Assembly (NCBI GenBank): GCA_027034005.1
Contig: JALVJU010000285.1
Coordinates: forward strand, 1 to 36,451
Length of the DNA stretch: 36,451 nt
Direction of reading: 5' to 3'
Source: Marinilabiliaceae bacterium
Lineage (GTDB): Bacteria > Bacteroidota > Bacteroidia > Bacteroidales > Marinilabiliaceae
Shown piece after piece: positions 1 through 36,451 of the stretch; position 1 is the first letter of the stretch; the number at the start of each line of letters is the position of its first letter. Position numbers and translations under genes: made by a program. Under the pieces are notes generated by a model. The model was given only the letters and a program-made list of their open reading frames with translations. It made no database searches and was not told where the DNA came from.

Positions 1-2230
1 AATAGTATTTTATCTCTTCCGGACTTGAATAATCTAGTGCAGCAAAATGCAATGAAAAAATACGCTCTTCAGGATTAAATATCATTTTCTTGACAGCAAC
101 AATATCGTGTTCAAAAATCATATCTTTCTCCCCCTGCATGTTTTGTATCGAAATTTCTCTACCATTAACAGACATCCCTGTAAAATATATGGGGGGCTCA
201 TAAGTTGACTTTTTTATCTTTTCCGGATAAAAACCGGAAATGCCGTTTACACCGCCAAACAAGAAATAACCATCACTTAACTTTATCGCGGCAGTATTGA
301 ACTCGTCACCTTGCAATCCGTCGTGGTCAAAATAAAGCCCTTTTACCTGATAGGATCTCTTGTCGATAACAGCCAGCCCCTTATTCGTCGAAACCCATAT
401 CTCATTACCGGTTTGCAGAAACCGATATATATAGCTATTGGCCAGTCCATCCTTCAATCCAATATTCTTGATTATTTTCTTTTGTTTATAATCAAATATC
501 GAAACCCCCTTGCTTGTCGCCAAGCCGTATATATCATCCCCTATCTCTATTATATCAACTAAATCATTGGACTGAATTCCGTCTTTGCCGACTTCAAATT
601 TAAACGCCTCAAAATTATCCTTTTCAGGGTTATAAAGATTCACACCTCCCAAATTAACAACCCATATCCGGCCTTTTCTGTCCTCAAACAACCGCCAAAC
701 AAGCAAATTACTCAAGGCATTGGCTTTTCCATCGGCATAATAGTTATAAAACCCATCTATACTACTATCATACCTGCTCAGGCCCGATCTGGTGGCAACC
801 CATAACCGGCCTTTACTGTCTTCAAAAACATGCGTCACAAAATTATAGATAAGACTGTGATCATCATTTGTGTCCCTGAAATAACCTTTTTGCTTTTTAG
901 TCCTGGTGTCATACCTGATCAACCCTTCAGACGTTCCAATCCACACATACCTTTGGTCCTTATCAAAGCACATACTCCAAACATTCAGGTCACCCTCAGC
1001 TTTTGCCAACGATCTGACAGCAACCTGTTCAAATGTGTTATTCTTACGATCCCATATCGTAATTCCGTTTTGAGTACCTACCCATACCTTTTCATCTTTA
1101 CCCTCAAGGAAAGAGAACACGGAATTATTGGCTATACTTGGCTTTGTAGGGATATGGTACAAATGAAGAAAAGGGCTACGGCCTCCTTTGATCATTATAG
1201 CACTTTCATTGTATGTGGCAAACCATATATTACCGGCATTGTCACACATCCCGTCCACAACCATATTATCAGGAAAAGAGAATTTATCACAATATTCATT
1301 TTTGTAATGCAATAGTCCCCCTCTCTTCTCTATCTTATATACTCCATCAAACATTGACGTAACCCATACATTCCCCTCTTTATCAGAAAAAACACTAAAC
1401 AGATTCCGGCTTTCCAGCGGGAATTTAGAATACGAATGGGTTCGGAGGTTAAACATAAAAAGCCCTTCCTTTGATGCCAACAAGAGCAAACTATCCTTGT
1501 ATAACTCGATGTCCCTCACGACATCCTTATCCTTATTGTGTAATAATGGATTTTTGTAATTCTCATACGTGCCCGTCTTCTCATTTAATTTAAAGATACC
1601 GGAGCCAATAGAACCAACCCATGTTCCATTTTTGTCATCGCTATACACACATCTGCCAATTATTCTATTCTGCGATCCGGCATCGCCATTTAAAGGATAA
1701 TTATTAAATGTTTTATTTATTGAGTTGAACTTTGACAAACCATGGTCACCAACTACCCACACGGTTGAATCGTTAACATATTTTACATCGTAAAGGTTGT
1801 TACAGGAAATTGAATTTTGGGTTGAGTCGGACTTTAAATAATGAGTAACTTTAAGATCATCATAAGTCAGGACATCCAATCCGCCTCCATAAGTAGCTAT
1901 GTAAAGAGTGCTTTTCCTGTCACCGTCTAATCCATAAATAGGCCCTTCCGACAACCTGTTCTCATTGCTAAAACTATCATTAGCCATTAAGTTTATGACA
2001 TGCCTGCCATCATATCTATTCAATCCCTCATAGGTGCCAAACCACATAAATCCTCTGTAATCCTGATAAATTGAATATACCGAAGTCTGTGAAAGGCCGT
2101 CCTTCAAAGTAACCCTCCTGAAAGTGATATCTGAAATTTGAGCAAAGCCATACATCCCTACTAATAAAAACCAGAGGAACATCAAAGCCTTGCTTATTTT
2201 TTCCCTATTTTTAATCAAAGTCTTTATCAT
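1..2230 (-). CDS. Two-component-type beta-propeller sensor protein, N-terminal 743 residues (C-terminus beyond window)
   Basis: The frame is open from an ATG at 2230 to the window edge, so no stop is visible. The start has a signal-peptide-like stretch (hydrophobic FLWFLLVGMYGFA after a Lys-rich head). About 14 propeller motifs of the type W(V/I/F)xTxxGLxxYD follow, such as MWFGTYEGLNRYD and VWVGTQNGITIWD, enough for two seven-bladed propellers. The last visible residues, with HFAALDYSSPEEIKYY, match the start of a Y_Y_Y domain. In this family the propellers sit in the periplasm and sense a ligand, often a glycan fragment, for a cytoplasmic kinase; that kinase part lies outside the window and is inferred from the downstream paralog. 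The gene lies 394 bases downstream of the paralogous kinase on the same strand, so this is a tandem duplication. The ligand cannot be told from sequence. Confidence 0.9.
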   Translation of the reverse strand, partial: MIKTLIKNREKISKALMFLWFLLVGMYGFAQISDITFRRVTLKDGLSQTSVYSIYQDYRGFMWFGTYEGLNRYDGRHVINLMANDSFSNENRLSEGPIYGLDGDRKSTLYIATYGGGLDVLTYDDLKVTHYLKSDSTQNSISCNNLYDVKYVNDSTVWVVGDHGLSKFNSINKTFNNYPLNGDAGSQNRIIGRCVYSDDKNGTWVGSIGSGIFKLNEKTGTYENYKNPLLHNKDKDVVRDIELYKDSLLLLASKEGLFMFNLRTHSYSKFPLESRNLFSVFSDKEGNVWVTSMFDGVYKIEKRGGLLHYKNEYCDKFSFPDNMVVDGMCDNAGNIWFATYNESAIMIKGGRSPFLHLYHIPTKPSIANNSVFSFLEGKDEKVWVGTQNGITIWDRKNNTFEQVAVRSLAKAEGDLNVWSMCFDKDQRYVWIGTSEGLIRYDTRTKKQKGYFRDTNDDHSLIYNFVTHVFEDSKGRLWVATRSGLSRYDSSIDGFYNYYADGKANALSNLLVWRLFEDRKGRIWVVNLGGVNLYNPEKDNFEAFKFEVGKDGIQSNDLVDIIEIGDDIYGLATSKGVSIFDYKQKKIIKNIGLKDGLANSYIYRFLQTGNEIWVSTNKGLAVIDKRSYQVKGLYFDHDGLQGDEFNTAAIKLSDGYFLFGGVNGISGFYPEKIKKSTYEPPIYFTGMSVNGREISIQNMQGEKDMIFEHDIVAVKKMIFNPEERIFSLHFAALDYSSPEEIKYY

Positions 2231-2299
2231 TTTATGAACCAATTGAACAGAATATACGAGCAGAAGCACAAAATGTTATACCAATATCACGTTTAAATC

Positions 2300-2307
2300 C
2301 AAATATA
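2300..2307 (-). promoter_or_regulatory. Candidate -7 element of propeller sensor gene
   Basis: On the minus strand this reads TATATTTG, a full match to the Bacteroidota TAnnTTTG -7 consensus, about 70 bases before the ATG at 2230. No good TTTG -33 element was seen at the expected distance, so the call rests on the -7 box and position. Confidence 0.4.
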
Positions 2308-2436
2308 AACAACTAAAGTTTCGCACATTCTTTTAATTGATTGATAATGAATTAGAAAACAAACTGCATTTTTCATATTTTGTTCAATATCAGAGTTTTG
2401 AAACTTCCATTTAAAATCAATTCCATCTCCGTGATA

Positions 2437-2520
2437 CTTTGTGTCTTCTTTGTGAAACTCTGTGCAACAGCTATTTCACAAAGAAACACGAAGAAACCTC
2501 AAAGAACCACAAAGGGATTA
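2437..2520. repeat. Imperfect inverted repeat made of CACAAAG-type short repeats
   Basis: The arm at 2437-2457 and the arm at 2474-2493 are near reverse complements (core TTTGTGAAA / TTTCACAAA, extending to about 20 bases with few mismatches). They are followed by more CAAAGAA and CACAAAGG units to about 2520. The rest of the 2231-2624 gap holds the promoter of the upstream gene and no credible gene; a 61-codon plus-strand frame here is simply the repeat being read through. Similar low-complexity CACAAAG/CACGAAG blocks are known as dispersed intergenic repeats in Bacteroidota (recalled, not searched). Confidence 0.6.
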
Positions 2521-2624
2521 TTATGCATTCATAATAATGTGTTCCAAATAGTTATAAACTTTTAAATAAAATGCGAAACTTGAGCAAATAACCAGAATGA
2601 TAATTTGAATACTCTTGCAATAAC

Positions 2625-5600
2625 CTATTTAGGAACAGTAAACCAGAAGGTAGTGCCTTTACCTACTTCCGATTCCACCCAAATATTCCCGTCAAGAGCT
2701 TCAACTATATTTTTAGTGATAGTTAGCCCAAGGCCGTTGCCGCCATAAATTATATTTTTTGTTTTTTCTATTTTATAAAAACGATCAAAGATCCTGCTCA
2801 TTAACTCATCCCTAATACCTATTCCCGTATCACTCACATAGAACTGGATATAACCGTCTATCTCTTCACAACCAAGTGTAACACAGCCTTCACTAGTGAA
2901 CTTCAAAGCATTGTTCAACAAATTTGTTATCACCTGCCTTAACCGGTCCTCATCAGTATTCACGACCACCTCACTATCAGCCTTTAAAACGATTTCAAGT
3001 TTTACATGTTCCTTCTCCTTGTAAAGTTTTGAATTTTTAAACATGAAAAATATGTCCCTCACAAGATTACAAACCTTAACATCGGAAAAATGAAACTTCA
3101 ACTGTCCTGATTCTATCATGGAGATATCAATAATATCATTTAAGAGCTTAAGAAGTGCATCCCCATTCAATTTTACCATGCGAGCAAACATTTCCCGCTC
3201 TTTCTTATCAAAATCCTCTGCAAGTAATAACTCCGAGAATCCCAGTATCGCATTCATCGGTGTCCGTATCTCATGCGACATATTTGAAAGGAAAGCAGAT
3301 TTCAACCTGTCCGATTCCTCAGCCCTTATTTTTGCATCCTCAAGATCACGTGTGCGCTGCCTAACCTTATTTTCAAGTTCTGCGGCAAAATCCTGCAGTT
3401 CTTCTTTCTGGCGAGCTATTTCATCCCGCTGCCTGTTGGCAATATTGCGCTGCTGCTGTATCTCCTTGGTCCTTAACTGAACAATCTCTTCCAGTTTTTC
3501 TTTCTCATGCCTTATACTAAGTACCCTATGTCTGATAACAGCAGCAATAAGAAGCAATACACTTAAAATAATTAAACTATGTATCCGCCATTCCATCCAA
3601 AATGGAGGTGTAACATAGAGTTTTAGTCTTTTAATATTTTTATCACAAAGTATGCCATCCCCATTGGTAGCCTTCACCTCCAACGTATATTCCCCGGAAT
3701 TAAGATTTATAAATGTCATAAAATTCCTCTCCCCGAGAGATATCCATTTATCCGATACGGGAAGTATCCTGTAAAAATATGATATCCTTTGTGGATTGGT
3801 GTAATCGAGTGCGGCAAAACTAACAGTAACCATTTTTTCATCATAGCTCAGTGTTATTGAACTTGCCGCCACCATACTTCTTATAAATTCAGTTCTTTGG
3901 AATACCTCTTTGTTATCCGGCTTTACCTCTTCCCCGTACAGAGCCACAGACACAGGGTAAATAGGCGGACAAAAATCGCTTTTATGTACCTTATCGGGAT
4001 AAAAACCTACCACACCGGCAACACCACCAAACAATAAATACCCGTCATTCAGTTTTTCCGAAGGGCCAATATTGAACTCATCACTATAAAACCCGTCACT
4101 TGCCATATATTTTGCTTCAATAGCCAAGGTCTTTTTATCTATCGACACCAAACCTTTGTTTGTTGATACCCACATGTAGTCACCCGTATCCTGCACTTCG
4201 TTGGCAAATTCATCGAAAAATTTTCCATTTTCATCTTTCACAAAACCAATAATCTTGTCTTCATTGGGGTCATAAACATAAATACCACTCTCCGTGGCCG
4301 TCCATAACAAGCCCTCTTTACTCTCAGTTATAGAAGTAACAGTGTTGGCTAAAACATTATTACTGTTAAAACTTAGGTTACTAAAACGGATACAGCGAAA
4401 GTCATCTTTCTCGAAATTGTACTCATTAAGCCCATCACGGGTACCAAACCACAACCGCCCTTTGCTATCAGAAAATATCTGCATAACCCATGAATGGCTC
4501 AATGAATTATTTTTATTGATGTCGGCTTTGTAGTTTTTGAACTTCCCGGTACGCTCGTTAAGCCACCCTACCCCATGCGGAGTCGACACCCATAATCTTC
4601 CTTTTTTATCTCTTGTAATGCAAGCCACATCATTATTAACCAAGCTGTGAGTATCTTTGGCTTTCATGTGATAACTCCGGAAAGTACCATTCTTTCTGTC
4701 ATATTTCACCAGCCCTTTGTTTGTTCCTACCCAAACAACCTTGTTTTGATCAAAAAATATGGACCAAACAGAAAAATTCTTGGTCATATTACGATAAACC
4801 TTCAACTTAACCCGTCTAAAATCATTCTTTTGCGGGTTCCATATAGTTAACCCTTTAATCGACCCTATCCATACCTCACCGTTACTATCTTCCTTTATGG
4901 CAAAAACAGAGTTATCAGCTATACTCGGACGATCTGGCACATGGTATATCGATTTGAACGGTTTCCCTTCCAACATTACCTGCACTACCCCTTTAGAACG
5001 TGTTCCTAACCACAAACTCTGCATATTGTCCCTAAAAACAGTTACCACACGGTCTTCCGGCAGGGAACGAGGATCCTGAGGTTGGTTCTTAAAATGGCGT
5101 AACTGCTCATCCTTATTTATATAGTAAAGGCCGTCAAATCGTGAAGCGATCCATAAACCGCCTTTTTTATCAAGAGCCATTTTTTGTAACTCAACTCCAT
5201 GTATCTTGTATTCAAAAAACAACCCTGTTTGCGGATCGAAAAAATAAAGGCCGTACTTAGTAGAAACTACCAAAAGTCCATCTTTATATCCAATCACATC
5301 ATTTATATAATTTTTCTCCCATGTATTTATATTCCCTGCCTTATTATAAAAAGGAACAAACCTGTTTTCTTCGGCAATATATTCCATCAATCCCAAACCT
5401 TTTGTTCCTATCCAAAGATGCCCCCGGCCATCTATAAAAAAAGAACTTACCCCATCACACTTTGCATCCGGGTGTTTATTCAAAAAACCGGAAAAGTTCC
5501 TGAAAGTATTATTTTGGGGATTAAAGCAGGATATGCCAACATCTGAAGATATCCATACAGAAGTATCATTCACGTACTTAACACTGTAAACATAATTACT

Positions 5601-5996
5601 TATCAAAGAGTTTTTGTCACCTTCTACATGGTTGAAACTTTTGACCTTATCATAGTTAATATCATATATATATAGCCCCACACCGTAATTAGCAATAAAA
5701 AGGGCCCCTTTCCCATCTCCGTCAATACCTGTTATCTTACCTCTAATTGCATGGGTTTTGCCATCTTTCAAATACTTCAAAACCACAAATCCCCTGCCGT
5801 CAAAACGGTTTATACCATCATCTGTCCCAAACCACATAAATCCTTTTTCGTCCTGATAAATAGACTGCACGGTAGATTGTGACAATCCTTCCTTTATCGA
5901 AAACGATCTGAACTTATACTCTGAGACTTGGGAATAAGACCCGAGAGCAAAAATGATAGTCAGAAAAAATAATATATAAACCCTTTTAAAACTCAA
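2625..5996 (-). CDS. Beta-propeller sensor histidine kinase, periplasmic two-propeller sensor with Y_Y_Y domain
   Basis: This is a 1123-residue membrane histidine kinase. Order of parts: signal peptide (residues 1-23), about 14 propeller motifs such as MWFGTDDGINRFD and LWIGTKGLGLMEY (about 25-720, two seven-bladed propellers), Y_Y_Y domain (about 730-797), one membrane helix (about 805-826), a long coiled coil rich in Glu, Lys and Gln (about 827-895), HisKA with the phospho-acceptor His908 in SHEIRTPMNAILGF, and an HATPase domain with NNALKF, DTGIGI and GNGLGL boxes. The protein ends right after the ATPase domain (FWFTVPK). There is no receiver and no AraC-type DNA-binding domain, unlike the classic hybrid regulators of Bacteroides, so a separate response regulator is needed and none is in the window. 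It lies directly upstream of a paralog on the same strand. The signal sensed is unknown. Confidence 0.95.
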   Translation of the reverse strand: MSFKRVYILFFLTIIFALGSYSQVSEYKFRSFSIKEGLSQSTVQSIYQDEKGFMWFGTDDGINRFDGRGFVVLKYLKDGKTHAIRGKITGIDGDGKGALFIANYGVGLYIYDINYDKVKSFNHVEGDKNSLISNYVYSVKYVNDTSVWISSDVGISCFNPQNNTFRNFSGFLNKHPDAKCDGVSSFFIDGRGHLWIGTKGLGLMEYIAEENRFVPFYNKAGNINTWEKNYINDVIGYKDGLLVVSTKYGLYFFDPQTGLFFEYKIHGVELQKMALDKKGGLWIASRFDGLYYINKDEQLRHFKNQPQDPRSLPEDRVVTVFRDNMQSLWLGTRSKGVVQVMLEGKPFKSIYHVPDRPSIADNSVFAIKEDSNGEVWIGSIKGLTIWNPQKNDFRRVKLKVYRNMTKNFSVWSIFFDQNKVVWVGTNKGLVKYDRKNGTFRSYHMKAKDTHSLVNNDVACITRDKKGRLWVSTPHGVGWLNERTGKFKNYKADINKNNSLSHSWVMQIFSDSKGRLWFGTRDGLNEYNFEKDDFRCIRFSNLSFNSNNVLANTVTSITESKEGLLWTATESGIYVYDPNEDKIIGFVKDENGKFFDEFANEVQDTGDYMWVSTNKGLVSIDKKTLAIEAKYMASDGFYSDEFNIGPSEKLNDGYLLFGGVAGVVGFYPDKVHKSDFCPPIYPVSVALYGEEVKPDNKEVFQRTEFIRSMVAASSITLSYDEKMVTVSFAALDYTNPQRISYFYRILPVSDKWISLGERNFMTFINLNSGEYTLEVKATNGDGILCDKNIKRLKLYVTPPFWMEWRIHSLIILSVLLLIAAVIRHRVLSIRHEKEKLEEIVQLRTKEIQQQRNIANRQRDEIARQKEELQDFAAELENKVRQRTRDLEDAKIRAEESDRLKSAFLSNMSHEIRTPMNAILGFSELLLAEDFDKKEREMFARMVKLNGDALLKLLNDIIDISMIESGQLKFHFSDVKVCNLVRDIFFMFKNSKLYKEKEHVKLEIVLKADSEVVVNTDEDRLRQVITNLLNNALKFTSEGCVTLGCEEIDGYIQFYVSDTGIGIRDELMSRIFDRFYKIEKTKNIIYGGNGLGLTITKNIVEALDGNIWVESEVGKGTTFWFTVPK

Positions 5997-6362
5997 ATCA
6001 GAAAAAATTTTAGGTGCTAAAATAAAACATAAAAAATATAAAACCTATTAAAATAACATGTTACCTGTTTTAACTGTTCAAACTTAACAATTAGATAAAC
6101 ACAAAACCCATCTTTCTATTGATCCCGTGAACCAATGTATACAATATATTTCAAAAGCGATTTCACTTTTGCTGTCTAACCCAAAAAAATATTTTAAATT
6201 TAGGCTTAATTTTGTCCATTAAGTTAAAAGAGAGGCATATCACCGGAATCCTTTCCGCCATCAATGAGTAAAGATTAAAAGAAAATGTATTGGACAATAA
6301 GTTTAACAGGGAATATCATATCCCGGTATAAACTCATAGTTTGGTAAGGGCCTCATCCTGAC

Positions 6363-6459
6363 AAAAAAGGGAACAACCGTTGTTGCTCCCTTTTTCAATT
6401 AACCAAACCCAAATCTATGAAAAAAATCTGTTAGTAAAATTGCAAGTACTGTGCCAAAA
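6363..6459 (+). repeat. Hairpin plus conserved tail element, copy A
   Basis: A stem built from AAAAAGGGA and TCCCTTTTT (about 6364-6395) is followed by a conserved tail: TTAACCAAACCCAAATCTATG, AAAAAAATC, then TTGCAAGTACTGTGCCAAA ending near 6459. Copy B at 6575-6672 repeats the same plan. The hairpin is different in sequence but of similar form. The tail holds a possible five-codon reading frame (MKKIC, stop). Alone the stem could be a terminator or attenuator. The surrounding 5997-6731 gap is AT-rich and has no gene I can support. Confidence 0.6.
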
Positions 6460-6574
6460 CTATCCTCAAGCAATTATCATATTGTTAAACTATTTTGAAA
6501 AATCAAAAATCAGGAATAAAATCAAAAGAATTGCACACAAATAAAAATCATTTTTTTCATGTTATAAAAAAACA

Positions 6575-6672
6575 GAAACGGGAACACTCCATTGAATGCT
6601 CCCGTTTCACCTTAACCTAACCCAAATCTATGAAAAAAATCCAAAAACAATATTGCAACTACCGTGCCAAAC
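6575..6672 (+). repeat. Hairpin plus conserved tail element, copy B
   Basis: The stem GAAACGGGA / TCCCGTTTC (6575-6608) is followed by TTAACCTAACCCAAATCTATG, AAAAAAATC and then ATTGCAACTACCGTGCCAAA. The first tail block differs from copy A by one base over about 28. A 23-codon frame starts at the shared ATG and ends at a TAA near 6702, but the two copies do not share it, so coding is doubtful. No target gene on the plus strand is close downstream. Confidence 0.6.
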
Positions 6673-6731
6673 TTTTTAATCAACTTGTTACCAAGAGTTA
6701 AAACAAGCAAATAAATCCTTAATTCACAATA

Positions 6732-7025
6732 TCAATTGCAGAAAAAAGGAACATTTACCGATCCTATATTTTTCACATAGGCATAAGAAATGATATAATA
6801 CCGTGTATTGTATTTTTCAATTTTAACAGCTCCCATGTCCCATTTTTGCGCCCAAGCCTCTCCTGAGTAATTATCAGAGATAAACAATCCATTTAACAAA
6901 GTTGATGAACTGTGCACACAGTCATTCTTCCTTCTGCTGACCCGCTCCCTCATTTTACCGGGCAATTGCAAAGCGACAGAAAATGTGGCGAGCAAAGAAC
7001 CTTTTTGTGGATTTATCTTTCCCAT
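6732..7025 (-). CDS. Doubtful small hypothetical protein
   Basis: This frame is open for 97 codons from an ATG at 7025 after an A-rich leader (AAATAATATG). An earlier GTG/ATG-type start up to 7073 is possible. The product (MGKINPQKGSLLATFS... to ...SVNVPFFCN) has no membrane helix, signal peptide or motif that I recognise. It sits alone between the repeat elements and the glycosyltransferase. It may be a remnant, a fast-evolving orphan or a chance frame. Confidence 0.3.
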   Translation of the reverse strand: MGKINPQKGSLLATFSVALQLPGKMRERVSRRKNDCVHSSSTLLNGLFISDNYSGEAWAQKWDMGAVKIEKYNTRYYIISYAYVKNIGSVNVPFFCN

Positions 7026-7133
7026 ATTATTTTTATGTTTTGTTCCGTCACCTTTAAACAAAAGCCGAACCAAAAAACACAGTTATGAGAAAGATTAACT
7101 ATTTTTATAAATGGAAAACGAATTTTAGATACC

Positions 7134-8060
7134 TTAATTCCTGAAATATTTTTCAGCTTTTGTTCCTGCACATATCTCCAAAGCATGATGCAGCTTAAAA
7201 AGACTGAACAAGAAGAGCGAAGAAACACCATTTCTTAATGCATATTCAATAAATGGATTAAAGATATTCAATACACCTTTTACGGGTTCAACCAGTTTCA
7301 TTTTATATAACTTCCTAACCCAAATAAGCAGCTTTACATCATCTATGAAGTCAGGAGCACCATTAACGATATTAAGGATCGTGAACAAACTTTCTACGGC
7401 TTCTCTGCTTTTAGTCAAAAACTCTTCATTTGTATCAAGTTCTCTGTTGATAACATAATTATCTATGTGCAAAATTCCTGCTCCCGCTTTTTTCAGACGG
7501 TATCCCATAAGTGTATCCTCATGCCCGTAACCTGTAAGTGTTTCGTCAAACCTAACTTTATCAAACACTTTTAATGGGATCAGGACGTTTTTTGTAATAA
7601 AAGATCTATAAGTATCTTTATTCCTGATGCTGGCCGGACGGCTTTCTACTTTTCGGCCATATTCCCACCTCAGCATCTTACTCTTTTCCGGTTTAACACC
7701 CGAATAGGCACTTCCGCCAACCACCACTTTCCCTTCATTTAGTTTCAAAACATGAAAATAATCCCGAAGAAAATCCGAACTGTCAACTACAGAATCACTG
7801 TCAATAAATAACAAATATTGTCCGGAAGCATATTTTGCAAACAGGTTCCTTATGCGTGATCTCCCAATATTTTTATCAAGTTCAATGTAGTTATCAATAT
7901 ACTTTGAAAGTTCCCTGTTATGCAATCGATATTCTTCGCCTGATGCATCATCTATAACAAGTATCTCAACCTGATATTTTAATTTAACTTTTTGATAATG
8001 CAACGCTTTTACAAGATCATCTATATGGCTGTTAAACACAGGAACACAAACGCTAATCAT
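7134..8060 (-). CDS. Family 2 glycosyltransferase
   Basis: This 308-residue protein has a GT-A fold start (MISVCVPVFNSHIDDLVKAL). It carries a nucleotide-binding pair of aspartates in VIDDAS (Asp37-Asp38), a metal-binding DxD in LLFIDSDSV (Asp87, Asp89), and the acceptor-side GYGHEDTLMGYRL motif typical of GT2 enzymes that extend polysaccharide chains. It is a soluble or membrane-associated cytoplasmic enzyme without a clear transmembrane segment. Sugar donor and acceptor cannot be told. It is transcribed away from cstA and stands alone, not in a capsule cluster. A TAnnTTTG box lies just upstream. Confidence 0.9.
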   Translation of the reverse strand: MISVCVPVFNSHIDDLVKALHYQKVKLKYQVEILVIDDASGEEYRLHNRELSKYIDNYIELDKNIGRSRIRNLFAKYASGQYLLFIDSDSVVDSSDFLRDYFHVLKLNEGKVVVGGSAYSGVKPEKSKMLRWEYGRKVESRPASIRNKDTYRSFITKNVLIPLKVFDKVRFDETLTGYGHEDTLMGYRLKKAGAGILHIDNYVINRELDTNEEFLTKSREAVESLFTILNIVNGAPDFIDDVKLLIWVRKLYKMKLVEPVKGVLNIFNPFIEYALRNGVSSLFLFSLFKLHHALEICAGTKAEKYFRN

Positions 8061-8076
8061 ACTTCTCAGTTTATTA

Positions 8077-8084
8077 CAAATGTA
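8077..8084 (-). promoter_or_regulatory. Candidate -7 promoter box of the GT2 gene
   Basis: The minus strand reads TACATTTG, a full match to TAnnTTTG, 17 bases before the start codon at 8060. No convincing -33 box was seen. Confidence 0.4.
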
Positions 8085-8125
8085 TAACTATTAATACTTA
8101 ATACATAACTCATCTATTTTTTTAA

Positions 8126-8133
8126 TAAATTTG
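8126..8133 (+). promoter_or_regulatory. Candidate -7 promoter box of cstA
   Basis: TAAATTTG matches the Bacteroidota -7 consensus, 43 bases before the cstA ATG at 8177. With the box at 8077-8084 it makes the 8061-8176 gap a divergent promoter region. The -33 box is not clear. Confidence 0.45.
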
Positions 8134-8176
8134 CCCCTTTCAAAAACAAACATCATTATAATTTCACACAGTTAAT

Positions 8177-9613
8177 ATGATAACTTTTATAATTGCCTTG
8201 ATCACCATCATATTAGGATTTGTTTTTTATGGCCGTTTTGTGGAACGTTTTTTCGGTGCTGATGATTCAAGGCCTACTCCTGCTATAAGCATGCAGGATG
8301 GTGTGGACTATACTCCTATGCCCACCTGGAAAGTCTTCACAATACAATTCCTTAACATAGCCGGGCTGGGGCCCATTTTCGGGGCGATACTTGGCGCTAT
8401 GTACGGGCCTGTTGCATACATCTGGATAGTTCTGGGGGCTATTTTCATGGGCGCCGTGCATGATTACTATTCGGGGATGTTATCTATACGTGACGGAGGT
8501 GCCAGCATACCGGAGATCGTAGGCAAATACCTCGGGAAAGGATTTCAGAACTTCCTTCGCATATTTTCTCTTTTACTTCTAATCTTTGTAGGGGTTGCTT
8601 TTGTTTCCGGCCCTGCCGGACTTTTGGCCACATTGACAGAAGGAGGATTGACAAAATGGATTTATGCAATATTTGCCTACTACTTAATAGCCACTCTGCT
8701 TCCGATAAACAAGATCATCGGGATGATATATCCGCTTTTCGGCATTGCGCTTCTGGTGATGGCAATAGGTGTTGCCGGTGCAATATTCTTCAACGGCTTT
8801 ACGGGCAACATCCACCTCCCTGAACTCACACTAAGCAGTTTCGGCAACATGCACGAAGATCCCGTCCATAACCTTGTTTATCCGATGCTTTTCATCGTGA
8901 TATCATGCGGCGCCTTGTCAGGATTCCACAGCACACAGTCGCCAATGATGGCACGAACGATAAAAAAAGAGAGTTACGGACGATATGTATTTTACGGGGC
9001 AATGATAGCCGAAAGTCTAGTGGCGTTGATATGGGCCACTGCTGCAATGTCCTTTTTCGGCGGAACAGAAGGCCTTAATGATACAGTTGCTGCCGGCCAT
9101 AATCCTGCATGGATAGTGAACGAGATAAGCACCACCTGGTTTGGGAGAGTAGGAGCAATATTTGCCATTATCGGTGTGATTGCAGCCCCTATAACAACAG
9201 GGGATACTGCATTCAGGAGTGCCCGGCTCACCGTTGCCGATGTGTTCAACTATAAGCAAAGTTCCATCAAGCACCGCCTTGTGATAAGCATCCCACTTTT
9301 CATCATCGGCTGGTTATTATCGCAACTGGAGTTCTCAACCATCTGGAAATATCTTGGCCTATCGAACCAGGTACTTGCCACAGTGGTTCTCTGGGCCGGG
9401 GCAATGTATCTTGCAAAAGTGAAGAAACCCCATTGGATGCTTTCGTTACCGGCAGCATTTATGACCACTATCACATTTACATATCTGCTCGTCGCACCGG
9501 TTAAGAACGGGGGTTTCTTTATGGATACAACAACAGGTTACCTTATCGGTATTGCCGGAGGAATTGCTTCACTGATATTTTTCGTTTACAAAGCCTCGAA
9601 TGCAAAAATATAG
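8177..9613 (+). CDS. cstA: Carbon starvation protein CstA family transporter
   Basis: This is a polytopic inner-membrane protein of 478 residues with strongly hydrophobic segments through most of its length. The CstA signature is clear in the N-terminal half: DGVDYTPMPTWKVF, FLNIAGLGPIFGAILGA, GAVHDYYSGMLSIRDGG and later SGFHSTQSPMMARTI. Family members take up peptides or pyruvate, in enteric bacteria during carbon shortage. It is shorter than the roughly 700-residue E. coli protein and belongs to the short form common in Bacteroidota; it does not look truncated because it ends in the usual membrane segment. It overlaps the next gene by 14 bases, so the two are translationally linked. Confidence 0.95.
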   Translation: MITFIIALITIILGFVFYGRFVERFFGADDSRPTPAISMQDGVDYTPMPTWKVFTIQFLNIAGLGPIFGAILGAMYGPVAYIWIVLGAIFMGAVHDYYSGMLSIRDGGASIPEIVGKYLGKGFQNFLRIFSLLLLIFVGVAFVSGPAGLLATLTEGGLTKWIYAIFAYYLIATLLPINKIIGMIYPLFGIALLVMAIGVAGAIFFNGFTGNIHLPELTLSSFGNMHEDPVHNLVYPMLFIVISCGALSGFHSTQSPMMARTIKKESYGRYVFYGAMIAESLVALIWATAAMSFFGGTEGLNDTVAAGHNPAWIVNEISTTWFGRVGAIFAIIGVIAAPITTGDTAFRSARLTVADVFNYKQSSIKHRLVISIPLFIIGWLLSQLEFSTIWKYLGLSNQVLATVVLWAGAMYLAKVKKPHWMLSLPAAFMTTITFTYLLVAPVKNGGFFMDTTTGYLIGIAGGIASLIFFVYKASNAKI

Positions 9614-10655
9614 AAGCATACTAAGATCCCTCATACCTGTCCTGTTGGCCATTTTCACATTCGGTCTTACCGAAATGGCCGCAAACCATCCGGAAACGAC
9701 TGAGGATATTTATTCAAAAGGTGTTTATCCTTTCGTCGCATCAGTGCTCAGCCGAGTAAGTGCAGTCTTCCCATTTTCCCTGGATGACCTTTTATATATT
9801 TTTCTTATTCTCGGTTTTTTGACGCTTACCGTTTTACTTTTTCTTCGCAAGGCCACCATTAAACGATATTTCCTGCTATTGGTAAATATCTTATCTGTTG
9901 TTTATATCCTTTTTTACTGGCTTTGGGGATTTAACTATTTCCGCGAGCACCTCAATTCCCGGTTGGATATACCTGAACAAAAAGCATCCACGGAAAAGTT
10001 CCGTTCCGCCCTGGATATTTTGATCAACTCAGCTAATACCAACCATGTTGATACTTTCAGTCTGAAAAAAGATGAGATAAACAGTTTGATAGAGGATAGC
10101 TACAAGGATATGTCGCATTTTCTCGAAATCGATTACCCTCAAGGAGTAAGACGACCGAAAAATATAACTTTCAGTAAACTGTTCGCCAAAGCTACCATAT
10201 CAGGATACTTCGGGCCGTTTTTCAACGAAATACACATAAACAAATATCTTCTTCCCGTTGAATATCCCTGGACGCTTGCCCACGAAAAATCGCATCAGTT
10301 CGGGATAACAAGTGAGGCAGAAGCCAACTTTTATGCATGGCTGGTTTGCAACAACAGCAGCAACAAGCAGATAAGATATGCCGGCAATCTCAACCTTCTT
10401 TTCTATTTCTTATACGATGCAAGAAAGCTGAACGATTATCAGGATATCGTAAACTCTCTTGATGAAAGTGTCAGGAACGATATAAAAAAGATTATCGCTC
10501 ACTGGTCAACACTCAGGAACAGGCATATTGAAAAAGTGGCGGAAAAAGCCAACGACACCTATCTGAAAACAAACAAGGTGGAAAAAGGCATAGATGATTA
10601 CGATGGCGTGGTAAGATTCGTTACAGAATTTCTTTCCATGCAAAATGGCAACTAA
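9600..10655 (+). CDS. DUF3810 membrane protein, predicted zinc metallopeptidase
   Basis: This 351-residue protein has three N-terminal membrane segments (about 8-25, 63-82 and 90-111) and then a soluble domain. The domain contains an HEKSH motif (His228-His232, the HExxH zinc-binding signature) in TLAHEKSHQFGI and a following EAEAN with Glu241 as a possible third ligand. This pattern is that of the DUF3810 family, which has no settled function that I know of; peptidase activity is inferred from the motif. It overlaps cstA by 14 bases, which suggests the two are co-expressed, but a functional link is not shown. Confidence 0.85.
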   Translation: MQKYRSILRSLIPVLLAIFTFGLTEMAANHPETTEDIYSKGVYPFVASVLSRVSAVFPFSLDDLLYIFLILGFLTLTVLLFLRKATIKRYFLLLVNILSVVYILFYWLWGFNYFREHLNSRLDIPEQKASTEKFRSALDILINSANTNHVDTFSLKKDEINSLIEDSYKDMSHFLEIDYPQGVRRPKNITFSKLFAKATISGYFGPFFNEIHINKYLLPVEYPWTLAHEKSHQFGITSEAEANFYAWLVCNNSSNKQIRYAGNLNLLFYFLYDARKLNDYQDIVNSLDESVRNDIKKIIAHWSTLRNRHIEKVAEKANDTYLKTNKVEKGIDDYDGVVRFVTEFLSMQNGN

Positions 10656-10680
10656 CAGGTAAAAAATTATCTGCTTTATT

Positions 10681-10706
10681 GTAACCTTTTTCTTCTGACC
10701 GGTATC
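10681..10706 (+). promoter_or_regulatory. Candidate ECF-sigma-type promoter upstream of sigma cassette
   Basis: GTAACC at 10681-10686, followed by a T run, and GGTATC at 10701-10706 are separated by 14 bases, a spacing like that of ECF sigma promoters. It lies 28 bases before the first gene of a cassette encoding an ECF sigma factor, so it could be self-regulated. This is inference from position and form; no TAnnTTTG box is seen in the same gap. Confidence 0.45.
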
Positions 10707-10733
10707 AAAGAAGAAACGTTAAAACAGAAAATC

Positions 10734-11114
10734 ATGGATCACACAGTAGAAAACATTACAGCAACAGTCGCTGTGGCGACAACATTCATTGCTGCTTTTA
10801 CAGGAATTTTCTTTGCCTGGTATTTTTATTTGAAAGCCAAACAAAAAGAGCGCATGGCCCTGATAGAAAAGGCATCGGAAGGTATTGATGCGGCAAAACT
10901 TTTCGCACGCCCCAAAAAGCAATATTCCTTCCCCTGGCTAAAACTGGGCATACTGCTTTTTGCCATCACTCTTGGAGTGGCAATAGGCATTATATTTGCC
11001 AATACTACTTCAATGGATGAAAACTATACTCCGCTCTTCGGTTTTATGTTCGGAGGACTGGGAATGATAGCAGCCCATTTTGCCGGCAAAAAAGAGGATC
11101 AGCAAAATAATTAA
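10734..11114 (+). CDS. DUF6249-like small membrane protein of the sigma cassette
   Basis: This 126-residue protein has an N-terminal membrane helix (about 10-32), a short basic cytoplasmic stretch (KAKQKERMALIEKA), and two C-terminal helices (about 68-87 and 99-118) with FGFMFGGLGM between or within them. The layout is typical of small membrane proteins (DUF6249) found next to ECF sigma genes in Bacteroidota. Its stop overlaps the sigma factor start in TAATG, so translation is coupled. It may act as part of a membrane switch for the sigma factor, but that role is inferred from the neighbours only. Confidence 0.75.
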   Translation: MDHTVENITATVAVATTFIAAFTGIFFAWYFYLKAKQKERMALIEKASEGIDAAKLFARPKKQYSFPWLKLGILLFAITLGVAIGIIFANTTSMDENYTPLFGFMFGGLGMIAAHFAGKKEDQQNN

Positions 11115-11671
11115 TGGAAGAGGCATACATAAGGCGGGTCATTGAAGGTGATGTGGAGGCATTTCGTTTCCTTGTAAGGAAATACCAACACATGGCCTTC
11201 ACCGTTGCCATGTCTGTCGTCAAAGATGAGTTTACAGCCGAAGAGGTTACGCAGGAGGCCTTCATCAAGGCATTTGTGAACCTTAAACAGTTCCGGTTCC
11301 AATCCAAGTTTAGCACATGGCTCTACCGCATAGTGGTAAACCTTTCGTTCAAACAACTGAAAAAATTAAAACTGCAGGAAAACAATTTCATAAGTGCCGG
11401 GCCGGAAGACGCAGACACCACACCTGACGGGTTTGACAAGATGAATGATACGGATCGCAAATTTTACATTAACAAAGCCCTGGAAATACTTTCGCCAAAA
11501 GAGAGTCTTGCGCTACGTCTGTTTTACCTTGATGAGAATTCTGTTGATGAGATAAGCAACATAACAGGATGGTCAGAAGGTAATGTAAAAGTGATCTTGT
11601 TCCGTGCCAGGAAGAGTTTTTATGCAGCGCTCAGCAAGATCTTGAACAAAGAGATGAAAACAATTTTATAA
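11114..11671 (+). CDS. ECF RNA polymerase sigma factor
   Basis: This 185-residue sigma-70 family protein contains only regions 2 and 4. Region 2 includes VTQEAFIKAFVNLKQF and FSTWLYRIVVN, which bind core polymerase and the -10 element. Region 4 is a helix-turn-helix around DEISNITGWSEGNVKVILF, which reads the -35 element. The start ATG lies in a TAATG overlap with the upstream membrane-protein gene. A small membrane protein follows 7 bases after its stop, as expected for a regulated ECF cassette. Target genes are unknown; the GTAACC/GGTATC promoter upstream may be one. Confidence 0.95.
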   Translation: MEEAYIRRVIEGDVEAFRFLVRKYQHMAFTVAMSVVKDEFTAEEVTQEAFIKAFVNLKQFRFQSKFSTWLYRIVVNLSFKQLKKLKLQENNFISAGPEDADTTPDGFDKMNDTDRKFYINKALEILSPKESLALRLFYLDENSVDEISNITGWSEGNVKVILFRARKSFYAALSKILNKEMKTIL

Positions 11672-11678
11672 ATTCACA

Positions 11679-12038
11679 ATGTTTCTGATGGATATACCAA
11701 ACAAAAACAGGGATGACGAACTTAAGCAGCTGTTAGGCTACAGCAGGCTTGAAATGCCCTTTGATGATTTCGAGGAGCGGGTCATGAGTCACCTGAAAAA
11801 AGAGGTCCAAAGCGAAAAGTCGATTGACAGGAGCATCAGACTGTCGTGGTTGTTTTTCGTGCTGGGAACTGCGTTCGGGCTTTTGGTATCTGTGATAATC
11901 AGCCCTGTGACATCAATCCTGGGATTTTCTGTTTCAAAACTGATGATACCTCTCTACATAGTTGGTGCCACACTGCTGCTGTTATTCTTTGAGCAACTTG
12001 TGAACATCACCATTGAACGAAAAAAACACCGTGGCTGA
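11679..12038 (+). CDS. Small membrane protein, probable anti-sigma factor
   Basis: This 119-residue product has a charged N-terminal half (residues 1-50, with FDDFEERVMSHLKKEV) and two membrane helices (about 53-74 and 90-107). It starts 7 bases after the sigma gene stop; an ATG at 11688 is an alternative start. In ECF cassettes the gene in this place normally encodes the membrane anti-sigma factor that binds the sigma factor with its cytoplasmic part. There is no zinc-binding HxxxCxxC motif, so it is not a ZAS-type anti-sigma; the role is inferred from position. Confidence 0.7.
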   Translation: MFLMDIPNKNRDDELKQLLGYSRLEMPFDDFEERVMSHLKKEVQSEKSIDRSIRLSWLFFVLGTAFGLLVSVIISPVTSILGFSVSKLMIPLYIVGATLLLLFFEQLVNITIERKKHRG

Positions 12039-12062
12039 CAATTCTCCCGGTATACGCTCATT

Positions 12063-12767
12063 TTACTCCGGTTTCCCTGCCAGGCGGTCAAGTATCATCT
12101 CCAGTCGTTTATTGTTATCGGGCATAAAATATCCGGCCTGCGATATCATTCTATCTTCCGGCTCAATATGAGGTGCTTCGACCAATTCATGACGGCTGTT
12201 CTCAATAATATCTTTTACTGAACTTTCCGTTGTTTCAAAATGGAACTGTAATGCCAGCACTCTGTCTTTAAATATGAAAGCCTGGTTGCTGCACACATCA
12301 GAGGCAATTAGGTGAACGGCACCTTCGGGAATATCGAACATATCACCATGCCAGTGAAAAGTCACAAACTCTTCCGGCAGGTCTTTCAGTAACGGCTGTT
12401 TTTCTCCTTCAGGAGTTAATTTTACAGGCCACCAGCCTATCTCCTTTTCCTTGTTAGGATACACCTTAGCTCCAAGCACATCAGCTATCAGCTGTGCCCC
12501 GAGACAGATGCCTATGACAGTTTTCCCTGCATCTATCGCTCTCTTTATAAAATCCTTTTCACCGGCAAGCCATGATATGTTTTCATCATAAATACTCATG
12601 CTGCCTCCCATGATCACAAGCCAGTCAAGATCATTCACATCAGGCAGTTCCTGACCTTCATATAGTTTTGTGCCTGTCATTTGATGTCCATTTTTAACAG
12701 CCCAGTCACTAATGTATCCGGGGCCCTCATATGGCACATGCTGAAAATACTGTATCTTTAATCCCAT
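12063..12767 (-). CDS. Class I glutamine amidotransferase family protein
   Basis: This 234-residue stand-alone GATase1 domain is related to the amidotransferase domain of GMP synthase. The nucleophile is Cys88 in VIGICLGAQL, and the rest of the triad is His176 and Glu178 in LQFHFETT. The oxyanion strand is VIMGGSMSIY. The same architecture occurs in proteins annotated as type 1 glutamine amidotransferases or gamma-glutamyl hydrolases of small compounds, so the substrate is open. It starts one base after the stop of the upstream DUF4919 gene, so the two form an operon. Confidence 0.9.
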   Translation of the reverse strand: MGLKIQYFQHVPYEGPGYISDWAVKNGHQMTGTKLYEGQELPDVNDLDWLVIMGGSMSIYDENISWLAGEKDFIKRAIDAGKTVIGICLGAQLIADVLGAKVYPNKEKEIGWWPVKLTPEGEKQPLLKDLPEEFVTFHWHGDMFDIPEGAVHLIASDVCSNQAFIFKDRVLALQFHFETTESSVKDIIENSRHELVEAPHIEPEDRMISQAGYFMPDNNKRLEMILDRLAGKPE

Positions 12768-12768
12768 C

Positions 12769-13434
12769 TTATTTCTTTTTGCAGGTATTTACATAGAAAT
12801 ACATTCCGTCGATTCCTTTATCATTTTTTTCCAGGCTCAGGTAATCATATTTGCCGTCAACCTTTTCATGTTTTCCGCCAAAATAAAAACCCAAAGCATC
12901 TATCACAGCATATTCATCCGATTCGCGTATAACGTAAAACGGATAATCGGTAGACAAACCATGCCCGGAGCTGAGTATTGCCTCCAAAACGGCATTTATC
13001 CTGAATATCACATTCTTTATCCTTTCCTGCTCTTTTGTATGTTCAAATGCATATTCCCTGTAATTCAAAGCTCTCAGGTTAAACGGATTTACCGCAAGAA
13101 TGGAATCTGAAAATAAAATTATCTTTTCCGCATCAAGATCTGTCAGGTTTTTCATGGTAAAGAAGATCCGCAAACTGTCTTTGTATGCTTTGTTCCTGTC
13201 ATTTTTAAACTCCTTTTGAAACACAAAACCGTAATAGAGAAGTCGCTTTTCTTTTAGGGTAAGTGTCTTGTCAGAATTAAGAAAGCGTGTGAGCAATTTT
13301 GGGTAATATGTTGCATAATTCTCTTTCGAAATAGCTCTCTGGACACTTTTACACTTTGGAGCTTTGGGTTTATTAACCTGTCCAAGAGCATTTACCGATA
13401 TAAATAAAAGAAACAATAAGCTTAATCTGTACAT
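12769..13434 (-). CDS. DUF4919-like secreted protein
   Basis: This 221-residue protein has a signal peptide (MYRLSLLFLLFISVNALG, cleavage after about residue 19). The mature part is helical and rich in Lys and Tyr, with YYPKLLTRFLNSDKTLTLKE, and ends in a compact C-terminal region (DGMYFYVNTCKKK). It resembles the DUF4919 family of Bacteroidota; no enzyme motif is seen and its role is unknown. It is probably periplasmic. Its 5' side follows a terminator-like hairpin of the biotin-carrier operon, so it has its own promoter; a near-consensus TATTTTTA lies about 16 bases upstream. Confidence 0.75.
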   Translation of the reverse strand: MYRLSLLFLLFISVNALGQVNKPKAPKCKSVQRAISKENYATYYPKLLTRFLNSDKTLTLKEKRLLYYGFVFQKEFKNDRNKAYKDSLRIFFTMKNLTDLDAEKIILFSDSILAVNPFNLRALNYREYAFEHTKEQERIKNVIFRINAVLEAILSSGHGLSTDYPFYVIRESDEYAVIDALGFYFGGKHEKVDGKYDYLSLEKNDKGIDGMYFYVNTCKKK

Positions 13435-13474
13435 ACTATTAATTTTTTCAGACTAAAAATAGTGAAATGTTTTA

Positions 13475-13513
13475 AAAAAAATACCGCCTGACAAATTTCA
13501 GACGGTATTTTTT
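13475..13513 (-). terminator. Terminator of the carboxyltransferase/biotin-carrier operon
   Basis: A hairpin of AAAAATACCG-C-CTGA and TCAG-A-CGGTATTTTT with a six-base loop starts right after the TAG of the biotin-carrier gene. It gives a T-run on the minus strand. The A/T-rich flanks make it symmetrical, but no plus-strand gene ends here. Confidence 0.8.
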
Positions 13514-13834
13514 CTATTCTAACTCTACCATTAAAAAATCTTTGGGGATTTTTTCGCCTTCCTTAACATGAATGGCCTTTATTTTCCCATCGAACGGCAT
13601 AAGTATTTTGTTTCTCATTTTCATTGCTTCAAGGATGAGGATAGTATTTCCCTTTTTAAGTTTTTTCCCACGCTTACCATATATCTTTATGACAGTGCCC
13701 GGGATATAAGACTTAATTTGCCTGGGATCAGGCTCCTCATACTTTTTTCTATTTATAAACTTTTTGGTCACACGTGTCCTGTACTTCAGGCTTTGTACCT
13801 GAAAATCGACCAGCCCGTCAAACTTTTTTGCCAT
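13514..13834 (-). CDS. Biotin carboxyl carrier protein (biotin/lipoyl attachment domain)
   Basis: This 106-residue protein is a single biotinyl domain with the canonical EAMKM acceptor motif; the biotinylated residue is Lys72. A basic N-terminal extension (residues 1-40) precedes the domain, and IPGTVIKI with a following KKGNTILILEAMKM is the usual hammerhead fold. It carries carboxyl groups between a biotin carboxylase and a carboxyltransferase, or to a sodium-pumping decarboxylase subunit. It starts 11 bases after the stop of the carboxyltransferase gene and is clearly co-transcribed with it. Which complex it joins is open because neither a biotin carboxylase nor a membrane beta subunit is nearby. 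Confidence 0.92.
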   Translation of the reverse strand: MAKKFDGLVDFQVQSLKYRTRVTKKFINRKKYEEPDPRQIKSYIPGTVIKIYGKRGKKLKKGNTILILEAMKMRNKILMPFDGKIKAIHVKEGEKIPKDFLMVELE

Positions 13835-13845
13835 AACATAAACTA

Positions 13846-15390
13846 TTAAAATGGTGGAATACCATGTTTCTTTTTAGGTCTTGAAACACCTTTATTTGCT
13901 GACACTTCGATGGCATGTAACAAGAGCTTTCTTGTCTCAGACGGCTCGATCACTGCATCGATATAGCCTTTTGCTGCCGCAACATACGGATTGGCAAATT
14001 TCTCCTTGTACTCCTGAACCTTCTTCTTGCGCATCTCGTCAGGATCGTCTGCAGATTCTATCTCTTTTTTAAAGATAATATTTGCAGCTCCCTCAGGCCC
14101 CATTACGGCAATCTCTGCAGTAGGCCATGCCATCATAAAGTCGGCGCCCAGATGGCGTGAATTCATGGCAATGTAGCCTCCTCCGTACGCCTTACGAAGG
14201 ATTACAGTGATCTTGGGAACGGTAGCCTCTGAATATGCATACAGGACTTTAGCTCCGTGACGTATCACTCCGGCATGTTCCTGGTCAACACCGGGAAGGT
14301 AACCAGGCATATCCTCAAATGTAACTATCGGAATATTGAATGCATCGCAGAAACGAATGAACCTGGCAGCTTTATCTGAAGAATCAACATCAAGCACACC
14401 TGCCAGAACAAGGGGCTGGTTAGCAACAAAACCAACTGTCTCACCGTTCAGGCGGCCAAAGCCGATAACCATGTTGGGCGCCCAGAGTTCCTGTATCTCG
14501 AAAAAGTCCGAGTCATCAACCACGGCCCTGATGATATCTCTGATATCGTATGGCTGACGCGGATCGGAAGGAATAAGGTCTTCGATCTTTCCTTTGAATT
14601 TAGGCGGTTTTGGAGGAAATGCTCTTGCTTTTGTCTCATTGTTCCATGGAATAAACGTGATCAGTTTCTTTATCTGATCGAAACACTCCTGCTCGCTCCT
14701 CGCAAAGAAGTGTGCATTACCGGTAGTCTCGGCATGTACACGTGCCCCGCCCAGGTCTTCCATGGAGATATCCTCACCAAGAACAGTTTTGATCACGCTT
14801 GGACCAGTAATAAACATCTTGGAGATATTATCGACCACAAAAACAAAATCGGTAAGGGCAGGTGAATAAACAGCACCACCGGCACAAGGCCCGAGGATAA
14901 CCGATATCTGCGGAATAACTCCTGAAGCCAGGGTGTTACGATAAAATATCTCACCATATCCGGCAAGGGAATTAACGCCTTCCTGAATTCGCGCGCCACC
15001 CGAATCGTTGATCCCGATGAGTGGAACACGCATTTTCAGGGCATGGTCCATTATTTTTGTGATCTTGCGGGCATGCATTAGCCCAAGAGAACCTCCGGCA
15101 ACAGTAAAGTCCTGTGCGAACAAACATACCGGTGAGCCGTAGATAGTACCTGTTCCGATGATAACACCGTCTCCGTGAAGTTCTTTTTTATCCATCCCGA
15201 AGTCTCGTGCTTCATGTTCCACGAACAAGTCATATTCCGTAAAAGAATCTTTATCGCAAAGTGCCTGTATACGCTCACGGGCAGTGAGTTTCCCCATTGC
15301 AACCTGCTTTTCGATGGCTTTATCGCCGCCGCCTTTTTGCACCTTCTCTTTTCTTCTACGAAGATCAAGAATACTTTTTTTCAATGACAT
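13846..15390 (-). CDS. Acyl-CoA carboxylase carboxyltransferase subunit (propionyl/methylmalonyl-CoA type)
   Basis: This 514-residue protein is a full-length carboxyltransferase of the PccB/MmdA family. It has the two crotonase-like halves, with AGGSLGLMHARKITKIMD, INDSGGARIQEGVNSL and GPCAGGAVYSPALTDF in the first (acyl-CoA binding and oxyanion hole) and GYLPGVDQEHAGVIRHGAKV plus KAYGGGYIAMNS in the second (biotin side). The likely substrate is propionyl-CoA or methylmalonyl-CoA, but other acyl-CoAs are possible. The enzyme moves carboxyl groups to or from the biotin of its small neighbour. It might work as a carboxylase (with a biotin carboxylase elsewhere) or as the alpha subunit of methylmalonyl-CoA decarboxylase. 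Confidence 0.93.
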   Translation of the reverse strand: MSLKKSILDLRRRKEKVQKGGGDKAIEKQVAMGKLTARERIQALCDKDSFTEYDLFVEHEARDFGMDKKELHGDGVIIGTGTIYGSPVCLFAQDFTVAGGSLGLMHARKITKIMDHALKMRVPLIGINDSGGARIQEGVNSLAGYGEIFYRNTLASGVIPQISVILGPCAGGAVYSPALTDFVFVVDNISKMFITGPSVIKTVLGEDISMEDLGGARVHAETTGNAHFFARSEQECFDQIKKLITFIPWNNETKARAFPPKPPKFKGKIEDLIPSDPRQPYDIRDIIRAVVDDSDFFEIQELWAPNMVIGFGRLNGETVGFVANQPLVLAGVLDVDSSDKAARFIRFCDAFNIPIVTFEDMPGYLPGVDQEHAGVIRHGAKVLYAYSEATVPKITVILRKAYGGGYIAMNSRHLGADFMMAWPTAEIAVMGPEGAANIIFKKEIESADDPDEMRKKKVQEYKEKFANPYVAAAKGYIDAVIEPSETRKLLLHAIEVSANKGVSRPKKKHGIPPF

Positions 15391-15553
15391 AATATAAAAG
15401 TTTTATTTAACCAATTGTTACTCAGGAATAACCTAAAAACTCCCGGCAACATATCCAATGCATAGTTACTAAATTTTATTTTTATAGCAACAATCAATAA
15501 TGAATTTGTTCTTCTTTTAAAGTTACATAAAATATAGTTAAAAGTAAAGAATT

Positions 15554-16633
15554 TTATTTCGGTGCTCTCATATAGAGAAAGATACCAATACCCAAAAAGA
15601 TTAAATTCGGAAGCCATACTGCCAAAAGCGGGTCCATATCCCCGTTCACCGCAAAAGTAGTGGAAAGGGTCATGAACATGATGTAACTAAAACTAAGTGC
15701 GATCCCTATTCCGATGTGAAGCCCCATGCCTCCCCTCACTTTCCTCGAAGCCAGCGACACACCTATCAAAGTCAGGATAAATGCCGCGAACGGGTTGGCC
15801 ACCCTTTTGTATTTCTCTATGAGGAACTCCTCAATATTTCCAACCCCGCGCCTTCGTTGCTCTTTAATATAATCATTAAGCTGATCGTTTGTCATCATCT
15901 CGTAGTAATTTCTCTCCTCCTTAAAATCGGACGGTTTAATGTCAAGAGTAGTATCCATCTTCATCCCAACGGTAATTTTCTGATGCCCGTCATCTAGAAG
16001 TTCACGCCTTGTATAGTTCCTCAGTACCCAATTTCCGGTCAGTGTATCATATTTTATCGATCGTGACGAAAGTTTCAGCTTAAGTTCCTTACCGTCAAAT
16101 TTTTCAAGATCAAAATACTCACCCCTGTCATTGTATGAATAATAGTTCCCCATATAAATAAACACCCCGGGCTCGATCTGCATGTGCATATTCTTCATCC
16201 CTGTTTCCCTTCGGTTCTTAATGTATTTATTCTCGAACCGAAGCCGTACCCTGTTCGCCGGAGGGATCACGTAACCGCTCAGAAAAAAAGAAAAAGATGA
16301 GATTACCAATGCGCCAAGAAAATACGGGTACATCATCCGCCTGAAACTAACACCGCTCGAAAGTATTGCAATAATTTCGGTGTTGTAAGCCATCTTGGAT
16401 GTGAAAAATATTACCGAGATAAATACAAAAAGAGGGGTGAAAAGATTTGCGAAGTATGGTATGAAGTTCTGGTAGTAGTCAAAAACAATAGCCCTTAAAG
16501 GAGCTTCTTTTTCCAGGAAATCATCAATCTTTTCCGTCAGGTCGAAAACCACAGAGATACTTATTATCAATATTATGGAAAAGAAGAAGGTTCCCAGGAA
16601 TTTCTTCAGAATATATATATCGAGCTTTTTCAA
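15554..16633 (-). CDS. LptF/LptG family lipopolysaccharide export permease
   Basis: This 359-residue membrane protein fits the YjgP/YjgQ family: three membrane helices near the N-terminus (about 12-33, 50-76 and 96-120), a periplasmic beta-jellyroll region (about 130-270, with MQIEPGVFIYMGNYYSYNDR and DTLTGNWVLRNYTRRELLDD), and three C-terminal helices (about 277-355). LptF and LptG form the inner-membrane channel of the LptB2FG transporter that extracts lipopolysaccharide. The two paralogs cannot be told apart confidently here. It is on the same strand as tgt, 288 bases downstream of it, a common pairing in Bacteroidota. The 15391-15553 gap downstream shows no gene. Confidence 0.9.
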   Translation of the reverse strand: MKKLDIYILKKFLGTFFFSIILIISISVVFDLTEKIDDFLEKEAPLRAIVFDYYQNFIPYFANLFTPLFVFISVIFFTSKMAYNTEIIAILSSGVSFRRMMYPYFLGALVISSFSFFLSGYVIPPANRVRLRFENKYIKNRRETGMKNMHMQIEPGVFIYMGNYYSYNDRGEYFDLEKFDGKELKLKLSSRSIKYDTLTGNWVLRNYTRRELLDDGHQKITVGMKMDTTLDIKPSDFKEERNYYEMMTNDQLNDYIKEQRRRGVGNIEEFLIEKYKRVANPFAAFILTLIGVSLASRKVRGGMGLHIGIGIALSFSYIMFMTLSTTFAVNGDMDPLLAVWLPNLIFLGIGIFLYMRAPK

Positions 16634-16700
16634 TGTCTGCTTTTTATTTTTCTTTAACCCCTTTCATTCGCAAGTTATTTATTTTTTCTAATTAAATCAC

Positions 16701-16853
16701 TTGCGGATTAAGGTAAGCCCTGTCTGACTGCGAAGCCAGGCAGGCCCGATTTAGAAAATCACAGGTTAAAGTGAGTGCAACGAAACTGTAACCTGTTGAT
16801 TTTCTTATATCGATCCGCAATAAAAATTTTTTATTGCGGATTTAGGGTAACCA
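16701..16853. repeat. Three hairpins in the tgt-lptF/G gap
   Basis: Three separate inverted repeats fill this gap. 16717-16747 holds a CCTGTCTG / CCAGGCAGG palindrome of a family found twice more in the window. 16754-16804 holds GAAAATCACAGGTTA with TAACCTGTTGATTTTC, about 15 paired bases with one bulge. 16814-16840 is TCCGCAATAAAAA, T, TTTTTATTGCGGA with two exact 13-base arms. The direct repeats TTGCGGATTAAGGTAA (16701) and TTGCGGATTTAGGGTAACC (16835) flank the block. No gene is seen in 16634-16921. Confidence 0.75.
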
Positions 16854-16921
16854 AGAAAGCAAGTTGACGACAAAAGAACAAAAAAAATGTGTTATTAATT
16901 GTTAACTGTCGCAATTAGCAG

Positions 16922-18052
16922 TCATAAACGCTGTGATACCTGTTTCACCATTGAATTCTTCCACGAAAGGAAGTCCTCTTCAATAATGTGCTTTCTGGCT
17001 TCGCCTACCAACCACAGATAAAAACTGAGGTTATGTATCGAAGCTATCTGTGCCGCCAGCAGCTCTTTCGACACAAAAAGATGACGAAGGTATGCTTTTG
17101 TGTAATGCGAATCAACAAAGGAAACGCCATCCGGATCAACGGGGGAAAAATCATCTTTCCACTTATTGTTCTTCATGTTCAGAATTCCTTTACTTGTAAA
17201 AAGCATCCCGTTACGGCCGTTGCGCGTAGGCATGACACAATCGAACATATCAACCCCCAGGGCTATCGCTTCAAGTATGTTTTCAGGCGTTCCCACTCCC
17301 ATAAGGTACCTTGGCTTCTCTTTTGGCAGAATGCCGTTCACCAGTTCTATCATCTCGTACATGACCTCTGCCGGTTCGCCAACAGCAAGCCCCCCGATCG
17401 CATTTCCTTCGCAGTCCTGGTCTGAAATGAATTCTGCAGACTTTGACCGCAGGTCCTTGAACACACTTCCCTGAACTATGGGGAAGTATGCCTGCGAATG
17501 GCCATAAAGCGGTTCTGTTTCCCGAAACCTTTTCACACCCCTTTTCAACCAGTTATGCGTAAGGCCCATGGAATTTTTGGCATATTTATAATCGGCCGTT
17601 GAAGGCGGGCACTCATCAAAGGCCATCATGATGTCGGCACCGATGATGCGCTGGATATCTACCACATTCTCAGCAGTAAAAAAATGTTTCGACCCGTCAA
17701 TGTGTGAACGAAACTCCGCTCCTTGCTCGTTCAGTTTACGTATTTTGCTCAGAGAAAAAACCTGGAACCCGCCGCTATCGGTAAGTATCGGCCTGTCCCA
17801 TCCGTTAAACTTATGCAATCCTCCAGCAGCTTTAATGATATCCATGCCCGGCCTCAGATAAAGATGATAAGTGTTCCCCAGAATTATCTGTGCCTTGATG
17901 TCATCCTTCAGATCACGAAAATGCACCCCCTTTACAGAACCAACCGTCCCTACCGGCATAAATATGGGCGTTTGTATCTTACCATGATCGGTAGTTATCT
18001 CTCCGGCTCTTGCCGAACTGTTTTTATCTGTATGCTCTAAAACAAATTTCAT
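16922..18052 (-). CDS. tgt: tRNA-guanine transglycosylase (queuine tRNA-ribosyltransferase)
   Basis: This 376-residue enzyme replaces guanine-34 with preQ1 in the anticodon of tRNAs for Asn, Asp, His and Tyr. The TIM-barrel motifs are all present: TDSGGFQVFSL (Asp92), MMAFDECPP (Asp146), the base-binding GGLAVGEP, and the nucleophile region GVDMFDCVMPTRNGRNG (Asp268/Asp271). The C-terminal zinc site is unusual: in E. coli the ligands are three Cys and a His, but here the Cys positions read Gly309, Ser311 and Asp314 (DGVSFVDSHY), while His340 in SIHNLSFYL is kept. I recall this form in Bacteroidota Tgt. It has its own TAnnTTTG promoter box and is followed by lptF/G. Confidence 0.97.
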   Translation of the reverse strand: MKFVLEHTDKNSSARAGEITTDHGKIQTPIFMPVGTVGSVKGVHFRDLKDDIKAQIILGNTYHLYLRPGMDIIKAAGGLHKFNGWDRPILTDSGGFQVFSLSKIRKLNEQGAEFRSHIDGSKHFFTAENVVDIQRIIGADIMMAFDECPPSTADYKYAKNSMGLTHNWLKRGVKRFRETEPLYGHSQAYFPIVQGSVFKDLRSKSAEFISDQDCEGNAIGGLAVGEPAEVMYEMIELVNGILPKEKPRYLMGVGTPENILEAIALGVDMFDCVMPTRNGRNGMLFTSKGILNMKNNKWKDDFSPVDPDGVSFVDSHYTKAYLRHLFVSKELLAAQIASIHNLSFYLWLVGEARKHIIEEDFLSWKNSMVKQVSQRL

Positions 18053-18078
18053 TCAGGTTCATTAATGTTATTTGCCGG

Positions 18079-18086
18079 CAAAGATA
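18079..18086 (-). promoter_or_regulatory. Candidate -7 promoter box of tgt
   Basis: The minus strand reads TATCTTTG, a full TAnnTTTG match, 27 bases before the tgt start at 18052. It fits a short leader of about 15-20 bases. No convincing -33 TTTG was seen. Confidence 0.5.
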
Positions 18087-18128
18087 CAAAAGCAATGTCA
18101 TTAATACGATTGACTGCAAAAAGATTAC

Positions 18129-18333
18129 ACCTTAACTCCGCAAGGGTGTTTCGTAGCGAAAGCTCCAAAAGTATGCCAGTATTGGAAAGCCTGTCTGCCT
18201 GCGCAGCCAGGCAGGCGCAGCGAAAAAGCCTCGCAGGCGTAGCCATAACTACGATGAGAAGCTTCAAGTGAGCATTTTCAATAATGGTGTGACTTTGGAG
18301 GTTGCAGCAGAAAGACTCTTGTGGAATTAAGGT
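18129..18333. repeat. Long imperfect inverted repeat with nested palindrome
   Basis: The 60-base arm 18129-18188 starts with ACCTTAACTCCGCAAGGGTG. It is matched by the reverse complement of 18274-18333, which starts ACCTTAATTCCACAAGAGTC; overall identity is about two thirds by eye. The 85-base centre holds the palindrome CCTGTCTGCCTGCGCAGCCA (18190-18215 region) and a GTAGCCATAACTACG stretch. It lies between divergent tgt and a glycosyltransferase gene. Plus- and minus-strand frames here are short and not gene-like. No target site duplication was recognised. Confidence 0.65.
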
Positions 18334-18429
18334 TACATTAACCTTCAGCATGACAACAGTTACAAAACAAAAGTCAATTTATTATCACATATTTTATCGT
18401 AAAAAATTTTTTACACATTAAAAATATCT

Positions 18430-18437
18430 GATATTTG
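18430..18437 (+). promoter_or_regulatory. Weak candidate -7 promoter box of the membrane GT2 gene
   Basis: GATATTTG matches TAnnTTTG at seven of eight positions, 23 bases before the TTG start. TTTT lies at the right distance for the -33 box, so the match is only partial. Confidence 0.3.
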
Positions 18438-18460
18438 CATTGTGCTAAAACTACATTGAG

Positions 18461-19579
18461 TTGAACCAGGAAACAATATACATCTTATCTGCCATATTTA
18501 TCTTTTCATGGGTATTCCAAACCTTTCATTATTTATATATCCTCGGCGCTTTCAATCGTTATAAACCATTGGAAAGGCTACAAAAGCTTCCGCCCGTTTC
18601 AGTTGTTATCTGTGCCAAGAACGAAGATTCCAACCTGAAACAATTCCTTCCCAAAGTGCTGGAACAGGATTATCCCGAATTTCAGGTCGTAGTAGTAAAT
18701 GATACATCCACAGATGACACGGAGATGGTTCTGGCCGAAATGAAAGAGAAATACAAGAACCTCTACTACACCTCTATTCCTGTCGACAAGAAATTTTTTC
18801 ACGGCAAAAAGCTGGCTCTTACAATCGGCATAAAGGCCGCCAAACACGAGCATCTTGTTCTTACCGATGCCGATTGCTATCCTGTTTCGGATAAATGGCT
18901 GCAGTACATGGCAGGCTCTTTCAGCGACACAAAAAAGATCGTGCTTGGGTACGGCGGATATGAAAAGCAAAAAGGACTGCTGAACCTTATGATACGTTTT
19001 GAGACATTCTGGAATGCAGTACAGTATTTCGGCTTTGCACTTACAGTAAAACCCTTTATGGGTGTGGGCAGGAATATTGCTTACGAAAAAGAGGTTTTCA
19101 CAAACAGCTCTCAGTTCAGGAATAACCTGACTGTCGCATCAGGCGATGATGACCTTTTCATCATTGAAGCAGGGAACAAAAAGAACACAATCATTTGTGC
19201 CGAACCGAAAAGCCACACGATGTCTGTTCCTCCAAAATCAAGGGCGGAACTGAAGATACAAAAATCGAGGCATCTTACCTCTTCGGTACACTATCCGTTC
19301 TTCATAAAAACATGGTTGTTTTTCGAATTTTTAACAAGGCAATTATTTTGGCTGTTAACTATTTGTTCGATATTTTTTTCTATTTTTGCTCCAATTGCAG
19401 CAGGTCTGTTTGCTGTTCTGATATTTACCAAATTGATGGTAATGGGCAAAGCGGCAAAGAAACTCAGGCAAAAGCAACTGTTTTGGGCATTATTGCTGTT
19501 TGATTGGTACATGCCAATATGGATAGGAATATTGTGGATTAGTAATTTATTGAGACCAAAAGGAATTAAATGGAAGTAA
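18461..19579 (+). CDS. Membrane-bound family 2 glycosyltransferase
   Basis: This 372-residue protein has an N-terminal membrane helix (about 5-28), a GT-A catalytic domain and two to three C-terminal membrane helices (about 285-370). Catalytic marks are VVICAKNEDSNLK at the start, VVNDTSTDD (nucleotide binding), LTDADCYP (DxD at Asp136/Asp138), ASGDDDLFI (catalytic acid region) and KSRHL (position of the QxxRW-like motif). It may make or modify a surface glycan or glycolipid. The start is a TTG at 18461, with the MNQETIYILSA segment directly leading into the first helix, so I keep it. Its last 10 bases overlap the next gene, an ECF sigma factor. Confidence 0.88.
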   Translation: MNQETIYILSAIFIFSWVFQTFHYLYILGAFNRYKPLERLQKLPPVSVVICAKNEDSNLKQFLPKVLEQDYPEFQVVVVNDTSTDDTEMVLAEMKEKYKNLYYTSIPVDKKFFHGKKLALTIGIKAAKHEHLVLTDADCYPVSDKWLQYMAGSFSDTKKIVLGYGGYEKQKGLLNLMIRFETFWNAVQYFGFALTVKPFMGVGRNIAYEKEVFTNSSQFRNNLTVASGDDDLFIIEAGNKKNTIICAEPKSHTMSVPPKSRAELKIQKSRHLTSSVHYPFFIKTWLFFEFLTRQLFWLLTICSIFFSIFAPIAAGLFAVLIFTKLMVMGKAAKKLRQKQLFWALLLFDWYMPIWIGILWISNLLRPKGIKWK

Positions 19580-20178
19580 ATCCTAATCTTTCGGATAAAG
19601 CCAGGTATGATTACGATTTGGTTCAGCGGGCTGTAAAAGGAGACCAGAAGTCCTTTGCTGAATTGATGGGGAGATACAGGGATGCGATATACTTTATGTT
19701 ATTAAAGATGGTTAATAACAAAAGTGATGCAGAAGATCTTACGATCGAAGCATTTGGCAAAGCATTTAAAAACCTGGGCCAGTATTCTCCAAATTACGCT
19801 TTCAGTACATGGCTTTTCAAAATAGCTTCAAACAATTGTATCGACTTCCTGAGAAAGAAACGCACCAACATAGTATCCATCGACAGTGCCAACGATGATG
19901 ATAACGAAAATGAAACTCCCATACATCTTAAAGATGAGATGCCCGATCCGGAAGAAGGATTGATCAAACAGCAAAAGGCTATCCTGATGCGTACCGTGGT
20001 TAAGAAACTGAAACCACGTTACCGCACCCTCATAGAACTGAGATATTTCAAAGAGTTCTCGTATGAAGAGATAGCTGACGAGCTTGACCTCCCGTTGGGA
20101 ACCGTTAAAGCCCAGCTGTTCCGGGCCAGGGAACTTCTTTTCAACACCCTAAAAGGAACTGATGTAAAACTTGACTAA
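19570..20178 (+). CDS. ECF-type RNA polymerase sigma factor
   Basis: This 202-residue sigma factor has region 2 (with LTIEAFGKAFKNLGQY and FSTWLFKIASNN) and region 4 (LRYFKEFSYEEIADELDLPL followed by GTVKAQLFRARE) joined by an acidic linker (about 105-140, NDDDNENET). It resembles the widely conserved RpoE-like sigma factors of Bacteroidota that lack a co-encoded anti-sigma. It is encoded in a 10-base overlap with the glycosyltransferase, and rsmG follows 27 bases later, so no anti-sigma gene is next to it. Target promoters are unknown. Confidence 0.95.
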   Translation: MEVNPNLSDKARYDYDLVQRAVKGDQKSFAELMGRYRDAIYFMLLKMVNNKSDAEDLTIEAFGKAFKNLGQYSPNYAFSTWLFKIASNNCIDFLRKKRTNIVSIDSANDDDNENETPIHLKDEMPDPEEGLIKQQKAILMRTVVKKLKPRYRTLIELRYFKEFSYEEIADELDLPLGTVKAQLFRARELLFNTLKGTDVKLD

Positions 20179-20205
20179 GAGGTTTCATCTGTCAACAACT
20201 CATTA

Positions 20206-20826
20206 ATGGATATCATCTTGAAATATTTTCCTGACCTCACTGAAGATCAGAAAAAGCAGTTTGCTACTCTTGGCACTCTTTATGAGGAGTGGAACAGTAA
20301 GATCAATGTGATATCCAGAAAAGACATCTCTGAACTGTACACAAAACACGTTTTGCATTCCCTTGCCATTGCGAAGTTCACGAGTTTCACAAAAGGAACA
20401 AGAGTTCTTGACGTAGGAACAGGAGGAGGTTTTCCCGGCATTCCGCTCGCCATCATGTTCCCGGAAGTCTCATTTCACCTCATCGACTCCATCGGCAAAA
20501 AAATTAAAGTAGTAGAAGCGGTCACCTCTGAACTAAACCTGAAAAACGTAACCCCGCAACAGATAAGGGTCGAGCAGCTTAAGGACAGATATGATTTTAT
20601 TGTAAGCCGGGCAGTCACTGCTTTCCCCGATTTCGTAAAACTTTGCCGAAACAGGATAAAAAAAGAACAAAAGAATGCCATAACCAACGGCATACTTTAC
20701 CTCAAAGGAGGGGATTTTGGGAACGAGCTTAAGCCGTTCCGCAACAGGGTCAGTATAATTCCTCTGACAGACTTTTTTGAAGAACCCTTCTTTGAAACAA
20801 AAAAACTTATACATCTTTCGATGTAA
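20206..20826 (+). CDS. rsmG: 16S rRNA (guanine-527-N7)-methyltransferase
   Basis: This 206-residue Rossmann-fold SAM methyltransferase has the family signatures WNSKINVISRKD near the N-terminus and the SAM loop VLDVGTGGGFPGIPLAIMFP, followed by a FHLIDSIGKKIKVVE segment and a conserved SRAVT. It methylates G527 of 16S rRNA; loss of the gene gives streptomycin resistance in many bacteria. It lies downstream of the sigma factor and upstream of rpmH, which has its own promoter. Confidence 0.96.
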   Translation: MDIILKYFPDLTEDQKKQFATLGTLYEEWNSKINVISRKDISELYTKHVLHSLAIAKFTSFTKGTRVLDVGTGGGFPGIPLAIMFPEVSFHLIDSIGKKIKVVEAVTSELNLKNVTPQQIRVEQLKDRYDFIVSRAVTAFPDFVKLCRNRIKKEQKNAITNGILYLKGGDFGNELKPFRNRVSIIPLTDFFEEPFFETKKLIHLSM

Positions 20827-20903
20827 ACAACCCGGATTGACAAGGCTTTTTTCGTTTCTAAATGCAAATATTCATAAAATTAGTAAAAAAAGAAGCCATA
20901 CTT

Positions 20904-20933
20904 TTTGGAAGAAGAAAAAAACATGTATTTTTG
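20904..20933 (+). promoter_or_regulatory. rpmH promoter
   Basis: TTTG at 20904-20907 and TATTTTTG at 20926-20933 are separated by 18 bases, close to the Bacteroidota form TTTG-N19-TAnnTTTG. The L34 start codon follows 52 bases later. This is the best two-part promoter in the window. Confidence 0.75.
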
Positions 20934-20985
20934 CACTCCGTTTCGGGAGAATTAAGAATAAGTCGAAAGATTAAAACATATTACA

Positions 20986-21144
20986 ATGAAAAGGACATTT
21001 CAGCCATCAAACAGAAAAAGAAAGAATAAGCACGGTTTCAGATCAAGAATGGAATCACACAATGGCCGTAAGGTTATTTCTGCCCGCAGAGCTAAAGGAA
21101 GAAAAAAACTTAGTGTTTCTGACGAGAAGAAACATAAAGCATAA
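20986..21144 (+). CDS. rpmH: 50S ribosomal protein L34
   Basis: This 52-residue, very basic protein starts [20 protein letters not shown] and continues with the [18 protein letters not shown] block, the classic L34 sequence. The ATG follows an A-rich leader. It carries a promoter 50-80 bases upstream and a strong hairpin terminator 27 bases after the stop, so it is a one-gene transcription unit. It is too short for common ORF cut-offs and easy to miss. Confidence 0.98.
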
Positions 21145-21170
21145 TATACTTCTAAAGAATCAAGAACAAA

Positions 21171-21191
21171 GGGCTCGCAAGAGCCCTTTTT
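21171..21191 (+). terminator. Intrinsic terminator of rpmH
   Basis: GGGCTC, loop GCAA, GAGCCC, then TTTTT: a perfect 6-bp GC-rich stem with a U-tract, 27 bases after the rpmH stop. Confidence 0.9.
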
Positions 21192-21377
21192 CTTTTGGCC
21201 GACATCAATATCACTTTTGCAGAGAGGGCAATCAGTAGCTTTGTAAAACATCCCCCATCCACAGGCTTATAATTTTCACACTTCGGTCTCTGGTTTTGAT
21301 TCATTAATACAGTCGCTCCAAACCCCGCTTTTAAGAATAATTACCTTTTTGTATCTTAAAGATTGCTTATTTTATAT

Positions 21378-21385
21378 TATTTTTG
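21378..21385 (+). promoter_or_regulatory. Candidate -7 promoter box of the PASTA-rluD-ddl operon
   Basis: TATTTTTG fits TAnnTTTG and lies 22 bases before the ATG at 21407. It overlaps an in-frame TTG at 21383, so the ATG at 21407 is the better start. No -33 box at the expected distance was seen. The rest of the 21192-21377 gap shows no gene. Confidence 0.55.
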
Positions 21386-21406
21386 ACTCAAACAGAAATT
21401 ACGGAT

Positions 21407-22267
21407 ATGTCGATACTAAAATTCCTGATCAGCAAACCCTTTCTTAAAAATTTAGGTTTGATACTGGCATCAACCGCATTGCTGCTTATCGTTGTTTTTA
21501 TAAGCCTGAACATTTACACTCATCATGGCGAGGCCAAACCCCTGCCTGATTTCAGAGGCCTTACTGAAGCCCAGTTTAAGGAGCTGATAGAAAATGATGA
21601 CCTAAGGTACAGGATCATCGATTCTGTACATTTAGAAGATAAACTGCCTGGGGTAGTGATAGAACAAACGCCAAAGGCGGGGGAAAAAGTAAAAAGAAAC
21701 AGGACAATATTCTTCACCATCAATGCCTACACCCCCGAAAAGGTACAGATGCCCAACGTTGTGGAATCATCACTGCGTGACGCCAAAGTGACCCTTGAGT
21801 CATACGGACTGAAAATGGGTAAAATAATATACGTACCAAGTGAATACACTAACCTTGTCATGGGACAGATGTACAAAGGCAAACCCATTGAAAAAGGAAC
21901 TTCGATACCCAAAGGTTCAAGAATCGATCTGATGATAGGGAAAGGGCTGAGCGACCAGAAAACCAACGTGCCTGATCTTACAGGGATGTCGATAAACAAA
22001 GCTGAACAGATATGCCTTAACACATCACTCAATATTGGTGCAATAATTTGTGATACCACCATAAAAACAGGAGAAGATTCCCTTGATGCATTTATCTGGC
22101 AGCAACGGCCGAAGCCCGAGGAGGGAACTAAACTGAACCTTGGCGCATCGATAGACATCTGGGTAACCCTTGACTCACTGAAACTGCTTCCAGATTCCGT
22201 TGCCATGGAGATACGTATGCAGAGAGCAGCAGGTGATACAATCATTTCAAACGGTGGCGATGAGTAA
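21407..22267 (+). CDS. PASTA-domain membrane protein
   Basis: This 286-residue protein (from the ATG at 21407, MSILKFLISKPFLKN) has one N-terminal membrane helix (about 15-39) followed by three PASTA repeats outside the membrane: about 45-110 (PDFRGLTEAQFKELI), 113-186 (MPNVVESSLRDAKVTLESYG) and 190-260 (VPDLTGMSINKAEQICLNTS). PASTA domains bind peptidoglycan or muropeptides in serine/threonine kinases and penicillin-binding proteins; here there is no kinase or transpeptidase part. It may anchor to or sense the cell wall. It overlaps rluD by 8 bases and is in one operon with ddl, which supports a cell-wall link. A TTG at 21383 would add 8 residues, but lies inside the promoter box. Confidence 0.92.
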   Translation: MSILKFLISKPFLKNLGLILASTALLLIVVFISLNIYTHHGEAKPLPDFRGLTEAQFKELIENDDLRYRIIDSVHLEDKLPGVVIEQTPKAGEKVKRNRTIFFTINAYTPEKVQMPNVVESSLRDAKVTLESYGLKMGKIIYVPSEYTNLVMGQMYKGKPIEKGTSIPKGSRIDLMIGKGLSDQKTNVPDLTGMSINKAEQICLNTSLNIGAIICDTTIKTGEDSLDAFIWQQRPKPEEGTKLNLGASIDIWVTLDSLKLLPDSVAMEIRMQRAAGDTIISNGGDE

Positions 22268-23306
22268 AGAACTTCTTGAAAATGCTGATCTGCCCGAAGA
22301 GGAAAATGAACTGTATGAACATTTCAGGTTCACTGTTGATCCGGGACAAACTCACCTGAGAATTGATAAATTCCTGGTAAACAAGATACAGAATGCTTCC
22401 AGGAACAAGATACAGGCTGCGGCTGCAGCAGGGAATATCCTCGTAAACGGCAAAGCCGTAAAATCGAACTACAAGGTCAAACCCGACGATGAGATTTCCA
22501 TAGTGATGTCTTATCCTCCGCCCGACAATGAGATCATTCCGGAGGATATTCCTATCGACATTGTTTACGAGGATGATTCCGTCCTTGTGATAAACAAGGT
22601 ACAAGAGATGGTCATACATCCCGGGTACGGGAATAAAACAGGCACGCTTGTAAATGCATTGGTATATCATTTTATGGGAGATCCGTTCTTTAATCCGGAA
22701 AATGAACGCCCCGGTATAGTCCACCGCATCGACAAGGGTACTTCAGGACTTCTGGTGATCGCAAAAACTGAGATAGCAAGGAACCACCTTGCACGGCAAT
22801 TTTTCGAAAAAACATCAGAACGCACATACTGGGCACTTGTTTGGGGACAGCTCAAAGAGAACGAAGGGACTATTACGGGCCACATTGGCCGCCACCTGAA
22901 AGACCGCATGCAGATGGCCGTTTTCCCCGACGGGGAGAAAGGCAAACATGCAGTCACACACTACAAGGTCATTGAACGGCTGGGATATGTAACCCTGGTG
23001 GAATGCCGGCTCGAAACCGGGAGGACGCACCAGATACGTGCTCATTTCAAACACATAGGCCATCCCCTTTTCAACGATGACAGGTATGGAGGCGATCAAA
23101 TCCTGAAAGGCACGACCTTCACAAAATACAAACAGTTTGTACAGAACTGCTTTAAGATACTTCCCCGTCAGGCACTGCATGCCAAAACACTGGGGTTCAT
23201 CCATCCAAGAACAGGAGAAAAAATGAGATTTGACTCCGAACTCCCTGAAGATATGGCACAGGTAATTGACAAGTGGAGAAAATACATCGCAGGAAGAAAC
23301 AGTTAG
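22260..23306 (+). CDS. RluD-family 23S rRNA pseudouridine synthase
   Basis: This 348-residue enzyme has an S4 RNA-binding domain (about 33-85, with LRIDKFLVNKIQNASRNKI and ILVNGKAVKSNY) and a catalytic domain with HRIDKGTSGLLV, where Asp158 is the nucleophile. Later motifs LETGRTHQIRAHFKHIGHPL and GDDRYGG-type sequence (NDDRYGGD) match RluA/RluD enzymes. The likely targets are uridines of 23S rRNA helix 69, but RluC-type specificity cannot be ruled out. The ATG at 22260 (MSKELLENAD) overlaps the PASTA gene stop by 8 bases; a TTG at 22200 would add 20 residues with no family support. Confidence 0.95.
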   Translation: MSKELLENADLPEEENELYEHFRFTVDPGQTHLRIDKFLVNKIQNASRNKIQAAAAAGNILVNGKAVKSNYKVKPDDEISIVMSYPPPDNEIIPEDIPIDIVYEDDSVLVINKVQEMVIHPGYGNKTGTLVNALVYHFMGDPFFNPENERPGIVHRIDKGTSGLLVIAKTEIARNHLARQFFEKTSERTYWALVWGQLKENEGTITGHIGRHLKDRMQMAVFPDGEKGKHAVTHYKVIERLGYVTLVECRLETGRTHQIRAHFKHIGHPLFNDDRYGGDQILKGTTFTKYKQFVQNCFKILPRQALHAKTLGFIHPRTGEKMRFDSELPEDMAQVIDKWRKYIAGRNS

Positions 23307-23317
23307 CATTTACCAAG

Positions 23318-24307
23318 ATGACAAAAAAGAACATTGCAATAGTTTACGGCGGCTACTCTTCCGAGATAATCGTTTCGGAAAAGAGCATGAAAGGTATACA
23401 ATCATTTATTGACAGTAACAGATACAACACTTGGCCGGTGCTGATAAAAGATAATGACTGGCAGGCTGTGATTGGCGGCAAATCGTATCCGGTTGACAAG
23501 AATGATTTTTCATTAACTTTTAATGGTTCTAAAATAACTTTCGACTGTGTTTACATCACCATACACGGCACACCGGGAGAGAACGGCGTCTTGCAGGGAT
23601 ATCTTGAGATGCTCGGCATACCGCACTCCACATGCGATGTCCTGCCATCGGCCTTAACATTCAATAAATTTACCTGTAACACATATCTGAAAGGTTTTGG
23701 CGTGGCCGTTGCCGACTCCGTCCTTATCCGTAAAGGGAACGACTACGCCCCTGCCGACATTGCTGACAAACTGAGACTGCCATGTTTTGTAAAGCCCAAT
23801 GCAGGCGGATCAAGTTTCGGGGTATCAAAAGTAAAAAAGAAGGAGGATGTTGTTCCTGCCATTGAAAAGGCTTTTGAAGAGAGTGATGAAGTGATAATCG
23901 AAGAACTGCTCGAAGGCAGGGAACTGACATGCGGACTTTACAAAACATCAATAGGAGAGAATATTTTCCCTATCACGGAAGTGATAAGCAAAAACGACTT
24001 TTTCGATTTCGAGGCAAAGTACAACTCCGAGAAAGCAGAGGAGATAACCCCGGCACCTGTTCCCGACAGCATCAGCGACCGCATAAAAAAAATATCGTCA
24101 ATGATATACGACATACTAGGATGCAAAGGGATAATCAGGATCGATTACATACTCTCGAAAGATAAGATCTATATGCTTGAGGTAAATACTACTCCCGGAA
24201 TGACCCCGACAAGTTTTATCCCGCAACAGATAAAAGCTGACAAAAGGGATATTTCGCAAGTATTTACAGAGATTATTGAAGACTCGATAGCGAGGAACAA
24301 ACATTAA
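23318..24307 (+). CDS. ddl: D-alanine--D-alanine ligase
   Basis: This 329-residue ATP-grasp enzyme joins two D-Ala for peptidoglycan precursors. Motifs: IVYGGYSSE at the N-terminus (substrate loop), HGTPGENGVLQGYLEMLGIP, the ATP-grasp KPNAGGSSFGVSKV, IEELLEGRELTCGL, RIDYIL and the EVNTTPGMTPTSFIPQQ metal- and substrate-binding end. The ATG at 23318 (MTKKNIAIVYGG) lies 11 bases after the rluD stop and gives the family start; upstream in-frame codons inside rluD are not supported. It is the last gene of the PASTA-rluD-ddl operon and ends 4 bases before the convergent sugar transferase. Confidence 0.97.
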   Translation: MTKKNIAIVYGGYSSEIIVSEKSMKGIQSFIDSNRYNTWPVLIKDNDWQAVIGGKSYPVDKNDFSLTFNGSKITFDCVYITIHGTPGENGVLQGYLEMLGIPHSTCDVLPSALTFNKFTCNTYLKGFGVAVADSVLIRKGNDYAPADIADKLRLPCFVKPNAGGSSFGVSKVKKKEDVVPAIEKAFEESDEVIIEELLEGRELTCGLYKTSIGENIFPITEVISKNDFFDFEAKYNSEKAEEITPAPVPDSISDRIKKISSMIYDILGCKGIIRIDYILSKDKIYMLEVNTTPGMTPTSFIPQQIKADKRDISQVFTEIIEDSIARNKH

Positions 24308-24311
24308 CCCT

Positions 24312-25733
24312 TTATTTCCCCTCACCTTTAAGCAGGGTCCCAAGGGTGTAAAAAAGAATTTTCAGGTCAAGCAGCAATGATTGATTTTCGATGTACAACA
24401 CGTCGTACCTTAACCTCTGTATCATCTGATCAACATTCTCGGCATAACCAAACTTCACCATTCCCAGGGATGTAATTCCCGGTTTTACTTTCAAAATAAG
24501 GGAATAGCATGGAACTTCATCAAGAATCTTCTGAAGATAAAACTGTCTTTCAGGCCTTGGCCCGACAAGAGACATTTTACCCGAAAGAACATTGATGAGT
24601 TGCGGCAGTTCATCCAACCTCCAGCGTCTCATCCATCTACCTACTGATGTAACACGAGCATCATTGGATGAAGAAAGAGCGGGACCGTTCTTCTCTGCAT
24701 CAACATACATCGTACGGAATTTATACATCATAAAAGGCTTACCACTTTTCCCAACCCGCTCCTGAACAAAGAATACAGGGCCGGGAGAACTTTTTCTGAT
24801 CCTGTATATCATAAATGGAACAATTGGAAGGATCACAACTATACCTATAATTGAAAAAATGATGTCCATGATCCTTTTTACCCAGCACTGCACCAAAGAC
24901 AAACTACGACTGTGTATAACAACAAAGGGCGGAGAATCGATATCACTGATTTGCACCTGTCCCTTCAGAATATCATTCAATCCACCCGGCATATTTAGTG
25001 TGATGTTATACCGTTTACATACAGTGATGATATCCCTGAGTTCGCCAAGATTATTCTCCTTATCCACAAAAATAACCTCATCGATCTCACCTGAAGAAGC
25101 AAGATGCTTCAATTCTTCAAATGACCCTATCACATCTTTTCTATCGGTATTTGTTGTGTCAGAGTACATAACTCCCGTGAATCTGTGTTTCCTGAGATAG
25201 CCCGCATGATTAAACTCTTTCATGAATTGTTCAACCGCACCCTGCCTGCCTGCTACTACGGTATTGAATTTAATATAGCCTTTGTCAAAAAGCTTATTGA
25301 TAACAATATAGGTTATGATTCGCGGAATGCTTATGATCAGTATGAATTGAAGTGTAAATGTCAGGAAAGCAGGCCATGAGTCAGAATATTCAAACACTTT
25401 AAGAGGACCAAACACTACAATGAATAGTACAAGATTACCCACTATCACTTCCTGTATTGTGCTGCGAAGTATTCGCCAGACCGATTGATTAATGTTCCTG
25501 GTGTAATGGCCGAACAGATAAAAAATACTTAGCCAGTAAACTACGAGAATGGAGATATCAACATAAGGTTTGAAATTGCCAAATGTCCTGGCCGGACCCG
25601 AACCGATGAGATCACCGAAACTTTGTTTGAACTGATAAAAACTTATCAAAGCCGGCACGATAACAAATATCAGATCTACCAGAAAGAATATCAGGATGAT
25701 CTTTCTGTTTGTTATGTGACGTGGGTTTTTCAT
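24312..25733 (-). CDS. Polyprenyl-phosphate sugar-1-phosphate transferase (exopolysaccharide initiation)
   Basis: This 473-residue protein has four N-terminal membrane helices (about 12-130), a soluble Rossmann-like region (CoA-binding-like, about 150-260, with FDKGYIKFNTVVAGRQGAV), a further helix with the amphipathic re-entrant segment, and a C-terminal bacterial sugar transferase domain (KRIMDIIFSIIGIVVILPIV, FFVQERVGKSGKPFMMYKFR, WRLDELPQLINVLSGKMSLV, GPRPE). Such enzymes move a hexose-1-phosphate from a UDP-sugar onto undecaprenyl phosphate to start capsule, exopolysaccharide or O-antigen units. No polysaccharide cluster is next to it. It converges with ddl with 4 bases between stops and diverges from pcm. 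Confidence 0.93.
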   Translation of the reverse strand: MKNPRHITNRKIILIFFLVDLIFVIVPALISFYQFKQSFGDLIGSGPARTFGNFKPYVDISILVVYWLSIFYLFGHYTRNINQSVWRILRSTIQEVIVGNLVLFIVVFGPLKVFEYSDSWPAFLTFTLQFILIISIPRIITYIVINKLFDKGYIKFNTVVAGRQGAVEQFMKEFNHAGYLRKHRFTGVMYSDTTNTDRKDVIGSFEELKHLASSGEIDEVIFVDKENNLGELRDIITVCKRYNITLNMPGGLNDILKGQVQISDIDSPPFVVIHSRSLSLVQCWVKRIMDIIFSIIGIVVILPIVPFMIYRIRKSSPGPVFFVQERVGKSGKPFMMYKFRTMYVDAEKNGPALSSSNDARVTSVGRWMRRWRLDELPQLINVLSGKMSLVGPRPERQFYLQKILDEVPCYSLILKVKPGITSLGMVKFGYAENVDQMIQRLRYDVLYIENQSLLLDLKILFYTLGTLLKGEGK

Positions 25734-25893
25734 TCAGTCAATAGCTCTGTAAAGTCAGGTTATTATTATTTAGGTTAAGGTTTAAACGATAAAAATAATC
25801 AAATATTACATATCCTGACAGCGATAAATGATAGTGAGAATAATATTGGTTTTGGGTTTTCTGTTCAAGGTAATCTTTGTATTTTTACCCGCA

Positions 25894-26541
25894 ATGACAG
25901 TACAGGACACATACAGACATAAAGGATTGCGAAGCAGACTTGTACAAAACCTCAAGCAGAAAGGCATTACTGACAAGGCTGCTTTAAATGCCATAGGGAA
26001 GGTTCCCAGGCATCTTTTTATCGAAAGTGGTTTTGTGAACTTTGCATACCAGGACAAAGCATTCCCCATCGGTGCCGGCCAGACTATCTCGCAGCCATAC
26101 ACTGTTGCTTTTCAGTCGCAGCTTCTGGAGTTGAAACCGGGAGAGAAAGTCCTTGAAATAGGTACAGGTTCGGGATACCAGGCAGCTGTTTTGATAGAAA
26201 TGGGAGCAGACCTTTACACGATAGAAAGGCAGTCGGAACTGTACAAGAAAACCACCCGGCTTTTAAAAAGCATGGGTTACAATGCCGGTTTCTTTCTTGG
26301 CGATGGTTACAAAGGGCTCCCTGCTTTTGCTCCTTTCGACAAGGTGCTGATAACAGCCGGGGCACCATTTATCCCCAAAGACCTCCTGTTGCAGATAAAA
26401 CCGGGAGGATGGCTTATCATACCTTTGGGCGAAAAGGAGCAGGTAATGACAAAAATAGTCAGGATAAGTGACGATGAGTTCGAACAGACCGAATACGGGA
26501 AATGCGCTTTTGTGCCAATGCTGGAAGGGATAGTAAAGTGA
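25894..26541 (+). CDS. pcm: Protein-L-isoaspartate O-methyltransferase
   Basis: This 215-residue SAM-dependent methyltransferase repairs isoaspartyl residues in damaged proteins. Motifs: QDTYRHKGLRSRLVQNL at the start, VPRHLFIE, GAGQTISQPYTVAFQ (substrate binding), the SAM loop VLEIGTGSGYQAAVL, and DKVLITAGAPFIPKDL. An ATG at 25828 would add 22 hydrophobic residues; the family usually starts at QDTYRHKG, and a promoter-like TTTG - AATCTTTG pair lies inside that extension, so I prefer 25894, but a signal-anchored form is possible. Confidence 0.92.
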   Translation: MTVQDTYRHKGLRSRLVQNLKQKGITDKAALNAIGKVPRHLFIESGFVNFAYQDKAFPIGAGQTISQPYTVAFQSQLLELKPGEKVLEIGTGSGYQAAVLIEMGADLYTIERQSELYKKTTRLLKSMGYNAGFFLGDGYKGLPAFAPFDKVLITAGAPFIPKDLLLQIKPGGWLIIPLGEKEQVMTKIVRISDDEFEQTEYGKCAFVPMLEGIVK

Positions 26542-26543
26542 TG

Positions 26544-26660
26544 TGCACCGCAAAGGTGCAGAAAGTATAGTTAGCAAAAATATACACCGCAAGGACGGGA
26601 AGGCGCAGAGAGAAAGTTCAAAGCTGGAAGGCGGAAGTTCGAAGGTTCTCTTTTTAATGA
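26544..26660. repeat. CCGCAAGG-type short repeats and hairpins
   Basis: TGCACC GCAAA GGTGCA (26544-26560) is a perfect 6-bp hairpin. It is followed by a second ACCGCAAGGACGGGAAGGCG unit (about 26584-26603) and then GAAGTTCGAAGG-type units to about 26645. This is dispersed-repeat-like low-complexity intergenic DNA; no gene is seen between 26542 and 26877. Confidence 0.55.
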
Positions 26661-26707
26661 GAGAATCCGGGTGTGTACCATACATCAAACGGAATAAGAA
26701 TTAACTA

Positions 26708-26877
26708 AAAACCTTTAACCATAGAACCATTTAGCCATAGGACCCGCCTGACTGCGCAGTTCTACCCGGCTACACAGTTAGACAGGCGGGCAGGCCATAA
26801 ACACATTAACCATTTAATCATTCAGCCATAGAGCACTTTAGCCATTTAACACTTTAACCATAGAACTCTCTAAAACC
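26708..26877. repeat. Degenerate tandem heptamer (AACCATTT-like) block with inserted palindrome
   Basis: Degenerate seven-base units such as TTAACCA, TAGAACCATTT, TAGCCATAG recur from 26711 to the MBL gene start. The run is broken at 26743-26794 by a palindrome with arms CCCGCCTG (26743-26750) and CAGGCGGG (26783-26790). The palindrome belongs to the same CCTGTCTG/CAGGCAGG family as those at 16717 and 18190. No coding function is apparent. Confidence 0.65.
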
Positions 26878-27516
26878 ATGAACATCCACACACTCCCCTT
26901 AAATCCCTGGCAGGTCAACACGTACATCCTTTCTGATGAAACGAACGAATGTGTCATCATCGATCCGGGTTGCTTCTCCGAAGAGGAACAACAGCAGCTT
27001 ACCGGATTTATCAGCGATAACGGACTGAAGCCGGTACGTCTGCTGCATACGCATCTTCATCTCGACCATGTTTTCGGCACCCGGTTTGTTTCCGAGGAAT
27101 ACAACCTAAAACCCGAAGCTCATCCCGATGATGAGTTTTTCATCGGCATCACTAAAGAATATGCATCGCTGTTCGGTGTCACCATTGATGAAGATCCGCC
27201 CCCTTTGGGCAATTACCTCAACGATGGCGATGAAGTAAAGTTTGGTAACAGCACACTGACTGTGATACATATTCCGGGGCATTCACCCGGCGGGGTAACT
27301 TTTTACAATGAGAAAGAAGGCATCCTGATAGCAGGCGATGTGCTTTTCAGGGACAGTACAGGAAGGACTGATCTTCCCGGAGGCGACTATGACACTCTGA
27401 TAAGCAACATTAAAAACAAACTTTTGACCCTACCCGAAAATACAGTGGTTTATCCGGGGCACGGACCGTCGACCACAATCGGATATGAGAAAAAGAACAA
27501 TCAGTTTTTAAGATAG
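26878..27516 (+). CDS. MBL-fold metallohydrolase (glyoxalase II-like)
   Basis: This 212-residue metallo-beta-lactamase-fold hydrolase has the metal-binding THLHLDHVFG (HxHxDH motif), IPGHSPGGV and AGDVLFRDSTGRTDLPGG (third and fourth ligand positions), and VYPGHGPSTT at the C-terminus. This order is that of the hydroxyacylglutathione hydrolase/GloB-like subgroup, but many such proteins in Bacteroidota are of unknown substrate. The start ATG directly abuts the tandem repeat block, and gcvP follows 101 bases after its stop. Confidence 0.9.
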   Translation: MNIHTLPLNPWQVNTYILSDETNECVIIDPGCFSEEEQQQLTGFISDNGLKPVRLLHTHLHLDHVFGTRFVSEEYNLKPEAHPDDEFFIGITKEYASLFGVTIDEDPPPLGNYLNDGDEVKFGNSTLTVIHIPGHSPGGVTFYNEKEGILIAGDVLFRDSTGRTDLPGGDYDTLISNIKNKLLTLPENTVVYPGHGPSTTIGYEKKNNQFLR

Positions 27517-27551
27517 GTTGCAAACTTTAACAATTTTAATGGTAAAAATCA

Positions 27552-27582
27552 TTGGATTTTAGCCAAAACTTAACTCTCTTTG
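27552..27582 (+). promoter_or_regulatory. Candidate gcvP promoter
   Basis: TTG at 27552-27554 and TCTCTTTG at 27575-27582 are 20 bases apart; the second box matches TAnnTTTG at 7 of 8 positions. It is placed 35 bases before the gcvP ATG, so the in-frame TTG at 27552 is more likely a promoter element than a start codon. Confidence 0.4.
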
Positions 27583-27617
27583 GATGTCAAAAAATAAACA
27601 CTACAAAATATAATAAC

Positions 27618-30488
27618 ATGGCTACTGATAAATTTGTTTCCCGCCACATTGGGCCAAGGGAACATGAGATCGACGAGATGCTGAAAACCATCGGGGTGTC
27701 TTCTGTTGACGAACTGATCGACCAGACAGTTCCCGCCGATATACGCACGGACAAAAAACTGAACATTGATGGAGGATTGACCGAAAGACAGTACTACAGG
27801 AAGATCCTCGACATAGCAGGAAAAAACAAAGTTTACAACACATATATCGGGATGGGATATTACGACACCATCACTCCTGCCGTGATACTGCGTAATGTGC
27901 TGGAGAACCCAGTTTGGTACACATCTTACACTCCTTATCAGGCTGAGATATCACAGGGCCGTCTGGAAGCGTTGCTGAACTACCAGACAGTTGTAACTGA
28001 GATGACAGGAATGGAGCTTGCAAATGCTTCGCTTCTTGATGAGGCCACTGCTGCAGCCGAAGCTATGATCATGATGTTCCACGCCCGCTCAAGGGCTGAT
28101 GTCAAAGCCGGAAAGAATGTACTTCTTGTGGATGAAAAGATATGGCCGCAGACAAAGGCAGTTCTTCAAACAAGAGCAAATCCTCTTGGTATCGAGCTCC
28201 AGTTCACCGATTACAAAACAGCAAAGTTCGATGAAAAGCATTTCGGACTGATAGTTCAGTATCCTAACTCCGACGGAAACATTGAGGATTACACCAGGTT
28301 CACAGAAGAGGCTCATGAAAAAGGAATAAAAGTAGGGGTAGCAGCCGACCTACTTAGCCTTGCTTTGCTGATACCTCCGGGGGAATGGGGCGCAGATATC
28401 GTTTTCGGTTCGTCCCAGCGATTTGGCATACCCATGGGATACGGCGGCCCTCATGCTGCATTTTTCGCCACACGCGAAGCACTCAAGCGCTCCATGCCGG
28501 GACGTATCATCGGAGTATCCAAAGACGTAAACGGCAACAGGGCACTGCGCATGGCATTGCAGACCCGTGAACAACACATTAAGCGAGAGAAAGCAACTTC
28601 AAATATCTGTACGGCACAAGCACTGCTTGCTACAATGTCCGGTTTCTATGCCGTTTATCACGGAGCTGAGGGAATAAAGAACATTGCATCACGCATACAT
28701 GGTATCGCAGCACAACTCACCAAGGAAATAGAAAAATACGGATACAAGCAACTTAACGAAAACTATTTCGACACCATCCGCTTCTCTGTTCCCGAAGGAG
28801 TAAAACTGAAAAAGATAGAGGAGCTCTCCCTGGGACTTGAAATGAACTTCCGCTACTTTGAAACAGGCAAGGTAGGCCTCAGCACTGATGAGACAACCAA
28901 CCTTGAAGACATTAACTGGATAGTAGAGGTGTTTGCAAAAGCTGCCGGCAAGGAGCCACCTGTGATCGAAGAGATGACAGAAGAGCTGACTATAGATAAG
29001 AAATTCCTAAGGACAAGTGAGTTCCTCACCCAGGATATTTTCAACCTGTACCGATCAGAGACAGAGATGGTACGGTACATTAAGAAACTTGAACGGCGCG
29101 ACATATCACTTACCCACTCGATGATATCGCTAGGCTCATGTACAATGAAACTGAATGCAGCTACTGAAATGCTTCCACTAAGCTGGATAGAGTTTGGAGG
29201 ATTGCATCCTTTCATACCCAAAGATCAGGCGACAGGATATCATGAGATGATGGAAGAGCTACGGAAAGACCTCGCCGAGATAACAGGATTTGAAGATGTA
29301 TGCCTACAGCCAAACTCAGGTGCGGCAGGCGAATACGCCGGTCTGATGGTCATCAGGGCTTACCACAGGAGCCGGGGAGACGAGCAGAGAAATGTTGCAC
29401 TTATACCATCATCTGCACACGGAACAAACCCGGCAAGTGCCGTAATGGCAGGAATGAAGGTAGTAGTAGTGCAATGCGACGAAAGAGGCAATATCGATGT
29501 TGATGACCTGAGAGCCAAAGCTGAAGAGAACAAAGATACACTTGCGTGCCTGATGGTTACTTATCCCTCAACACATGGTGTGTTTGAGAGCAGCATAAAG
29601 GAGATGTGTAAAATAGTTCATGACAACGGCGGACAGGTATACATGGACGGCGCCAACATGAACGCACAAGTTGGACTGACAAGCCCCGGTATTATCGGAG
29701 CCGATGTCTGCCACCTGAACCTGCACAAAACATTTGCCATTCCTCACGGAGGTGGCGGACCGGGCGTAGGGCCGATCGGCGTTGCAAAGCATCTTGTTGA
29801 TTTCCTCCCGACACACCCCGTTACCGACAATTCACACCATGGCATAACTGCTGTTTCTGCTGCTCCGTGGGGCAGTGCAAGTGTGTTGCCTATCACTTAC
29901 GGTTACATCAAAATGCTCGGAGCCGAAGGATTGACAGAAGCAACAAAGATGGCGATCCTGAATGCAAACTACATGGCAACAAAACTGAAAGAAGGGTACG
30001 GAATACTTTATACAGGTGAGAACGGACGTGTTGCCCATGAGATGATACTCGAATGCCGTCATTTCAAGGCAGTTTCAGGAATAACTGAAACCGACATCGC
30101 CAAACGTCTCATGGATTACGGCTTCCACGCTCCTACCGTTTCATTCCCCGTTCACGGCACACTGATGGTAGAGCCTACCGAAAGTGAGTCTTTGCAGGAG
30201 ATGGACAGGTTCATAGAGGCAATGCAGGGAATACTTGCCGAGATAAAAGAGATAGAGACAGGAACAGCAGATAAGACAGACAATGTACTCAAGAATGCGC
30301 CTCACCCGGCATACGTTGTGGCAGGTGATAAATGGGAACACTCATATGGCCGTGAAAAAGCTGCTTATCCGCTCGACTGGATCAGGGAGAACAAATTTTG
30401 GATTGATGTTGCTCGCATCGACGATGCCTACGGCGACCGCAACCTGGTTTGCACCTGTAATCCTATCGAAGATTATATTGAGAAGTAG
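27618..30488 (+). CDS. gcvP: Glycine dehydrogenase (decarboxylating), P-protein of the glycine cleavage system
   Basis: This 956-residue single-chain P-protein (MATDKFVSRHIGPRE start) has both homologous halves. The N-terminal half carries FVSRHIGPREHEIDEMLKT and YTPYQAEISQGRLEALLNYQ; the C-terminal half holds the PLP-binding Lys704 in CHLNLHKTFAIPHGGGGPG. It removes the carboxyl of glycine and passes the aminomethyl group to the lipoyl H-protein. gcvH, gcvT and lpd are not in the window. A TTG at 27552 would add 22 residues (MDFSQNLTLFG) with no family likeness; I chose the ATG. It converges with the GH13-like gene across a shared palindromic terminator. Confidence 0.97.
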   Translation: MATDKFVSRHIGPREHEIDEMLKTIGVSSVDELIDQTVPADIRTDKKLNIDGGLTERQYYRKILDIAGKNKVYNTYIGMGYYDTITPAVILRNVLENPVWYTSYTPYQAEISQGRLEALLNYQTVVTEMTGMELANASLLDEATAAAEAMIMMFHARSRADVKAGKNVLLVDEKIWPQTKAVLQTRANPLGIELQFTDYKTAKFDEKHFGLIVQYPNSDGNIEDYTRFTEEAHEKGIKVGVAADLLSLALLIPPGEWGADIVFGSSQRFGIPMGYGGPHAAFFATREALKRSMPGRIIGVSKDVNGNRALRMALQTREQHIKREKATSNICTAQALLATMSGFYAVYHGAEGIKNIASRIHGIAAQLTKEIEKYGYKQLNENYFDTIRFSVPEGVKLKKIEELSLGLEMNFRYFETGKVGLSTDETTNLEDINWIVEVFAKAAGKEPPVIEEMTEELTIDKKFLRTSEFLTQDIFNLYRSETEMVRYIKKLERRDISLTHSMISLGSCTMKLNAATEMLPLSWIEFGGLHPFIPKDQATGYHEMMEELRKDLAEITGFEDVCLQPNSGAAGEYAGLMVIRAYHRSRGDEQRNVALIPSSAHGTNPASAVMAGMKVVVVQCDERGNIDVDDLRAKAEENKDTLACLMVTYPSTHGVFESSIKEMCKIVHDNGGQVYMDGANMNAQVGLTSPGIIGADVCHLNLHKTFAIPHGGGGPGVGPIGVAKHLVDFLPTHPVTDNSHHGITAVSAAPWGSASVLPITYGYIKMLGAEGLTEATKMAILNANYMATKLKEGYGILYTGENGRVAHEMILECRHFKAVSGITETDIAKRLMDYGFHAPTVSFPVHGTLMVEPTESESLQEMDRFIEAMQGILAEIKEIETGTADKTDNVLKNAPHPAYVVAGDKWEHSYGREKAAYPLDWIRENKFWIDVARIDDAYGDRNLVCTCNPIEDYIEK

Positions 30489-30500
30489 ATTTATCCAAAA

Positions 30501-30541
30501 TAGTCATCCGATGACTTCGAGTCATCCGATGACTACCTTTT
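30501..30541. terminator. Bidirectional terminator-like double palindrome between gcvP and GH13 gene
   Basis: AGTCATCCGATGACT occurs twice with TCG between (30502-30534). The two copies pair as one hairpin of 7+7 bp with a C-C mismatch, and each copy is also a palindrome itself. An A-run lies before it and a T-run after it, so it can act for both convergent genes. Confidence 0.75.
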
Positions 30542-32419
30542 TTATTCAAAGCCGGTTTTCTCCAACTCAAGTATCATGACCGATTTTGGATAGACCATTA
30601 TCCCGCTGAAATCGGAATATATATTACCCGTCATGATATCACGGGCAAATTTGAAGTTCATAAGGTTCTCTTTGTACTTCTTAAAATCAACCCTCTTTTG
30701 CTCATCCGGATCGTTGTTGAATATCACCATCACATTTTTCAGCTCAGTGGTACGGAAATACACATACATTCCTTTCGACGGCCTGTAATGCGTCAATGCT
30801 CCCGAATGGATTGCCACGCTCTCCTTACGCCACTTAAGCAATTTCTGCATGTAATCGAAAAATTCCCGCTGATCGGAAGAGAGACCTTTCTGCGTAAAGG
30901 CATTCACGGCATCACTTTGCCACCCACCCGGAAAATCAGACCTGACAAATCCCGGCCCCATCTTTTCAAGCCCCTCCTGCAGCACCTCCGTACCATACAG
31001 TATCTCCGGCGTTCTTTTTATCGTAAGCTCATAGGCAAGCATCATCTTCAGCTGTGACAACTCTTTATCTGCCACATTGTATGCTCTATCTAGGTGATTA
31101 TTGTCCATAAACACAAAATTGTTATCCGGATGGTTGTACACAAAATCACGTGTGATGATGTCATACAAATAAAGCAGACCGGAAGTGGGCTTCTCGTATG
31201 AAGAGAATGCCTGAGCGATTCTGTCTCTTAACGGGTAATCGGATGAATGGGTAAAATAAGCAGAAAACTTCTGCGGGTGATCGTTGCGCTGTACCCAGTA
31301 TTCCACCTGACAAGGATAATCCGTTTCCACATCACTGATAATTGAAAGATCCGGAAACTCCTTGTGCAAAATTGTTGTCAGATCATGTAGAAATGCTTTA
31401 TCGTTGTATGAGGTGTAATCAATCCTTATTCCATCGATTCCGGTAGTCTCAACCCACCACAAACAATTCTGAATAAGATATTTTTTCAGGTGAGGATCTT
31501 TCTGGTTCAGTCTTGGAGTGTCAAAAGCTTTCCAACTGTACTTGTTGAAATCGTAATCGGCCTCACTCGCATAAGGATCCGAAAAAACATTGATATGCGG
31601 TTCTTCCTGATATTTTTTCTTATCAGGCATAACCCAGTTCTCTATCGGTGCATCGGCAATGATACTATTCTGTTTGCCTGCCTGATGGAACACAAATGTT
31701 TGTATAAATTTCATGTCCCTTTTGTGACACTCATTAATCAATTTCATATAATCGTTCATGCTGCCCAATCTCTCACCGATCTTATAAAAATTGGTTATTG
31801 CATAATGATCATACGACTGAGAGAACTGATTACTTTCAAAAACCGGAGTTAGCTCTATCCCTGTAACACCAAGATCGGCAATATAGTCAAGATGGCTGAT
31901 TATCCCCTGAAGATCACCGCCATGAACACCGGAAGGATTCAACCTGTCTGCCCGCTCGTAGTAACCTTTAGGGTTGTCATTTTCAGGGTTGCCATTGGCA
32001 AATCTGTCAGGCACTATCTGATACAATACATCGGCACTTGTAATACCTTTGTGATACCCTTCGTTCTTGTTCTTTTTATAAAGACCGAAGCCGAAAGTAT
32101 TAATCACCTTACCGCCTTCCCTGAATACAAGGTTCATCACCCCCTCAGGTGTTTTAGGAGAAATATACAGATCAATAAAAATATAACTGGTACTTTGAGT
32201 TGAAATGATCTTATTGATCTTCACACCGGGATAATCGGCAGTAATACTTGTATTGCTGATATTTTCCCCGTAGGCAATGACCAGTAAATTATTGTATGAC
32301 ATGTCCACCCACCATGAAGAGGGATAAACAGCATCAAGCCTGGCTTTTGCAGATGCAAAACCTGAAAACAATAAACTTATTAAAATTATAAGAGAATATC
32401 TCAGCATATCCCTTTGCAT
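30542..32419 (-). CDS. GH13 alpha-amylase-family protein with degenerate active site
   Basis: This 625-residue secreted protein has a signal peptide (cleavage near residue 24), an N-terminal beta-sandwich like the cyclomaltodextrinase N-domain (about 25-118), a TIM-barrel domain (about 125-530, DVLYQIVPDRFANGNP, GVHGGDLQGIISHLDYI) and a C-terminal beta domain (about 545-625). The fold is that of periplasmic neopullulanase or cyclomaltodextrinase enzymes. The nucleophile Asp334 in GIRIDYTSYND is kept, but other catalytic motifs are changed: the acid/base Glu position is Asp363 (ISDVETDYP), NHD reads N440-N441-H442 (FMDNNHLDR) and DxxxNH reads T241-F-V-F-H245-Q246. It may bind but not cleave alpha-glucans, or have a changed reaction. 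No partner starch genes are nearby. The start may be the ATG at 32407. Confidence 0.9.
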   Translation of the reverse strand: MQRDMLRYSLIILISLLFSGFASAKARLDAVYPSSWWVDMSYNNLLVIAYGENISNTSITADYPGVKINKIISTQSTSYIFIDLYISPKTPEGVMNLVFREGGKVINTFGFGLYKKNKNEGYHKGITSADVLYQIVPDRFANGNPENDNPKGYYERADRLNPSGVHGGDLQGIISHLDYIADLGVTGIELTPVFESNQFSQSYDHYAITNFYKIGERLGSMNDYMKLINECHKRDMKFIQTFVFHQAGKQNSIIADAPIENWVMPDKKKYQEEPHINVFSDPYASEADYDFNKYSWKAFDTPRLNQKDPHLKKYLIQNCLWWVETTGIDGIRIDYTSYNDKAFLHDLTTILHKEFPDLSIISDVETDYPCQVEYWVQRNDHPQKFSAYFTHSSDYPLRDRIAQAFSSYEKPTSGLLYLYDIITRDFVYNHPDNNFVFMDNNHLDRAYNVADKELSQLKMMLAYELTIKRTPEILYGTEVLQEGLEKMGPGFVRSDFPGGWQSDAVNAFTQKGLSSDQREFFDYMQKLLKWRKESVAIHSGALTHYRPSKGMYVYFRTTELKNVMVIFNNDPDEQKRVDFKKYKENLMNFKFARDIMTGNIYSDFSGIMVYPKSVMILELEKTGFE

Positions 32420-32472
32420 ATCAGTTAAGCCTTCCCTAAAAGTTGTTTAAAGTTATAAAAAAAATCTAATTT

Positions 32473-32480
32473 CAAATATA
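32473..32480 (-). promoter_or_regulatory. Candidate -7 promoter box of the GH13 gene
   Basis: The minus strand reads TATATTTG, a full TAnnTTTG match, 54 bases before the ATG at 32419. No clear -33 box was seen. Confidence 0.45.
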
Positions 32481-32523
32481 TACTCAAAAACTATACCGTT
32501 TTAAAGCAACACCTGTCTCCCGG

Positions 32524-33108
32524 CTATTTTATAATTTTCTTTTCTTTCAATGTCTTTGCCACATCTTCCATCTCCTCGTAAAACAGCTTTCCGTACCTAC
32601 GGATTATAGGTTCTTTGAGAAACTGAAAGACAGGTACACCAAGAACACCTCCCAGCTCACGGGCAGGAGCACATATGGGCCAGCTATGATAGTTCAATGC
32701 TTCATAACTCGGATACTTACTTACCCTGATCGGATACAGATGGCACGATATAGGCTTCTTGAAATCTGTCTTCCCCTCGATGTAAAGCTTTTCGATGATG
32801 CACTTTACGGTGCCATCCTCTTCAAAATAGGTATAGACACACTCCCTTCCTTCAATTATCGGAGTAACTTTATCTCCGTCGGCATCGATGACCCAGGCAC
32901 CATTCTGTTCAACCTCAGCTATCGCTTTCTCCGACATGTAAGGCTGCATCAACGGATACAGTCTTTCAATGATTTCAACTTCATCATCTTCAAGCGGCGC
33001 TCCTGACTCTCCTTCAACACAACATTCACCGTGGCATTTTCCCAGATCGCACACAAACCGTTTTTCAAAAACATCAAGGCTTATCAGCTTGTCATCTATC
33101 TGGACCAT
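32524..33108 (-). CDS. DUF3109 family cysteine-rich protein
   Basis: This 194-residue protein shows the DUF3109 pattern: near the N-terminus FVCDLGKCHGECCVEGESGA with four cysteines, then RECVYTYFEEDGTVKCIIEK and PISCHLYPIRVSKYPSY, and WPICAPARELGG. The eight or so conserved cysteines resemble those of the zinc- or iron-sulfur-binding YkgJ-like proteins, so a metal or Fe-S site is likely; function is not known. It is cytoplasmic (no signal peptide). It lies downstream of gpmI with a terminator between, and has its own TAnnTTTG box, so it is probably expressed alone. Confidence 0.87.
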   Translation of the reverse strand: MVQIDDKLISLDVFEKRFVCDLGKCHGECCVEGESGAPLEDDEVEIIERLYPLMQPYMSEKAIAEVEQNGAWVIDADGDKVTPIIEGRECVYTYFEEDGTVKCIIEKLYIEGKTDFKKPISCHLYPIRVSKYPSYEALNYHSWPICAPARELGGVLGVPVFQFLKEPIIRRYGKLFYEEMEDVAKTLKEKKIIK

Positions 33109-33133
33109 AGCAGGTATTTTTCAAATACTATTT

Positions 33134-33141
33134 CAAATATA
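33134..33141 (-). promoter_or_regulatory. Candidate -7 promoter box of the DUF3109 gene
   Basis: The minus strand reads TATATTTG, a full TAnnTTTG match, 26 bases before the ATG at 33108. No -33 box was recognised. Confidence 0.45.
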
Positions 33142-33203
33142 CTATTAAAAACTATTTTTGTTACGTCTTTTTTACCAATCGATCAACAAAACGGATCAAA
33201 CAT

Positions 33204-33239
33204 ACAAAAAACGCCGGACTCTTTCATGAAACCGACGCT
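33204..33239 (-). terminator. Terminator of gpmI
   Basis: On the minus strand GCGTCGG, a loop with the internal TTTCATGAAA palindrome, CCGGCG (one G-U pair), then TTTTTT. It begins about 20 bases after the gpmI stop at 33259. Confidence 0.7.
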
Positions 33240-33258
33240 TACGTTATGAATTAAAAAC

Positions 33259-34791
33259 CTATTCAAATGTTATCAAACAGTGACCGGTCATCTCTTTGGG
33301 TTGCTCCACATTCATCAGCTTAAGGATAGAAGGTGCAACATCAGCCAAAACACCGTCCTCTACTTTCCCTGTACGTGAAGGAGAAACCCATACAAAAGGA
33401 ACAGGATTGAGTGAGTGTGCCGTATTTGGTGAACCATCAGGATTAACGGCATTGTCGGCATTACCATGGTCAGCAATGATGATGGTATCGTAATCATTAG
33501 ACCTGGCTGCTTCCACAACTCCGTTGAGACATTCGTCCACAGTCTTCACCGCTTTCACTATCGCCTCGTAAACGCCAGTATGTCCTACCATATCTCCGTT
33601 TGCAAAGTTAAGCACGATCAGATCGTACTTTCTTGTGTTCAGCTCTGCCACAACTTTATCTTTGACCTCATAAGCGCTCATTTCAGGCTTAAGGTCATAA
33701 GTTGCCACTTTTGGTGAATTTACCAGAATTCTATCTTCTCCGGGGAATGCCTCTTCACGGCCTCCCGAAAAGAAAAATGTTACGTGTGCATATTTCTCCG
33801 TTTCAGCTATCCTTAACTGCCTCAGGCCTTTTTTTGAAACTACCTCACCGAGGGTATTCTTCACATTTTCTTTGTCAAACAGTATATGCAATCCCTTGAA
33901 TGCTGCATCGTAAGGAACCATTGTGCAGTAATACAAAGGGATTGTGTGAAGTCCGTGCTCAGGCATGTCCTTTTGTGTAAGAGCGATGGTAAGCTCTTTT
34001 GCCCTGTCGTTACGGAAGTTGAAAAATATCACCACATCCCCTTCCCGGATGGTTGCAACAGGGTTCCCGTTTTCATCGACATGAACAACAGGTTTTATGA
34101 ACTCATCTGTCACATCCTCATCATACGATTTCTGGATAGATCCGAGAAGATCGGCCGATGGCTCTCCTTTCCCTTCCACCAATGCATCATATGCCAACTT
34201 TATGCGTTCCCAGCGGTTGTCCCTGTCCATAGCGTAGTAACGACCTGTCACAGTGGCAACATCCCCGGTACTCTCTTTCATGTGATCAAGCAGTTCGGAA
34301 AGGAAACCTTTACCGCTTTTAGGGTCTGTATCACGGCCGTCCATAAAAGCATGAACAAAAACATCAGACAGACCGTTTGCCTTTGCAACATCCAGAAGTT
34401 TGTAGATATGTTCCTGGCTGCTATGAACACCGCCTTTTGACACAAGGCCTAGCAAGTGAACTTTTTTGTTGTTCTCTGCAGCGTATTTATATGCTTTCAC
34501 CAGTTCCTCATTTTCAAAAATAGTTCCCGTTTCACATGCCTTATTGATTTTTACCAGGTCCTGATAAACCACACGGCCTGCCCCTATGTTCAGGTGGCCC
34601 ACTTCCGAGTTTCCCATCTGACCAGCCGGCAAGCCAACGTCCTCGCCCGATGCACTTAATTTTGAGTGAGGATATTTTTCAAGCAAGCTGTCCCAATACG
34701 GAGTATCAACCTGTGAAATAACATCTGCCTTCGAACCGTTTCCAATCCCCCATCCGTCAAGGATAACCAGTATCGTTTTTTTACCTTCCAT
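33259..34791 (-). CDS. gpmI: 2,3-bisphosphoglycerate-independent phosphoglycerate mutase
   Basis: This 510-residue enzyme interconverts 3- and 2-phosphoglycerate in glycolysis, with two manganese ions. It has the alkaline-phosphatase-like phosphatase part at both ends and the transferase part inserted in the middle. Motifs: [20 protein letters not shown], the phospho-serine Ser62 in [91 protein letters not shown] and [11 protein letters not shown]. Length is normal. It is followed by a terminator and preceded by a promoter of the Bacteroidota type. Confidence 0.98.
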
Positions 34792-34861
34792 AATATTTAA
34801 TTTTTAAATTTTCTTATTCAATTCCGTCCCGCCGTGTTTTTACCGGCATTTGTATATCGAG

Positions 34862-34869
34862 CAAAAATA
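34862..34869 (-). promoter_or_regulatory. Candidate gpmI promoter (-7 box)
   Basis: The minus strand reads TATTTTTG, a full TAnnTTTG match, 71 bases before the ATG; TTTC lies exactly 19 bases further upstream in place of TTTG. The rest of the 34792-34999 gap shows no gene. Confidence 0.55.
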
Positions 34870-34999
34870 CTTTAATTATCTGCCTTTTGAAAAGACATCA
34901 GTTAAATTATCAATGCTATTCACAAAAATTAACCAAAAGGAAAAAGAATTGTTCACTTCATATAAAATGGACAGATAAACTTTAATGCAGTAGGCCGGT

Positions 35000-36124
35000 T
35001 CAGATTTTCTTAACACCTATCCCGGGCAAATCGTTAAGCGTGACTTTACCGTTTATCACTTTCATCCCATCAAATACATCGTTGCTTATCAGAAGGTTGC
35101 CATCAAGATCTGCCCAGTCGGCAAGCGGCGACAACTGCGCTGCTGCAGAAACGGCACAGGACGTCTCGGTCATGCAGCCTATCATCACCTTCATTCCAAG
35201 CGCCCGTGCAACAGTTATCATCTTATGGGCTTCGAGCAGGCCGGTACTTTTCATGAGTTTGACGTTTATGCCTGAATAAACGCCTTTGAACCTGGCAACA
35301 TCAGGAAGGCGCTGAAATGCCTCATCTGCCACTGTGGGGAGAGGACTGTGTTCCGTCAGCCATGCCATATCATCAATATTCTCTTTCGGCAAGGGCTGTT
35401 CAACAAACACCACGCCCTGATCTTTTAGCCAGTATATCATCTCCAGTGCCTTATGTTTATCGCTCCATCCCTGGTTCACATCCACGTATATCGGAACATC
35501 GGTCACCGATCTAACGGTATTTATCATCTCTTTGTCATTCCCTCTGCCGAGCTTCACTTTTAGCACCTTAAAGCCTTTTGCCTCAAGCGTCTTTTCCCTG
35601 ACTACATCAGGTTTGTCGATGCCGATAGTAAAAGAGGTAACAGGAGTTTTTTCCGGATCCAGCCCCCAAAGCCTGTACAAAGGTTTATCTGCCAGTTTAC
35701 CCACTAGGTCATGCAAGGCGATGTCGACAGATGCCTTGGCTGCCCTGTTGCCGGGTGCCAGTCCGTCAAGATATTCATGAATATCCTCCAGCAGGAAAGG
35801 AGTGCTGAAACGGGAGAGGTCAACTTTTTTCAGAAACTCCATCACTGAATGCTGTGACTCCCCGAGATATGGCGGCAGCGAAGCTTCTCCATAACCCGTA
35901 ATGCCGTCAAACACGATCTCTGTTAGCACAACAGGCGTAGTATCCCTTGAATACTCGGCAACGGTAAAAGTATGCTTCAGTTTAAGGTCATACGGACGGA
36001 AACTTAATTTCATCTTACTGCTTTTTACCGGCATACGGTTTGCGCCCAAAAGTTGCTTACCGGAAGCCATTACTAAAGATGCTGCACCCAGCGTTTTAAC
36101 AAACCCTCTCCTGCCTGTTTTCAT
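35000..36124 (-). CDS. Dipeptide epimerase (enolase superfamily, L-Ala-D/L-Glu epimerase-like) with Tat-type signal
   Basis: This 374-residue enolase-superfamily protein acts on muropeptide-derived or other dipeptides by proton exchange. The capping domain (about 38-150) includes DGITGYGEASLPPYLGESQ; the barrel has VLKVKLG (KxK base), YVDVNQGW, VFVEQPLP, TVADEA (three metal-binding acids) and GINVKLMKS (second base), the pattern of the epimerase subgroup. The N-terminus, GRRGFVKTLGAASLVMASG, looks like a twin-arginine export signal. A periplasmic place would be unusual for murein recycling and is worth noting. It lies 43 bases downstream of the thioredoxin-like gene and shares its strand. Confidence 0.92.
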   Translation of the reverse strand: MKTGRRGFVKTLGAASLVMASGKQLLGANRMPVKSSKMKLSFRPYDLKLKHTFTVAEYSRDTTPVVLTEIVFDGITGYGEASLPPYLGESQHSVMEFLKKVDLSRFSTPFLLEDIHEYLDGLAPGNRAAKASVDIALHDLVGKLADKPLYRLWGLDPEKTPVTSFTIGIDKPDVVREKTLEAKGFKVLKVKLGRGNDKEMINTVRSVTDVPIYVDVNQGWSDKHKALEMIYWLKDQGVVFVEQPLPKENIDDMAWLTEHSPLPTVADEAFQRLPDVARFKGVYSGINVKLMKSTGLLEAHKMITVARALGMKVMIGCMTETSCAVSAAAQLSPLADWADLDGNLLISNDVFDGMKVINGKVTLNDLPGIGVKKI

Positions 36125-36167
36125 AACTAATCTGTTTTTCGATCCTGTCTTTCAAATATCATATAAG

Positions 36168-36451
36168 TTACTTGGGATCTTTTTCTGACAAAGTCTTATC
36201 CAACAAACGTTTAAATTCTTTTTCAAAAGAACCATCAGGCACCTCAACGATCCTGTATATCTCCTTTCCGTTCAAATAAAATATGAAAGTGGGAACCCGT
36301 TCCAAATCGTACTTTGAGATGTCTATTCCCGGAACCGTTTTATCCCTGTCAACGTAGATGAATTTAATATTTTCATCCGGAATTTTTATCCCATCGGCAA
36401 CTTTAAAAAAACGCGGCACTTCTCTTTGGCTGTCGGAACACCATGTCCCAA
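36168..36451 (-). CDS. Thioredoxin-like protein, C-terminal part (5' end beyond window)
   Basis: The frame is open past the right edge, so the start shown by a GTG at 36419 is internal. The visible 94 residues begin GTWCSDSQREVPRFFKVADG, so the active-site motif is WCSDS, with one Cys and a Ser at the place of the second. The thioredoxin cis-proline strand follows in ERVPTFIFYLNG, with a short C-terminal helix. It may be a monothiol thioredoxin-like protein, possibly exported; a signal peptide cannot be seen. The epimerase gene follows after 43 bases. Confidence 0.85.
   Translation of the reverse strand, partial: GTWCSDSQREVPRFFKVADGIKIPDENIKFIYVDRDKTVPGIDISKYDLERVPTFIFYLNGKEIYRIVEVPDGSFEKEFKRLLDKTLSEKDPK

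Follow-up and report, generated by a model that had tools for sequence, protein, structure and literature searches.

The imperfect inverted repeat that separates the divergent tgt and glycosyltransferase genes in a 36,451-nucleotide stretch of Marinilabiliaceae DNA (the whole of the analysed sequence, hereafter the window) is, with a probability of about 0.92, a copy of a MITE family, termed family A, which would have been mobilised in trans by an IS1380 transposase; this copy later gained a nested palindrome. Family A is a new MITE family, tied to IS1380 by the ends and the target length that both have in common, and an open-access literature search on IS1380 with MITE returned no title or abstract describing an IS1380-linked MITE family. 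As expected of a MITE, its copies are short, transposase-free and numerous, carry terminal inverted repeats and are bordered by a duplication of a constant 5 bp.

The window element, its copies and its modules

The window copy occupies positions 18130-18332 on the plus strand (203 bp) and consists of a 177-bp core hairpin, whose sequence is 94% identical to the family A consensus, and a nested 26-bp palindrome. Its left terminal inverted repeat, CCTTAACTCCGCAAG (18130-18144, plus strand; family form CCTTAAATCCGCAAG), is also found at the ends of IS1380-family elements, and the right one reads CCTTAATTCCACAAG on the minus strand (18318-18332). The element is flanked by perfectly matching target-site duplications, TTACA, at 18125-18129 and 18333-18337; position 18129 on the left and positions 18333-18337 on the right are part of this duplication and lie outside the element. 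The original prediction had described a roughly 205-base inverted repeat, and such a repeat is indeed present, with exact bounds of 18130-18332; complementarity is 83% between its outer arms (18129-18152/18310-18333) and 72% between its inner arms (18160-18188/18275-18303). The neighbouring genes had also been named correctly: tgt, for queuine tRNA-ribosyltransferase (16922-18052, minus strand; PF01702, E 5.9e-154), lies with its start codon 77 bp away from the element, and the gene for a family-2 glycosyltransferase (18461-19579, plus strand; PF00535, E 8.6e-20) begins 128 bp past it.

The two levels of symmetry seen in the original prediction arise because a 26-bp palindrome, GCCTGTCTGCCTGCGCAGCCAGGCAG (18189-18214), sits in the 177-bp hairpin, inserted after core base 59. 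Together with the next GC, it forms the strong central palindrome of 28 bp (18189-18216; 88%) that had been pointed out, and it accounts for the suspected old insertion, as it is missing at the same position in the 177-bp copies and is dispersed elsewhere in the genome. Relative to its sister copies, the palindrome is thus an insertion.

Family A is represented by at least about 25 dispersed copies in the genome from which the window comes, a 3.93-Mb MAG of 702 contigs that is 86.8% complete, and the suggested search for copies elsewhere in the genome therefore gave a positive result. Among 99 relatives, the family was detected only in the same-genus genome G003, as one copy, with zero copies genome-wide in the same-genus genomes G001 and G002. 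About seven copies are present in the MAG Bacteroidetes bacterium Dive100_bin10.60 (G111), and an exact-pattern scan of genome contigs for the family A end, which may omit records close to the own genome and from which wider relatives may escape, returned this MAG (two contigs, with one copy in common) and one chance match within a gene, a Chlorobiota hit (L143) that was rejected as a family A copy. The copies are mostly 172-277 bp long, within the range of about 50-600 bp usual for MITEs, and share no conserved frame.

Without their insertions, the copies have a length of 177 bp, and most of them share 91-96% identity with the consensus. Their length differences correspond to exact modules: one of 20 bp inserted at core position 32, and others of 26, 27, 53 or 80 bp at position 59, the latter representing one to three palindromes. 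Both module sites read GAAA/GC. Module-free copies also occur (L008, L031, L032 and L033), and the window copy carries one 26-bp module, whose palindrome also occurs at dozens of genome sites, alone or within other palindromes. Three kinds of GC-rich palindromes (CCTG...CAGG) were observed among dispersed loci (L247-L266), often nested in one another and frequently at CAGG/CGGG. Palindromes of the nested type also lie within degenerate CCATAGAACCATTTAACCATAGAACC arrays, another repeat (L251, L256 and L259, at G000:C172, C549 and C639).

Both sides of family A copies end in CCTTAAWTCCGCAAG, forming the terminal inverted repeats, and the 5-bp duplication lies directly outside CCTTAA...TTAAGG, the ends being paired in all copies. 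When copies with degenerate ends were excluded, perfect 5-bp duplications were found around 22 of 39 copies, compared with a mean of 1.3 and a maximum of 7 for shuffled flanks, and no enrichment was detected at 3, 4 or 7 bp in the same 39 copies. The check for target-site duplications suggested earlier thus gave a positive result, both for TTACA around the window element and for the family, in which perfect duplications were distributed as 9/20 for the family A copies of the own genome and G003, 5/5 for the intact G111 copies, and 8/14 for a second family, B. Most of the 11 imperfect cases in the first of these sets match at 4 of 5 positions.

Family B belongs to the same terminal-repeat class and has a copy in the window (16660-16847, plus strand), where its neighbours are tgt and an lptF/lptG-type gene; a nested palindrome occupies 16718-16745, and a TAACC target duplication lies at 16655-16659 and 16848-16852. 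It comprises three hairpins (a unit of 54 bp, a middle one and a third), and at least about 30 related places exist in the own genome. A solo element of about 54 bp, CCTTATATCCGCAAG...CTTGCGGATTTGGG (L238; G000:C341, from 1295), bears TTATC duplications on both sides and may be the minimal version of this class of transposon in the own genome. One locus (L072; G000:C566:5922-6138) is a chimera, in which palindromes connect a family A left end with the right-hand portion of family B.

IS1380-family elements as the candidate mover

When 393 genomes of the order were searched with the C-terminal portion of a degenerate IS1380-type pseudogene from G003, 27 of them yielded relatives; two intact relatives that were scanned were assigned to the IS1380 family by NCBIfam (NF033539, E 1.7e-99 and 5.9e-73). 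The IS1380-family elements span 1.59-1.75 kb, their ends read CCTTAAATCCGCAAC, CCTTATATCCGCAG, CCTCAAATCCGCAG and similar sequences, and six of them are surrounded by perfect 5-bp duplications. A transposase of the NF033539/PF13701 type lies between such ends at L178-L180, L182, L186-L188 and L203, and the MITE has its terminal sequence, CCTTAWATCCGCAA, in common with intact elements of the IS1380 family from the same order. In G003, the ends of a multi-copy element, CCTTATATCCGCAAC and CCTTAAATCCGCAAG, are joined to the IS1380 pseudogene, and its right end, CCTTAAATCCGCAAG, is identical to the MITE end. The ends and 5-bp duplications that these intact elements share with family A thus make it likely that an IS1380 transposase mobilised the family.

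The multi-copy IS1380 element is represented in the G003 assembly by degenerate copies only. Its ends cluster near contig ends (C45, C58, C81, C113, C117, C213 and others), and the ends of multi-copy elements gather at contig ends in short-read assemblies.

In the own assembly (86.8% complete, 702 contigs), we detected no such IS1380 transposase, and all 16 exact terminal matches belong to MITEs. The autonomous partner may have been lost from the own genome or may lie in its unassembled part. Solo ends in the own genome were rejected as an autonomous partner, being MITE fragments, chimeras or chance matches, and the DDE_Tnp_1 (PF01609) transposases of the genus were rejected because their ends do not match. 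We propose that the IS1380 transposase would recognise the approximately 15-bp end CCTTAAATCCGCAAG and, acting in trans, would excise or copy the 177-bp hairpin, which would insert into AT-rich intergenic DNA and create the 5-bp duplication. The copies later gained small GC-rich palindromes, 20, 26 or 27 bp in length, at the GAAA/GC positions.

The hairpin and its possible constraint

The region folds as RNA at -89.1 kcal/mol, whereas its shuffles fold at -60.1 +/- 4.5 kcal/mol (z -6.4), and the core without the palindrome gave a z of -7.1. The original prediction, which was to fall if the genome held no similar copy and the fold did not exceed shuffled controls, therefore stands on both counts. 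We then compared the cores from the two MAGs, the own genome and G111, which align end to end. Eight stem pairs were found to have changed on both sides between the two lineages with pairing kept, and 92.9% of cells in the structure remain paired. The covariation score of 0.207 lay above every control (0.132 +/- 0.006 when shuffled and 0.04-0.08 with strands slid), in a test that covers two main lineages only and whose controls leave some relatedness in. When the register is selected without G-U pairs, consensus G-U states on the plus strand still outnumber A-C states by 7:1 and 8:0 in the two lineages, and the fold energies are -79/-82 kcal/mol for the plus strand versus -62/-48 kcal/mol for the minus strand.

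These observations suggest, with less confidence than the transposon assignment, that the hairpin may be constrained as a transcribed plus-strand structure in the lineage that propagates. Within single copies, recent changes showed a G-U to A-C ratio of 34:24 (p 0.24), which is not significant, so a neutral mutational strand bias is unsupported as the source of the G-U excess, and constraint on single copies is equally unsupported. Because the consensuses hold G-U over A-C while single copies do not, any constraint would act on the lineage that keeps transposing and not on each dead copy. According to gene contexts based on simple calling of ORFs no shorter than 90 aa, 25 family A copies comprise 16 tandem-sense, 2 tandem-antisense, 7 divergent and 0 convergent settings. 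The sense bias of 16:2 in tandem contexts is significant (binomial p 0.0013); convergent gaps make up about 10% of the background in a small sample, and the absence of convergent copies is weak evidence by itself. The window copy belongs to the divergent class and is uninformative for orientation.

How the hairpin is maintained can be read in two alternative ways, both within the MITE explanation. With slightly better than even odds, it is a DNA hairpin devoid of an RNA role, whose arms would be kept by replication template switching on quasi-palindromes or by a need for fold-back in transposition; the long arms throughout, the conserved ends and the drift of single copies without significant strand asymmetry are all consistent with this, but it predicts neither the single-strand excess of G-U relative to A-C seen in the two lineage consensuses nor the 16:2 sense orientation. 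These are the very data that point to the other reading, together with the eight compensated pairs, the covariation score, the more stable plus-strand fold and the lack of convergent copies: family A would be mainly a structured RNA, either a cis-acting leader or a stable small RNA, spreading on MITE ends, with its plus-strand transcript selected for the host or for the element. We nevertheless consider this unlikely, since single copies look neutral, the region has no Rfam match near threshold, the sense bias is absent from the tandem contexts of family B (4:10), and quasi-palindrome correction at replication can create an appearance of compensation but not of the G-U bias. No intrinsic terminator was found in the region. 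Of the two options offered by the original prediction, a MITE or a structured RNA, the former is supported by the copies, ends, duplications and IS1380-type ends, and the latter need not compete with it, the covariation and G-U asymmetry suggesting that the hairpin has additionally evolved as a plus-strand RNA.

A still more doubtful form of the idea is that an IS1380-moved family has been selected at the transcript level, with its strand-specific hairpin kept, its copies settling in sense beside genes, and extra palindromes admitted at only two internal-loop positions. If true, such a strand-specific RNA constraint would provide a clean natural test of RNA-level selection on bacterial MITEs, and this possible constraint is the part of the finding most worth pursuit. 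That the element is a chance quasi-palindrome or the remnant of a degraded gene has a negligible probability: single ORFs of 68 and 100 aa do overlap it, but the multiple copies, which refute a chance quasi-palindrome, the exact duplications and the core fold argue against this, as do indels between the lineages that are not multiples of three and break the frame. We therefore retain the assignment of the window element to an IS1380-linked MITE family.

Comparison with known repeat systems

Family A shows short palindromes building up as modules inside a mobile hairpin, and its closest counterparts are found among IS1380 insertion sequences and several classes of intergenic repeats. The IS1380 insertion sequences resemble family A in their CC-starting ends, which in relatives of the own genome are near-identical to those of family A over 14-15 bp, and in their 5-bp duplications, which have been published for IS1247 (PMC3281130). 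They are about 1.6-1.75 kb long with a transposase, whereas family A lacks one, and no relation was seen between the interiors.

RUP of Streptococcus pneumoniae, linked to IS630-Spn1, is likewise an intergenic repeat, of about 107 bp, tied to an insertion sequence by its ends and target (PMC2229807), but differs from family A in IS family, target (TA) and sequence. The nested palindromes of 20-28 bp are short, GC-rich and dispersed like REP palindromes (PMC3733652); the latter bear GTAG/CGTC tags, whereas no such tag was seen by eye at the palindrome borders in 20 dispersed copies. Correia/NEMIS elements of Neisseria also exist as short and long forms that differ by an internal block (PMC2229807), although these measure 107/155 bp with a 50-bp block, in contrast to the several GC palindromes (20, 26 and 27 bp), two sites and 5-bp duplications of family A. 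ERIC and BOX form long RNA-like hairpins in intergenic DNA as family A does (PMC3049150, PMC2229807), but have no known sequence relation to it and no IS1380 link. Transcript hairpin and RNase III effects have been proposed for Correia/NEMIS (PMC2229807) and orientation-dependent effects on transcripts have been reported for ERIC (PMC3049150, PMC2229807), and a transcript effect of family A would thus not lack precedent.
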